Source: Pseudomonas nunensis (GTDB lineage Bacteria > Pseudomonadota > Gammaproteobacteria > Pseudomonadales > Pseudomonadaceae). From it: a stretch of 64,000 nucleotides of DNA. The notes beneath the pieces were generated by a model, which was not told where the DNA came from, searched no databases, and saw only the letters and a list, made by a program, of their open reading frames with translations. Within the stretch, counting starts at the first letter, position 1, and every line of letters begins with the position of its first letter. This document shows, piece after piece, positions 1 to 64,000 of the stretch. A program made the translations under genes and the position numbers. Location of the stretch: NCBI RefSeq assembly GCF_024296925.1, contig NZ_CP101125.1, forward strand, positions 2,854,501 to 2,918,500, in the 5' to 3' direction.

Positions 1-2
1 CG

Positions 3-365
3 TGTGGATTGAGTTCGCCACGCTTCCAGTTGCTGGAGCGCCATGGGCAATGGCTGCGGATCGGCACCGAATTCATTTCCCCTTCACAGCTGGCTCAATA
101 CGCAGGCGTGCCTGTTCAGATCGTGCTCGACCACGCAGCCAACGGCGTCGAACGCCTGTTGGTACACGCCGAGGCTGACGCTGATCACGTTCACCAGCAA
201 TTGCTTTGCGATACCGCACTTAAAAATGCCGTGGACGCTGCACTGCTGGTGCTGGAAGTGAACACCTGCACCGCGACTCGATTCGAGCGCAATAAACACA
301 GCGGCAAAATGCCGTTGGTGATCGACCGGCGGCAACGCCCAATAACGGAAAAGGAATTCCAATGA
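3..365 (+). CDS. PaaK-like adenylate-forming enzyme, C-terminal part (5' truncated by window edge)
   Basis: The frame is open to the left edge, so only the last ~120 residues are visible. They look like the C-terminal lid domain of a phenylacetate-CoA-ligase-like (COG1541) adenylating enzyme. The sequence HSGKMP near the end matches the A10 motif, whose Lys contacts the acyl-adenylate, and a strand-helix segment around GTEFISPSQL precedes it. A TTG at 9 could be read as a start, but an isolated lid domain would be unusual, so I treat this as the tail of a longer gene. The stop overlaps the next start as ATGA, which indicates an operon with the next two genes. Substrate is unknown. Confidence 0.6.
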   Translation, partial: CGLSSPRFQLLERHGQWLRIGTEFISPSQLAQYAGVPVQIVLDHAANGVERLLVHAEADADHVHQQLLCDTALKNAVDAALLVLEVNTCTATRFERNKHSGKMPLVIDRRQRPITEKEFQ

Positions 366-1651
366 ACGAGCTGCTTACGCTAGAGCAACTGGTGGAATAT
401 CTGCGCGAACACTCGCGTTTTTATAACAAGCACCTGGAACACTTGCCGCAACGGGGCTTTACCTCGGGCGATATCCCCTTGATCGACGGCAACACCTATT
501 GGGCCGGCAGCCACGACCTGGCGCAATGGCCCGTTCTTACGGCCCCGGTCGACGATGCACTGTTGTTTAAAACCGGGGGCACCACCAGCCAGGGCAAACT
601 GGCGGTGTACACCCACGCGGAATGGCAAACCCTGGTCACGGCATTTGGCAAAAGCCTCTCGTCGCAACTGAACGGCGGTGACCGGGTGGCCAATCTGTTT
701 TTCTCCGGCGACCTGTGCGCCAGTTTCCTGTTCATCCACGATTCGCTGGCCCACGTCAGCGTCCCGATCAGCGAATTCCCCTTCACCGGCAACGCTGATT
801 TTTCCGGGTTGGCGGCGGCGATTCGCGACTATCGGATCAATGTGCTGGCAGGCATCCCGGCGCAGTTGCTGAAGTTCGCGGCTTACCTGACCGAGCACAA
901 CCAGGTGTTGCTCGGCGTCGACACGCTGCTGTATGGCGGGGAAAGCGTATTTGCCGGGCAACTGGCGATCTTTGCCCGAGTCTTTCCCAATGCCCGCGTT
1001 GCGTCCATCGGCTATGCCAGCGTTGACGCCGGGTTGATCGGCGGCAGTGATCGTGACTGTGCCTTGGGCGAACATCGGGTATTCGATCAGCACACCTTGC
1101 TCGAAATCATCGACGAACACAGCGGCGAGATCATCGAAGAATGCGACCGTGTGGGCCTGTTAGTGGTGACCAATCTGAGTCGCCGCCTAATGCCGCTGTT
1201 ACGTTACCCGGTGGGCGATCGCGCCTGCTGGCTCGAACCCGCCGCCAGCCCAAGACGCAAGTTTGCCCTCAGAGGCCGCAGCGCCCATAGCCAGCGAGTA
1301 CGGGTCGGCGTGATGTCTCTGCAGACGGACGAGATACACGGGATTGTCCAGCAGGTAACTGGCAGTGATCAGTGGCAAATACGCATTGAACAGGTGGAAT
1401 ACATCGACCAATTGAGCGTGACCTGGGTGCCCGACACCGGTGCCTCGGCCATCGAACACGTGAGTGTTGCGCTACGCGATGCACTGGTCGCCCACTACCC
1501 CGCCATCAGCACGTTGAGCCATGACGGCTTGCTGGTTTTCCAGGTCCAGCCGTGCGCCGCCACTGAACTCGCGTTGCATCCGCGCTCGGGCAAACAACTG
1601 CGGGTCCTGGACTTGCGGGTATACACGTCCGCGTCGCAGGTCGGGCCATGA
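362..1651 (+). CDS. PaaK-like AMP-dependent acyl/aryl ligase
   Basis: A 429-residue adenylate-forming enzyme of the phenylacetate-CoA ligase type. The N-terminus (YLREHSRFYNKHL) is the usual PaaK-family start. The phosphate-binding A3 loop is TGGTTSQGK at residues 71-79, an A5-like segment is IGYASVDAG, an A7-like segment is RYPVGDRACWL, and the A10 lysine lies in HPRSGKQ close to the C-terminus. It should activate a carboxylic acid as an acyl-AMP and pass it to CoA or to a carrier protein. Which acid and acceptor cannot be told. It is coupled by 4-bp ATGA overlaps to a second ligase upstream and to a GNAT acyltransferase downstream, suggesting a small-molecule biosynthesis operon that continues left of the window. 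Confidence 0.75.
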   Translation: MNELLTLEQLVEYLREHSRFYNKHLEHLPQRGFTSGDIPLIDGNTYWAGSHDLAQWPVLTAPVDDALLFKTGGTTSQGKLAVYTHAEWQTLVTAFGKSLSSQLNGGDRVANLFFSGDLCASFLFIHDSLAHVSVPISEFPFTGNADFSGLAAAIRDYRINVLAGIPAQLLKFAAYLTEHNQVLLGVDTLLYGGESVFAGQLAIFARVFPNARVASIGYASVDAGLIGGSDRDCALGEHRVFDQHTLLEIIDEHSGEIIEECDRVGLLVVTNLSRRLMPLLRYPVGDRACWLEPAASPRRKFALRGRSAHSQRVRVGVMSLQTDEIHGIVQQVTGSDQWQIRIEQVEYIDQLSVTWVPDTGASAIEHVSVALRDALVAHYPAISTLSHDGLLVFQVQPCAATELALHPRSGKQLRVLDLRVYTSASQVGP

Positions 1652-2565
1652 TTTTCCGCCCCTTCAGGGCCGCCGACGCCCAGGCTGTCAGTCAGCTGTT
1701 TCGTCTGGTCTATGGCGATCATTACGTGCAGCCGGACGTTTATCTGCCGAAGCTGATCACCCAGCACAACGCCGACGGTCGCTGGCAATCCATGCTCGCG
1801 GTGCAAGGTTCACAGGTGGTCGGCCACGCGGCGTTGTGCCGCGACAGGCTCCCGACCGCCAGCGCCGAACTGGCCCTCAGCGTGGTGCACCCGCAGGCCC
1901 GTGGCCAGAGCATCGCCACTCGCCTGGGTCGCGAGGTGCTGGAACACGCAAGCGCGGTCGCGGGGCGTTGCGTGTTGATCAAGCAAGTCACCCATCACCC
2001 GTACACCCAGCGCATGGCGCACACCTTGGGGTTCCATTGCACCGCGATACTGCCCGATTACGTGCCGTCGCCTTTCGCCGGGGCATCGGCGGAAAGCATC
2101 GTGGTCGGCGTCCACCCACTCGACGGCCACGCTTGCCCGCTCCCGGACATTGCCTGGCCGGACAGCTGCCGTGGGTTCATGCAGCATCTGGGTTCGGTGT
2201 TTGGCAGCGGCAAGAGCGCGGCGATTTACCCGGCGCAGCCCCTGCACATGCAACAGCATCAGCAGAGGATCGATGTGGTCATTGAGCGGTTGGACAAACG
2301 CTTGCTCGATCAACTGATTCAACTGCCGGCGGCCTGGCTGATTTCCCTCAGGCTGGCCCTGTCACCTGGCTTTGCCGAGGACTGTCAGCGTTTGAGCAGC
2401 AAGGGTTTTGTTTTCACAGGGGTGATGCCCGCGCCCGATCAGGGGCGATGGTTCGCCTTGTTCCATCGCGGTGCCCGGACGCGGGATTTGCAACTGCACT
2501 GCCCGCACATGCAACGACTGCATGACCACTTGCAAGGTGCCGAGGCCGATCGGTCAGCCGCCTGA
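1648..2565 (+). CDS. GNAT family N-acetyltransferase
   Basis: 305 residues. The N-terminal half is a GNAT fold: IFRPFRAADAQAV at the start, the strand ALSVVHPQARGQSIATRLG holding the acyl-CoA pyrophosphate loop (ARGQSIA), and TLGFH, which resembles the GNAT 'LGF' strand. The C-terminal ~130 residues do not resemble a second intact GNAT loop and may be a degenerate repeat or a substrate-binding domain. It overlaps the upstream ligase by ATGA, so the acyl group could come from the product of that ligase, though this is inference. The 3' end overlaps the convergent LysR gene by 12 bp. The acceptor substrate is unknown. Confidence 0.75.
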   Translation: MIFRPFRAADAQAVSQLFRLVYGDHYVQPDVYLPKLITQHNADGRWQSMLAVQGSQVVGHAALCRDRLPTASAELALSVVHPQARGQSIATRLGREVLEHASAVAGRCVLIKQVTHHPYTQRMAHTLGFHCTAILPDYVPSPFAGASAESIVVGVHPLDGHACPLPDIAWPDSCRGFMQHLGSVFGSGKSAAIYPAQPLHMQQHQQRIDVVIERLDKRLLDQLIQLPAAWLISLRLALSPGFAEDCQRLSSKGFVFTGVMPAPDQGRWFALFHRGARTRDLQLHCPHMQRLHDHLQGAEADRSAA

Positions 2566-3480
2566 GTCACTTCGATAAAACTGCTGGCCCGGTTGCGCAC
2601 AGAGTTCAACCAGCCAATCAACGAATACCCGCACCCGCCGGGATAACTGGCGGTGCGGCGGATATAGCGCAGTCAGTGGCATCCCCGGCGGCGGCGCGTC
2701 CTTGAGCACCTCGCACAGACGCCCTTCGCTCAATTGTCGGGCAACGTGATAGTACGGCGCCTGGACCAGACCATACCCGGCCTCACACGCGGCCATGTAG
2801 CCGTCGGCGCTGTTGACCGAGACCTGCCTGGGCAGATTGACTGCTTGCACCTGCCCCTCCACCACAAACTCAAGCCCGAAGCGCGTGCCGGTGGTCGCGG
2901 AGAAATACTCCACCATCTGATGGCCGTGCAGGTCCGACGGACGCTTGGGCACGCCATGACGCTGCAAGTATTCGGGGCTGGCGCAGGTCACCTGATCGAG
3001 CATGACCAGTGGGCGTGCCACCAGAGAGTCATCCAGCGGCGAGCCTCCGCGCAACACGCAATCCACGCCTTCGCGAATCAGGTCAATGGTGCGGTCGTTC
3101 AAGCTGATCTCCAGTTCGATCTGCGGATACCGGGCGGTAAATTGCGGCAATGCCGGGATCACGATCAGCCGCCCGATACCCGCCGGCATGTCGACCCGCA
3201 GTAAGCCTTTGGGATTGTGTCGGGCGGCGGAAAACACCGCTTCGGTTTCCTCAAGGTCCGCGAGCAATTGCACGCACCGGGGGTAATAGGCCGCGCCGTC
3301 CAGGGTCAGGCTAATGTGCCGGGTGGTGCGCTGCAACAGTTGCACACCCAGGTGTGCTTCCAGTTGCTTGATCAGAATCGTCACCGAGGCGCGAGGCATT
3401 TGCAGGCTGTCCGCCGCCTTGGCGAAGCCGCCCAGCTCGACGATCCGGGTAAACACGCGCATGGCGTTGAGACGGTCCAT
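2554..3480 (-). CDS. LysR family transcriptional regulator
   Basis: 308 residues with the typical LysR layout. The N-terminal winged helix-turn-helix is MDRLNAMRVFTRIVELG, then FAKAADSLQMPRASVTILI as the DNA-reading helices, ending with LLQRTTRHISLTLDGAAYY. A type-2 periplasmic-binding-like effector domain follows from about residue 90. It belongs to the PA0477/DsdC-like group that starts 'MDRLxAMRVFxRIVE'. It is divergent from an aldo/keto reductase with 119 bp between starts, so that gene is the likely target. The effector is unknown. Its 3' end overlaps the convergent GNAT gene by 12 bp. Confidence 0.9.
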   Translation of the reverse strand: MDRLNAMRVFTRIVELGGFAKAADSLQMPRASVTILIKQLEAHLGVQLLQRTTRHISLTLDGAAYYPRCVQLLADLEETEAVFSAARHNPKGLLRVDMPAGIGRLIVIPALPQFTARYPQIELEISLNDRTIDLIREGVDCVLRGGSPLDDSLVARPLVMLDQVTCASPEYLQRHGVPKRPSDLHGHQMVEYFSATTGTRFGLEFVVEGQVQAVNLPRQVSVNSADGYMAACEAGYGLVQAPYYHVARQLSEGRLCEVLKDAPPPGMPLTALYPPHRQLSRRVRVFVDWLVELCAQPGQQFYRSDSGG

Positions 3481-3599
3481 GGTTCTGCCGCACCTGTCGA
3501 TTATTTAGAAATCATGAATAGTGATAGCAGTTTTAGCCGGTTTATCTTGTTTCTGTCGAGGGGAACAATGGCGACTCACATTTTCAAGGAGCTGAACTC
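3481..3599. promoter_or_regulatory. Divergent LysR / aldo-keto reductase promoter region
   Basis: 119 bp, A+T-rich compared with its surroundings. It contains ATTTAGAAATCATGAAT (about 3505-3521), an imperfect dyad with the T-N11-A spacing of LysR boxes. A strong ribosome site (AAGGAG, 3586-3591) precedes the reductase start. That this is the operator for the neighbouring LysR protein is inferred from the divergent arrangement. Confidence 0.35.
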
Positions 3600-4595
3600 A
3601 TGCAAACACGTCAACTGGGCAAGAACGGACCGCAGGTGAGCGCCATCGGATTGGGCTGCATGGGCATGACCGATTTCTACACCACCGGCACCGATACTCG
3701 CGAAGCCACCGCGACCCTGCACCGGGCGCTGGAGTTGGGCATCAACCTGCTCGATACCGCCGACATGTACGGCCCGCACACCAATGAAGAACTGATCGGT
3801 AAAGCCATCGCCGGCAAGCGCGACCAAGTGTTCCTGGCCAGCAAGTTCGGCATCGTTCGCGATCCGGCCAACCCGACCGCACGTGGTGTCGACGGGAGCC
3901 CGGAATACATTCGCCAGTCCATCGACGGCACTCTCAAGCGCCTCGGCGTGGACACCCTGGACTTGTACTACCAACACCGGATCGATCCGCAAGTCGCCAT
4001 TGAGGAAACCGTCGGCGCCATGGCCGAGCTGGTGAAGGCCGGCAAGGTGCGCTATCTGGGATTGAGCGAAGCCTCAGCGGCGACGCTGGAACGGGCGAAC
4101 AAGGTGCATCCGATCAGCGCGCTGCAAAGTGAATATTCATTGTGGAGCCGAGATCAGGAAGACAACGGTTGCCTGGCCACGTGTCAGCGCCTGGGTATCG
4201 CGTTTGTGCCTTATAGCCCGTTGGGCCGCGGCTTTTTGACCGGAGCACTGAAAAGTCCGGACGACTTTGCCGCCGACGATTACCGTCGCTTCAGTCCGCG
4301 TTTTCAAGGGGAGAATTTCGCGAAAAACCTGCTGCTGGTGCAGCAAGTACAAGTGCTGGCCGCCGACAAGGGCGTGACTGCCGGGCAATTGGCGTTGGCC
4401 TGGGTGCTGGCGCAAGGCGAGTTCCTGATCCCGATTCCCGGGACCAAGCAGCGTAAATATCTGGAGGAAAATGTCGCGGCGCTGGAGGTGAAACTGAGCA
4501 CCAGCGAGCTGCAAGCGCTGGAAGCGATCTTTCCGGCCCACGCCACGGCCGGCCTGCGTTACCCGGAAGCGGTGATGCAAATGCTCGACCGCTGA
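3600..4595 (+). CDS. Aldo/keto reductase
   Basis: 331 residues, the usual length for an NADPH-dependent (alpha/beta)8-barrel aldo/keto reductase. The catalytic tetrad is visible: Asp52 and Tyr57 in LLDTADMYG, Lys82 in LASKFG and His126 in YYQHRID. The N-terminal [11 protein letters not shown] and C-terminal IPGTK phosphate-binding segments match the AKR13/YakC-like group. It likely reduces an aldehyde or ketone; the substrate is unknown. The start is fixed by AAGGAG 8 bp upstream. Control by the divergent LysR regulator is likely. A strong hairpin follows the stop. Confidence 0.88.
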
Positions 4596-4606
4596 TTGCG
4601 CGACTT

Positions 4607-4636
4607 CTGCCCCGCTCAGCGCAATGAGCGGGGCAG
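4607..4636. terminator. Hairpin between convergent genes, probable bidirectional terminator
   Basis: An 11-bp perfect stem (CTGCCCCGCTC at 4607-4617 with GAGCGGGGCAG at 4626-4636) and an 8-nt loop. It lies between the aldo/keto reductase stop and the end of the convergent gene at 4641. There is no clear T-run on either side, so termination efficiency is uncertain. Confidence 0.5.
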
Positions 4637-4640
4637 ACAA

Positions 4641-5159
4641 TCATTTGTCCTTTTTCTTGACCGTCGAGCCGTTACCTTCGCCGTAGGTTTTCAGGTTCTG
4701 CAGCACGTAAATAGCTTTCTTGAACTCAGGCACCAGGTAGTTGGCGTACTTGTTGCCCTTGAGGTTGTTGCTCTGGATCGAGTCCAGTTGCGTGGCGAAG
4801 TAGTCCAGCGCATTGAATTTGGCATCCGGATCGTTCGGGATACCAAACTTGTCGAATTTGTCGCCAGCGTTGAGCAAGGTCAGCGCGGTCACATCGCCGA
4901 TGATGCCGTTCTGCTTGAGGAAGGTGCTCATGTTGCCCAATTGCTTGGCCGAGATGTTCGACGGATCGAAGCCCTTGACCTGTTTGAACAATTGCAAGCT
5001 ATCCATTTTGGCCCGATCGAGGATCGTCGGGTTGGTGCCGACCATGGTCAGGATTTCCCGCACCTTGGCGCTCTGGGTCACCGGTTTCGCATTCTCCGAA
5101 CCCTGGCGCACCAGCAGGCCCGATTTGGCAGTCCAGTTGCCGACCAGACCAATTGTCAT
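4641..5159 (-). CDS. Hypothetical protein (172 aa)
   Basis: I do not recognise a named family. The protein starts MTIGLVGNWTAKSG and is mostly helical in appearance, with short repeats of the 'D/N-P-x-I/A' kind (GTNPTILDRAKMD, GFDPSNISAKQLG) and a lysine-rich tail (TVKKKDK). There is no signal peptide, membrane segment or cysteine. The start at 5159 is chosen because AAAGGAG lies 7 bp upstream; the frame stays open further upstream, but that stretch is A+T-rich and unlike coding DNA. It is isolated: convergent with the reductase and divergent from the chemoreceptor. The non-acidic composition and an N-terminus beginning right at MTIG hint at a soluble or secreted non-Sec protein, but that is speculation. 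Confidence 0.7.
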   Translation of the reverse strand: MTIGLVGNWTAKSGLLVRQGSENAKPVTQSAKVREILTMVGTNPTILDRAKMDSLQLFKQVKGFDPSNISAKQLGNMSTFLKQNGIIGDVTALTLLNAGDKFDKFGIPNDPDAKFNALDYFATQLDSIQSNNLKGNKYANYLVPEFKKAIYVLQNLKTYGEGNGSTVKKKDK

Positions 5160-5545
5160 GACCGTACTCCTTTCGACTGGAACATAGAAAATCCTTGTTT
5201 TGAGCGAGATGATTGCGGGGAAGTATCGGCGCGAAACGTTAGTACACCTATTAATATTTCGTCTTTTTACAAATTTCGTACATTTTCGATACATATCGCC
5301 AAAGGCCCGGTTTCATTGGCCTATATGAAATTTTTGTTCTTGGTCTAGCCGCTCTATCGATTGTCATTTATTACAGAATCATTCCGTTTGTAGCGGTCTC
5401 GACACTTGCCTGATCTTGACCGTCTGTCCCCCTGACTGATTTCTTGCACGCCCGTACTAAAGCTCGCCCCCGCCAGGCCGATAAGCCCTGGATAGCCCCA
5501 CTTCCAGAACCCAAACAATAAAAACGCAGCACAAGGACCGGTCCC
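5160..5545. other. Intergenic region between divergent genes
   Basis: 386 bp, notably A+T-rich from 5230 to 5400, lying between the start of the hypothetical gene (-) and the chemoreceptor (+). It should hold both promoters. No convincing small gene, RNA or repeat was found. AAGGAC just before 5546 is the chemoreceptor ribosome site. Confidence 0.5.
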
Positions 5546-7537
5546 ATGCCCGCATTCCGTACCATTCAGGCTCGCTACACGCTGTTTCTGGTCCTGTTCA
5601 TCCTGCTGCTTTCGGTGCTCACGGTGGTGGGCATCAGCCAGTTGGTCGCGCCGAAACTGCGCCACACCGAAGAACAGGTGGCCCTCAACCGCATTGCTGA
5701 AGTCGCCGAGCAAATCCAGGGCGAACTGAACAAGGTCCAGGCCCAACAACGCAGCATCACCCAGACTATTCCCCTGCTCGACAGCGCCGCCATCGATACG
5801 GTGTTGCCCGGTTTGGTGGACCAGTACGGCGAGCTGAAAGTGTTCGGCGGCGGGATCTGGCCATTGCCTGGCCAGCGTGAAGCGGGCCGCAACAAGTTCA
5901 GCACCTTCTGGCACCGCGACAGCTCCGGCAAACTGGCGGTGAACACCTTCTGGAACAGTGACGCCGCACCTAACTATTACGACCAGACCTGGTACAAGGG
6001 CGGCATGGCCACCCCACGCGGCCAGTGCGCCTGGGCTGCAGCCTATAAAGATGACGCGAGTGCCGAACCGCGCACCAACTGCGCCATGGCCATCCAGAAA
6101 AATGGTGCGGCTTACGGCGTGTCGACCATCGACGTGACCCTGGGCTTCTTCAACGACCTGATCGCGCGCAAGGAAAAAGACCTCGGAGCCGAAATGCTGA
6201 TCGTCGAGTCCGACGGCAAAATCATCAGCAACAGCTCGCGCATCAGCGGGCCGATCGTGTTGAAAAACATCAGCGAACTGGCTGGCAACTCGCCGTTCGC
6301 CAACCAGGTCAAGACTGGCCTGCAAAATCGCGACAAGGCCCAGCGGGTCGAATTCGACAACAACGGCGAAGCCAGCACCTTCTTCATGCGCCCGATCGAA
6401 GGCACGCCGTGGTACCTCGCCACCGCCCTGCCGACCAAGCTGATCACCGCCCAGCGTGACGATGTGCTGAACACCTTGAGCCTGTTGCAGATTCCGATGG
6501 TGATCCTGCTGGTGCTGTTGCAGATCTATGCGATCCGCCAGTTGATCCACCGCATGAAAATCCTCAAGACCAACATTGACGCGCTGTCCGCCGGCGACGC
6601 CGACCTGACCAAGCGCATCACTATCCGCGCCGAGGACGAACTGGGCGCCATCGGCCATTCGGTCAACGCCTTCATCATCTATTTGCAGAACATGATCGGC
6701 GAAGTGACCCAAGCCACCGGTGCCATGGCGTCGAGCCTGGACAACCTGCAACGCACCTCGGAGCACACCAGCCAGATCCTGGTGCGTCACGCTTCGGAAA
6801 CCGATCAGACCGTTACCGCGATCACCGAAATGAGCTCCACCGCCGACAGCGTGGCGCAGAACGCGGCCGAAACCGCCTCGTTCACCCAGCGCGCCAGCGA
6901 ACACGCGGATCGCTCGCGGGTAGTAGTCGGTGAAGCCTCCAGCAGTGTGGTGGCGTTGATCGAAGAAGTGGCCAGCGCCACGCATAAAGTCGAAAACATG
7001 CAGCAGGATGCGCAGCGGATTACCGAGATTCTCGGTGTGATTGGCGCGATTGCCGGGCAAACCAACCTGTTGGCGCTTAACGCTGCCATTGAAGCGGCAC
7101 GCGCCGGTGAGCAGGGTCGTGGTTTTGCGGTGGTGGCCGATGAAGTCCGCGCCCTCGCCGCCCGGACCCAGGCCAGCACCTCGGAAATCAACGAAATGCT
7201 CAAGCGCCTGACTCAGGGTGTGAGCTCCTCGGTGGCCGCGATGGAAAACACTCAGGCCAGCTGCCAGTCCGCCGCCGATGCGACGGCGCGGGTGAACTCC
7301 GGCCTGGATGAAATGGCCGGCTCCGTCAGCCACATCAACAGCCTCAGCACGCAGATCGCCACCGCCGCCGAACAGCAAAGCGCAGTGACCGAAGAGATCA
7401 ACCGCAGCATGGTGCAAATCCGCCACATGGTGGATGAACTGGTGAAAAGCGGTCACGCCAGCGAACTCAACACCCAGCAATTGCTGGAAGCGAACAGCCG
7501 GGTGAGCGCGATCATGGGACGGTTCAAAGTTCGCTAG
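5546..7537 (+). CDS. Methyl-accepting chemotaxis protein with dCache sensor
   Basis: 663 residues. TM1 is at about residues 10-32. A ~275-residue periplasmic domain of the double-Cache type follows (features such as [33 protein letters not shown] and PWYLATALP), then TM2 near 311-333 ([18 protein letters not shown]), a HAMP domain, and the cytoplasmic signalling hairpin. The hairpin tip has the conserved [20 protein letters not shown] motif at ~515-534. It should sense a small ligand in the periplasm and signal through CheA/CheW. The PctA-like amino-acid motif was not clear to me, so the ligand is left open. It is monocistronic and followed by a large repeat block. There is no C-terminal CheR pentapeptide. 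Confidence 0.93.
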
Positions 7538-7542
7538 ACCAT

Positions 7543-7827
7543 GTGTAGCAGCTGCCGAACGCAGCACTCGGTTCGTAGCAGCTGTCGAGGCACGAGGCTG
7601 CGTTCGGCTGCGAAGCAGTCGTGAAATCAGGCGACGCGGTCTTTCAGCAAGACCGTATACGTAGGCTTGGCGACTGCTCCGCAGCCGAACGCAGCCTCGT
7701 ACCTCGGCAGCTGCTACATGAGAAATACCGTGAATCCAGGCGACGCGGTCTTTCAGCAAGACCGTGTACTCAGGCTTGACGACTGCTCCGCAGCCGAACG
7801 CAGCTTCGTGCCTCGGCAGCTCCCACA
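7543..7827. repeat. Inverted and direct repeat block (REP-like, GCAGCCGAACGCAGCCTCG class)
   Basis: A left arm (7575-7622, around GAGGCTGCGTTCGGCTGCGA) is followed by an inverted copy at 7670-7717. A third, direct copy of the right half lies at 7778-7825. The segments 7628-7711 and 7737-7820 are near-identical direct repeats, each carrying the small hairpin GGTCTTTCAGCAAGACC. The block lies just after the chemoreceptor stop and may act as a transcription or mRNA-end structure. Confidence 0.85.
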
Positions 7828-7935
7828 GGATCCGTGTCACTCTCGAATTACTTCGAAACACTCTCGCCCCGCGCGGTCGGTTAAAATCGTCAAAATGCGT
7901 CTTTTTTTGACCGCCACCCGAGTCGAGATCCTCCC

Positions 7936-8382
7936 ATGCGAACCCACCTGCGTCTGGTCGCCCTGAGCGCCCTGTTCCTCTCCTCCCTGGCCCACGCCGC
8001 CGCGCCGATCCCCATCGAAGTCCACCGCGATGCCAACTGTGGCTGCTGCAAAAAATGGATCAGCCACCTGGAAGCCAACGGTTTCAAGGTTGAGGATCAC
8101 GTCGAAGCCGACATGAGCCAGTTCAAGCAACAGCACGGCGTGCCACCGCGCCTGGCGTCGTGCCACACGGCGCTGATCAACGGCAAGTTCGTCGAAGGCC
8201 ATGTGCCGGCCGAGCAAGTACTGGCCTTGAGCAAGCGTGACGATCTTCTGGGGGTCGCCGCGCCAGGCATGCCCATGGGTTCGCCGGGCATGGAAATGGA
8301 CGGCATGAGCGACGCCTATCAAATCATCGGCCTGAAAAAAGACGGGACTGACACGGTGGTAGCGGACTACCCCGCCCATTGA
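7936..8382 (+). CDS. DUF411 domain protein, periplasmic metal-binding
   Basis: 148 residues. A Sec signal peptide (cleavage after LAHA, ~residue 21) is followed by a DUF411 domain. The cysteine motif CGCC sits at residues 35-38 and another Cys lies in LASCHTALINGKFVEGHVP, a family signature. The methionine-rich MPMGSPGMEMDGM near the C-terminus is also typical. DUF411 proteins are often linked to copper or other metal handling, so a periplasmic metal-binding role is likely but unproven. It overlaps the next gene (TGATG), so the two are co-translated. Confidence 0.85.
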   Translation: MRTHLRLVALSALFLSSLAHAAAPIPIEVHRDANCGCCKKWISHLEANGFKVEDHVEADMSQFKQQHGVPPRLASCHTALINGKFVEGHVPAEQVLALSKRDDLLGVAAPGMPMGSPGMEMDGMSDAYQIIGLKKDGTDTVVADYPAH

Positions 8383-8816
8383 TGTCCGGCGCACTTATCG
8401 GGCTGTTTCTGGCGGCGTTCGGGGCCGCGACGTTATTGCCGTTGCAGTCCGAGGCGGTGCTGGTCGGGTTGTTGCTCAGTCATCGTGATTGGCTCTGGTC
8501 GCTGCTGGCGGTTGCGACGCTGGGCAATGTGCTTGGCTCGCTGGTGAACTGGTGGCTGGGTCGCGGCATCGAACGGTTTCGTGACCGGCGCTGGTTTCCA
8601 GTCAAGCCACGGCATCTGGAAACAGCGCGAAAACATTATCAGCGCTATGGTCACTGGTCATTGCTGCTCAGTTGGGTGCCGGTGATCGGTGATCCGCTGA
8701 CCCTGGTCGCTGGCGTGATGCGCGAACCGCTGTGGCGATTTCTGTTGATCGTCAGCCTGGCCAAAGGCGCGCGTTATGCGGTGTTGGCTCTCGCAACCCT
8801 CGGCTGGATGAGTTAA
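8382..8816 (+). CDS. YqaA/DedA-like small inner-membrane protein
   Basis: 144 residues with several membrane segments: LIGLFLAAFGAATLLPL, WLWSLLAVATLGNVLGSLV and FLLIVSLAKGARYAVLALA. The pattern with a polar loop (GRGIERFRDRRWFP) and WVPVIGDPLTLVAGVMR matches the YqaA branch of the SNARE-associated/DedA (VTT) family, whose members are linked to lipid scrambling or export. ATG 8382 overlaps the DUF411 stop; a TTG at 8379 is a less likely start. The two genes probably form a two-gene operon. Confidence 0.85.
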   Translation: MSGALIGLFLAAFGAATLLPLQSEAVLVGLLLSHRDWLWSLLAVATLGNVLGSLVNWWLGRGIERFRDRRWFPVKPRHLETARKHYQRYGHWSLLLSWVPVIGDPLTLVAGVMREPLWRFLLIVSLAKGARYAVLALATLGWMS

Positions 8817-8819
8817 CCC

Positions 8820-8909
8820 TGTGGGAGCGAGCCTGCTCGCGAAAGCAGTGCATTAGTCAACATCAGTGTTGCCTGACACTCCCTCTTCGCGAGCAGGCTC
8901 ACTCCCACA
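8820..8909. repeat. REP doublet (BIME)
   Basis: Two inverted copies of the Pseudomonas REP core. GTGGGAGCGAGCCTGCTCGC on the left and its complement on the right (GCGAGCAGGCTCACTCCCAC) face each other around a ~45-nt spacer. Confidence 0.9.
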
Positions 8910-8986
8910 TGGATTGCATCGGTTGTATTTAATCTCGCCCTAATCGCGCCCATCCAGCATCGACAAATTTCCCATGGAGTCCACCT

Positions 8987-10009
8987 ATGTCCTCTCCCCG
9001 CTGGCTGCCCGGCCTGCTGTTGACCGCCGCCCTGCCGATGTTGGCTCACGCCGAAGGTCCGGAGTACGGCCCGGAGCTTCAGGGCTTCGAGTACCCCTAC
9101 ACGGTCAAGCACTTCGCCTTCCAGTCCCAGGGCAAATCCCTGCAAATGGGTTACATGGACGTCGCCGCCCATGGCAAGGCCAACGGGCGCAGCGTGGTGC
9201 TGATGCATGGCAAGAATTTCTGCGGCGCCACCTGGGACAGTTCGATCAAGGCCCTGAGCGAGGCCGGTTACCGGGTGATCGCGCCGGACCAGATCGGCTT
9301 CTGCACCTCCAGCAAACCGGACAACTATCAATACAGCTTCCAGCAACTGGCGACCAACACCCAGCAGTTGCTCAAGGCGCTGGGCATCCAGAAAGCCACG
9401 TTGCTCGGGCACTCCACCGGCGGCATGCTCGCCACCCGTTATGCGTTGCAGTACCCGGAGCAAGTCGAGCAACTGGCGCTGGTCAATCCCATCGGCCTGG
9501 AAGACTGGAAAGCCCTCGGAGTGCCCTATCGCACCGTTGATCAATGGTATCAACGCGAGCTGAAAGTCAGCGCCGACGGCATCCGCGAATACGAACGCAG
9601 CACCTATTACGCCGGGCACTGGAAGCCTGAGTTCGACCGTTGGGTCGACATGCTCGCGGGGCTCAGCAAAGGCCCCGGCAAGACTCAGGTGGCATGGAAC
9701 TCGGCGCTGATCTACGACATGATCTTCACCCAACCGGTGTACTACGAGTTCAAGGACTTGAAGGTGCCGACGCTGTTGCTGATCGGCACCTCCGACACCA
9801 CCGCCATCGGCAAGGACATCGCGCCACCGGCGGTGAAGGCGAAGATTGGTCACTATGAAGTGCTCGGCAAGCAGGTTGCCCAGCTCATACCACAATCGAC
9901 GCTGATCGAATTTCCTGGCCTGGGCCATGCCCCCCAGATGGAAGAACCGGCAAAATTCCACCAGGCCTTGCTTGGCTGGCTGACTCAATACAACCCTGTT
10001 CGCGGATGA
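8987..10009 (+). CDS. Exported alpha/beta hydrolase
   Basis: 340 residues. A signal peptide ends at AHA (~residue 22). The alpha/beta-hydrolase fold shows an oxyanion segment LMHGKNF, the nucleophile elbow GHSTGG with Ser143, an acid candidate in LLIGTSDTTAIG, and the catalytic His in FPGLGHAPQ. It is likely a periplasmic or secreted esterase or hydrolase; no substrate can be read from the sequence. It is 10 bp upstream of the hydroxyacid dehydrogenase gene, suggesting a two-gene operon in which a released hydroxyacid could be oxidised, though the two act in different compartments. Confidence 0.88.
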   Translation: MSSPRWLPGLLLTAALPMLAHAEGPEYGPELQGFEYPYTVKHFAFQSQGKSLQMGYMDVAAHGKANGRSVVLMHGKNFCGATWDSSIKALSEAGYRVIAPDQIGFCTSSKPDNYQYSFQQLATNTQQLLKALGIQKATLLGHSTGGMLATRYALQYPEQVEQLALVNPIGLEDWKALGVPYRTVDQWYQRELKVSADGIREYERSTYYAGHWKPEFDRWVDMLAGLSKGPGKTQVAWNSALIYDMIFTQPVYYEFKDLKVPTLLLIGTSDTTAIGKDIAPPAVKAKIGHYEVLGKQVAQLIPQSTLIEFPGLGHAPQMEEPAKFHQALLGWLTQYNPVRG

Positions 10010-10019
10010 GGTAAGGCTG

Positions 10020-10973
10020 ATGGCAGTGCAGATTGCGGTGATCGATGACTGGCAGGACGTGGCCAGCGGCGTGGTGGACTGGTCGGTGCTGGAAAGCATT
10101 GGCCAAGTGAGTTTTCTGCATGACTACCCGGCGGACAACGACACGCTGGCCGAGCGTCTGGGCGGGTTCGAAGTGATTTGCGTGATGCGCGAACGCACAC
10201 GGTTCGACGCAGACCTGCTGCGCCGTTTGCCGAAACTCAAACTGCTGGTCACCGGCGGCATGCGCAACGCAGCCCTGGACTTTAAAGCCGCCGCCGCGCT
10301 GGGCATCCAGGTCAGCGGCACCGACAGCTACAAACACGCCGCCCCGGAGCTGACCTGGGCGCTGATCATGGCCGCCACCCGCAATCTGGTGGCCGAAGCC
10401 AATGCGTTGCGCGCCGGTCAATGGCAACAAAGCCTGGGCGGTGACTTGCATGGCAAGACCCTGGCGATCCTCGGCCTGGGCAGCATCGGCCAGCGTGTCG
10501 CGCAGTTTGGTCAGGTGTTCGGCATGCGGGTAATCGCCTGGAGCGAAAACCTCACTGCCGAACGCGCCGCTGCAGTGGGCGTTAGCTATGTCAGCAAGCA
10601 GGAACTGTTCGAACAGGCCGACGTGCTGTCGGTGCATCTGGTGCTCAGCGAGCGCAGTCGCGGGATCGTCGACGCCCAGGCGCTGGACTGGATGAAACCC
10701 ACTGCCCTGTTGGTCAACACGGCTCGTGGGCCGATTGTCGATGAAGCGGCGCTGATCAAGGCATTGCAGAAGAATCGCCTGGCGGGCGCGGCGCTGGATG
10801 TGTTCGACGAGGAGCCGTTGCCCGAGCTGCATCCGTTCCGCACGCTGGACAATGTGCTGGCCACGCCGCATGTCGGGTATGTCAGCCGACAGAATTATCA
10901 GCAGTTCTTTTCGCAGATGATCGAAGACATCCAGGCTTGGGCGGCGGGAGCGCCGGTTCGGTTGCTCACCTGA
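10020..10973 (+). CDS. D-2-hydroxyacid dehydrogenase
   Basis: 317 residues, standard for the NAD(P)-dependent D-isomer 2-hydroxyacid dehydrogenase family. The Rossmann loop GLGSIG is at residues 152-157. The catalytic Arg236 is in NTARGPIVD, Glu265 in VFDEEPLP and His284 in ATPHVGY. It interconverts a 2-hydroxyacid and a 2-oxoacid. The substrate cannot be fixed; the close relatives I recall are annotated only as family members. It follows the alpha/beta hydrolase by 10 bp and is closed by a REP doublet. Confidence 0.88.
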   Translation: MAVQIAVIDDWQDVASGVVDWSVLESIGQVSFLHDYPADNDTLAERLGGFEVICVMRERTRFDADLLRRLPKLKLLVTGGMRNAALDFKAAAALGIQVSGTDSYKHAAPELTWALIMAATRNLVAEANALRAGQWQQSLGGDLHGKTLAILGLGSIGQRVAQFGQVFGMRVIAWSENLTAERAAAVGVSYVSKQELFEQADVLSVHLVLSERSRGIVDAQALDWMKPTALLVNTARGPIVDEAALIKALQKNRLAGAALDVFDEEPLPELHPFRTLDNVLATPHVGYVSRQNYQQFFSQMIEDIQAWAAGAPVRLLT

Positions 10974-10987
10974 GACCGCGTTATCGT

Positions 10988-11083
10988 TCTTCGCGAGCAA
11001 GCCCGCTCCCACAGGGATTTCTGGTGACCACATATTTTGTGTACACCCCAATCCACTGTGGGAGCGGGCTTGCTCGCGAAGAG
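10988..11083. repeat. REP doublet (BIME), outward-facing order
   Basis: The complement-strand REP (CTTCGCGAGCAAGCCCGCTC, from 10989) comes first and the plus-strand REP (GTGGGAGCGGGCTTGCTCGC, from 11058) second. The spacer contains CCACATATTTTGTGTACACC, a spacer type also seen at 44415-44510. Confidence 0.9.
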
Positions 11084-11573
11084 GCCCTCCGCAACACCAC
11101 CCCTCCTCAAACATTGCGCACCACAACAGTGCAAAACCCCTTCCGCCCTCGCACACCCATGTGACTCCCACGTGACATTTTGGCCCGTCATTTCAAAAAA
11201 ACATGCCCTTCGTCGGTGCGTTTGCCCTCCGTATTTGCACGTCCGTACCTCTTTAAACCGATTGTCGAACAATTTTGCCATTTGGTCCGTGGCGCTCTAA
11301 GTTCTGGCCTAGACTGATTTTCGCAGGCTGAAACCGGTCGGTCACAAAGCGGGAAAAAACTCGAAACTTTTACCTGTTGTGCAGAGTCCTCTCTAAGACA
11401 GGTGCGTTCCGACTGGTGCAATCCTTGCAACAGCCCTATCACCCTTTGTGCTTTAGCGTATCGGGCAGCCATTGCTCCTTGATGCGTAGCGCGTTTGCGC
11501 CCGGCCACAGGATTTGGCCACGAACACCGTTTGTGCCAGGCCTAGAATTAGATCAACAACACGGGAGATTCAT
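11084..11573 (+). promoter_or_regulatory. Long non-coding leader upstream of glgA
   Basis: 490 bp without a convincing gene. The frame open from 11514 lacks a ribosome site, whereas ATG 11574 has GGGAGA 5-6 bp upstream. A weak sigma-22-like pair (GAAACTT at 11363-11369, 17 bp, TCCTC at 11387) is only a suggestion. A 5' leader of a stress-induced operon is the simplest reading. Confidence 0.35.
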
Positions 11574-13160
11574 ATGATCAGTGCGGCTTTAGATATTCAG
11601 GGAGAACGTGCTCATCAGCAGGTCGGCGAATCGAGCGCCGTGAATGCCCCGAGCAGCAAGACAGTCAGCGTCCCCGGCACCAAGACGCTGGCACCGGTCG
11701 CCAGTCAGAACCCCAACCGCAAAAAAGTCCTGTTTGTGACATCGGAAATCGCCGACCTGGTGAAGACCGGCGGTCTGGGCGACGTTTCTGCAGCGCTGCC
11801 GCGAGCCATGGCTCATCTGCACGATGTTCGTGTGCTGATCCCCGGTTATCCGCAAGTGCTGCACAGCGAAAATCCGATCCACATCATTGGCGAGCTCGGC
11901 GGTCATGCCGCATTGCCGCCCTGCAAGATCGGGCGCATGGACATGCCGGATGGCCTGGTCATTTACGTGTTGATCTGCCCCGAACTCTACGAGCGCGAAG
12001 GTTCGCCCTACGGCGCCAACAACGGTCGCGACTGGCCGGACAACCATATTCGTTTCGCCCGCCTGGGCCTGGCCGCTGCCGATATCGCCGCCAACCTCGC
12101 ACAAATCCACTGGTGCCCGGACCTGGTGCACGCCCATGACTGGCCAGCGGGCCTGGCCCCTGCCTACATGCACTGGCGTGGGCAGCGCACCCCGACTCTA
12201 TTCACCATCCATAACCTTGCCTATCAAGGCGTGACCAGTCTCGGCTCTTGCCCGGAGCTGGGCATTCCAATGCACGCGCTGCAACAGGAAGGCATGGAGT
12301 TCTACGGCAAGATGTCGTTCCTCAAGGCCGGCATGGCTTATTCGAGCCACATCACCACGGTCAGCGCCACGTACGCCCAGGAAATCACCACCCCGGACTT
12401 CGGCTGCGGCCTCGACGGCTTCCTCGCCGCCAAGACCCAGCAAGGCCTGCTCAGCGGGATTCCCAACGGCATCGACGAGAGCTGGGACGCGGCCACCGAC
12501 CCGCACCTGTTCTGCCCGTTCACCATTGGTGACTGGGACGGTAAAGCGGTCAACGCCGCCCACGTCCGTGAACTGTTCGGCCTCGAAGATTCCGAAGGCC
12601 CGCTGTTTGCCGTGGTCTCGCGACTGGTCTATCAGAAAGGCCTGGACCTCACCGAAGCCGTGGCGGACTACATCGTCGAGCACGGCGGCCAGATTGCAAT
12701 CATCGGCCGTGGCGAGCCGGAAGAAGAACAAGCCATGCGTGAACTGGCCCTGCGTTTCCCAGGCCAGGTCGGCGTGCGTATCGGCTTCAACGAAACCGAC
12801 GCCCGTCGCATGTTCGCCGGCAGTGATTTCCTGCTGATGCCTTCGCGTTACGAACCTTGCGGCCTGAGCCAGATGTACGCCCAGCGCTTCGGCTCGTTGC
12901 CGGTGGCACGCAATACCGGCGGCCTGGCCGACACCATTGAAAACGGTGTGACCGGTTTCCTGTTCGACGAATCCACCGTCGAAAGCTACCGCGAAGCCCT
13001 GAGCCGCGCGTTCAAGGTCTTCGCTTTCCCCGATCTGCTTAACGCAATGCGCTGCCGCGCGATGGCCGCACCGTTCAACTGGTGCAAGGCCGTCGAACCC
13101 TACGCCGAACTCTACGAAAAACTGGTGGGCAAAGCCTTGGGCAAATCGGGCCACAAATAA
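11574..13160 (+). CDS. glgA: Glycogen synthase GlgA (GT5)
   Basis: 528 residues. It adds glucose from a nucleotide sugar (ADP-glucose in the family) to alpha-1,4-glucan. The N-terminal Rossmann domain has the sugar-nucleotide motif KTGGLGDVSAALPRAM. The C-terminal domain has PSRYEPCGLSQMYAQRFGS and NTGGLADTIENG, including the catalytic Glu region of GT5. About 50 extra residues (MISAALDIQG..., rich in Ser/Pro/Ala) precede the domain compared with E. coli GlgA (477 aa). It is the first gene of the treZ-malQ-treY run, where its glucan would feed TreY/TreZ. No glgC lies in the window, so the sugar nucleotide must come from elsewhere. Confidence 0.95.
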   Translation: MISAALDIQGERAHQQVGESSAVNAPSSKTVSVPGTKTLAPVASQNPNRKKVLFVTSEIADLVKTGGLGDVSAALPRAMAHLHDVRVLIPGYPQVLHSENPIHIIGELGGHAALPPCKIGRMDMPDGLVIYVLICPELYEREGSPYGANNGRDWPDNHIRFARLGLAAADIAANLAQIHWCPDLVHAHDWPAGLAPAYMHWRGQRTPTLFTIHNLAYQGVTSLGSCPELGIPMHALQQEGMEFYGKMSFLKAGMAYSSHITTVSATYAQEITTPDFGCGLDGFLAAKTQQGLLSGIPNGIDESWDAATDPHLFCPFTIGDWDGKAVNAAHVRELFGLEDSEGPLFAVVSRLVYQKGLDLTEAVADYIVEHGGQIAIIGRGEPEEEQAMRELALRFPGQVGVRIGFNETDARRMFAGSDFLLMPSRYEPCGLSQMYAQRFGSLPVARNTGGLADTIENGVTGFLFDESTVESYREALSRAFKVFAFPDLLNAMRCRAMAAPFNWCKAVEPYAELYEKLVGKALGKSGHK

Positions 13161-13177
13161 CTCAGAGGCTTTCAACA

Positions 13178-14971
13178 ATGCCGTTACGGACCCTTGAGAC
13201 CTGGCCCCACGGCGCAATCATGCTGGACGCTGAACACACGCGTTTTGCCTTGTGGGCGCCAGATGCGTTAAACGTCAGTCTCGAACTGGATGATGGACAA
13301 TCAATACCGCTACTGCCCCAGGCCGACGGCTGGTTTGTGATCAAGACCCGCTGCCCGGCCGGCACGCGATACCGCTACAACATCGACGCCGAACTGCAAG
13401 TGCCGGACCCGGCCTCCCGCGCCCAGGCCGGGGACCTCGACCGCCACAGCGTGGTGGTCGATCCTCTCGCCTACCACTGGCAAAACAACGCCTGGCAAGG
13501 GCGGCCGTGGAATGAAGCGGTGATCTACGAATTGCACGTCGGTGCCCTCGGCGGTTTCAGCGAAGTCGAGCAGCACCTGGCGCGCCTGGTCGAACTGGGC
13601 ATCACCGCCATCGAACTGATGCCGCTGGCGCAATTTCCCGGCGAGCGCAATTGGGGCTACGACGGGGTCCTGCCCTACGCGCCCCAAGCCTCCTACGGTT
13701 CTCCCGAACAACTCAAGCATCTGATCGACACCGCCCACGGCCATGGCTTGGCGGTGATTCTCGACGTGGTCTACAACCACTTCGGCCCCGACGGCAATTA
13801 CCTGCATCACTACGCCAAAGGCTTCTTTCGCGAAGACAAACATACGCCGTGGGGCGCGGCCATCGACTTCCGCCGCCGCGAGGTGCGGGAGTTTTTTATT
13901 GAAAACGCCTTGATGTGGTTGCTGGAATACCGTTTCGACGGTCTGCGCCTGGACGCGGTGCACGCCATCGAAGACCCGGACTTCCTCCAGGAATTGGCGC
14001 AGCGAGTGCGCGAGCAGACTGCGCCGGGCCGCCACATCTGGCTGAATGTGGAAAACGAACACAACCAGGCCAGCCTGCTGGAACAAGGTTTCGATGCGCA
14101 GTGGAACGACGACGCCCATAACGCCCTGCACGTGCTGCTGACCGGTGAAACCGACGCCTACTACGCCGACTACGCCGAGAACCCCACCGAACAACTGGCG
14201 CGCTGCCTGAGCGAAGGTTTCGTGTTCCAGGGCCACATCAATCGTCACGGTGAGGCGCGGGGCGAACCCAGCGGCCACTTGCCGCCAAGTGCTTTCGTGC
14301 TGTTTCTGCAGAACCACGACCAGATCGGCAATCGCGCCTTTGGCGAGCGCCTGCATCAACTGGCGCCGACCGACGCGCTGAAAGCGGCGACTGCGCTGCT
14401 GCTGTTGTCGCCGATGATCCCGCTGATGTTCATGGGTGACGAGTTTGCCGCCGAACAACCGTTCCTGTTCTTCACCAGCCACCACGGTGAACTGGCGGAA
14501 CTGGTGCGCGAAGGTCGGCGTAACGAGTTCAAGGCCTTTAGCGCGTTCAAGGATCCGCACAAACGCGAAAAGATCCCCGACCCGAACGCGCCAAAAACCT
14601 TCGAAGCGTCGCAGCCAAAACCTGCCGGCGAGCCGGCGCAGCAAGCGATTCACGAGCTGTATCGGCAACTGCTGAAACTGCGTCATGAGCACATCATCCC
14701 GCACCTGACCGGCGCCCGCGCGCTGGGGGCCGAGGTGCTGGCCGACGGCGCGGTGAGCGCTCGCTGGCGGCTCGGCAACGGCAACCTGCTGCGCATTGAC
14801 CTGAACCTCAGCGACGCGCCTGTGGTCCACCCTCCACAGGCCGATGCTTCGCTGTTGTTCGAACACCCTCCCGCGTCCGGCCTGTTGAACCAGAGCAGCC
14901 TCGCCCCTTTTTGCGTGCTCGTCAGCCTCACGGCTGCAAACCCTTTGCTACCTGATGGAGAGCGCCTATGA
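13178..14971 (+). CDS. treZ: Malto-oligosyltrehalose trehalohydrolase TreZ
   Basis: 597 residues, GH13. It releases trehalose from the trehalosyl end made by TreY. An N-terminal CBM48-like domain is followed by VIYELHVGALGGFSEV and a GH13 barrel: nucleophile Asp in RFDGLRLDAVHAI, acid/base Glu in IWLNVENEHNQ and the third Asp in LQNHDQIGNR. ELHVGALG...NWGYDGV is typical for TreZ, versus GlgB. The start at ATG 13178 (MPLRTLETWPHG) has AGAGG upstream, 17 bp after glgA. It overlaps malQ by ATGA. Confidence 0.95.
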   Translation: MPLRTLETWPHGAIMLDAEHTRFALWAPDALNVSLELDDGQSIPLLPQADGWFVIKTRCPAGTRYRYNIDAELQVPDPASRAQAGDLDRHSVVVDPLAYHWQNNAWQGRPWNEAVIYELHVGALGGFSEVEQHLARLVELGITAIELMPLAQFPGERNWGYDGVLPYAPQASYGSPEQLKHLIDTAHGHGLAVILDVVYNHFGPDGNYLHHYAKGFFREDKHTPWGAAIDFRRREVREFFIENALMWLLEYRFDGLRLDAVHAIEDPDFLQELAQRVREQTAPGRHIWLNVENEHNQASLLEQGFDAQWNDDAHNALHVLLTGETDAYYADYAENPTEQLARCLSEGFVFQGHINRHGEARGEPSGHLPPSAFVLFLQNHDQIGNRAFGERLHQLAPTDALKAATALLLLSPMIPLMFMGDEFAAEQPFLFFTSHHGELAELVREGRRNEFKAFSAFKDPHKREKIPDPNAPKTFEASQPKPAGEPAQQAIHELYRQLLKLRHEHIIPHLTGARALGAEVLADGAVSARWRLGNGNLLRIDLNLSDAPVVHPPQADASLLFEHPPASGLLNQSSLAPFCVLVSLTAANPLLPDGERL

Positions 14972-17046
14972 GCGATGCGCAACTGGAAATACTGGCCAGC
15001 CGTGCTGGCCTGGCAGTCGATTGGATCGACGCCAACGGACGCCCACAGAAAGTCGCCCCGGCCGTGCTGCGCGCAGTCCTGATCGGCCTTGGCCATCCGG
15101 CCGGCACGACTCAGGAAATCGACGCCAGCCTGCTGCAATTGCAGCAAGTGCAACAAACCCGCCACCTGCCGCCGCTGATCACCGCGGACGTGGGCAAGGG
15201 CCTCGACCTGGCCCGTTATTTCGAGCCGCAAACCCCGTGCGAAGTGCACCTCGAAGACGGCTCGCGCCTGAACCTGAAACTGGATGCCAATGCGATCCTG
15301 CCGGGCTTGATCCCGGTCGGCTATCAACACGTCAGCATCGACGGCCAGTCCTTCACGCTGGCCGTGGCCCCCGAGCGCTGCTACAGCGTTGGCGATGCGG
15401 TCGACAGTCCGATCCCGCGCACCTGGGGTTTGAGCGTGCAGCTGTATTCGCTGCGACGCCCCGGTGACGGTGGCTTTGGCGATACTCAGGCCCTCGAAGA
15501 CCTGGCCCGCGTGGCCGGTGAACGCGGCGCCGAAGCGCTGGCGATCAGTCCGATGCACGCGATGTTCAGCAGCGACACCCATCGCTACAGCCCGTATTCG
15601 CCGTCCAGCCGCTTGTTCCTCAACAGCCTCTACGCCGCGCCGGGTGCGATTCTTGGCGAACGCGCCTTGCGCGATGCGATTGATGCCACCGGGCTGGCCG
15701 AACAACTGCAAGAACTTGAAGCCCTGCCGCTGATCAATTGGCCGGTGGCCGCCGAAGCCAAACATCGGCTGTTGCAGGCGCTCTACGAAGGCTTTGTCCA
15801 GGGCGAACATCCCTTGCATGAAGACTTCAGCAGCTTCCGGCATGCCGGCGGTGAAGCGCTGGAAAACCATTGTCGTTTCGAAGCCATCCAGGAAGCCCGC
15901 GCCGCTCGCGGTGAAGACCTGGACTGGCGTCACTGGCCGGAACAATGGCAAGACCCGCGCAGCGCCGCCCTCGCCGACTTCGCCGAAGAAAACGCCGGAC
16001 GCATCGGCTTCTTTGCCTTCTGCCAATGGCTGATCGACCGTTGCCTGGCCCGCGCGCAAAGCGCAGCGCTCGGTGCAGGCATGAGCATCGGCTTGGTAGC
16101 CGATCTCGCAGTCGGCGCCGATGGCGGTGGCAGCCAGGCCTGGAGTCGCCAGGACGAATTGCTCGCGTCCCTGACCGTCGGTGCGCCACCGGACATCCTT
16201 AACCGTTCCGGTCAGGGCTGGGGCATTTCGGCGTTTTCCCCGGAAGGTCTGGTGCGCAACGGCTTCCGCGCATTCATCGAAATGCTGCGGGCCAACTTCG
16301 CCCATGCCGGCGGCCTGCGCATCGACCATGTGATGGGCCTGCAACGCTTGTGGGTGATCCCCAACGATGCACCGCCAGCCGATGGCGCGTACCTGTATTA
16401 CCCGGTGGACGACATGCTGCGTTTGCTGGCCCTCGAATCCCATCGACATCAAGCGATTGTGCTCGGTGAAGACCTCGGCACCGTGGCCGACGGCCTGCGG
16501 GAAAAATTGATCGCTCGTTCGATCCTCGGCATGCGTGTGTTGCTGTTTGAACAAGACAACAGCCACTTTAAGTCGACGCTCGAATGGCCGGACAACGCGC
16601 TGGCGACCACCAGCACCCATGACTTGCCTACGCTCAACGGCTGGTGGCATGGCCACGATATCGACTGGAATGCCCGGCTCGGGTTGGTCGACGCGAACGG
16701 CGAGATCGAGTGGCGCCATCACCGTGAACGCGAGCGCGAAGGCCTGCGTCGGGTGTTGAGCGAGGACCCGCAGAACTTCCGCGAAGAGTCCCATGAAACC
16801 GATCAGGTACTCGACGCAGCGATCCGCTTCCTCGGCCATACCCGCGCGCCGCTGGTGTTGCTGCCGATGGAAGATGCCCTGGGCATCGAACAGCAAGCCA
16901 ACCTGCCCGGCACCATCGACACGCACCCTAACTGGTCACGGCGTTTGCCCGGTGACAGTGAAGCGTTGCTGGATGACCCGGACGCGGCCCGACGCCTTGA
17001 ACTGCTCGCCTGTGCGCGACTCCAGGCGGCCGAGCGTGACCAATGA
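14968..17046 (+). CDS. malQ: 4-alpha-glucanotransferase MalQ
   Basis: 692 residues, GH77, of the long E. coli-like form with an extra N-terminal domain (~130 residues, starting MSDAQLEILASRAG). The catalytic motifs are nucleophile Asp in GLRIDHVMGLQRLW, Glu in VLGEDLGTVADG and Asp in STHDLPTLNGWW. It transfers glucan segments between maltodextrins, recycling short chains left by TreY/TreZ and GlgX. ATGA overlaps at both ends place it in one translation unit with treZ and treY. Confidence 0.95.
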   Translation: MSDAQLEILASRAGLAVDWIDANGRPQKVAPAVLRAVLIGLGHPAGTTQEIDASLLQLQQVQQTRHLPPLITADVGKGLDLARYFEPQTPCEVHLEDGSRLNLKLDANAILPGLIPVGYQHVSIDGQSFTLAVAPERCYSVGDAVDSPIPRTWGLSVQLYSLRRPGDGGFGDTQALEDLARVAGERGAEALAISPMHAMFSSDTHRYSPYSPSSRLFLNSLYAAPGAILGERALRDAIDATGLAEQLQELEALPLINWPVAAEAKHRLLQALYEGFVQGEHPLHEDFSSFRHAGGEALENHCRFEAIQEARAARGEDLDWRHWPEQWQDPRSAALADFAEENAGRIGFFAFCQWLIDRCLARAQSAALGAGMSIGLVADLAVGADGGGSQAWSRQDELLASLTVGAPPDILNRSGQGWGISAFSPEGLVRNGFRAFIEMLRANFAHAGGLRIDHVMGLQRLWVIPNDAPPADGAYLYYPVDDMLRLLALESHRHQAIVLGEDLGTVADGLREKLIARSILGMRVLLFEQDNSHFKSTLEWPDNALATTSTHDLPTLNGWWHGHDIDWNARLGLVDANGEIEWRHHREREREGLRRVLSEDPQNFREESHETDQVLDAAIRFLGHTRAPLVLLPMEDALGIEQQANLPGTIDTHPNWSRRLPGDSEALLDDPDAARRLELLACARLQAAERDQ

Positions 17047-19838
17047 ACCAGGCCTTGATCCAACCGCTGCGGGCGACCCTGCGGCTGCAATTTCATAAAG
17101 GTTTTACCCTCGACGATGCGGTGCCGCTGGTGCCGTACTTCGCCAGCCTGGGTATCAGCCATGTCTACGCGTCGCCGCTGCTCAGCGCCCGCGCCGGTTC
17201 GATGCACGGCTACGACGTGGTCGACCCGACCACGGTCAACCCGGAACTCGGCGGCGAAGCGGCACTGCGCCGTCTGGTCGATGCGTTGCGCCAGCAGAAG
17301 ATGGGGCTGATCCTCGACATCGTCTCCAACCACATGGCGGTCGGCGGTGGCGATAACCCTTGGTGGCTGGACTTGCTGGAATGGGGACGCCTGAGTCCTT
17401 ACGGCGAGTTTTTCGACATCCAGTGGCATTCCCCCGACCCGCTGATGGAAGGCCAGTTGCTGCTGCCGTTTCTGGGCAGCGACTACGGCGTGGCGTTGCA
17501 GGACGGCACCCTGCCCCTGCGCTTCGATGCCGAACACGGCGCGTTTTATGTCGAGCACTACGATCATCACTTTCCGATCTGCCCGACCGGCTACGGTGAT
17601 TTGCTCAAGCCTGACGATCAACTGAATGCCGAACAAACCGAGCAACTGAAGTTTCTCGCCGATCGTTTTGCAGCCCTGAGCTACCAGACCGATGCCCATA
17701 GCCTGGCGATTCCCCTGCAAGAGGAATTGCGCGAGTTGGCCAGCGACCCGGCCATGCTGCACGCCATCCAACAGCACATCAGCACTTATGACTCGCTGAC
17801 AACAGAAGGCTTCCAAAACCTGCACAACCTGCTGGAGCGCCAGAGTTATCGGCTGGCCAGTTGGCGCACGGCGGCGGACGACATCAACTGGCGGCGCTTC
17901 TTCGATGTGAATGAACTCGGCGGCCTGCGGGTTGAACGCCCGGCAGTCTTCGAGGAAACCCACGCGAAGATCTTCGAACTGATTTCCGAAGGCCTGGTGG
18001 ACGGCTTGCGCATCGACCATATCGACGGCCTCGCCGACCCACGCGGTTATTGCCGCAAACTGCGGCGTCGGGTCGATAGCCTGTCACCGCAGCGGCACCT
18101 GCCGATCTACGTCGAGAAGATCCTCGGCGAAGGTGAAACCCTGCACCGTGACTGGTCGGTGGATGGCACCACCGGTTATGAATTCATGAATCAATTGTCG
18201 TTGCTGCAACACGATCCCGCCGGCGCCGAAACCCTCGGTGAACTGTGGAGTCGCCATAGCGAACGGCCCGCCGAATTCATCCAGGAAGCGCAACTGGCGC
18301 GCCAGCAGATCCTCAACGGTTCGCTGGCCGGGGATTTCGAAAGCGTCGCCCAGGCCCTGCTGCAAGTGGCCCGGGATGACGTGATGACCCGCGACCTGAC
18401 CCTCGGCGCGATCCGCCGGGCATTGCAGGAACTGATCGTGCACTTCCCGGTGTACCGCACCTACATCAGCCCGCGTGGTCGCTCGGCCGAAGACGATGTG
18501 TTTTTCCAGCAAGCCATGGACGGTGCACGGCAGACCTTGGGCGAGGCCGACTGGCCGGTGCTCGATTGCATCGCTGGCTGGCTCGGTGGCGAACCCTGGC
18601 GTAAACGCCCGGTGGGCCGCCAGCGCAAGATCCTCAAACATGCTTGCGTGCGCTTCCAGCAATTGACGTCACCGGCGGCGGCCAAGGCCGTCGAAGACAC
18701 CGCGTTCTATCGTTCGGCGGTGTTGCTGTCGCGCAATGACGTGGGCTTCAGCACCGAACAGTTCAGCGCGCCGGTCAGCGATTTCCACGACGCTTGCCTG
18801 CAACGCCTGGAAGCGTTTCCCAACAACCTGCTGGCCACCGCGACCCACGATCACAAGCGTGGCGAAGACACCCGGGCGCGTCTCGCGGTGTTGAGCGAGC
18901 GCAGCGGCTGGTACGCCGAACAGGTCGAACACTGGCGAAACCTGGCGCGCGAACTGCGCACCGACGACAGCTCGCCCTCGGCCGGCGATGAGTTGATCCT
19001 CTATCAAGCGATCCTCGGCAGTTGGCCGCTGGAACTGCGTAGCGATGATCAACCGGCGCTGGAGGATTACGCCAAACGCCTGTGGCAGTGGCAGCAAAAA
19101 GCCCTGCGCGAAGCCAAGTTGCAAAGCAGCTGGAGCGCGCCGAACGACGCTTACGAACAGGCCACCGAAGCCTTTCTCAATCGCTTGCTGCTGAGCCCCG
19201 AAGGTCAGCCGTTGCGTTCGGCCCTGGGTGAAGCGGCACAGGCGATTGCTGCGCCCGGCGCGCTGAATGGTTTGGCGCAAACCTTGCTGCGCATGACTGT
19301 GCCGGGGGTGCCGGATCTGTATCAGGGCAACGACTTCTGGGACTTTACCCTGGTCGATCCGGACAACCGCCGGCCGGTGGATTACGCCGCTCGACAACAG
19401 GCTTTGCAGGCCCCACTCGACCTGTCCGGGCTGTTGGCGAACTGGCGTGACGGGCGCATCAAACAACGGCTGGTCGCCCATACGTTGAACCGTCGGGCCG
19501 AGTACGCCGAGCTGTTTCGCCAAGGGACCTATACGGCCCTTGAAGTGCTCGGCAGCGAGGCTCATCGCGTGTTGGCGTTCATGCGTTCGCTGGAAGGCCA
19601 ACGCGCCATCGTGATCGTGCCGATACGCTGTGCCGGGTTGCTGGAAAACAGTGCCGCGCCTCAGGTGGACGCGCTGCGATGGGGCGATACGCGGGTCAAA
19701 TTACCGTTCACCACCCCGAACGAAAACCTGAAGGGACTTTTTTCAAACGCCGCAGTCACAAAAAACATGGAGCTGGAAATCAGCGCCGCGCTGGGGGACT
19801 TCCCGGTCAATCTCTTTATCCAAACTATCGACACTTGA
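17043..19838 (+). CDS. treY: Malto-oligosyltrehalose synthase TreY
   Basis: 931 residues, GH13. It rearranges the reducing-end alpha-1,4 bond of maltodextrin into an alpha,alpha-1,1 trehalosyl end. Visible signatures: YASPLLSARAGSMHGYDV near the N-terminus, nucleophile Asp in DGLRIDHIDGLADPRGY, Glu in IYVEKILGEGE, Asp in TATHDHKRGEDTRARL, and a C-terminal VPGVPDLYQGNDFWDF. Its length is usual for proteobacterial TreY, longer than the archaeal form (~720). It is coupled to malQ by ATGA; the DUF2934 gene follows 21 bp later. Confidence 0.95.
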   Translation: MNQALIQPLRATLRLQFHKGFTLDDAVPLVPYFASLGISHVYASPLLSARAGSMHGYDVVDPTTVNPELGGEAALRRLVDALRQQKMGLILDIVSNHMAVGGGDNPWWLDLLEWGRLSPYGEFFDIQWHSPDPLMEGQLLLPFLGSDYGVALQDGTLPLRFDAEHGAFYVEHYDHHFPICPTGYGDLLKPDDQLNAEQTEQLKFLADRFAALSYQTDAHSLAIPLQEELRELASDPAMLHAIQQHISTYDSLTTEGFQNLHNLLERQSYRLASWRTAADDINWRRFFDVNELGGLRVERPAVFEETHAKIFELISEGLVDGLRIDHIDGLADPRGYCRKLRRRVDSLSPQRHLPIYVEKILGEGETLHRDWSVDGTTGYEFMNQLSLLQHDPAGAETLGELWSRHSERPAEFIQEAQLARQQILNGSLAGDFESVAQALLQVARDDVMTRDLTLGAIRRALQELIVHFPVYRTYISPRGRSAEDDVFFQQAMDGARQTLGEADWPVLDCIAGWLGGEPWRKRPVGRQRKILKHACVRFQQLTSPAAAKAVEDTAFYRSAVLLSRNDVGFSTEQFSAPVSDFHDACLQRLEAFPNNLLATATHDHKRGEDTRARLAVLSERSGWYAEQVEHWRNLARELRTDDSSPSAGDELILYQAILGSWPLELRSDDQPALEDYAKRLWQWQQKALREAKLQSSWSAPNDAYEQATEAFLNRLLLSPEGQPLRSALGEAAQAIAAPGALNGLAQTLLRMTVPGVPDLYQGNDFWDFTLVDPDNRRPVDYAARQQALQAPLDLSGLLANWRDGRIKQRLVAHTLNRRAEYAELFRQGTYTALEVLGSEAHRVLAFMRSLEGQRAIVIVPIRCAGLLENSAAPQVDALRWGDTRVKLPFTTPNENLKGLFSNAAVTKNMELEISAALGDFPVNLFIQTIDT

Positions 19839-19859
19839 GTTCAGTTCAGGAGCATTGCG

Positions 19860-20201
19860 ATGAGTACCGAAGATAAACGCGTTCGCGAATTTGCCTATCA
19901 AATCTGGGAGTCGGAAGGGAAACCCGAAGGCCAGGAAGAGCGCCACTGGGAGATGGCGCGCAAGCTGGCCGAAGCCGAAGCCCTGGCGCCGAAAAAATCG
20001 CCGAAAGCTGCCGGCAGCAAGGCTGCTGCGGCCAAACCGGCTGCCGCCAAGGCTGACAGCAAACTCAACGGTCAGGCCGATGGCAAGGCTGCGGCGTCCA
20101 AAGCCAAGGCCAAACCTGCTGCGGCCGCCAAAGTAACCCCGCCGGGTGAAAAGGCTCCCGAGAAAAAACCACGCGCCGCGAAAAAACCGCCAACGGTTTA
20201 A
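19860..20201 (+). CDS. DUF2934 protein with Lys/Ala-rich tail
   Basis: 113 residues. The first ~40 match the DUF2934 family: VREFAYQIWESEGKPEG, then EERHWEMARKLAEAEA. The remaining ~70 residues are low-complexity Lys/Ala/Pro (SKAAAAKPAAAKAD, PEKKPRAAKKPPTV), strongly basic and like the tails of bacterial histone-H1-like proteins such as AlgP. DUF2934 genes commonly sit in glycogen/trehalose clusters, but no function is known to me. A good GGAG lies upstream of the start. A nucleic-acid or polyanion-binding tail is inference from composition. Confidence 0.8.
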   Translation: MSTEDKRVREFAYQIWESEGKPEGQEERHWEMARKLAEAEALAPKKSPKAAGSKAAAAKPAAAKADSKLNGQADGKAAASKAKAKPAAAAKVTPPGEKAPEKKPRAAKKPPTV

Positions 20202-20291
20202 CGCTTCACGCCTTGTCCTGATTGATCTCGTGGCGAGTTCGCTCGCCACTGTGGGCGCACTCGCCCGGAATAAAGAGAACGCTGCAGTCCT

Positions 20292-20381
20292 TGTGGGAGC
20301 GGGCTTGCTCGCGAAAGCGGTGTGTCATTCAGCATCGATGTTGATTGACCCACCGCTTTCGCGAGCAAGCCCGCTCCCACA
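20292..20381. repeat. REP doublet (BIME)
   Basis: GTGGGAGCGGGCTTGCTCGC at the left and its inverted copy at the right around a ~40-nt spacer, between the DUF2934 gene and glgX. The DUF2934-glgX gap (241 bp) otherwise holds only the glgX ribosome site (GCAGGAG). Confidence 0.9.
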
Positions 20382-20442
20382 GGGTCCGCCCCTGACTGAT
20401 CCGCCACACCCGAATTCGTACCCCTATTTTGCAGGAGCATTT

Positions 20443-22602
<2,160 letters not shown>

Positions 22603-22603
22603 A

Positions 22604-23593
22604 ATGGACCTTCAGACGTTTCTGCAACAGCAATCCACGGACTGCGCCGATACACAGGCGCTAGGCCGTTGCCTGCGGGCGTTGGTGGAGGCTGGTCTCG
22701 ACCAGCTTCCGCTGCCCGGCAGTGGCGAGACGCTGGAACGCTTCCAGCGCCTGGCCGAGGTCGGTGGCCACGACCTCGGGTTGTGCAAATTGTACGAAGG
22801 GCATACCGATGCGCTGGCGATCATCCAGCAACTCGGTGGCTCACCGACTCCCGCCAGCACTTGGGGCATGTGGGCCGCCGAACCGCCGCAAGCCAAGGTT
22901 CGGGTCAGCCCTTCGGGGCACATGGTGTTGCTCAATGGACGCAAGGCTTGGTGCTCCGGCGCGGCGGTACTCAGCCATGCCTTGCTCACCGCTTGGGATG
23001 ATCAGGACCGCCAGCAACTGGTGGCGGTCGCGCTGGATCAGCCGGGGGTGAACGTCACCGCTGACGGCTGGCATGCGGTGGGCATGGGCGCCACCGGTAG
23101 CGTCGAAGTGTTGTTCGAAGGTGCGGAAGCCCAAGCCATCGGCAACCCCGGCGACTATTTGCAACGGCCAGGTTTCTGGCAAGGCGGGATCGGGATTGCC
23201 GCGTGCTGGTACGGCGCGGCGCAGAGCATCGCCGAGCGCTTGCGCCGTCACTGCGCGCAACGTCCGGAATCGCATGCCCTGGCCCATCTCGGCGCGGTGG
23301 ACAGTGCCTTGCATGCAGCGGCGCAAGTGTTGCGGGTCAGTGCCATGACCATCGACACCACACCGCTGGAAGACGCCGAACTGCTCGCCCGGCGCGCTCG
23401 TGCAGTGGTCGAGCACAGCGCCGAACTCGTCATCCAGCACGTCGGCCATGCCCTCGGTGCCGGGCCTTATTGCAAGGATCGACAGTTCGCCCGATTGATC
23501 GCTGATTTGCCGGTGTTCCTGCGCCAAAGCCACGCTGAACGGGACCTCGCCGCCCTCGGCGAACAGGTGGTCAACGGAGGGTGGACGCTATGA
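22604..23593 (+). CDS. Acyl-CoA dehydrogenase-like flavoprotein
   Basis: 329 residues, about 50 shorter than a usual acyl-CoA dehydrogenase (ACAD). The middle beta-domain segment GRKAWCSGAAVLSHALLTAW and the C-terminal four-helix part (AAQVLRVSAM..., RQSHAERDLAALGEQV) support the ACAD fold. I do not find the usual 'YEG' catalytic glutamate loop, and the N-terminal helical domain is short. An oxidoreductase or monooxygenase of the ACAD superfamily, or a redox-silent member, is therefore possible. It starts 1 bp after glgX and overlaps the PIG-L gene by ATGA. As the first member of the ACAD/PIG-L/NodS-like/GT2 cassette, its substrate is probably the lipid or sugar those genes handle (inference). 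Confidence 0.75.
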   Translation: MDLQTFLQQQSTDCADTQALGRCLRALVEAGLDQLPLPGSGETLERFQRLAEVGGHDLGLCKLYEGHTDALAIIQQLGGSPTPASTWGMWAAEPPQAKVRVSPSGHMVLLNGRKAWCSGAAVLSHALLTAWDDQDRQQLVAVALDQPGVNVTADGWHAVGMGATGSVEVLFEGAEAQAIGNPGDYLQRPGFWQGGIGIAACWYGAAQSIAERLRRHCAQRPESHALAHLGAVDSALHAAAQVLRVSAMTIDTTPLEDAELLARRARAVVEHSAELVIQHVGHALGAGPYCKDRQFARLIADLPVFLRQSHAERDLAALGEQVVNGGWTL

Positions 23594-24348
23594 AAGCCAA
23601 CCCCATCGTCGGCCAGGGCACGCCACTGCATCTGTGGCAAACCTCCCAACAACTGGCGCAATTGCCGGTGATCGACATTCTGGAGCTGGTGCCCGAAGGC
23701 TCACGCGCCGTGATCATCGCCCCGCACCCGGATGACGAAGTGCTCGGCTGCGGCGGCTTTCTGCAACTGCTCGCCGACGCTGGCCGGGCGTTGCAGCTGA
23801 TCTCGGTCACCGACGGCAGTGCCAGTCACCCCGGCTCCCGGCGCTGGCCCGTAGAACGTTTGAGCGCGGTGCGGCCGCAGGAATCCGCCGAAGCCCTGCG
23901 CCGGCTCGGTTTGCCGCTGCACAGCCTGAAATGGCTGCGCGGCGGTTTTGCCGACAGCCAGGTGGCCGCGCGGGAAGCCGAGTTGAGCGCATTCATCGAA
24001 CGTCACTTGCGACCCGACGACGTGGTCTTCACCACCTGGCGCGAGGACGGCCATTGCGACCACGAAGCCGTGGGCCGGGCCAGTGCCGACGCGGCCAATC
24101 GGGTCGGCGCGACGTTGCATGAACTGCCTGTGTGGACCTGGCACTGGGCAACCCCGGAAGACAGCTTTGTACCCTGGGAGCGCGCACGCAAGATTCTGCT
24201 CGACCCGCACCTGGTCGCCCGCAAGCGTCACGCCATCCATGCTTTCGCCAGTCAGTTAGAAGGTGATCCGCAAGTCGGTCTGCCGCCCGTGCTCGCGCCC
24301 TATGTATTGGATCGGTTGCTGCAACCGTTTGAAGTGGTGTTTCTATGA
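23590..24348 (+). CDS. PIG-L family deacetylase (catalytic residues intact)
   Basis: 252 residues, LmbE/PIG-L fold. These zinc enzymes remove N-acetyl groups from GlcNAc-type sugars or related amides. The first motif APHPDDE gives His46 and Asp49 (zinc) and Asp48 (general base). The second motif GHCDH gives His155 (catalytic) and His158 (zinc). Other family signatures are VTDGSASHPGS and RRLGLP. There is no signal peptide, so it is cytoplasmic. ATGA overlaps link it to the flavoprotein and the methyltransferase. The paralogue at 25781-26539 aligns without gaps through both motifs but has lost Asp48 and His155. Confidence 0.9.
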   Translation: MKANPIVGQGTPLHLWQTSQQLAQLPVIDILELVPEGSRAVIIAPHPDDEVLGCGGFLQLLADAGRALQLISVTDGSASHPGSRRWPVERLSAVRPQESAEALRRLGLPLHSLKWLRGGFADSQVAAREAELSAFIERHLRPDDVVFTTWREDGHCDHEAVGRASADAANRVGATLHELPVWTWHWATPEDSFVPWERARKILLDPHLVARKRHAIHAFASQLEGDPQVGLPPVLAPYVLDRLLQPFEVVFL

Positions 24349-24944
24349 GTGTCGAGGATCGTTATTTCGACGGGTTGTTCTCGGGCAACGACGACCCTTG
24401 GGCGTTTCGCCAACGCTGGTACGAACAGCGCAAACGCGCGATCACCCTCGCCGCCCTGCCCCGGCCGCATTACCGTTCTATCTTCGAACCCGGTTGCGCC
24501 AACGGAGAGCTGAGCGCCGAGCTGGCCAGCCGCTGCGACCGTCTGCTGTGTTGCGACACCGCAGCCGCCGCCGTCGCACTGGCCCGTACACGCCTGAGCC
24601 TGTTCGACCACGCCGAAGTCCGCCAAAGTCGCTTGCCGGGCGAGTGGCCCGAAGAGAAATTCGACCTGATTGTCATCAGCGAGATCGGCTACTACCTGGA
24701 CGCCGACGACCTCAAACGCCTGATCGTCCTGGCCGAACAATCGCTGACCGCCGATGGCCAACTGCTCGCCTGCCACTGGCGCCCGCCCATTGACGGCTGC
24801 CCGCTGAACGCCCGCCAGGTCCATGACCTGCTCCACGAACACTTGCACTTGCCGCGCCTGGTCCTGCATCAGGAAGCGGATTTTCTGTTGGAACTCTGGA
24901 GCCGAGAACCCCGCTCCGTGGCGGCTCTGGAGGGCTTGCGATGA
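24345..24944 (+). CDS. NodS-like SAM-dependent methyltransferase
   Basis: 199 residues, class I methyltransferase. The SAM-binding motif I is IFEPGCANGELSAELA, motif II-like CDRLLCCDTAAAAV, and FDLIVISEIGYYLD is the post-II strand with the NodS-type EIGYY. The start DRYFDGLFSGNDDPWAFR matches the NodS family (N-methyltransferases of amino sugars in Nod factors). PIG-L and NodS-like domains are also found fused in other bacteria (from memory), which supports a shared substrate: deacetylation, then methylation of the freed amine. It overlaps both neighbours by ATGA. Confidence 0.85.
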   Translation: MSVEDRYFDGLFSGNDDPWAFRQRWYEQRKRAITLAALPRPHYRSIFEPGCANGELSAELASRCDRLLCCDTAAAAVALARTRLSLFDHAEVRQSRLPGEWPEEKFDLIVISEIGYYLDADDLKRLIVLAEQSLTADGQLLACHWRPPIDGCPLNARQVHDLLHEHLHLPRLVLHQEADFLLELWSREPRSVAALEGLR

Positions 24945-25600
24945 TTGGAATCCTGATCCCGGCGCACAACGAAGAAGACTTGCTCGAACCCTGCATCCGC
25001 GCAGCCCTGCGCGCCGGTTGCCATGAGAGGCTGGAGGGCGAACCGGTGATGGTGCTGGTGGTGCTCGACAGTTGCACCGACCGCTCGGCGCAGATAGTCG
25101 CGCAATACCCGGTGCACAGCCTGGAGATCGAAGCCCGCAATGTCGGGGAAGCCCGGGCCGCCGGAGCGCGTTATCTGCTGGAACAGGGCGCGCGCTGGAT
25201 TTCCTGTTCGGATGCCGACAGCCTGGTGTCGAAAGACTGGCTGGTGGCGCAATTGGCGTTGGGCGCCGATGCGGTGTGCGGCACGGTCACGGTGGATCAG
25301 TGGCACGCCGATTTCGACGAGTCGGCACAGATTCGCTATCACCAGCATTACCAGGCACGGGACGGTCACCGTCATATCCACGGCGCAAACCTGGGCATCA
25401 GCGCCGAGGCGTATCAGCGCGCCGGCGGCTTCGAACCGCTGGCCTGCGATGAGGATGTGCAACTGGTGCGACAGCTGGAACTCTGTGGCGCGAATATCGC
25501 CTGGAGCCACCAGCCACAGGTGCTGACCAGCGCGCGCCTGGACAGCCGGGCCCGGGGTGGCTTCGGCGATTTTTTGCGGAACATGGTGCAAGTCGAGTAA
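24941..25600 (+). CDS. GT2-type glycosyltransferase
   Basis: 219 residues. The GT-A/GT2 start is IGILIPAHNEEDLLEPCI, then VLVVLDSCTDRSAQI and the metal/nucleotide-sugar motif SCSDADSLVSKDW (DxD-like). GANLGISAEAYQRAGGFEPL and CDEDVQLVRQLE provide the acceptor/ED motif. It is short, lacks membrane segments, and is soluble. It should transfer a sugar from a nucleotide sugar to the cassette's acceptor. It is the last member of the four-gene overlapping run; 180 bp follow before the second PIG-L gene. Confidence 0.85.
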   Translation: MIGILIPAHNEEDLLEPCIRAALRAGCHERLEGEPVMVLVVLDSCTDRSAQIVAQYPVHSLEIEARNVGEARAAGARYLLEQGARWISCSDADSLVSKDWLVAQLALGADAVCGTVTVDQWHADFDESAQIRYHQHYQARDGHRHIHGANLGISAEAYQRAGGFEPLACDEDVQLVRQLELCGANIAWSHQPQVLTSARLDSRARGGFGDFLRNMVQVE

Positions 25601-25780
25601 AAAAAACCGGATCAGATGCAACAGTGAGGCGACGAATACCGTTGTATGAGCAATACTCTTGTTCGCTGCAATCCAGGGTTCGGAGCGCGGCACATTGCTA
25701 TCAACCAGCCTTCACGGGTCTGCCAGGCTTGAAATCAAGCAACGCATGACTGAGGGCGAGACACAACAAGGACGTAACCC

Positions 25781-26539
25781 ATGAAACCGGTTTACCTCAA
25801 CGAAAGTACCCTGCCTTCACAGATCTGGAACAACGCGCCGCAACTCGACAATATCCCGGTGATCAACACCCAGACCCTGGTTCCCGAAGGCGCTCGCGCC
25901 GTGCTGATCGCGCCCCATCCCGGCGATGAAGTGGTGATGTGCGGCGGTTTGCTGCAGCTGTTATCCACCCTCGGCCACCCCTTGCAATTGATCTCGATTA
26001 CCGACGGCAGCGCCAGCCATCCGGGCTCGCAGCAGTGGTCGGAGAAACGCCTGAGCGTGTTCCGCCCCCAGGAAAGTGTCGAAGCTTTACGCCGTCTCGG
26101 TTTGCCGATGCACAGCCTGAAATGGATTCGTGGGGGGTTCGCCGATAACGCCTTGGCTGAGCGCGAACAACAATTGAGCCACTACATCGCGCGCTACCTG
26201 CGGCCGGGAGACGTGGTGTTCAGCACCTGGAGTGAAGACGGCATCGATGACCATGATGCGGTTGGCCGGGCTGCCGCCAGGGCGGCGGCGATTGTCGGTG
26301 TGACGTACCACGAAATCCCGGTCTGGGCCTGGCACTGGCCGATGCGCGAGCAAGGGCAGATCCCATGGCACCGGGCGCGCAAGGTCCGTCTGGACACCTG
26401 GACCATCGCGCGCAAAAGCCACGCCACCCACGCCTACGCCAGCCAGCTCGACGGCGAACCCGCCATCGGCATCGCCCCGCTACTGCCCAGGGCGCTACTG
26501 GAGCGGATCCGATTGCCGTATGAAATCGTGTTTGTCTGA
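25781..26539 (+). CDS. PIG-L paralogue lacking catalytic Asp and His (probable pseudo-deacetylase)
   Basis: 252 residues, the same length as and closely related to the PIG-L protein at 23590-24348 (no gaps needed through residue 158). The zinc ligands His46, Asp49 and His158 are kept. The general-base Asp48 is Gly (APHPGDE, codon GGC at 25922) and the catalytic His155 is Ile (GIDDH, codon ATC at 26243). In MshB-type enzymes the equivalent Asp15 and His144 are needed for hydrolysis, so this protein probably does not deacetylate. It may bind the substrate or regulate the active paralogue. It has its own 180-bp upstream region and AAGGA before the start. The frame is intact and its codon use is like its neighbours, so it is not decaying. 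Confidence 0.88.
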   Translation: MKPVYLNESTLPSQIWNNAPQLDNIPVINTQTLVPEGARAVLIAPHPGDEVVMCGGLLQLLSTLGHPLQLISITDGSASHPGSQQWSEKRLSVFRPQESVEALRRLGLPMHSLKWIRGGFADNALAEREQQLSHYIARYLRPGDVVFSTWSEDGIDDHDAVGRAAARAAAIVGVTYHEIPVWAWHWPMREQGQIPWHRARKVRLDTWTIARKSHATHAYASQLDGEPAIGIAPLLPRALLERIRLPYEIVFV

Positions 26540-26570
26540 GAGCGCTATTCTCAAAACAACGATGTACCCC

Positions 26571-26930
26571 TGTGGGAGCGAGCTTGCTCGCGATAGCGGT
26601 GTATCAGTCACTATCAATATCGACTGGCATACCGCTATCGCGAGCAAGCTCGCTCCCACAATTGACTCGCGGTGGACACAGGTTTTATGTACGACCTAAA
26701 TCCCCTGTGGGAGCGGGCTTGCTCGCGAAGGGGCCGGCACATTCACCCTCAACGCTGACTGACACTCCGTCTTCGCGAGCAAGCCCGCTCCCACAATAGA
26801 CTCGTGGTGGACACAGGTTTTATGTACGACTTCAATCCCCTGTGGGAGCGGGCTTGCTCGCGAAGGGGCCGGCACATTCACCATCAACGGTGACTGACAC
26901 ACCGTCTTCGCGAGCAAGCCCGCTCCCACA
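26571..26930. repeat. Three tandem 135-bp BIME units (six REP copies)
   Basis: REP doublets start at 26571, 26706 and 26841, exactly 135 bp apart. Each unit is REP, ~40-nt spacer, inverted REP, and a linker containing GTGGACACAGGTTTTATGTA. Units 2 and 3 are almost identical (a handful of differences). Unit 1 differs more and carries the variant core GAGCGAGCTTGCTCGCGATA. The rest of the 499-bp gap to 27039 holds only the next gene's ribosome site. Confidence 0.95.
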
Positions 26931-27038
26931 GGGGATCTGCGATGGCTGCTTTATCCACGTTATCCCGGCAATCGGGCTGAACTGACCGCTTGCGCATCAG
27001 TCGCATTACTTGAGCAGCCCTGATTTAGAGGAGCCAAC

Positions 27039-27827
27039 GTGACCAGCGATTCGCTTAAATCCGTGCCACTGAACACCCCCACGGCGATTCATCGACTGCG
27101 AGTGCTGACGGTCAATACCCATAAAGGCTTTACCGCGCTCAACCGGCGTTTCATCCTGCCGGAGCTGCGCGAGGCGGTGCGCAGTACCTCGGCGGACCTG
27201 GTGTTTCTGCAGGAAGTGGTCGGCGAACACGAGCGGCACTCTTCCCGCTACAACGAATGGCCGCAGATGTCGCAATACGAATTTCTTGCCGACAGCATGT
27301 GGAGTGATTTCGCCTACGGCCGCAACGCGGTGTACCCCGACGGTCACCACGGCAATGCGCTGCTGTCGAAGTATCCGATTCGTGAATTCCGTAACCTCGA
27401 CGTTTCGATCACCGGCCCCGAGCGCCGTGGCTTGCTGCACTGTGTGCTGGACGTGCCGGGGCATGCCGAAGTGCATGCGATCTGCGTGCACCTGAGCCTG
27501 CTCGAAAGCCATCGCCAGTTACAGTTGCAGTTGCTCTGTCAATTGCTCGAATCCCTGCCCGACGATGCACCGGTGATCATCGCCGGTGATTTCAACGACT
27601 GGCAGTTGCAGGGCAATGCCGCCCTCGCCCGGCGCGATTATCTGCATGAAGCCTTCGAACGCCATCACGGCCGCCCCGCGAAGACCTACCCGGCGCGCTT
27701 CCCCCTGTTGCGCCTGGACCGGATCTACCTGCGCAATGCCAGCAGCCATAACCCCCGCATACTTGGTAACAAGCCCTGGACACATCTGTCGGACCATTTG
27801 CCGTTGGCGGTTGAAGTGCATCTGTGA
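27039..27827 (+). CDS. Endonuclease/exonuclease/phosphatase family protein (YbhP-like)
   Basis: 262 residues with the EEP phosphodiesterase motifs in order: LTVNTHKGF, the metal-binding Glu in [22 protein letters not shown], the VHLSLLE segment, [10 protein letters not shown] and the final [10 protein letters not shown]. Members cut phosphodiester bonds in nucleic acids, phospholipids or inositol phosphates. The closest relative I recall is YbhP, often beside cardiolipin synthase ClsB, which is not here. GTG 27039 is preceded by GAGGAG 7 bp upstream. There is no signal peptide. Confidence 0.85.
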
Positions 27828-27866
27828 TCAGCCACACGGTCTGACTGATCAACGCTCACCCTCCAC

Positions 27867-27882
27867 CTGTCATGTCTGACAG
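27867..27882. promoter_or_regulatory. Perfect 6-bp dyad upstream of the autotransporter
   Basis: CTGTCA-TGTC-TGACAG, 95 bp before the autotransporter start. Two TGATCA copies (27825-27830, 27846-27851) lie just upstream. It could be an operator or a small hairpin. No matching regulator is in the window. Confidence 0.3.
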
Positions 27883-27977
27883 TAGCGACGCTGTAAGGCT
27901 GTTGCTACGCTGTGCCTGTCCATATCGGACCGCCGCGCAGCCAAACGCACTTTGGCCGGCACTGTGGGGAGACGAGC

Positions 27978-30677
27978 ATGATTTCTTCGACAGAACGACC
28001 AAAGTACGGGGCCTGGATTGCTTCAGCCTGCTTATGCCTTGGCGGGTCCCAAATCTCTTACGCCAGTTGCACGCTCACGCCGTCGTCCGGCAATGACTCC
28101 TTCATCTGCGACAGCGGCACCAGCGGCCCAATGACCGACCTGGCGGGCAACAACAGCCTGAGCTTTCCCGCCAGCGGCACCGGGCGCGTCAACGGCAACG
28201 TGACGTTTGGCGCCGGGATCGACTCGGTGCAGATGGACTCCGGCACCCTCGCCGGCGCACTGGATCTGGGCAACGGCAACGACCGCCTGCGCATCACGGG
28301 CGGGCAAATCACTGGCGCCGTCAGCCAGGGCAATGGCATCGATGATTTCGTCATGCTCGGCGGGACGATCCAGTCCCTCGCCCAGGGCGACGGTCGCGAC
28401 ACGTTCCTGATGACTGGCGGCACGATCACTGGCGCGTTCGAGGACGGCGACGTGGCGAGGATGACCGGCGGCAGCATCGGCCGGGTCGACATGAAGCTCG
28501 ACAACAATATTTTCGACCTGTCCGGCGGGCAGATCCTCGGCAATCTGGTCACCGGGTTCGGCACCGACACGATCATCGTCTCGGGCGGACGCATCGGCGG
28601 CAACCTCAGCGTCAGCGGCGGCAACGACAGCATTACCGTGACCGGCGGCGAGATCGTCGGCGAAATCCGCGCCAGTACCGGCGACGACAGCCTGATCTGG
28701 AATGGCGGCGGCATTATCCGCTCGGCGATCCTGATGGCCGACGGCAATGACCGCGCCACCCTGAGCAATCTGGACGAAAGCACCCTCGCCTTCACGCCGA
28801 GCCTCGACGGCGGCCCCGGCAACGATCTGCTGACCTTCGACCAAACCACAACCTCCAGCGCCGCGCGCTATATCAACTGGGAAACGGTCAACCTGAGCAA
28901 CGGCTCGCAACTCGACCTCGCCGGCAACCTGGTGCTGGGCGACAGCGCCAGTGGCACCGGCGTGTTCAACATCGACGGCAGCAGCACCCTGACTTCCGTC
29001 CACGGCAGCATCCGGCCATTCGCCGCCGGCCAGTTGGCGACGTTGAACAACGCCGGTGTGATTGACCTCACGCGCAGCAACAGCCGCACCGACGACAGCC
29101 TGACGGTGCAAGGCAACTACGCCGGCAACAACGGCCAACTGCTGTTGCAAAGTGTGATCGGCGACGACAATTCCCCCAGCGACAAACTGGTGGTCAATGA
29201 CGGCACCTTGACCGGCAGCACCGTGATCAGCGTCAGCAACCTCGGTGGCATCGGCGGCCTGACCCAACAGAACGGCATCCCGTTGGTGTTGGCCCAAGGC
29301 ACGGCCGTCAGCGAGAACAGCGCGTTTGTGCTTAGCGGTCCGATATCCGCCGGCGCCTACGATTACCGTCTGTTCAAGGGCGGCGTGACCTTGGGCTCCG
29401 AGAACAGTTGGTACCTGCGGTCGGCGGTGGTCGCACCAGCGGTCCTGAGCGTTCAAAATCCCGATCCGGCCTTGCCACCGGTCATCGTTCCACTGGCGGC
29501 GACACCCGTGGCAGCAGAGACGCCGACGATCGTGAGCATTCCCAACCCCGACCCGACTTTGCCACCGATCCTGGTTGCGGCCGCTGCGACGCCGACGGTC
29601 ATCAGCATTCCAAACCCTGACCCAGCGCTGCCACCGATTCTGGTCACGGTACCGGCGGCACCAGCCGGCAGTTCGCCGCTGCCGGTAGTGCCCGCCGCGA
29701 TACCGGGCGCGGCGCCGATCCCCTTGTACCGCCCGGAAGTCCCGACCTGGTCTGTGTTACCACCCGCCGCCGCGCAACTGACCCTGAGCGCCCTCGGCAC
29801 GTTTCATGATCGTCAGGGCGATCAGCGCCTGCTCACCGAAACCGGGGCATTCGGCGCTGGTTGGGGGCGGGTCTATGGCAAAAACTTCGACCAGACCTGG
29901 GCGGGCACGGTGACGCCACGGCTCAACGGTTCGCTGAACGGTTTTCAGGTGGGCAACGATCTGTACAGCTCGCAAACCTCGGGCGGGCAAACCCAGCGCA
30001 TCGGTTTCTTTGTCGGCCATACCCGTTTGCAGGGCGATGTCGATGGTTTCAACCAAGGTTTTGAAGGCAAGCGCGCCGGCAGCATCGAACTGGAAGGCGA
30101 CAGTTACGGTGTGTACTGGACGTTGACCGATCCCAAGGGCTGGTACGTCGATACGGTGGTCATGGGCACCCGGTTCGACGGCGACAACCGTTCCGAACGC
30201 GGCCTCAAGCTCGACAACCGTGGCCACGCCCTGACGCTCTCGGCCGAGGCCGGCTACCCGCTCGCACTGGCCGGCAACTGGGTGGTGGAGCCCCAGGCGC
30301 AAGTGATTCACCAGAAAATCTCCCTGGACAGCCAGGACGACGGCATCTCCCGGGTGTCCTTCGACTCGGACGGCGCCTGGACCGGTCGTCTCGGCGCGCG
30401 CCTCAAGGGTCGCTACGCCGTCAGTGGCCGGCCGCTGGAACCGTACTTGCGGGCCAATCTGTGGCAGACCTTTTCCGGGACCGACACGGTGACGTTCGAT
30501 CACGTCGACCGGATCGAAAGCCAACAGAAATCCTCCAGCGCCGATTTGGGTGCCGGGGTGATCCTGAGCCTCGCCTCCTCCGTCAGCGTGTACGCGAGTG
30601 CCGATTACTCCCGCAATATTGACAGCAATCAGCTGCGTGGCGTCGTCGGAAACCTCGGTATCCGGATGAGTTGGTAG
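27978..30677 (+). CDS. Classical (type Va) autotransporter
   Basis: 899 residues from ATG 27978 (GGGGAGACGAGC upstream). The signal peptide runs to about ISYA. The passenger (~30-490) has about nine imperfect 17-21-residue repeats of the form GxGxD-x5-GGxIxG (residues ~85-262), expected to form beta-helix rungs. A proline-rich linker follows (~490-595) with three copies of NPDPxLPPI. A C-terminal ~295-residue beta-barrel ends in NLGIRMSW with the aromatic last residue required for BAM assembly. The passenger is exported across the outer membrane by its own barrel. No protease triad or known adhesin domain was seen, so its role is open. The barrel is related to the next gene's. Confidence 0.9.
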   Translation: MISSTERPKYGAWIASACLCLGGSQISYASCTLTPSSGNDSFICDSGTSGPMTDLAGNNSLSFPASGTGRVNGNVTFGAGIDSVQMDSGTLAGALDLGNGNDRLRITGGQITGAVSQGNGIDDFVMLGGTIQSLAQGDGRDTFLMTGGTITGAFEDGDVARMTGGSIGRVDMKLDNNIFDLSGGQILGNLVTGFGTDTIIVSGGRIGGNLSVSGGNDSITVTGGEIVGEIRASTGDDSLIWNGGGIIRSAILMADGNDRATLSNLDESTLAFTPSLDGGPGNDLLTFDQTTTSSAARYINWETVNLSNGSQLDLAGNLVLGDSASGTGVFNIDGSSTLTSVHGSIRPFAAGQLATLNNAGVIDLTRSNSRTDDSLTVQGNYAGNNGQLLLQSVIGDDNSPSDKLVVNDGTLTGSTVISVSNLGGIGGLTQQNGIPLVLAQGTAVSENSAFVLSGPISAGAYDYRLFKGGVTLGSENSWYLRSAVVAPAVLSVQNPDPALPPVIVPLAATPVAAETPTIVSIPNPDPTLPPILVAAAATPTVISIPNPDPALPPILVTVPAAPAGSSPLPVVPAAIPGAAPIPLYRPEVPTWSVLPPAAAQLTLSALGTFHDRQGDQRLLTETGAFGAGWGRVYGKNFDQTWAGTVTPRLNGSLNGFQVGNDLYSSQTSGGQTQRIGFFVGHTRLQGDVDGFNQGFEGKRAGSIELEGDSYGVYWTLTDPKGWYVDTVVMGTRFDGDNRSERGLKLDNRGHALTLSAEAGYPLALAGNWVVEPQAQVIHQKISLDSQDDGISRVSFDSDGAWTGRLGARLKGRYAVSGRPLEPYLRANLWQTFSGTDTVTFDHVDRIESQQKSSSADLGAGVILSLASSVSVYASADYSRNIDSNQLRGVVGNLGIRMSW

Positions 30678-31000
30678 GTGTTTAGCCAACTATCAAAAGC
30701 GCGTATCTCGACGGTTTGTTGATGATTTTTTGTACAAACAATCACTTATGGACACGCCGAAAAACAGACACTTGGAACCGCTAAAATAGCCCTACCACTT
30801 ATCGGCCATTTTCTTGACGCAAGGTCTTGGGTCTTCTTAGCTACACGTTACTACCCCCGGAAGTACAACCTGGGACAAACCTTCAGACACCCGTTAAAAC
30901 GGGCGGCCCCAGGCTTGCCCCACTCCATTCGGTCGCCCCTCATTCGGGGTAGGAGAGACGCCAAAAGCGAGAACGGCATGCGTGTGCAAGGTAGACCTCC
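30678..31000. other. Intergenic region between two barrel genes, with two small hairpins
   Basis: 323 bp. It contains a stem CCCGT/ACGGG (30890-30903) and a stem CCCC/GGGG (30936-30949), in what is likely the 5' leader of the downstream gene. No gene, REP or strong promoter was identified. The hairpins could be mRNA leader elements, but no known riboswitch pattern was recognised. Confidence 0.4.
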
Positions 31001-32068
31001 ATGAAAACTTCATTCACCCCACAAGAGATCAAAATCACTTTTTGCACCGTCTCGAGCACACTCCTGCTCTGTTCGTCGATGGACGTACAGGCCGGCACTG
31101 CCGAGGATGACACCGCCCCCTGGTATCGCCAGGAGATCCCGACACTGACCTTGCCGAATGTCGCCGCCACCTATCCGGGCCGCTACACCTTCAACCCGGA
31201 CCTGCGAAGTACACGCCTGACCACCGAAGACGCCGCACCTGCGGCCTGGGATCAACTCTATGGTCAGGCGTCACGCCAGGCCCAAACCGATGTACAGTCC
31301 GCAGGGTTTGCGATCCCTGGCTCGGAAGATTTCAAAGGTCCGGCCCTGCTGACCCTGCAAAGCGGCAGCGGTCATGTGCAGCGGGTCGGACTGATTGGCG
31401 GCATCAGCCAGTACCAGGGCAATAGCGATGGTCTGCTGACCAGCCGTGCGATGGCCGACCCCGGCAATGACACCCTCAACCTGCAAGGCCAAAGCCTCGG
31501 CGCCTACTGGAGCCTGACCGGGCCCCAAGGCTGGCACGTGGATTTGACCGCCAGCGGTGGCCGGGTCAACGGTTACAGCCGTGACGCCCAGGGCATGCGG
31601 CAAACCGCCGAGGGCAGCGCGATGACTGTGTCTGTCGAAGGTGGATTTCCCATCGGCCTCGGTGAGAACTGGGTAGTCGAACCCCAGGCGCAATTGATCA
31701 ATCAGCGCATCACCCTGGACACGCCGTATGCCGGCGCCAACAACGCGAGCTCCAGCGACCTGTCCTCCTGGAGCGGCCGGGTCGGTGCGCGATTGAAAGG
31801 TAGTTACGACATCAATGGCCTGCCAGTCGAACCCTATGTGCGGACCAACTTGTGGCACACGGTGTACACCGGCAATACCGTGACGCTGGATCAGGTGGAC
31901 AAGATCAGCAGTAGCCGCAATTCGTCTACGGTCGAATTGGGTTTGGGCTTGGTCGCCAGGGTTTCGCCCACGGTCAGCCTGTACGTCAGTGCCGATTACA
32001 GCAGTGACGTGGATGACAATGATTTGAATGGATTGATCGGGAGTCTGGGGGTTCGGATGCGGTGGTGA
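31001..32068 (+). CDS. Passenger-less autotransporter-type beta-barrel protein
   Basis: 355 residues. A signal peptide ends around DVQA, then only ~60 residues (including YPGRYTFNPDLRSTRL) precede an autotransporter beta-domain. The barrel shares local identity with the upstream autotransporter, e.g. NWVVEPQAQLINQRITLD against NWVVEPQAQVIHQKISLD, GRVGARLKGSYDINGLPVEP, and the same ending (GVRMRW, aromatic last residue). It therefore looks like a tandem duplicate in which the passenger was lost or never present. It may insert as a stand-alone porin-like outer-membrane barrel. There is no frameshift: the frame is clean and the start has GGTAGACCTCC upstream. Confidence 0.85.
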   Translation: MKTSFTPQEIKITFCTVSSTLLLCSSMDVQAGTAEDDTAPWYRQEIPTLTLPNVAATYPGRYTFNPDLRSTRLTTEDAAPAAWDQLYGQASRQAQTDVQSAGFAIPGSEDFKGPALLTLQSGSGHVQRVGLIGGISQYQGNSDGLLTSRAMADPGNDTLNLQGQSLGAYWSLTGPQGWHVDLTASGGRVNGYSRDAQGMRQTAEGSAMTVSVEGGFPIGLGENWVVEPQAQLINQRITLDTPYAGANNASSSDLSSWSGRVGARLKGSYDINGLPVEPYVRTNLWHTVYTGNTVTLDQVDKISSSRNSSTVELGLGLVARVSPTVSLYVSADYSSDVDDNDLNGLIGSLGVRMRW

Positions 32069-32104
32069 GGGGCAGGCTTCAGGAAATGTCTTGTCTGGGC
32101 TGAC

Positions 32105-32180
32105 GCCTTCGCGGGCAAGCCTCGCTCCTACAGTTTGAAATGCATTCCAACCTGTAGGAGCGAGGCTTGCCCGCGAAGGG
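32105..32180. repeat. Inverted repeat between convergent genes (REP variant)
   Basis: CCTTCGCGGGCAAGCCTCGC (left, 32106 on) and its complement (right, to 32179) face each other over a ~19-nt loop (TTTGAAATGCATTCCAA). The stem is about 28 bp. It lies between the ends of the barrel gene (+) and glgB (-), so it could stop transcription from both sides. Confidence 0.85.
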
Positions 32181-32200
32181 AGCGACGCGGTGCTAGAGAA

Positions 32201-37776
<5,576 letters not shown>

Positions 37777-37842
37777 TTGAAACTCCTGTTGAATTCAAAT
37801 AAACCGCTGAGCCGAGCGCCAACTTCAGGGAAGATGATGACC

Positions 37843-37932
37843 TGTGGGAGCGGGCTTGCTCGCGAAAGCGGACTGTCAGCCCACATCAATGTTGATTGAT
37901 CCACCGCCTTCGCGAGCAAGCCCGCTCCCACA
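37843..37932. repeat. REP doublet between glgE and treS
   Basis: An inverted pair of REP cores (GTGGGAGCGGGCTTGCTCGC and complement) in the 170-bp gap inside the glgE-treS-glgB operon. On an operon mRNA this would form a stable stem that may uncouple glgE expression from treS-glgB. Confidence 0.9.
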
Positions 37933-37946
37933 TTTAACGCAGTGGT

Positions 37947-39941
37947 CTAGACGGTAATCCGCCAAATCCCGAACGGCTGGTGGGCCGGGTCGATGCGCAT
38001 GGACTGGTACTTGCCGTACCACGTCCAGCGATGGCCGCTCATCAAGTCTTCGCCCTGGGTTTGGGCATCGTCGGGCAAGCCCATTTCCCACAATGGCAGT
38101 TCGAAATTGGCTTCCTGGACGTTGTTCGGGTCCAGGCTGACGGCCACCAGAATGAAGTTGCTGCCATCGGCGCTGCGCTTGCCGAAATACAGGATGTTGT
38201 CGTTCCAGGCGTTGTAGATCTTCAGCCCCAGGTGCGTATGCAGCGCCGGGTTCTGCCGGCGGATGCGGTTGAGCTGGGCGATCTCGGCAATGATGTTGCC
38301 CGGCGCATTGAAGTCCCGAGGGCGGATCTCGTACTTCTCGGAGTTGAGGTATTCCTCTTTGCCCGGGATCGGCGCGGCTTCGCAGAGTTCGAAGCCCGAA
38401 TACATACCCCACAGGCCGGAGCCCATGGTCGCCAGTGCCGCGCGAATCAGAAAACCGGCGCGCCCGGATTCGTGCAAGAACGCCGGGTTGATGTCCGGGG
38501 TATTCACGAAGAAGTTCGGCCGGAAACACTCACTCCAGGGCGACTCATTGAGTTCGCTGAAGTAGGTCGCCAACTCCGCCTTGGTGTTGCGCCAAGTGAA
38601 GTAGGTGTAGCTCTGGGAGTAACCGACCTTGCCGAGGCGCGCCATCATCGCCGGGGTGGTAAAAGCTTCAGCGAGGAAGATCACTTCCGGGTGCAGCGCC
38701 CGCACATCGGCGATCAGCCATTGCCAGAACGGCAGCGGCTTGGTGTGCGGATTGTCGACGCGAAAGATCTTCACGCCCTCCTCGACCCAACCGACCACGA
38801 TGTCGCGCAACTCTACCCAGAGGCTGGGGATCGCGTCGGCGGCGTAGAAGTCGACGTTAACAATGTCCTGGTATTTCTTCGGCGGGTTCTCGGCGTATTT
38901 GATCGTGCCGTCGGGACGCCAATTAAACCAGCCTGGATGCTGCTGCAGCCATGGGTGATCCTGGGAACACTGGATCGCGAAGTCGAGGGCGATTTCCAAC
39001 CCATGGTCCGCCGCTGCAACCACCAGTCTGCGGAAGTCTTCGCGAGTACCGAGCTCGGAGTGAATCGCCTCGTGGCCACCTTCGGCACTACCGATGGCGT
39101 AAGGGCTGCCCGGATCATTAGGGCCGGCAGTCAGCGAGTTGTTCGGGCCTTTGCGATAGCTGCGACCGATCGGGTGGATCGGCGGGAAGTACAGCACGTC
39201 AAAACCCATGTCCTGGATCATCGGCAGCCGCGAGTGCACATCGTTGAACGTGCCGTGACGTGCCGGATCGTCGGTGATCGAGCGTGGGAACAACTCGTAC
39301 CAACTGGCGAACTGGGCGATTTCCCGTTCAGCATCCAGCGGGAATTCCTGGCTCAGGCTCAGGTAGGCCCGGTGATCGGCCTCGGCCATCAGGTCGGCGC
39401 TACGCTGGTGCAAGAACAACGCGACCTGCTCGGTTTCGAGCAGCGCGGACAATTCATGGTGCAGTCCGGCGAGTTGTTCGCTGAGTTGCCCATCGCTGCG
39501 CTCGGCGGCTTGCTGGACCATGGTCCGGCCTTCCTGCAATTCCAGGCTCACCGGAACGCGGGCGGTGTGCTTCTTTTCCAGCTCATAACAGAAGCTGGCG
39601 AACTGATCGATCCAGGCTTCAATGCAGAACACATGGCGGCCCTGGCGCTCGACTCGGAAGCGGCCCTCCCAGCCGTTGTTGCCCAGGTCGGCCATGGTTT
39701 CGCTGTGCCAGGACTCTTCGCCCTCGCCACGCCAGCGGATGCGCGCGGCCAGTTTGTCGTGACCGTCGGCAAACACCTTTCCGGTGACCAGCACGTCCTG
39801 ACCCACCACGGCTTTGACGGCAAACAGCCCGCCATCGAGGGTCGGCATCACGTTTTCAATCGCAATGCGCGGCAGCAATAAAGCCTGCGACAGCGGCATG
39901 TGCGGGTTGTAACTGAGTTCGGTCGGTTTTTCAGCGATCAT
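37947..39941 (-). CDS. glgE: Alpha-1,4-glucan:maltose-1-phosphate maltosyltransferase GlgE
   Basis: 664 residues, GH13 subfamily 3. It extends alpha-1,4-glucan two glucoses at a time from maltose-1-phosphate. Signatures: an N-terminal beta domain with MPTLDGGLFAVKAVVGQ, PIHPIGRSYRKGPNN, nucleophile Asp in KIFRVDNPHTKPLPFW, acid/base Glu in VIFLAEAFTTPAMM, YFTWRNTKAEL and FVNTPDINPAFL. The start at 39941 (MIAEKPTELSYN) has AAAGGAGAG upstream; the frame stays open to 40133, but there is no ribosome site there and the extra residues are not GlgE-like. It is first in the operon glgE-treS-glgB, behind an AlgU-like promoter. Confidence 0.96.
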   Translation of the reverse strand: MIAEKPTELSYNPHMPLSQALLLPRIAIENVMPTLDGGLFAVKAVVGQDVLVTGKVFADGHDKLAARIRWRGEGEESWHSETMADLGNNGWEGRFRVERQGRHVFCIEAWIDQFASFCYELEKKHTARVPVSLELQEGRTMVQQAAERSDGQLSEQLAGLHHELSALLETEQVALFLHQRSADLMAEADHRAYLSLSQEFPLDAEREIAQFASWYELFPRSITDDPARHGTFNDVHSRLPMIQDMGFDVLYFPPIHPIGRSYRKGPNNSLTAGPNDPGSPYAIGSAEGGHEAIHSELGTREDFRRLVVAAADHGLEIALDFAIQCSQDHPWLQQHPGWFNWRPDGTIKYAENPPKKYQDIVNVDFYAADAIPSLWVELRDIVVGWVEEGVKIFRVDNPHTKPLPFWQWLIADVRALHPEVIFLAEAFTTPAMMARLGKVGYSQSYTYFTWRNTKAELATYFSELNESPWSECFRPNFFVNTPDINPAFLHESGRAGFLIRAALATMGSGLWGMYSGFELCEAAPIPGKEEYLNSEKYEIRPRDFNAPGNIIAEIAQLNRIRRQNPALHTHLGLKIYNAWNDNILYFGKRSADGSNFILVAVSLDPNNVQEANFELPLWEMGLPDDAQTQGEDLMSGHRWTWYGKYQSMRIDPAHQPFGIWRITV

Positions 39942-40030
39942 CGAGCATCTCTCCTTTACGCCCCAAGGACGCTCTTTTGCTTGATGTCCATCCACATGGG
40001 GCGTTCTGCCCGGAATGAACTCACTTAGGT

Positions 40031-40058
40031 TCCGAGCGACAGGCGCCGGTAAAAGTTC
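40031..40058 (-). promoter_or_regulatory. Candidate AlgU (sigma-22) promoter for glgE-treS-glgB
   Basis: On the minus strand, GAACTT (40058-40053), 17 bp, then TCGGA (40035-40031). AlgU promoters follow GAACTT-N16/17-TCtgA, so this is a full -35 with 3 of 5 -10 positions including TC and A. The start of transcription would be near 40024, giving a leader of about 80 nt. Osmotic/AlgU control of trehalose and glucan genes is known in pseudomonads, which agrees. Confidence 0.5.
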
Positions 40059-40166
40059 ACGGGGATTTGCCTGAGTATTAGCGGGAATCAAATCCTGTAC
40101 GCGGTGGTCAACAAACTTAAGAAACTTAAGCACGAGTTACGCCATGTGCCACAAGGAGGCTTCACG

Positions 40167-40331
40167 ATGAGCATACCGATCCCCGCTGAAACGCCAGATC
40201 CGAACATCGACAACCCGACGATTCCGCCGACCGAGCCGGACCCGGTGCCCGAGCAAGAGCCGCCGGGCACCACCCCGCCGCCGATGGAAGAGCCACCGGC
40301 CACGATGCCGCCAGTGATCGTCAGTCCTTAG
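40167..40331 (+). CDS. Small proline-rich protein (54 aa)
   Basis: ATG 40167 has an excellent ribosome site (AAGGAGG, 7 bp upstream). The product, starting MSIPIPAETPDPNID and ending PPVIVSP, has 20 prolines in 54 residues, many acidic residues, no Cys or aromatic residue, and no signal peptide. No domain is recognised. It is divergent from glgE across a shared promoter region and overlaps the 3' end of the convergent mgtC by 11 bp. It is probably an unfolded linker-type peptide; its role is unknown. The strong Shine-Dalgarno site is the main reason to call it real. Confidence 0.65.
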   Translation: MSIPIPAETPDPNIDNPTIPPTEPDPVPEQEPPGTTPPPMEEPPATMPPVIVSP

Positions 40332-40827
40332 GGCTACGATCTCTGTCGAGCATGCGCACCACCGCTGGCATGGCGCTGAATATCGCTAATGCCAGCAACG
40401 TACTGAGCACCGCCGTCGCTTCGCGCCCCAACCCGGCGGAAACCCCAATCGCCGCGGTCATCCACAACCCGGCGGCGGTGGTCAGGCCTTTCACGTGGCC
40501 CTCGTCGCCCTCGGTGTTCTTCAAAATCGTCCCGGCGCCGAGAAAACCGATCCCGGCGATCACGCCTTGCACCACCCGGCTCATGGCATCCGCCTGGGAC
40601 CCGGACATCTGCGGCACCAGCACAAACAGCGCCGCGCCCAACGCCACCAGCATGTGCGTGCGCACCCCGGCGGCCTTGCCCTTGTGCTCGCGCTCGAAAC
40701 CGAGAATGCCGCCCAGCACAGCGGCCATCAGCAAACGCACGGTAATGCGCGTCAGTTGCGAGGCGTCGCCAACGTCGGCGAACTCCGCTTGCAGCGTCAC
40801 CCAAACCTCATGCCACCAGGCGTCCAT
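40321..40827 (-). CDS. MgtC/SapB family membrane protein
   Basis: 168 residues. Four or so membrane helices: LLMAAVLGGILG, THMLVALGAALFVLVP, VVQGVIAGIGFLGAGTIL and GLWMTAAIGVSAGLG. The family signature GFEREHKGKAAGVRTHMLV and the GIGFLGAG...GLTTAAGLW block are both present. MgtC proteins affect Mg2+ limitation survival and membrane potential/ATP synthase in pathogens. This one lacks the long C-terminal ACT-like domain of MgtC itself (231 aa), so it is the short SapB/YhiD form. It is monocistronic. Confidence 0.9.
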   Translation of the reverse strand: MDAWWHEVWVTLQAEFADVGDASQLTRITVRLLMAAVLGGILGFEREHKGKAAGVRTHMLVALGAALFVLVPQMSGSQADAMSRVVQGVIAGIGFLGAGTILKNTEGDEGHVKGLTTAAGLWMTAAIGVSAGLGREATAVLSTLLALAIFSAMPAVVRMLDRDRSPKD

Positions 40828-40949
40828 GGTGCAGTCCTATGTATTGATTGATAGAGGATGGACCGCGCCGACCATTAATCGGTTGCACAGAACGATGGCC
40901 GTCCCGAGTGACCTAACGTTTTAGTCTCCGCTGAAAAAAGGACAGTCCC

Positions 40950-41183
40950 ATGACCGTGCGCATCGAAAACCAGACCTGCTTTTTCACTGTCGAAAACGGC
41001 GAAGAAATTCGCCTGTGCCCCGACGTCACCATCATCACCGACTCGGAAAAAGCCATGTCAGCCGTGGAGCTCAATGGCCAGCGCGTCTACATCACCGAAG
41101 CAGAAGCCGACGCATTAACCGTAGCAGGCGCTGTGGACGGCCGTAAGCATTTGAAGGCCACCGACAGTGATTCGGTGATTTGA
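40950..41183 (+). CDS. Small Pseudomonas protein, DUF3203-like
   Basis: 77 residues starting MTVRIENQTCFFTVENGEE, with one Cys at residue 10 and one at 23 (RLCPDVTIITD), and a C-terminal VDGRKHLKATDSDSVI. I recall this pattern as DUF3203, restricted to Pseudomonas. It has no signal peptide or membrane segment and its function is unknown. GGACAG-like spacing upstream is weak (AAAAAAGGACAGTCCC gives AAAGGA 8 bp before ATG). The ccoG gene follows 195 bp later. Confidence 0.75.
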   Translation: MTVRIENQTCFFTVENGEEIRLCPDVTIITDSEKAMSAVELNGQRVYITEAEADALTVAGAVDGRKHLKATDSDSVI

Positions 41184-41197
41184 CTGACCCGGATCAA
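41184..41197. promoter_or_regulatory. Candidate ANR/FNR box upstream of ccoG
   Basis: CTGAC-CCGG-ATCAA is a 14-bp match to TTGAT-N4-ATCAA (8 of 10 core bases), about 180 bp upstream of ccoG. ANR control would suit an oxidase assembly gene, but the left half-site is imperfect and the distance is long. Confidence 0.3.
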
Positions 41198-41378
41198 CAA
41201 GCGCTGCGGACGCCTGGGATAGGCGCCCGCAGCCTGCGTTGGCGGGTGCATCAAGTTGTCGCAGGCACTCGTTCAGAACCCATCTGATCCGCTTTTTATT
41301 GCGATACCTGAGTCTGTTATGCAAACAGATCGCCGCTCATAGTGCACCGGCCTGATGGAGGCTGATGAGCGAACGACC

Positions 41379-42809
41379 ATGAGCGAGAGAATCCCCGTCC
41401 GAACCGTAGAAAGCGCCCCCGCAGTCCAGCGCTATGAGCCTTCGCGTCCAAAGATGAAGGCCAAATCCAGCGACAACCTGATTCACACCCGCAGTTTTAC
41501 CGGCCTGTACCGCAGCCTGCGTATGAGCGGTGCCGGTTTTCTGTTCCTCGCCTTCTTCGGCACGGTATGGCTGAACTGGGGCGGTCGCCAGGCGGTGCTC
41601 TGGGACTTGTCTGAAAGCAAATTCCACATCTTCGGCGCGACCTTCTGGCCGCAGGATTTCATCCTGCTTTCGGCGCTGCTGATCATTGCCGCGTTCGGCC
41701 TGTTCGCGATCACCGTGTTCGCCGGCCGGGTCTGGTGCGGCTATACCTGCCCGCAAAGCTCCTGGACCTGGATCTTCATGTGGTGCGAAAAAATCACCGA
41801 AGGTGAACGTAACCAGCGGATCAAGCTGCAAGCTGCGCCGTGGAGCCTGAACAAACTGCTGCGCCGCTCGGCCAAGCACACGTTGTGGCTGGGCATCAGC
41901 CTGCTCACCGGCCTGACCTTTGTCGGCTACTTCACGCCGATCCGGCCCCTGGCCGAAGAACTGCTGACCTTGCAAATGGCCGGTGTCAGCCTGTTCTGGG
42001 TGATCTTCTTCACCGGCGCCACTTACATTAATGCCGGTTGGCTGCGCGAAGCGGTGTGCATGCACATGTGCCCATATGCGCGGTTCCAGAGCGTGATGTT
42101 CGACAAGGACACCCTGACCATTTCCTACGATGTGGCCCGTGGCGAAAACCGTGGCCCGCGCAAACGCGAGGTCAAACCGGCGGACGTCGGCCTCGGTGAT
42201 TGCATCGACTGCCAGGTCTGCGTGCAGGTCTGCCCCACCGGCATCGACATCCGCGACGGCTTGCAGATGGAATGCATCGGCTGCGCGGCGTGCATCGACG
42301 CCTGCGATTCAATCATGGACAAAATGGGCTACGCTCGCGGCCTGATCAGCTACACCTCCGAGCATGAACTGCAGGGCGGCAAGACCCACCTGCTGCGGCC
42401 ACGGTTGATCGGTTACACGGCGGTTCTGTTGGTGATGATCGGCGCGCTGGCTCTGGCGCTGGTGGAACGACCGATGGTGTCGCTGGACGTCACCAAGGAC
42501 CGTGGCATGTACCGCGAGAACAGCGAAGGCCAGATCGAAAACATCTACAGCCTCAAAGTCATCAACAAGACCCAGCAGCGCCAGGATTACCGCCTGAGCC
42601 TGGAGGATGGCGAAGGCTTCCAGTTGCAAGGCAAGACCGAGCTGAGCCTGGCGCCGGGCGAGATTGTCGACGTCCCGGTGTCGGTGGCGATGACCACGGA
42701 ACGGCCGAGCAGCAGCTCGCAAACGATCAGCTTCAAGATTGTCGACAGCGATGAGCCGGACATCTACAGCGTGGCCCAGAGCCGGTTTGTTGCGCCGATG
42801 AATCGTTGA
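41379..42809 (+). CDS. ccoG: Cytochrome cbb3 oxidase accessory protein CcoG (RdxA/FixG)
   Basis: ~476 residues from ATG 41379 (MSERIPVRTVE); ATG 41355 in frame is an alternative with 8 more residues. It is a membrane Fe-S protein with TM segments MSGAGFLFLAFFGTVWLNWG, ILLSALLIIAAFGLFAITVF, LWLGISLLTGLTFVGYF and others. Cys motifs include VWCGYTCPQSSW, MHMCPY and a 2[4Fe-4S] ferredoxin part (CIDCQVCVQVCP, CIGCAACIDAC). A C-terminal Ig-like FixG domain follows. It reduces Cu(II) to Cu(I) for cbb3 oxidase assembly. No ccoNOQP or ccoHIS genes are adjacent. Confidence 0.93.
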   Translation: MSERIPVRTVESAPAVQRYEPSRPKMKAKSSDNLIHTRSFTGLYRSLRMSGAGFLFLAFFGTVWLNWGGRQAVLWDLSESKFHIFGATFWPQDFILLSALLIIAAFGLFAITVFAGRVWCGYTCPQSSWTWIFMWCEKITEGERNQRIKLQAAPWSLNKLLRRSAKHTLWLGISLLTGLTFVGYFTPIRPLAEELLTLQMAGVSLFWVIFFTGATYINAGWLREAVCMHMCPYARFQSVMFDKDTLTISYDVARGENRGPRKREVKPADVGLGDCIDCQVCVQVCPTGIDIRDGLQMECIGCAACIDACDSIMDKMGYARGLISYTSEHELQGGKTHLLRPRLIGYTAVLLVMIGALALALVERPMVSLDVTKDRGMYRENSEGQIENIYSLKVINKTQQRQDYRLSLEDGEGFQLQGKTELSLAPGEIVDVPVSVAMTTERPSSSSQTISFKIVDSDEPDIYSVAQSRFVAPMNR

Positions 42810-42845
42810 GCCGTTAAGATGCCGGCCATTGTCAGGCGCGGTCCA

Positions 42846-42942
42846 TTGTGGCGAGGGAGCTTGCTCCCGCTCGGCTGCGAAGCAGTCGCAAAGATTTTGG
42901 GGGCGCTACGCACCCCAGCGGGAGCAAGCCCCCTCGCCACAA
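42846..42942. repeat. Inverted repeat, GGCGAGGGAGCTTGCTCCCGC class
   Basis: GTGGCGAGGGAGCTTGCTCC on the left (from 42848) and GGAGCAAGCCCCCTCGCCAC on the right (to 42940) are inverted copies (one mismatch region). The middle contains CGGCTGCGAAGCAGTCG, a motif shared with the repeats at 45405 and 7575, so a common repeat family is likely. It lies between ccoG and the MocR gene. Confidence 0.85.
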
Positions 42943-42979
42943 CGGCGCATCACATGAATAACTTGAACCCAGGCACTCG

Positions 42980-44389
42980 ATGAAACGCTACGAAAAATTC
43001 GCCGATGACATCGCTGAACTGATCCGCTCCGGGGTGCTCGGCCCCGGCCAGCGCGTGCCGTCGGTTCGCTACGCCAGCCAGACTTACGGGGTCAGCCCGT
43101 CCACGGTATTCCAGGCCTATTACCTGCTGGAACGTCGCGGCCTGATCCGTGCCCGGCCGCGCTCCGGCTACTTCGTCAACACCCACGCGCCGAGCCCGTT
43201 CTCGGAGCCGGTGATCAGCAGCCAAGTCAACGAATCCACCGAAGTCGACGTCAGCGAACTGGTGTTCTCGGTCCTCGACTCGATCAAGGACCCGACCACC
43301 GTGCCGTTCGGCTCAGCGTTCCCCAGTCCGACGCTGTTCCCGTTGCAACGGCTGTCCCGTTCCCTGGCCAGTGCCGCCCGGGAGATGGACCCGCGCATGG
43401 TGGTTACCGACATGTCGCCGGGCAACCCGCAACTGCGCCGGCAAATCGCCCTGCGCTACATGGTCGGCGGGTTGATGCTGCCGATGGAAGAACTGCTGAT
43501 CACCAACGGTGCCCTCGAAGCGCTGAACCTGTGCCTGCAGGCCGTCACCGAACCCGGCGATCTGGTGGCCATCGAGGCCCCGGCGTTTTACGCAAGCCTG
43601 CAAGTGCTGGAGCGCCTGAAGCTCAAAGCCGTGGAAATCCCGGTGCACCCGCGTGACGGCATCGACCTCGGCGTGCTCGCGCAAACCCTGGAACGCCATC
43701 CGATCAAGGCCTGCTGGTGCATGACCAGTTTCCAGAACCCGATGGGCGCGACCATGCCTGAGGCGAAGAAGCAGGAATTGGTGGAGCTGTTGCGCAGCCA
43801 TCAGGTGCCGCTGATCGAGGACGACGTATACGCCGAACTCTATTACGGCCAGCAAGCACCGAAACCGGCCAAGGCGTTCGACACCGAGGGGCTGGTGATG
43901 CATTGCGGTTCGTTCGCCAAGAGCCTGGCCCCCGGTTACCGCATCGGTTGGGTTGCCGCCGGGCGTTATGCGCAGAAAATCGAACGGCTGAAACTCATGA
44001 CCTCGCTCTGCGCGTCGATGCCGGCCCAGGCCGCGATTGCCGACTATCTGCAACACGGTGGCTACGACCGTCACCTGCGCAAACTGCGCTACGCCCTGGA
44101 AGAACAACAAAGCGCCATGCTCGCCGCCATCGCCCGTTATTTTCCGGCGCAGACCCGCGTCAGCCAGCCGGCCGGCGGCTACTTCCTGTGGCTGGAACTG
44201 CCACCGCAGATGGATTCGCTGAAGTTGTTTCAGATGGCGCTGGCGCAAGGCATCAGCATCGCGCCGGGCCCGATCTTTTCACCGACCCAGCGCTTCAGGA
44301 ATTGCATTCGGTTGAATTACGGCAGCCCTTGGGATGAGGCGGCGGAAAAGGCGATGGAGACGTTGGGGCGGATTGTGCGGTCGTTCTGA
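42980..44389 (+). CDS. MocR-type GntR/aminotransferase regulator
   Basis: 469 residues. The N-terminal GntR winged helix (YEKFADDIAELIRSGVLGPG, RVPSVRYASQTYGVSPSTVF) binds DNA. The C-terminal ~370 residues are a fold-type-I aminotransferase domain with the PLP lysine in HCGSFAKSLAPGYRIGW, SFQNPMGATMPE and LIEDDVYAELYYG. MocR proteins bind PLP and often sense a vitamin or amino-acid metabolite, usually not acting as real aminotransferases. There is no divergent target gene, so its target is unclear. A REP doublet follows. Confidence 0.9.
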   Translation: MKRYEKFADDIAELIRSGVLGPGQRVPSVRYASQTYGVSPSTVFQAYYLLERRGLIRARPRSGYFVNTHAPSPFSEPVISSQVNESTEVDVSELVFSVLDSIKDPTTVPFGSAFPSPTLFPLQRLSRSLASAAREMDPRMVVTDMSPGNPQLRRQIALRYMVGGLMLPMEELLITNGALEALNLCLQAVTEPGDLVAIEAPAFYASLQVLERLKLKAVEIPVHPRDGIDLGVLAQTLERHPIKACWCMTSFQNPMGATMPEAKKQELVELLRSHQVPLIEDDVYAELYYGQQAPKPAKAFDTEGLVMHCGSFAKSLAPGYRIGWVAAGRYAQKIERLKLMTSLCASMPAQAAIADYLQHGGYDRHLRKLRYALEEQQSAMLAAIARYFPAQTRVSQPAGGYFLWLELPPQMDSLKLFQMALAQGISIAPGPIFSPTQRFRNCIRLNYGSPWDEAAEKAMETLGRIVRSF

Positions 44390-44414
44390 CGGTGCGATGT
44401 CGTCTGGACTATCG

Positions 44415-44510
44415 CCTTCGCGAGCAAGCCCGCTCCCACAGGGATCGGTGTTGTTCACAAATTATGTGTTCACACCAATCTACTGTGGGAGCGGGCTTGC
44501 TCGCGAAGAG
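44415..44510. repeat. REP doublet (BIME), outward-facing order
   Basis: The same order and the same spacer type as 10988-11083: CTTCGCGAGCAAGCCCGCTC first, GTGGGAGCGGGCTTGCTCGC (from 44485) second. Confidence 0.9.
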
Positions 44511-44539
44511 GCCCGCTCCGGCAACGCAAACCTCAAGGA

Positions 44540-45286
44540 CTAACGCCCACCCCCAAGATCAACGAACGTCCCGGTCGCATACGAAGCCTTGTCCGACAAC
44601 AACCACACAATCGCCTCCGCCACTTCATCCGGCCGCCCGCCACGGGCCATCGGAATCGCCGACTCCAGCTTGCTGACCCGATCCGGGTCGCCACTTAGTG
44701 CATGGAAATCGGTATAGATGTAGCCAGGCCGGACTGCGTTGACGCGAATCCCCTCGCCCGCCACTTCTTTGGACAGCCCCAGGGTGAAGGTATCCAGCGC
44801 GCCTTTTGAGGCGGCGTAATCGACGTATTCGCTCGGCGCACCCAGGCGGGCCGCAACCGACGACACGTTAACGATGCTGCCACCCTGCCCGCCATGTTTG
44901 GGCGACATGCGCAGGATCGCGTGCTTGGCGCAGAGGATCGGCGCCAGGACGTTGGTCTTGAGGATTTTGAGAATACGGAATTCGGACATTTCGTCGACCC
45001 GGGACTTGTGCCCGACGGTGCCGGCGTTGTTTACCAGAGCAGTAACCCGCCCCAGCTCGGTGTCGACGCGGTGGAACATCGCGATCACTTCGTCTTCGAT
45101 GCTGACATCGGCTCGTATCGCTATGGCTTGCGCACCGAGGGCGCGGACTTGCTCCAGCACACTCTGGGCCGCGACTTCGTCAGCCAGGTAGTTGATACAG
45201 ATCCGATAGCCTTGCTCGGCGGCCAATAATGCAGTCGCGGCGCCAATGCCACGGCTGCCTCCGGTGATGACGATGACTTTTTCCAT
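44540..45286 (-). CDS. Short-chain dehydrogenase/reductase (SDR)
   Basis: 248 residues, classical SDR. Cofactor loop TGGSRGIG at residues 8-15, NNAG at 86-89, Ser142/143 in VNVSSVAA and catalytic Tyr157-xxx-Lys161 in YAASKG. The C-terminal GGRPDEVAEAIVWLLSD and GTFVDLGGGR are typical. It is an NAD(P)-dependent alcohol/ketone oxidoreductase of unknown substrate. The start at 45286 has GGGGGAACG upstream; the frame extends to 45364 but without coding character. It is monocistronic between two repeats. Confidence 0.9.
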   Translation of the reverse strand: MEKVIVITGGSRGIGAATALLAAEQGYRICINYLADEVAAQSVLEQVRALGAQAIAIRADVSIEDEVIAMFHRVDTELGRVTALVNNAGTVGHKSRVDEMSEFRILKILKTNVLAPILCAKHAILRMSPKHGGQGGSIVNVSSVAARLGAPSEYVDYAASKGALDTFTLGLSKEVAGEGIRVNAVRPGYIYTDFHALSGDPDRVSKLESAIPMARGGRPDEVAEAIVWLLSDKASYATGTFVDLGGGR

Positions 45287-45404
45287 GCTGACGTTCCCCC
45301 GTTTCAAGCTTAAGCAGTCGGGGGCAAGAATAACCGTCATTGATGGGTTTTGCATGACCTGCATCTATCGGGGTGACAATGCGGGTCTTGGGTCTGGAAA
45401 TTAC

Positions 45405-45528
45405 CTGTGGCGAGGGGGCTTGCCCCCGTTCGGCTGCGAAGCAGTCGTAATCTGGATGACTCGATGTACCTGAAGAAAAAGCGGGGCCGCTACGCACCCC
45501 AACGGGGGCAAGCCCCCTCGCCACAGGT
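45405..45528. repeat. Inverted repeat, GGCGAGGGGGCTTGCCCCCG class
   Basis: CTGTGGCGAGGGGGCTTGCC (45405 on) and its complement (ending 45527) flank a centre with CGGCTGCGAAGCAGTCG. This is the same family as 42846-42942. It lies between the SDR start and the end of the convergently placed c-di-GMP gene. Confidence 0.85.
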
Positions 45529-45531
45529 CTA

Positions 45532-47613
45532 TCAGCCGGCAGCCTGTTGCTCGCCACGATGGATGTCGTGCATGAAACGCTCCGCCGGCAGCGGATGCCC
45601 CAACAGATAACCCTGCAGCGAATCACACCCCAGCTTGGTCAGGAAATCCTGCTGCACACCGGTCTCGACGCCTTCCGCCACGATCCGCAAACCCAACGCC
45701 TGGCCGAGCGCAACAATGGCCGAGACAATCGCGGCGTCATCACTGTCATGCTCCAGATCCCGGACAAAACCACGGTCAATCTTCAGCTCATTGGCCGGCA
45801 AACGCTTGAGGTACATCAAACTCGAATAACCGGTGCCGAAGTCATCGATGGACAAATCCACGCCCATGTCCGACAGCTCCTGCAGCACCGTCATGCTGGC
45901 ATCGGCGTCGCTCATGGCGGTGGTTTCGGTGATTTCCAGGGTCAGGCTGTTGGCCGGCAAATGGTGCGTGGCCAACGCCTTGGCCACGCTCTGGACCAGG
46001 CCGACGTGGCAGAACTGCAAGGCCGACAGATTCACCGCAATACGCCAGTCGGTGTAACCGAGCACATACCATTCGCGCATCTGCCGGCAGGCTTCATTCA
46101 ACACCCACTCGCCGATGGGAATGATCAACCCGGTCTTTTCCGCGAGGTCGATGAACTTGTCTGGCAGCAACATGCCTTGGGTCGGGTGCACCCAGCGCAG
46201 CAACGCCTCGGCACCCACCGGGCGGCCATTGCTGGCGTCGAATTTGGGTTGGTAATACAGGCTGAACTGTTGCTGCTCGAGGGCAGCGCGCAAGTCTTGT
46301 AACAACTGCAACTGTTTGCGGGCGTTGCTGTTCATCGAGGCGTCGAAGAAGCTGTGGCCGTTTTTCCCGGCGCCTTTGGCGTGGTACATCGCGGCGTCGG
46401 CGTTCATCAGCAGTTCTTGCGCAGTCTGGCCGTTGCCCGGATACAGCGCGATGCCGACGCTGGCGGAAATCTGCAGGTCATGTTCAGCCACGCGGAACGC
46501 GCGTGAGATCAGGTTGACCTGACGGGCCGCCAGGTTGAGGGCGTCGTCGGGTTCGCTCAGGCGCACCAACAACACAAATTCGTCACCACCGATCCGCGCC
46601 AGGGTGTCCTGGCTGCGCAAGTCTTCGCGCAGTCGCAAGCCGACCTCACGCAACAACTGGTCGCCCATGTGGTGGCCGAAGGCATCGTTGACCGGTTTGA
46701 AGCCGTCCAGATCGATGAACATCAACGCAAAACAGCCGCCCTGCTCTTGCACCTTGGACATAGCCAACTCGATGCGGTCAGCCAGCAACATGCGGTTCGG
46801 CAGGCCGGTCAGGGTGTCGTGCAGGGCCAGTTGCGTGAGTTCGCGATTGGCCTCGGTCAACGACCGCGCAAGATCAGCGGTGCGAGCTTCCAGGCGCGCG
46901 TCGAGAATCGAGGTCAACAAGGCAATGCTCAGAACAGCCAATGTGGTGATCAACACCAGATTGTCCAGGCCCTTGCCGCTCAAGCCGTCGAGGGCGGCAC
47001 CACAGAAGCTGCCGTCCGGAAAACGCGCCGCCGCCATGCCGGTGTAATGCATGCCGACGATGGCGAAGCCCATGATTATCGCGGCACCGCCACGGAACAG
47101 GCTGACATAAGGCGAGTGCTGGCGCAGGCGGAAGGCGATCCACAACGCCGCTGCCGACGCACCGACGGCGATCAGCAGCGACGCGCTAAACAACGTCGGG
47201 TCGTAATCGATCCCCGGCTGCATCAGCATGGCCGCCATGCCGGTGTAATGCATGGCGCTGATGCCGCTGCCCATGACCAGCGCGCCAAATGCCAGTTGCC
47301 ATAGCGGCAGTTTCGGCTGGCTGACCAGCCACAGGGCAAAGCCGCACGACAGAATGGCGATTAACAGCGACAGCACGGTGAGGCTGAGGTCGTAACCCAG
47401 ATCGATGGGTAATTTGAAGGCGAGCATGCCGATGAAATGCATCGACCAGACGCCAATGCCCATGGCGACCGCGCCGCCAGCGGTCCACAAATGAACGGCG
47501 CGGCCCTTGGTCGTGGCGATCCGGCCAGTCAGGTCCAGCGCGGTATAGGAAGCGAGAATCGCCACGCACAGCGAGATGAAAACCAGCGTGGGGGAAAAGG
47601 TGCCGATGAGCAT
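45532..47613 (-). CDS. mucR: MHYT-GGDEF-EAL c-di-GMP enzyme, MucR-like
   Basis: 693 residues. The N-terminal MHYT sensor has seven or so membrane helices with three MHYT-type motifs (WSMHFIGMLAF, SAMHYTGMAAM, VGMHYTGMAAA), which may bind copper and sense NO, O2 or CO. The GGDEF domain is intact (RIGGDEF) and keeps the inhibitory RxxD five residues upstream (RSQD). The EAL domain is also intact: GAEALLRW, LEITET, SIDDFGTGYSSL, LKIDRGFV, VAEGVET. Both synthesis and breakdown of c-di-GMP are therefore possible. Domain order and length match P. aeruginosa MucR (PA1727), which modulates alginate. The NbdA homologue has a degenerate GGDEF, so MucR is the better fit. Confidence 0.88.
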   Translation of the reverse strand: MLIGTFSPTLVFISLCVAILASYTALDLTGRIATTKGRAVHLWTAGGAVAMGIGVWSMHFIGMLAFKLPIDLGYDLSLTVLSLLIAILSCGFALWLVSQPKLPLWQLAFGALVMGSGISAMHYTGMAAMLMQPGIDYDPTLFSASLLIAVGASAAALWIAFRLRQHSPYVSLFRGGAAIIMGFAIVGMHYTGMAAARFPDGSFCGAALDGLSGKGLDNLVLITTLAVLSIALLTSILDARLEARTADLARSLTEANRELTQLALHDTLTGLPNRMLLADRIELAMSKVQEQGGCFALMFIDLDGFKPVNDAFGHHMGDQLLREVGLRLREDLRSQDTLARIGGDEFVLLVRLSEPDDALNLAARQVNLISRAFRVAEHDLQISASVGIALYPGNGQTAQELLMNADAAMYHAKGAGKNGHSFFDASMNSNARKQLQLLQDLRAALEQQQFSLYYQPKFDASNGRPVGAEALLRWVHPTQGMLLPDKFIDLAEKTGLIIPIGEWVLNEACRQMREWYVLGYTDWRIAVNLSALQFCHVGLVQSVAKALATHHLPANSLTLEITETTAMSDADASMTVLQELSDMGVDLSIDDFGTGYSSLMYLKRLPANELKIDRGFVRDLEHDSDDAAIVSAIVALGQALGLRIVAEGVETGVQQDFLTKLGCDSLQGYLLGHPLPAERFMHDIHRGEQQAAG

Positions 47614-47766
47614 GATATTTCTCGTGACTGCCCCTCCGTACTGCGTCCGTTCTCGGGGGGCAAAGTCGGCGATTGTACTGATTGCGCGGAAGAACGCACT
47701 GACAAAATTATCAAATGGCCATCAACCCGATGAAACGCTTGTTTGACACCTTAAAACCCCCTTACC

Positions 47767-47917
47767 CGTAGCAGCGGTCGAGCCCCAGCGAGGCCGCGTT
47801 CGGCGGCGAAGCCGTCGTGAAATCAGGCTATGCGGTGTTTCAGGTTAACCGCGAGCTCAGGGTTTACGACGGCTTCGCCGCCGAACGCGGCCTCGCTGGG
47901 GCTCGACCGCTGCTACG
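47767..47917. repeat. Perfect 52-bp inverted repeat
   Basis: 47767-47818 and 47866-47917 are exact reverse complements (52 of 52), spaced by 47 bp. The outer ends are CGTAGCAGCGGTCGAGC... and the inner part holds TTCGGCGGCGAAGCCGTCGT. The organisation is like the 7543-7827 block. It sits 12 bp beyond the end of opmB and upstream of the MucR-like gene, and may stop the mux operon or protect its mRNA 3' end. The rest of the 315-bp gap shows no gene. Confidence 0.95.
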
Positions 47918-47928
47918 CCGCCAGGCGG

Positions 47929-49410
47929 TTATTCCTTATCACTTACCTGCAACTGCCCATCCCACCCGCCGCCCAACGCCGCAATCAACTGCACACTGGC
48001 AATCAACCGGGCCTGCAACACGTTCAACACGCTTTGTTCATTGCTCAGCGCGGTGGCTTGCACCACTACCACATCCAGATAAGCAATCAACCCGGCCTTG
48101 TACTGGTTCTCGGTCAGGCGCAAGGAATCACGGGCGGCGTCCAGCGCTTCCTGGCGCACCGCTGCTTCGTTCTCATAGACCTTGAGTTGCACCAGGTAGT
48201 TTTCCACCTCGCGGAAACCATCGAGCACGGTCTGGCGGTACTTGGCCACGGTTTCGTCGTAGAGCGCTTCATTGCGATCGACTTCCGCCGAGCGTGCGCC
48301 ACCGTCGAACAGTGGCAAGTCGAGTTTCGGACCCACCGACCAGAAGCGGTTCGGCAAGCTGATCAGGTTGCTCGACGTACTGCTGCTGTAACCGCCACTC
48401 AGGCTCAGGCTCAAGTCCGGGTAGTACGCAGCTTTCGCCACGCCGATGTTGGCGTTGGCGGCGATTACCGAACGTTCGGCGGAAGCGATATCCGGGCGGC
48501 GTTCGAGCAGTTGCGACGGCAGACTCAGGGGAATCTGCGGCAGTTTCGGGATGTCCTGGGTTTCCGCCAGGTTGAACTCCGCCGGAGCCTTGCCGATCAG
48601 CACGGCAATCGCGTTTTCGAACTGCGCGCGTTGCCAGATCAGGTCCACCAGATCAGCCTGGGTGCTTTTCAACTGCGCCTGGGCCTGGGCCACCGCGTCA
48701 CGCCCGGAGACGCCGGCGCGGTACTGGTTCTGGGTCATTTGCAGCGAGCGTTCATACGCCGCGACTGTAGATTCCAGCAAGCGTTTCTGCTGATCGATCA
48801 CCCGCAACTGCAAGTAGTTCTGCACCAACTCGGACTGCTGGCTCAGGCGCATAGCCGCCAGATCGGCGAAGCTTGCCTGTGCGCTGGCGGTATCGGCTTC
48901 GAGGCCGCGACGCAGCTTGCCCCAGATGTCCGCTTCCCAACTGACACCCAACTGGGTGGTGTAGGTATTTCGAATACCGCTGGCCGAACTGCTCAGGCTT
49001 GAACTGCTGCTGCCGGCGCCCTGGCTGGAGCGGGTCTTGCCCGCGCTCAGGTCAACCGTGGGGTAAAACGCCGCACGGGCGCTTTCCACCAAGGCTTGCG
49101 ACTGACGATAACGGGCGTCGGCCTGGGCCACAGTCTGGTTGGCGCTGTTGAGTTGCTCGATCAGGCCATTGAGCTGGCGGTCGCCGTACAACTCCCACCA
49201 GGCACCACGGGCCAGGGAATCGCTCGGACTGGCCTGGCGCCAGCCCTCAGCTTCCTTGTACTGCGCCGGCTCGGCGGTGGGCGGACGCTGATAGTCCGGG
49301 CCGACGGCGCAGGCGCTGAGCATCGCCACACACAGCGCCAGGCTCAACAGGCGTGAGCCCCGGGCCGTGGCAATCGGTGCAGCCAGAGTGATAAGCGAAC
49401 GGTCAGTCAT
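47929..49410 (-). CDS. opmB: Outer-membrane efflux factor OpmB
   Basis: 493 residues from ATG 49410 ([12 protein letters not shown]). It is a lipoprotein with the signal LCVAMLSAC and lipid-anchored Cys followed by AVGPDYQRP, the TolC/NodT (OprM-type) outer-membrane factor start. Two repeated halves carry helical coiled coils (QARYRQSQALV..., YPTVDLSAGKTRSS). It forms the outer-membrane channel for MuxABC. It is the last gene of muxABC-opmB and overlaps muxC by ATGA; a large inverted repeat follows the stop. Confidence 0.9.
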   Translation of the reverse strand: MTDRSLITLAAPIATARGSRLLSLALCVAMLSACAVGPDYQRPPTAEPAQYKEAEGWRQASPSDSLARGAWWELYGDRQLNGLIEQLNSANQTVAQADARYRQSQALVESARAAFYPTVDLSAGKTRSSQGAGSSSSSLSSSASGIRNTYTTQLGVSWEADIWGKLRRGLEADTASAQASFADLAAMRLSQQSELVQNYLQLRVIDQQKRLLESTVAAYERSLQMTQNQYRAGVSGRDAVAQAQAQLKSTQADLVDLIWQRAQFENAIAVLIGKAPAEFNLAETQDIPKLPQIPLSLPSQLLERRPDIASAERSVIAANANIGVAKAAYYPDLSLSLSGGYSSSTSSNLISLPNRFWSVGPKLDLPLFDGGARSAEVDRNEALYDETVAKYRQTVLDGFREVENYLVQLKVYENEAAVRQEALDAARDSLRLTENQYKAGLIAYLDVVVVQATALSNEQSVLNVLQARLIASVQLIAALGGGWDGQLQVSDKE

Positions 49411-52400
49411 AGCGGAGTTTCCAGAGCTGCATCGGTACGTACCCCACGCCATTTATTGAAGCGATGGCGCAGTTTGTCGAGATAGAGGTAAACCACCGGG
49501 GTGGTGTAGAGGGTCAGCACCTGGCTGAAAATCAGCCCGCCGATGATGGTCAGGCCTAATGGCTGGCGCATTTCCGCACCTTCGGCACGGCTGAGCAGTA
49601 GCGGCAGTGCGCCGAGGATCGCCGCCAGGGTGGTCATCAGGATCGGCCGCAGACGTTGCAGACAAGCGCTGCGAATCGAATCCAGCGGCGTCATGCCCTG
49701 ATGCCGCTCCAGCTGCAACGCCAGGTCGATCATCAGGATGGCGTTTTTCTTCACCACGCCGATCAGCAAGAACAGCCCCAGCAGCGAGATCAGGCTGAAC
49801 TCCCCGCCCAAGGCATAGATCGATAGCAATGCGCCAACCCCGGCCGACGGCAAGGTCGAGAGAATCGTCAGCGGGTGAATGTAGCTTTCATACAGCACGC
49901 CCAACACCAGATAAACCGCCAACAGCGCGCCGAGAATCATGAACGGCTGGCTCTTCTGGGTCGCGGCGAAGGCGTCGGCGGTGCCGGCCATTTTCACGAT
50001 CACGTCTTCTGGCATGCCAAGCTTGGCAATCGCCCGCTCAATGGCTGCCGTGCCCTGCTCCACCGTGACGCCTTCGGCCATGTCGAAGGAAATGCTATCG
50101 GAGGCGAACTGGCCTTCGTGGCTGACCCGATCGTCTTCCAGGCTATTTTCGTAGTGCGCGATGGTCGACAACGGAATCCGCGCACCAGTGGAAGTGATCA
50201 CCTGCACCTGCTTGAGGGTGATCGGGTCCTGGGCGTATTTCGGATTGACCTCCATCACCACCTGATACTGGTTGAGGCTGTCGTAGATCGTCGAAATCTG
50301 CCGTTGGCTGTAGGCGTTGTTCAGCACTGCGGTGACCATGTCCATATCGACTCCCAGGCGTTTAGCCTGGTCGCGGTCGACAATCAGCGTGACCTGCTGC
50401 GCGCCGCGTCCTTCACGGGCGTCAATCGCGGTCAGCTCCGGCAAGGTCCGCAGCGCCGCGACGACTTTCGGGTACCACTCGCGCAACGAGCCCAGGTCGG
50501 CGCTTTGAATGATGTAGGAATACTGCGAGGTGGTCTGTTCGCGACCGCCCCCGAATTGCAGGTCCTGATCCGCCATCAACATCAGTTGCGCACCGGGCAC
50601 CTTGGGCATTTCCTTGCGCATCCGCTCGATGACTTTTTGCGCAGAAATATTGCGCTCCTTGATCGGCTTCAAGCGCACCAGCATGAAGGCGTTATTCGTG
50701 CCGTTGGTGCCGCCGATGAACCCGGCCACGCTTTGCACTGCCTCATCCTTGAGCACGGCGCGGCGGAAGATTTCCATCTTCGGCTGCATCACGCTGAACG
50801 ACAGCCCGTCATCACCGCGCACAAAACCGATCAACTGGCCGGTGTCCTGCTGCGGCATAAAGGTTTTCGGCACCACCACGTACAGCGCGACGTTGACGCC
50901 AACGGTCACGATCAAGCTGAGCAAGGTCAGTCGGCGGTGGCGCAGCACCCAGTCGAGGCTGGTGGCGTATTTGCCGACCATCCATTCATTGGCGCGCTGG
51001 CTCCAGCGTTGTAGACGGTTTTCCTGCCCCGGCGTGTGCGGCTTGAGCCAACGCGCGCAAAGCATCGGGGTCAGGGTCAACGACACGATCAGCGAGACGA
51101 CGATGGACGCCGCCAGGGTGATGGAAAACTCGCGAAACAAGCTTTCGATGATCCCGCCCATAAACAGGATCGACAGGAACACTGCCACCAGCGAGACGTT
51201 CATCGACAGTAAGGTGAAGCCGACTTCCTGTGCGCCGAGGTACGCGGCCTTCATCGGCGGCACGCCTTCGTCGATGTGCCGGGAAATGTTTTCCAACACC
51301 ACGATGGCATCGTCCACCACCAGCCCGGTGGCGAGGATCAGCGCCATCAGCGACAAGTTGTTCAGGGAGAAACCGTAGAGGTACATCACCGCAAAAGTGC
51401 CGACCAGCGACACCGGCACCGCCAGCGTCGGAATCAGCGAAGCGCGGAAGTTACCCAGAAACAGGAACACCACCAGAATCACCAGGGCCACGGCAATCAG
51501 CAGGGTCATTTCCGCTTCGTGCAATGTGGCCTTGATCACCGGCGAGCGGTCCATGGCCAGGTTCAGTTTGACGCTGGCCGGCAACACCGCCTGCAACGCC
51601 GGCAACTGCGCCTTGATCTCGTTGACGGTCTCGATGATGTTGGCGCCGGCCTGGCGGTTGATCACCAGCAACACCGCCGCGTCGTTGTTGAAGAAACCGC
51701 TGTTGTAGCGGTCCTCGACGCCGTCGCTGACCGTCGCCACATCCTTCAGGCGCAGGGCCGCGCCGTTGTTGTAGTGGATGATCAGCGACTCGTAGTCCTT
51801 GGCCTTTTCCAGTTGATCGTTGGCCTGCACCTGCCACAAACGCTGGTCGTCCTCGACCGAGCCTTTGGGCCGGCGCACGTTGGCGTTGGCGATGGTGTTG
51901 CGCACATCGTCCAGGGCCACGCCGTACTGGTTCAGCGCCTGGGGTTCGAGTTCGATGCGCACCGCCGGCAGGGAGCTGCCGCCAATCTGCACTTCACCCA
52001 CGCCCTGCACCTGGGACAGGCTCTGGGACAGGATCGTCGAGGCCAAATCGTAGAGCTGACCTTTTTCCAGCACATCCGAGGTCAGGGACAACACCATGAT
52101 CGGCGCTTGCGACGGGTTGACCTTCTTGTAGGTCGGCATGCTGCGCATCCCGCTCGGCAGCAGGTTGCGCGAAGCGTTGATCGCCGCTTGCACTTCCCGC
52201 GCCGCGCCGTTGATGTCGCGGTCCATGTCGAACTGCAAAATCACCCGGGTCGAGCCCTGGCTGGAACGACTGCTCATGGTATTGACCCCGGCGATGGCGC
52301 CGAAGGAACGCTCCAGCGGCGTGGCCACGGTTGAGGCCATCACTTCCGGGCTGGCACCCGCGAGGCTGGCCTGGACCACGATCACCGGGAAATCCATCTG

Positions 52401-52514
52401 CGGCAGCGGTGCCACCGGCAACAGGCCGAAACTCACGCCGCCCAACAGCATGATCGCCAGGCTCAGCAACATGGTCGCGACCGGGCGCTTGATGAAAGGT
52501 CCGGACAGGTTCAT
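49407..52514 (-). CDS. muxC: RND efflux transporter subunit MuxC (MdtC type)
   Basis: 1035 residues, hydrophobe/amphiphile efflux RND permease with 12 TM segments and two large periplasmic loops. Proton-relay Asp-Asp of TM4 in [18 protein letters not shown] is present. N-terminus [19 protein letters not shown] and [20 protein letters not shown] are MdtC/MuxC-like. In P. aeruginosa MuxB and MuxC form a hetero-trimer with MuxA and OpmB that exports aztreonam, novobiocin, macrolides and others. It overlaps muxB and opmB by ATGA. Confidence 0.93.
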
Positions 52515-55500
52515 GGCTGTTCTACCACTTCCACGGTTTCAGACTTGCGGCCCCAGCGCCGGCCGAGACGGTCGAAATACAGGTAGATCACCGGGGTGGT
52601 GAACAGCGTCAGCACCTGGCTGACCAGCAAGCCGCCGACCATCACCAGACCCAGAGGTTGACGCAGTTCCGCGCCGGAACCGGTGGCCAGCATCAACGGC
52701 ACCGCACCGAACAACGCGGCCAGGGTGGTCATCAGGATCGGCCGGAACCGCAGCAGCGCCGCTTGATAGATCGCCTGCTCCGGCGCCATGCCCTGATTGC
52801 GCTCGGCGTCGAGGGCGAAGTCGATCATCATGATCGCGTTCTTCTTCACGATGCCGATCAGCAGGATGATGCCGATGATCGCGATCATCCCCAGGTCATT
52901 GCCGGTCAGCAGCAGCGCGAGCAAGGCGCCGACCGCCGCCGAGGGCAAGGTCGAGAGGATGGTGATCGGGTGAATGTAACTCTCGTAGAGCACGCCGAGC
53001 ACGATGTACATGGTCACCACCGCCGCCAGGATCAGCAGCAAGGTGCTCGACAGCGACGCCTGGAATGCTTCGGCCGCACCCTGGAACTGGGTCTGCACGC
53101 CAATCGGCATGCCGATGTCTTTCTGCACCTGATCGATGATTTCAACCGCGTGCCCCAGCGCCACGCCGGGAGCCAGGTTGAACGACATCATCACCGCCGG
53201 GAACTGGCCGATGTGGGTGATCGCCAATTGCGTCTGGCGTTGTTCGACATGCGCCAGGCTCGACAGGCGCACCTGCCCGCCATCGGTGGTCTTGACGTGA
53301 ATCTGGTTCAGCGCGTCCGGGCCGATCTTCTCGCCCGACTGCGATTGCAGGACCACGCGGTACTGGCTGGCCTGGGTGTAAATCGTGGAAATCTGCCGCT
53401 GGCCGAAGGCGTCATACAGCGCATCGGTGATGTTCGACACCGACACACCCACCCGTGACGCCGCATCGCGGTCGATCACCAGGTACACCTGCAAACCCTT
53501 GTCCTGCAAATCGCTGGCGACGTCGGTCAGCTCGGGGCGCTGGGCCAGGGCTTCCACCAGACGTCCGCTCCACAGACTGAGCAATTCCGAATCCGGCGAC
53601 GACATGCTGAATTGGTACTGCGTGCGGCTGACCCGGTCTTCGATGGTCAGATCCTGCACCGGCTGCATGAACAGACGGATGCCGATCAGCTTGTCCACTT
53701 CCGGTTGCAGGCGCGCAATGATCTTGGTCGCGCTGAGATCTCGCGCACTGTGGGGCTTGAGGTTGATCAGCATGCGGCCGCTGTTCAACGTCGAGTTGTC
53801 ACCGTCCACGCCAATGTAGGACGACAGGCTTTCGACCGCCGGGTCGGCGAGGATCACTTTCGCCAGCTCCTGCTGACGTTCGCTCATCGCCGCAAAGGAA
53901 ATCGACTGCGGCGCTTCGGAAATGCCCTGGATCACCCCGGTGTCCTGCACCGGAAAGAAGCCCTTGGGCACCACCATGTAAAGGAATACCGTCAGCCCGA
54001 GAGTGGCGATGGCCACCAGCAAGGTCAGCGGCTGATGCTTGAGCACCCACTGCAATTTGCGCCCATAGGCTGCGATCATCCAGTCGATGGTCGCGCCGCT
54101 GGCCCGGTAGAAACGGCCCTGTTCTTCTTCCTTGGGTTCACGCTTGAGTAACCGCGCGCACATCATCGGCGTCAAGGTCAGGGACACCACCAGGGAAATC
54201 AGGATCGCCACCGCCAGGGTGATGGCGAATTCACGGAACAGGCGCCCTACTACGTCGGCCATGAATAGCAATGGAATCAACACCGCGATCAGCGACAAGG
54301 TCAGGGAAATCAGGGTGAAGCCGATCTGCTTGGCGCCCTTGAGCGCCGCATTCAACGGCGTGTCGCCCTCTTCGATAAACCGGGAAATGTTCTCCAGCAT
54401 CACGATGGCATCGTCCACCACAAAACCGGTGGCAATGGTCAGGGCCATCAAGGTCAGGTTGTTGACCGAGAAGCCGGCGAGGTACATCACGCCGAACGTA
54501 CCGATCAGCGACAACGGCACGGCGACCGACGGAATGATCGTCGCGCTGGCCCGGCGCAGGAACAGGAACGTCACCATCACCACCAGTGCGATGGCGATCA
54601 GCAGTTCGTGTTGCACGTCGGTGACCGAGGCGCGGATGGTCTGGGTACGGTCGGTGAGGACCGTGACGTCGAGACCGGCCGGCAGGTTGTCGGTGATGCT
54701 CGGCAACAGCGCCTTGATCCGGTCAACCACTTCGATGACGTTGGCGCCGGGCTGACGCTGGATGTTCAGCAAAACCGCCTGGTTTTCATTGGCCCACGCC
54801 GCCAGTCGTTCGTTTTCGGCACCGTCGACAATCTCTGCCACGTCCTTGAGCCGCAACGGCGCGCCGTTGGCGTAGGCGAGGATCAGGTTGGCGTAGTCCT
54901 TGGGCGAAGTCAGTTGATCGTTTGCATCCAGCATCGAGACCCGGGTCGGGCCGTCGAAGTTGCCCTTGGGCTGGTTGACGTTGGACGCGCCGATCAAGGT
55001 GCGCACGTCCGACAGGTTCAAGCCATTCGCCGCCAGGGCCTCCGGGTTGACCTTGATGCGCACGGCCTGACGCTGGCCGCCGGCGATACTGACCATGCCG
55101 ACGCCGCTGATCTGGGCGATTTTCTGCGCCATGCGCGTATCGACCAAATCATTCAGTTTAGGCAGCAGCATGGTCTTGGAGGTGATGGCGAGGGTCAGCA
55201 CCGGGGTGTCGGCCGGATTGACCTTGTTGTACACCGGCGGTGCCGGCAGGTCCTTGGGCAGCAAATTGGTCGCAGCGTTGATCGCCGCTTGCACTTGCTG
55301 CTCGGCGACGTCCATGTTGATGTCGAGGCTGAAGCGCAGGGTCAGCACCGAGGCGCCGCCGGAACTGGTGGACGCCATTTGCGTCAGGCCGGGCATTTGC
55401 CCGAATTGGCGCTCAAGCGGCGCGGTCACTGCACTGGTCATCACGTCCGGGCTGGCGCCGGGATACAGCGTCATGACGCGGATGGTCGGATAATCGACCT

Positions 55501-55615
55501 GGGGCAATGCCGACACCGGCAGCAAGCGGTAGGCGATGATGCCGGCCAGGATAATGGCCAGCATGCTCAGGGTCGTGGCGACCGGGCGAAGGATGAACAG
55601 CCGCGAGATGTTCAT
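52511..55615 (-). CDS. muxB: RND efflux transporter subunit MuxB (MdtB type)
   Basis: 1034 residues, RND permease. TM4 relay Asp-Asp in [18 protein letters not shown]-terminus [19 protein letters not shown] followed by [20 protein letters not shown] is MdtB/MuxB-like. It is homologous to MuxC but clearly a distinct subunit, and the two together make the active pump. ATGA overlaps tie it to muxA upstream and muxC downstream. Confidence 0.93.
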
Positions 55616-56922
55616 GCGCCCTTTTTCACCTTGTCGTTGGCGGTCGCTTCAGTGGTTTTCGCCGCGGATTTGCCTTGCAGGTGTTCGGTCGGGGTGGTCG
55701 GCACATCCTGGCTGTCGTTGACCACTTCCACTTCGCTGCCTTCCTTCAGGCGGTCGGTGCCTTCCAGGACCACGCGATCACCGACGGCCAGGCCTTCGGT
55801 GATCACGGTGTTGTCGCCGTCACTGGCGCCGACTTTCAATTGACGAATCTTGACCTTGTTGTCCCCGTCCATGGCGTAGACGAACGTGCCGTTGGTGCCG
55901 AACTGGATCGCTGCCGATGGCGCGAGTACCACGCCTTTGAGGGTGTCGGCCAGCAGGTGCACGTTGACGAACTGATTCGGGAACAGGCTCAGGTCGCGAT
56001 TATCGTAGCGCGCCTTGAATTTCAGGGTGCCGGTGGTGACGTCGATCTGGTTGTCCAGGCTCTGCAACACGCCGCTGGCCTGCATCTTCATGTCGCCACG
56101 GTCCCAGGCTTCGACGGGCAGTTTGGCGCCGGTGTGATAGCGCGCCAGAACGGTGTCGAGGCTGTTTTCCGGCAAGGTGAAGACGACGCTGATCGGCTGG
56201 GTCTGGGTGATGATCGCCAGCGCTGTGGTGTCGTTGGCGGCGACGAGGTTGCCGACGTCCAGCTGACGCAAACCGACGCGCCCGGTAATCGGCGCGCGGA
56301 TCTTGGTGAATTCGAGATTGAGCTTGGCGTCGTTGACCGCCGCCTGGTTGGTCTTGACCGTGCCCAGGTATTGGCCGACCAGCGCCTCGGCGGTATCGAG
56401 GGTCTGCTTGGCGATGCTGTCTTCTTTAAACAGGCCGCGATAACGCTCGACATCGACCTGAGCGTTTTTCAGCTGCGCCTGGTTTTGCAGCAGGGTGCCT
56501 TCAGCCTGGAGCAAGGCGTTCTGGTAAGGACGCGGGTCGATCTCGGCCAACAGGTCGCCGGCCTTGACCATCTGCCCTTCCTCGAAGGCAATCTTCATCA
56601 ACTCGCCCGCCACCCGGCTGCGCACATTGATGGTGTTGAGCGCCGTGACCGTGCCCAGCGCCTTGTAATACAGCGGGAAGTCACCCTTGACCGCCGGGGC
56701 CACCCGCACCGGGATCGGCCCGGTCGCGCCGCCAAACCCAGGACGCATACCCCCGGCCTTGCCCGTATGCCCGGCGACGGCTTTCGGCTTTTCGCCCGCT
56801 TTATGGTCAGTGCCAGCAGGCCAGAATTTCCAGCACACGGCAGCGACGACCAACAGGACAAGCAGGCCGAACAGCCAGCGACGGGGACTACGGGAAGAGG
56901 ATTGCATTGAATGATCAACCAT
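55612..56922 (-). CDS. muxA: RND periplasmic adaptor MuxA (MdtA type)
   Basis: 436 residues. An N-terminal membrane anchor ([21 protein letters not shown]) is followed by a Gly/Lys-rich stretch, then a barrel-sandwich/lipoyl domain ([24 protein letters not shown]), an alpha-hairpin and a beta-barrel domain ([16 protein letters not shown]), and a low-complexity C-terminal tail ([14 protein letters not shown]). It bridges MuxBC to OpmB. No strong ribosome site is seen; ATG 56907 (MQSSSRSP) is an alternative start. First gene of the mux operon. Confidence 0.9.
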
Positions 56923-57053
56923 TGGGCGCGTGGGCTTCTTCTACGGGAGGCTGAACGATAAGCACTGGCGCGCATTAAGCAAAGCGGCTTTACCGGCAAT
57001 TTACCTTCGGCTTACGTAACAGGAGATTTATCTAAGACACTGAAGCACAAATG

Positions 57054-57081
57054 AAAACGGCCCAGCGAGTGCCAGGCCGTT
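57054..57081 (-). terminator. Rho-independent terminator of tpx
   Basis: On the minus strand AACGGCC (57081-57075) pairs with GGCCGTT (57062-57056), a 12-nt loop, then a T-run of four (57057-57054). It lies 17 bp beyond the tpx stop. Confidence 0.8.
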
Positions 57082-57097
57082 AACAATTGTAAAAACC

Positions 57098-57598
57098 TTA
57101 CTTCAGAACAGCGAGTGCTGCTTCGTAGTTCGGCTCTTCTGCAATTTCTTTAACCAGTTCGCTGTGCAGCACGTTGTCGTTTTCATCCAGCACGACGACG
57201 GCACGGGCGGTCAGGCCTTTGAGCGGGCCGTCAGCAATGGCCACGCCATAGTTTTCGATGAACTCGGCGCCACGCAGGGTCGACAGGTTCTGGACGTTTT
57301 CCAGGCCTTCGGCGCCGCAGAAACGGGCTTGAGCGAATGGCAGGTCAGCGGAGATGCACAGTACAACAGTATTGGCGACGTCGTTGGCCTGGGCGTTGAA
57401 CTTGCGTACCGAAGTCGCGCAGGTCGGGGTGTCGACGCTTGGGAAGATGTTCAGCACTTTGCGCTTGCCGGCGAAGCTCGCCAGGGTCACGTCCGACAAA
57501 TTGCCGGCAACCAGGGAAAAGGCTGGCGCCTTGGAACCGGCTTGTGGCAGTTGGCCGTTGACTTGAACCGGGTTGCCTTTAAGAGTGACTTGAGCCAT
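57098..57598 (-). CDS. tpx: Thiol peroxidase Tpx
   Basis: 166 residues, an atypical 2-Cys peroxiredoxin. Peroxidatic Cys60 in [13 protein letters not shown] and resolving Cys94 in [12 protein letters not shown] match E. coli Tpx (Cys61, Cys95). N-terminal [12 protein letters not shown] is typical. It reduces H2O2 and alkyl peroxides, using thioredoxin. The start is preceded by AGAAGGACTCC on the minus strand. Monocistronic with its own terminator; 256 bp separate it from the next gene. Confidence 0.96.
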
Positions 57599-57743
57599 GA
57601 ACGGAGTCCTTCTGATGGTGTTGTTGGAAATCTGAAGAGGCCGAAGTTAACCACGAAATGGCCCGACGACCTATGGCCAGATACAAATTGTGAAGTGTCG
57701 GCGCACAAATTGGATACAACTCGCACAAATGACACAAATCTCC

Positions 57744-57833
57744 TGTGGGAGCGGGCTTGCTCGCGAAAGCGGTGTATCAGCTCACAAAGACGTTGGCTGA
57801 CAGGCCGCCTTCGCGAGCAAGCCCGCTCCCACA
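57744..57833. repeat. REP doublet (BIME)
   Basis: GTGGGAGCGGGCTTGCTCGC and its inverted copy around a ~40-nt spacer, between tpx (start side) and the SRPBCC gene end. Confidence 0.9.
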
Positions 57834-57854
57834 GTGGACCGCGTGTACACCGTG

Positions 57855-58304
57855 CTATTTCAGCAAGCACAACATATTCCGATGCCGCGCCTCGAAAATC
57901 CGCCGCATATAGGCATTGACCAGCAACCACTCCAGCGCCGCCCCGCCGATCGCCGCATACGTCACGCGATCGGTATATAGCGTACCGCCCTCTCCCGCCG
58001 CCACCCGGTGTTCATGACGAAAGGCAGCCATCGGCCCCTTGAGCATTTCGTCGATGAAATGCGTGTCGCTGACCTCACGAATCACCACCGTCCAGTTCGA
58101 CGGAATGACGTTGAACATCCAGTGCCGGAAGCGGAACTGGCGACCGGCTTCGATGCGCAGGTTATTGATGTCGATATCGCCCAGCGGCGTAACGCGCTCG
58201 GGGAAGATCTTCGGGAAGTTGACGCCTTCCAGGCAGAAGTCCAGGACCTGCGCCGGTGTGCGGTCGGGGATCAGCGTTGTGAGTTCAAGGACGGGCATGG
58301 GCAT
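57855..58304 (-). CDS. SRPBCC-like lipid/ligand-binding protein
   Basis: 149 residues with the length and pattern of an SRPBCC (START/polyketide cyclase-like) helix-grip domain. Features: LELTTLIPDRTPAQVLDFCL, FPKIFPERVTPLGDID, FRFRHWMFNVIPSNW, FIDEMLKGPMAAFRHEHRV and TYAAIGGAALEWLLVN. It is homologous to Pseudomonas 'ligand-binding SRPBCC' proteins I recall. Start at 58304 or ATG 58298 (MPVLELT) both fit; neither has a strong ribosome site. No operon partner; it is divergent from the YciI gene. Ligand unknown. Confidence 0.75.
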   Translation of the reverse strand: MPMPVLELTTLIPDRTPAQVLDFCLEGVNFPKIFPERVTPLGDIDINNLRIEAGRQFRFRHWMFNVIPSNWTVVIREVSDTHFIDEMLKGPMAAFRHEHRVAAGEGGTLYTDRVTYAAIGGAALEWLLVNAYMRRIFEARHRNMLCLLK

Positions 58305-58431
58305 TCCATTGACGAGTGGCGTCGCAGCGCAGGAATACTAAGTAACGAAAATAATGTCGAAAAATTTGTCGATTCCGCAAACCACCATTCGACTAGGCAG
58401 TGAATCACTCACCTCCAGCGGAGATAAATCC

Positions 58432-58857
58432 ATGCAATTCATGATCATTGTCAAAGCCAGCCCGGACTCCGAGGCCGGCGTCATGCCCACCGAAGAACTG
58501 CTCACCGCGATGGGCAACTACAACGAAGAACTGGCCAAGGCCGGCATCCTTCTTTCGTGCGACGGACTGCAACCCAGCAGCAAAGGCGCCCGGGTGCGTT
58601 TCTCCGGCGAAAAACGCAAGGTGATCGACGGCCCGTTTGCCGAGACCAAGGAGTTGATTGCCGGCTATTGGCTGTGGGAAGTGAAGTCGAAAGAAGAAGC
58701 CATCGAATGGGTCAAACGCTGCCCGAATCCGATGCCGGGGACGGAAGCCGAGATCGAGATTCGTCCGGTGTACGGGCCTGAGGATTTCGGTGCAGAGTTC
58801 ACGCCTGAGTTACGGGAGCAGGAAGAGCGGATACGCGCGCAGGCGAAGAAGCACTGA
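58432..58857 (+). CDS. YciI / DGPF-domain protein
   Basis: 141 residues from ATG 58432 (MQFMIIVKASPDSEAG), with GGAG 9 bp upstream. It contains the YCII/DGPF fold: MIIVKAS, EELAKAGILLSCDGLQPSS, the signature DGPFAETKELIAGYW, and a C-terminal EAEIEIRPVYGPEDFGAEF. These small proteins often sit beside ECF sigma factors of the SigJ-type, but no sigma gene is near here. Function unknown; a YciI-type hydrolase or ligand-binding role is possible. Confidence 0.85.
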   Translation: MQFMIIVKASPDSEAGVMPTEELLTAMGNYNEELAKAGILLSCDGLQPSSKGARVRFSGEKRKVIDGPFAETKELIAGYWLWEVKSKEEAIEWVKRCPNPMPGTEAEIEIRPVYGPEDFGAEFTPELREQEERIRAQAKKH

Positions 58858-58908
58858 ATGTTTGGGGAGGCCTCCACAGGGATCACCTTGTCAATTGTGG
58901 TAACCCCT

Positions 58909-58998
58909 TGTGGGAGCGGGCTTGCTCGCGAAGGCGTCGTTTCAGTCAGCATCTCTGTCAACTGATACACCGCTTTCGCGAGCAAGCCCGCTCCCACA
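58909..58998. repeat. REP doublet (BIME)
   Basis: GTGGGAGCGGGCTTGCTCGC (from 58910) and its inverted copy (ending 58998), spacer ~40 nt. Confidence 0.9.
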
Positions 58999-59298
58999 TT
59001 GAACCTCCAGCGGGCACAAAATTTGCGCCCGCCCCCCCCCGACAACCACGCACAAATGCTTACTCTCAACCTCAGGTCCCCTCCCCAACCACCTGATTCG
59101 TATTAACTTTTTAGTACACAGAAAAAACGCCAATTCGCGCACAAAACCAAAGAATTAATCCATTCGACTGGATAACCCGTGGTTTGCTGCTAGCTTCAAA
59201 TGACGTGTCCTACAGGCTTGATTAGGAAAGAGACTACGCATTGAAGGCCAAGAATATGGCCAAGTTCGTCCACTGAGCCACCAAGGAACCGGGGAATC
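58999..59298. other. Intergenic region with a poly-C tract and A+T-rich promoter area
   Basis: A run of nine C follows CG at 59032-59040. An A+T-rich stretch (59095-59165, with TTTTTAGTACACAG) precedes the outer-membrane protein gene and probably holds its promoter. The ribosome site AAGGAACCGGGG lies just before 59299. No small gene or RNA was recognised. Confidence 0.45.
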
Positions 59299-60090
59299 AT
59301 GTCGAAAAATCAGGGAGCGCACGCCTGTTCGCTGGTGGCACTGCTGGCGTCTGCATTTTGTGCACACGCAGATAACGCCGAGGAAGCCAACAAAAGCAAC
59401 AACCCGCTGAACCTGGCGCCGGGCGCCAATCTGCAGGACTACTACACCCCCAAAATCTACGACACCAACGTCCACACCAATGACGCGTTGCTGCGTGGCA
59501 CCTTGCCGGTGGCGCCCAACGATTTCATCGGCGTTCCGCAATTGCTCCGTGCGACGTTGCCGATCAGCACCCGCCCTGACCCGCACAACGGCTACAGCAC
59601 CGGTATCGGTGACCTCAACCTGTTCGATATTTTCCTGCTCAAGACTGATGGCATTCAGCTCGGCATCGGCCCGCAGATCACCGCGCCTACCGCCGAGCAG
59701 GACGAATTGGGCACCGGCAAGTGGCAGGCCGGCCTGGCCGCCATTGCTATCGACTCTTCGCCGCGTGGCCTGTTGGGCGCGCTGGTGCAATACCAGAGTT
59801 CGTTCGCCGGCGACCATGATCGCGCGCACGTCGAAACCGCGACGATGCAACCCTTCATCATTCATAACCTGGCCAAGGGCTGGTACCTGCGTTCGACCGG
59901 CACCTGGACCTTCGACCTGAAGAATGACACCCATTACATCCCCATCGGTTTCGGTGGCGGCAAGGTCTGGAAGTCCGGGACCAACGTTTTCAACGCCTTC
60001 GTTGAACCGCAGTGGACCGTGGAACGCAAAGGCGATGGCCTGCCGCAGTTCACGCTGTTCGCCGGGATCAACGTCACTTTCGGCAAATAA
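59299..60090 (+). CDS. Outer-membrane protein of the MetA/phenol-pathway family (often mis-named neuromedin U)
   Basis: 263 residues. The signal peptide ends around AHA. The mature part is beta-rich with NNPLNLAPGANLQDYYTP, LPISTRPDP..GIGDLNLF, GPQITAPTAEQDELGTGKWQ and a barrel-like ending FTLFAGINVTFGK with a C-terminal Lys. It resembles PF13557 (MetA-like) outer-membrane proteins sometimes called neuromedin U. The role is unknown, possibly uptake of a hydrophobic compound. First gene of a four-gene run with two DUF1254 genes and another barrel; DUF1254 starts 10 bp later with AAGGA. Confidence 0.8.
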   Translation: MSKNQGAHACSLVALLASAFCAHADNAEEANKSNNPLNLAPGANLQDYYTPKIYDTNVHTNDALLRGTLPVAPNDFIGVPQLLRATLPISTRPDPHNGYSTGIGDLNLFDIFLLKTDGIQLGIGPQITAPTAEQDELGTGKWQAGLAAIAIDSSPRGLLGALVQYQSSFAGDHDRAHVETATMQPFIIHNLAKGWYLRSTGTWTFDLKNDTHYIPIGFGGGKVWKSGTNVFNAFVEPQWTVERKGDGLPQFTLFAGINVTFGK

Positions 60091-60100
60091 GGATATCCCT

Positions 60101-61564
60101 ATGCACATTGCACTGCGTGCCGCCGGTTTCAGCATCATGGCGACATTCGTCAGTTGCGGCGTGGGCGCGCAAGCGCAAGCCCAGGACCTCGACACCCGAA
60201 TTGGCAAAGTCGCCATGGAAGGCGAACTGCCGGCCCATGAGTCTATCGCCAAGCTCTACGCCGAACTGGATTTCCAGCAGGCAACCCAGAGTTATTTGTG
60301 GGCCTTGCCGCTGGTGTCCTACGCCCAGTGGCAGGAAGAATTTCGCGACAAGCTCGGTGCCCACAGCGGCGACTTGATGGTGCTCAACAGCTACGAAGAC
60401 AAGCTCGGCGTGATCACCGCCAACGCCACTACGCCGTACATCCTCGGCTTCGTCGACCTGAATGAAACCGGGCCGCTGGTCATCGAACTGCCACCAGGCC
60501 CGACTGCCGGCGGCATCGGTGATTTCTGGCAGCGGGCGATCATCGACATGGGCCAGACCGGCCCGGACAAAGGCAAGGGTGGCAAGTACCTGGTGCTGCC
60601 ACCGGGCGCCGAGCCACCGGCCGACGCTGGCAAGTATTACCTGGCCAAGTCGGAAACCATGAACGTGCTGGTGGGCTTTCGCGTCCTTGATCCAGACCCG
60701 GCCAAGGGCAAGGCGCTGGTCGAGCAATTCAAAATGTATCCCTACGCCAAGCGCGCCGAGCCGAGCAAAACCAGACTGCTGTCCCCCGGCGGCAAGGCCT
60801 GGTCCGGCACCCAGCCGCGCGGCCTGGCGTACTGGGAGCGGCTGCACCAGATCATCCAGAAAGAACCGGTCAACGAACGCGACCGTTTCTACATGGCAAT
60901 GCTCGCCAGCCTGGGCATCGAAAAGGACAGACCGTTCAACCCCAACGACAAGCAACGTGCGGCATTGGAACAGGGCGCACAGGTCGGCGAACTGATCGCC
61001 AAGGCCAATACCTTCGCCAAGCGCTTCCCGGATGCGCAGTATTGGAAAGACCGGCAGTGGGACACCGTGCTGAATATTGCCGAGCCATCACAACGCGTCG
61101 CTTATTACGACCAGTTGTGGGAACGCAGCGCCTGGTTCTACGAGGCGGTGACCAACACCAAAGGCATGGTTTCGAAAACCCCGGGCCTGGGGCAGACCTA
61201 CCTCGGCGCCTACACCGACGCCAAGGGCAACTGGCTCGACGGCGGCAAGAGCTATCGCCTGCACGTCGGCGCCAACCCGCCGGCCAAGCAGTTCTGGTCG
61301 ATGACTGTGTACGACATCGACAGCCGTTGCCTGATCGACAACACGCAGCGCAAGGCCGATCTGTCGTCCCGTCAGGACCTGAAAAAGAACGCCGACGGCT
61401 CGGTGGACCTGTACTTCGGCCCGACTGCGCCCAAGGGGTTTGAGAACAACTGGGTGCAAACGGTACCGGGCAAGCACTGGTTCAGCTATTTCCGCTTGTA
61501 TGCGCCGACCGAGGCGTATTTCGACAAGAGCTGGAAGCTTGATGACATTGCGGCGGTGGAGTGA
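60101..61564 (+). CDS. Exported DUF1254/DUF1214 protein (first copy)
   Basis: 487 residues from ATG 60101 (signal peptide MHIALRAAGFSIMATF...). The N-terminal DUF1254 part shows SYLWALPLVSYAQW, NATTPYILGFVDLNETGP and IELPPGPTAGGIGDFWQ. The C-terminal DUF1214 part shows KQFWSMTVYDIDSRCL and GSVDLYFGPTAPKGFENNW. DUF1254 proteins are widespread and exported, and their biochemical function is not established. ATG 60101 has AAGGATATCCCT upstream. A REP doublet separates it from the second copy. Confidence 0.85.
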   Translation: MHIALRAAGFSIMATFVSCGVGAQAQAQDLDTRIGKVAMEGELPAHESIAKLYAELDFQQATQSYLWALPLVSYAQWQEEFRDKLGAHSGDLMVLNSYEDKLGVITANATTPYILGFVDLNETGPLVIELPPGPTAGGIGDFWQRAIIDMGQTGPDKGKGGKYLVLPPGAEPPADAGKYYLAKSETMNVLVGFRVLDPDPAKGKALVEQFKMYPYAKRAEPSKTRLLSPGGKAWSGTQPRGLAYWERLHQIIQKEPVNERDRFYMAMLASLGIEKDRPFNPNDKQRAALEQGAQVGELIAKANTFAKRFPDAQYWKDRQWDTVLNIAEPSQRVAYYDQLWERSAWFYEAVTNTKGMVSKTPGLGQTYLGAYTDAKGNWLDGGKSYRLHVGANPPAKQFWSMTVYDIDSRCLIDNTQRKADLSSRQDLKKNADGSVDLYFGPTAPKGFENNWVQTVPGKHWFSYFRLYAPTEAYFDKSWKLDDIAAVE

Positions 61565-61593
61565 CCACTGATGCGGGACATCACCCAAAAACC

Positions 61594-61683
61594 TGTGGGA
61601 GCGGGCTTGCTCGCGAAAGCGGTGGGTCAGTCAACACTGCCTTTGAATGTGCCGGCCTCTTCGCGAGCAAGCCCGCTCCCACA
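61594..61683. repeat. REP doublet between the two DUF1254 genes
   Basis: GTGGGAGCGGGCTTGCTCGC (from 61595) and its inverted copy (ending 61683). It lies inside the presumed operon, in a 153-bp gap. Confidence 0.9.
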
Positions 61684-61717
61684 GGATTTGTGCAGCATTC
61701 AACACAAAGGACACCCC

Positions 61718-63124
61718 ATGCACATTAAGAAAGCCCCCCGCCTGATGCTCGCCAGCCTCTCGCTCCTGCTGAGTTGCAGCGCCTGGGCCGACTTCACCGC
61801 CACCCCGGAAGAAGCCCGGGGCATCGCCAAGGAAGCCTACCTCTACGGTTTCCCGGTGGTGGAGATGTACAAGACGCTCTACACCCAGGCCGTGGACAAG
61901 GCCGGGGCGAATTTCAAGGCGCCGTTCAACAAAATCGGCAACACCGCCAAGGTTTTTACTCCGGCGGACACCGCGTTTGTCACGCCGAATTCCGACACGC
62001 CCTACTCCTTCGTCTGGATGGACCTGCGCGCCGAGCCGGTGGTGCTGACCCTGCCGCCGATTGCGGAAAACCGTTACTACTCGGTGCAACTGATCGACCT
62101 CTACACGCAAAACTTTGCCTACCTGGGCACCCGCAGCACCGGCAACAAGGGCGGCACCTACATGATTGCCGGCCCCGACTGGCAGGGCCAGCAACCGGTG
62201 AATATCGATCGGTTGGTGCGCAGTGAAAGCAACATCGCCTACGCGTTGTACCGCACGCAGTTGTTCGACAACGCTGACCTCGCCAAGGTCAAGCTGATCC
62301 AGAACGCCTATAAGGTGCAGACCCTGAGCCAATACCTCAAGCAACCGGCGCCAGCCGCCGCGCCGAAGGTCGAATGGCCGAAACCCACCGCCGACATGAG
62401 CGACACCCCGGATCTGTTCCGCTACCTGAATTTCATGCTCGGTTTCGCGCCGCCCCAGGACGTTGAAAAGGACCTGCTGGCACGCTTCGCCAAGATCGGC
62501 ATCGTCGGCCGCCAGCCGTTCAAGCTCACCACCCTTACCGCAGACCAACGCAAGGCGCTGGAGGATGGCATCGCCGATGCCAAGGCCGAGTTTGCCCAGT
62601 TCAAGAAAGACAAGGTCGACACGCACCAGATCACCAGCGGTGACTTCTTCGGCACCCGCGATCACCTGAAAGGCAACTACCTGTATCGCTACGCCGGCGC
62701 CAACATGGGGATCTTCGGCAACTCCGCCGAAGAGGCGAATTACATCGGCTACTTCGTCGACAACCAGGGCAAACCGGTCAACGGTGCGCGCCACAGCTAC
62801 ACCTTGCACTTCAACAAGGACGAACTGCCGCCGGCCGATGCCTTCTGGTCGCTGACGATGTACGACGGTAAGACCAAGTTGCTGGTGGCCAATCACATGA
62901 AACGCTACCTGATCAACTCGCGGATGTTGCCCAAGCTCAAACTCGACGCCGACGGTGGGCTGACCCTGTACGTGCAGCATTCGGAGCCCCTGGGCGACAA
63001 GAAACACAACTGGCTACCGGCGCCCCCTGGGCCGTTTTATGCCGTACTGCGGGTCTATCTGCCGAAGCCGGAAATGGTCAGCGGCCAGTGGCAGATCCCG
63101 TTGCTGACGCCGATTGGCCAGTAA
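61718..63124 (+). CDS. Exported DUF1254/DUF1214 protein (second copy)
   Basis: 468 residues. ATG 61718 starts MHIKKAPRLMLASLS, a signal peptide ending near SAWA; the open frame back to 61571 runs through the REP and is not coding. DUF1254 features: AYLYGFPVVEMYKTLYTQAV, FVTPNSDTPYSFVWMDLRAE, PPIAENRYYSVQLIDLYTQN. DUF1214 features: DAFWSLTMYDGKTKLL, GLTLYVQHSEPLGDKKHNWL. It keeps the classic 'TPNSDTPYS' box, whereas the first copy has the variant NATTPYILG, so the two copies differ and may have different roles. Confidence 0.88.
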   Translation: MHIKKAPRLMLASLSLLLSCSAWADFTATPEEARGIAKEAYLYGFPVVEMYKTLYTQAVDKAGANFKAPFNKIGNTAKVFTPADTAFVTPNSDTPYSFVWMDLRAEPVVLTLPPIAENRYYSVQLIDLYTQNFAYLGTRSTGNKGGTYMIAGPDWQGQQPVNIDRLVRSESNIAYALYRTQLFDNADLAKVKLIQNAYKVQTLSQYLKQPAPAAAPKVEWPKPTADMSDTPDLFRYLNFMLGFAPPQDVEKDLLARFAKIGIVGRQPFKLTTLTADQRKALEDGIADAKAEFAQFKKDKVDTHQITSGDFFGTRDHLKGNYLYRYAGANMGIFGNSAEEANYIGYFVDNQGKPVNGARHSYTLHFNKDELPPADAFWSLTMYDGKTKLLVANHMKRYLINSRMLPKLKLDADGGLTLYVQHSEPLGDKKHNWLPAPPGPFYAVLRVYLPKPEMVSGQWQIPLLTPIGQ

Positions 63125-63163
63125 GTCGCAAATCGTCATACAGAACTTTGCAGGAGCACAAGC

Positions 63164-64000
63164 ATGCGTTTGAACACATCAAGGATGACGGCACTGACGT
63201 TAGCCATGACCCCACTGCTGAGCCAGGCCGATAACGCCCGGGACTGGCAGAACCTGCCGACCGACCTGAACATGGTGTTCGGCTATTACAACCGCATCGA
63301 CACCAACACGCCGATCGACACCGCGCTGCCGATCGATGGCCTGTCCCTGAACGCTGACCTGTACATCGCCCGTTACGCCCGTTCGTTTGCGGTGGACGGG
63401 CGCAACAGCGCGATCCAGATCCTGCAACCCTACGCCGACATCTCCGCATCGTTCGACAACGCGCAGTTTTTCGACGGCACCAAGCACAACGGCGGCATGG
63501 CCGACACCCAGTTTGTGCTAGTGCACAACCTGTTCGGCGGCCCGGCGCTGACCAAGGAAGAGTTCGCCAACTGGACGCCGGAAACCTTCCTCACCGGCGC
63601 CATCTGGATCACCGCGCCCACCGGGGATTACGACAAGGACCGGATCATCAACATCGGCTCCAACCGCTGGGCGTTCAAACCGGAAATCGCCTTTGGTACG
63701 CCCATTGGCCCGACCTGGCTCGAGTTCAACACCTACGTGTCGATGTACGGCGACAACAACGACTACCACGGTGACGGCAAGCTCGAGCAAAAGCCGCTCT
63801 ACGCCATCGAAACCCACTACAGCTACACCATCAACCGTGCGTTGTGGGCGTCACTCGACGCCACCTATAACCGTGGCGGCGAAACCAAGATCAACGGCGA
63901 TTGGCAGGACAACAAACAGGAAAACGGCCTGTTCGGCGCCAGTGTCGGTTTCATGCTGTCGCCACAGTTCGGCGGGCTGATCGCCTACTCGGACACGGTG
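63164..64000 (+). CDS. Outer-membrane protein of the MetA-like family (3' truncated by window edge)
   Basis: 279 codons visible, no stop. ATG 63164 is preceded by CAGGAGCACAAGC. A short signal peptide (MRLNTSRMTALTLAMTP) ends near LSQA. The remainder matches the PF13557-like beta-barrel family: MVFGYYNRIDTNTPID, LQPYADISASFDN, ITAPTGDYDKDRIINIGSNR, WAFKPEIAFGTPIGPTW and SVGFMLSPQFGG. It is 39 bp after the second DUF1254 gene, closing the OMP-DUF1254-DUF1254-OMP run. Confidence 0.8.
   Translation, partial: MRLNTSRMTALTLAMTPLLSQADNARDWQNLPTDLNMVFGYYNRIDTNTPIDTALPIDGLSLNADLYIARYARSFAVDGRNSAIQILQPYADISASFDNAQFFDGTKHNGGMADTQFVLVHNLFGGPALTKEEFANWTPETFLTGAIWITAPTGDYDKDRIINIGSNRWAFKPEIAFGTPIGPTWLEFNTYVSMYGDNNDYHGDGKLEQKPLYAIETHYSYTINRALWASLDATYNRGGETKINGDWQDNKQENGLFGASVGFMLSPQFGGLIAYSDTV

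Follow-up and report, generated by a model that had tools for sequence, protein, structure and literature searches.

A conserved four-gene cassette behind glgX in Pseudomonas nunensis and its candidate role in amino-sugar metabolism

The window, i.e., the whole analysed stretch of 64,000 nucleotides from Pseudomonas nunensis, holds a compact set of four forward-strand genes directly behind glgX (20446..22602, forward strand; the start is homology-based and approximate, the longest open reading frame beginning at 20146). The first, an ACAD-like gene (22604..23593, 329 aa), begins 1 bp past the glgX stop and is followed by a PIG-L gene (PIGL1; 23590..24348, 252 aa), a gene for a NodS-like SAM methyltransferase (24345..24944, 199 aa) and a GT2 glycosyltransferase gene (24941..25600, 219 aa with one GT-A domain), each overlapping its predecessor by ATGA. 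A PIG-L paralogue (PIGL2; 25781..26539, forward strand) starts 180 bp past the GT2 gene. This layout, described in the initial annotation, was confirmed from the sequence and its open reading frames. The Pfam scores were 92.6 for PIGL1 (PIG-L), 56.3 for the GT2 protein (Glycos_transf_2) and 77.8 for PIGL2 (PIG-L), and the methyltransferase matched the broad Pfam NodS model with 46.8 bits (cut-off 24); the ACAD middle domain scored 31.8 bits in the ACAD-like protein, under its cut-off of 33.3. Downstream of the cassette, the window contains two autotransporter-type surface proteins and, on the reverse strand, a far glucan operon of glgB (32201-34432), treS (34429-37776) and glgE (37947-40133). 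In the synteny comparison, the markers 'ORF32' and 'ORF33' both stand for glgB, since they are frames on its antisense strand.

The four genes are a conserved unit. In Pseudomonas, the ACAD orthologue is present in 22 of 36 genomes and absent from 14, and the cassette mostly sits in one of two places, either behind glgX or next to ligD/ku. The orthologue lies directly 3' of glgX in 15 of the 21 other carriers, and the order ACAD, PIG-L, NodS-like recurs at all 15 of these loci with a GT2 match next at 13, showing that the arrangement is not due to chance and bearing out the idea of a cassette. Across the Pseudomonadota, the ACAD profile matched 34 of 398 genomes, and in 28 of these 34 a PIG-L gene lies no more than 1 kb from the ACAD gene. 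PIG-L matches above 70 bits occurred in 33 of the 34 ACAD-positive genomes versus 3 of 35 ACAD-negative ones, with the 70-bit line chosen after the scores were known and the ACAD-negative genomes, unlike the positive set, all coming from the window's own order. Moreover, a cassette-type methyltransferase is encoded at 32 of 33 loci (own locus excluded). In Microbacterium and in genome G445 the PIG-L and NodS-like parts form a single protein; such fusions are present at loci L162 and L225 and, judged by their Pfam lists, in the 120 top-ranking relatives of the protein at L162.

The initial annotation had suggested an insertion between the glucan operons. Some Pseudomonas glgX loci indeed lack the cassette, but a simple local event, and with it a recent insertion at glgX as the complete account, was set aside on the ACAD tree and on genome G025, in which the glgX site is empty and the cassette sits at the ligD locus. 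This tree was built quickly and has long branches; with a midpoint root, it groups the glgX-linked copies in one branch and places the ligD-linked copies, interspersed with copies from other contexts, in the adjoining branch, the two together having a support of 80. These observations fit an old presence of the cassette, followed by relocation and loss. The breadth of its distribution likewise argues against a one-off insertion, since plasmid matches extend the ACAD range beyond Pseudomonas and the other Pseudomonadota to Actinomycetota, Deinococcota and one cyanobacterium.

PIGL1 carries both PHPDDE and HxDH, the catalytic motifs of PIG-L de-N-acetylases. PHPDDE is intact in 43 of 43 PIGL1-like and 44 of 44 putida-type copies, and the HxDH histidine is kept in 43 of 43 and 42 of 44, respectively, the other two being unread. 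The closest matches of the PIG-L profile are TT1542 and the chitobiose, BshB and MshB deacetylases. The paralogue is not to be counted as a second deacetylase: PIGL2 reads PHPGDE in 31 of 32 copies (one unread), and its HxDH histidine is missing in all 26 readable copies of the 32. PIGL2 is probably not a deacetylase, because the general-base aspartate is replaced by glycine.

For the methyltransferase, one close relative has been solved (PDB 4isc), and NodS comes next among the solved structures matched by the profile. Against the NCBIfam NodS equivalog the protein scored 55.3 bits, below the cut-off of 300. A role in anti-phage defence was rejected: when six proteins were compared with the PADLOC models, the methyltransferase alone gave a match (mad2, 54.3 bits), probably due to a shared fold. 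The GT2 protein has a GT-A fold with DxD-type and ED motifs, the marks of GT-A glycosyltransferases; for its acceptor, the fold search returned general GT-A matches only.

The ACAD-like protein belongs to the ACAD fold superfamily, within which the monooxygenase and dehydrogenase folds tie in the fold comparison. Acyl-CoA dehydrogenases have their catalytic glutamate either at the YEG site or within helix G, and R..FG is their FAD-contact motif. All 12 cassette proteins compared have [LI]RQ, with a one-residue gap nearby, at the YEG/WEG position of proteins from the window's own genome, and glycine at the helix-G site. R..FG was found in none of the 12, whereas all 6 dehydrogenase-type proteins from this genome have it; 5 of the 6 have the glutamate at one catalytic site and one (L237) an aspartate. 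These six come from the 11 of 25 loci of this genome that passed the length filter; L250 (itself the cassette gene), L252 and L254 (judged wrong frames) and L242 and L249 (without R..FG) were set aside. A functional acyl-CoA dehydrogenase was accordingly rejected as a candidate, and the protein is probably not an enzyme of this type. It shares its fold with the amino-sugar flavin N-oxygenases KijD3, DnmZ and ORF36 and with the sulfur monooxygenases DszC and MsuC. The best profile scores were obtained for DszC (68.6 bits), MsuC (62.8) and KijD3 (55.4), most dehydrogenase-named chains reaching at most 47.5 bits; DnmZ and ORF36 rank below several dehydrogenases. The cassette protein is possibly a flavin monooxygenase, although it is shorter than the listed monooxygenase chains (329 versus 395-439 aa) and only 16-19% identical to them, and no flavin reductase partner was recognised among those cassette neighbours that were inspected. 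In Deinococcus an N-terminal domain is fused to the ACAD part; it gave no Pfam match, no solved relative and a single NCBIfam match of 14.8 bits, far under its cut-off.

The genomic neighbourhood points to stress genes. Outside Pseudomonas, Ku, a large catalase or OtsA lies within 10 kb of the cassette in 8 of 29 genomes, with 0.4 expected from rounded genome sizes, uniform placement and genomes taken as independent. By places, the observed and expected numbers are 2 versus 0.10 for Ku, 4 versus 0.16 for KatE and 3 versus 0.14 for OtsA, and the RecA control gave 0 versus 0.14 over the same distance. The count excludes five Pseudomonas genomes, four sub-cut-off catalase matches and weak secondary RecA-family matches; some catalase-family matches are short (~200 aa), but the four near the cassette sit in open frames of 715-792 aa. 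Moreover, catalase, OtsAB or Ku/LigD was found near the cassette in 4 of 9 plasmid regions examined, and TreYZ/GlgX adjoin it at the Pseudomonas glgX-type loci and at locus L218. This excess of trehalose, catalase and DNA-end-repair neighbours hints at a role in stress survival. According to PMC6372562, an rpoS mutant shows reduced expression of glgA to glgX and of glgB/treS in P. fluorescens (a strain with HZ99 locus tags).

We tentatively favour, with confidence somewhat short of even, a conserved biosynthetic cassette that in P. nunensis is probably expressed together with the trehalose/alpha-glucan genes in a stress or stationary-phase programme. Its product would be an amino-sugar glycoside that is small and soluble and probably stays inside the cell. 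The GT2 enzyme would transfer a sugar, PIGL1 would remove an N-acetyl group and free the amine, the NodS-like enzyme would methylate this amine and the ACAD-fold flavoprotein, acting as flavin monooxygenase, may oxidise it or a nearby position, so that the product would be N-methylated and perhaps oxidised. That the genes are co-regulated, that the substrate is an amino sugar, that N-methylation and mono-oxygenation take place, in which order the steps run and that the product is soluble and protective are all inferred.

Alternatively, the cassette might encode a secondary-metabolite or detoxification pathway whose stress neighbours merely reflect the clustering of accessory stress islands, with no shared regulation. 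The patchy spread, including the 14 Pseudomonas genomes without orthologue, and the carriage on plasmids are in line with this, yet we consider it unlikely given the 1 bp spacing to glgX, the position behind glgX common to most other Pseudomonas carriers and the different stress genes that adjoin the cassette in different families. A direct action of the cassette on trehalose, maltodextrin or alpha-glucan, e.g., yielding an aminated or capped trehalose derivative, is improbable: TreYZ/GlgX and OtsAB are neighbours and TreS/GlgE lie on the far side in P. nunensis, but 34 of 35 LigD-type loci have no glg/tre marker within the sequence stretch covered, catalase and Ku adjoin the cassette about as often as OtsA, and the cassette contains no aminotransferase by Pfam. 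Slightly less probable still is a product resembling a lipochito-oligosaccharide or another modified amino-sugar lipid, formed through deacetylation, N-methylation and glycosylation and possibly displayed at the surface or serving as a signal. The NodS resemblance, the PIG-L and GT2 genes and the downstream autotransporter-type proteins speak for it; against it stand the missed NodS equivalog, the lack of acyl-transfer or export families among the cassette proteins (Pfam) and the fact that the neighbour markers tested outside Pseudomonas are stress genes (NodA matched 0 of 13 genomes and likewise none of the control genomes).

If the favoured amino-sugar glycoside pathway is correct, bacteria of several phyla would share an undescribed stress metabolite made beside trehalose, catalase and end-joining genes, which would bear on how cells survive desiccation and stationary phase. 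Genes now annotated separately as 'acyl-CoA dehydrogenase', 'PIG-L' or 'SAM methyltransferase' would merge into one testable pathway, offering a function for 4isc. A distinctly speculative extension, to which we give little credence, is that the product represents a new class of protectant: an amino-sugar glycoside, N-methylated and N-oxidised (a hydroxylamine or nitrone), that scavenges radicals while cells are dried or resting. Bacteria of at least three phyla would use it alongside trehalose, catalase and DNA-end joining, and in Pseudomonas it would be bound or regulated by the PIG-L protein that has lost catalysis. A literature search found no paper describing the cassette, and the glg/tre genes are treated without mention of it in the excerpts of PMC8084333, PMC8982409 and PMC6372562.

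Among known systems, the Nod factor pathway likewise combines a methyltransferase of the NodS type with a deacetylase and a GT2 enzyme, the logic that the initial annotation had seen here. Nod factors are made by NodS, NodB, NodC and NodA, with the deacetylase NodB belonging to a family different from PIG-L. The conserved unit, the PIG-L/methyltransferase fusions and the rank of NodS next to the close relative agree with this logic, but the parallel is weak, and with it the lipid product derived from it, because the NodS cut-off is missed (55 bits versus 300), PIG-L stands in place of NodB and no acyl-transfer gene is present; the flavoprotein is additional. In mycothiol (MshA/MshB) and bacillithiol (BshA/BshB) synthesis, a glycosyltransferase and a PIG-L deacetylase yield a small soluble GlcN glycoside. 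The cassette differs in having a methyltransferase and a flavoprotein instead of a cysteine ligase, and PIGL1, which resembles BshB1 and MshB, scored 50.7 bits against NCBIfam BshB1, below the cut-off of 182.5. Finally, the likeness to the Pseudomonas glg/tre loci is one of position, the cassette occupying the same place in the operon, directly behind glgX.

The four genes of the cassette follow glgX (forward strand, end at 22602) on the same strand after 1 bp and encode the ACAD-like flavoprotein (22604-23593), the PIG-L enzyme PIGL1 (23590-24348), the NodS-like methyltransferase (24345-24944) and the GT2 enzyme (24941-25600). All three junctions between them are ATGA start/stop overlaps and the PIG-L paralogue PIGL2 trails on the forward strand (25781-26539), so that the layout described in the initial annotation is recovered completely from the sequence coordinates. 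Its gene names agree in general with Pfam and NCBIfam, except that the ACAD match lies under the Pfam cut-off; the sole NCBIfam match of this protein is SfnB with 42.7 bits versus a cut-off of 430.9. The genome is a single contig of 7.33 Mb, and the nearest named ACAD proteins are 98% identical and from Pseudomonas. The longest open reading frame of glgX, with its extension at 20146-20445, starts within the repeat region; since 11 of 13 strong relatives match only from residue 87-114 onward, the true start probably lies near 20446. Paired inverted repeats based on TGTGGGAGCG..GCTTGCTCGCGA, which we take to be REP-like, flank glgX and the cassette on both sides (20284-20389 and 26567-26971), and two autotransporter-type proteins are encoded between the cassette and glgB (27912-30677 and 31001-32068).

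The cassette is almost certainly a conserved functional unit. Of 398 Pseudomonadota genomes, 34 (in 23 of 212 genera) contain a match to the ACAD profile, with one gene per positive genome, a single one being split into two pieces. The co-occurrence expected for such a unit was borne out: a cassette-type methyltransferase adjoins the ACAD gene in 32 of the 33 loci outside the P. nunensis genome, and PIG-L proteins above 70 bits are present in 33 of 34 ACAD-positive genomes searched (the 34 being the 33 positives other than P. nunensis, plus G003) versus 3 of 35 ACAD-negative ones (Fisher's exact P = 5e-15, uncorrected for relatedness and the choice of the bit line). Some PIG-L above the family cut-off occurs in 12 of the 35 negative genomes. 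PIG-L lies within 1 kb of the ACAD gene in 28 of 34 genomes; a strong copy is located farther off in G003, G084, G191, G204 and G308, and G375 has a weak one only. Judged by coordinates, neighboring ACAD and methyltransferase matches are also carried on plasmids of Acinetobacter, Cupriavidus, Pandoraea, Streptomyces, Kitasatospora, Deinococcus, Nostoc, Sulfitobacter and others. Moreover, PIG-L and methyltransferase form a single protein in Microbacterium (L162) and in G445 (L225); of 1681 proteins related to the one from Microbacterium, the best 120 list both Pfam domains, which, the query being the fusion itself, gives no measure of frequency.

In the genus Pseudomonas, 22 of 36 genomes, P. 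nunensis included, contain a clear ACAD orthologue (E below 1e-100); the 21 genomes of the order from outside the genus in the same sample contain none. Among the 21 other carriers the ACAD gene lies directly behind glgX in 15 and elsewhere in six, of which one lacks an adjacent PIG-L and one has GT2 apart. An apparent LigD adjoins the cassette in four of these six, three of them with Ku as well, as read from the N-termini; for L077 both identities were confirmed by Pfam. Among the best 80 loci by similarity in named genomes, 27 are of the glgX type (glgX is visible in 26 and the other lies at a contig edge), the cassette adjoins LigD in 35 (28 with Ku on the opposite side), and the context is different or unresolved in 18. 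Many of the names under the LigD type fall into the P. putida group. A quick, midpoint-rooted tree built from 116 ACAD proteins places the Pseudomonas copies linked to glgX on one branch (support 91) and the LigD-linked copies, together with copies of other context, on a separate one (support 98); both are joined with support 80. The suggested insertion behind glgX is supported only in part: the glgX-linked copies share one branch and in G025 the glgX site is empty, the cassette being placed at the ligD locus, a pattern that fits descent with relocation. In another genus of the family (L202), Ku, LigD and the cassette are followed, on the opposite strand, by an EEP gene, GlgX, TreY and MalQ, which may resemble the arrangement before the split.

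The cassette is probably stress-associated. In 29 genomes outside Pseudomonas, Ku was found within 10 kb of the ACAD gene in 2 places (0.10 expected), large-subunit catalase in 4 (0.16 expected) and OtsA in 3 (0.14 expected), versus 0 for the control RecA (0.14 expected); at least one of the three is near in 8 genomes (0.4 expected) and none within 10 kb in the remaining 21. Among nine annotated plasmid regions chosen for diversity, catalase lies near the cassette in three (Acinetobacter, Novosphingobium, Sulfitobacter), trehalose-6-phosphate synthase in Acinetobacter and Ku in Novosphingobium and Bradyrhizobium; the Pandoraea, Kitasatospora, Methylobacterium and both Deinococcus regions lack all three, and the Methylobacterium and one Deinococcus region have an ACAD match without PIG-L and methyltransferase. 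Recurrent neighbors at a few cassette loci are manganese catalase, DUF892 and DUF421 proteins, and in P. nunensis Ku lies ~104 kb from the cassette. In an rpoS mutant of a P. fluorescens strain (tags HZ99), glgA to glgX and glgB/treS are reported to be lower (PMC6372562); the passages on them do not name cassette genes, and the tag numbering would accommodate two genes between glgX and glgB. Trehalose in P. aeruginosa is reported to confer osmotic tolerance and alpha-glucan desiccation tolerance (PMC8084333). As the rpoS data concern glg/tre genes, we only infer that the cassette shares the regulation of its trehalose/glucan neighbors.

Regarding the enzymes, PHPDDE and HxDH are intact in all readable PIGL1 copies. 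In PIGL2 the general-base Asp is replaced by Gly in 31 of 32 copies and His is absent at the HxDH position in all 26 readable ones, the presumed metal ligands being retained. PIGL2 also occurs behind glgX in seven genomes without the cassette and is therefore separate from it. That PIGL2 is conserved points to a role that is non-catalytic or otherwise different; this lineage, retained behind glgX across many Pseudomonas, is a probable pseudo-deacetylase. The methyltransferase profile scores 241 bits for PDB 4isc, 103 for NodS and 51.5 for the next; 4isc is the structure of a close relative and bears only the name "Methyltransferase". The protein of the window also reaches 54.3 bits with the PADLOC model mad2, probably reflecting the shared methyltransferase fold. 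GT2 consists of one GT-A domain, in which D91, D93, E171 and D172 are invariant across 25 rows. Divergent loci (L217, L082, L214 and others) have additional GT4 and GT2 genes close to the ACAD gene, which points to a longer sugar chain at these loci.

The flavoprotein is predicted with high confidence to adopt the ACAD fold, which is common to dehydrogenases and monooxygenases. At what we take to be the two catalytic Glu sites and the R..FG motif, 12 cassette proteins were compared with six dehydrogenase-type proteins of the P. nunensis genome: R..FG is absent from all 12, none has Glu at either site, and an invariant Arg-Gln and a Gly align there, whereas five of the six carry Glu at one site (Asp in L237). 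The four cassette proteins that diverge most do not retain E312, which lies four residues after Q308. In two Deinococcus records (L086, 2193-3450; N-terminal part of L081, 6519-9032), the ACAD-like protein is extended at its N-terminus by a further domain of roughly 390 residues, which has no Pfam match and is 68-69% identical between the two.

The most likely product is a small soluble amino-sugar glycoside, of which PIGL1 would free the nitrogen, the NodS-like enzyme would methylate and the flavoprotein would oxidize the molecule. An amino sugar is the somewhat favored substrate, and for N-methylation the chances are about even. The proposed amino-sugar metabolite is retained; the lipid alternative, a lipid signal likened to lipochito-oligosaccharides, is made less probable by the lack of any acyl-transfer or export family among the cassette proteins in Pfam. 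Among solved structures, the ACAD-like profile scores best with DszC, TdsC, MsuC (a sulfinate monooxygenase) and KijD3 (an amino-sugar N-oxygenase), and two further N-oxygenases, DnmZ and ORF36, rank under several dehydrogenases; mono-oxygenation falls slightly short of an even chance, and N-oxidation is unlikely. A literature search, with most subscription journals outside its coverage, returned no description of the cassette gene set. The combination of these enzymes and its genomic context appear to be undescribed; the enzyme families themselves are already known.
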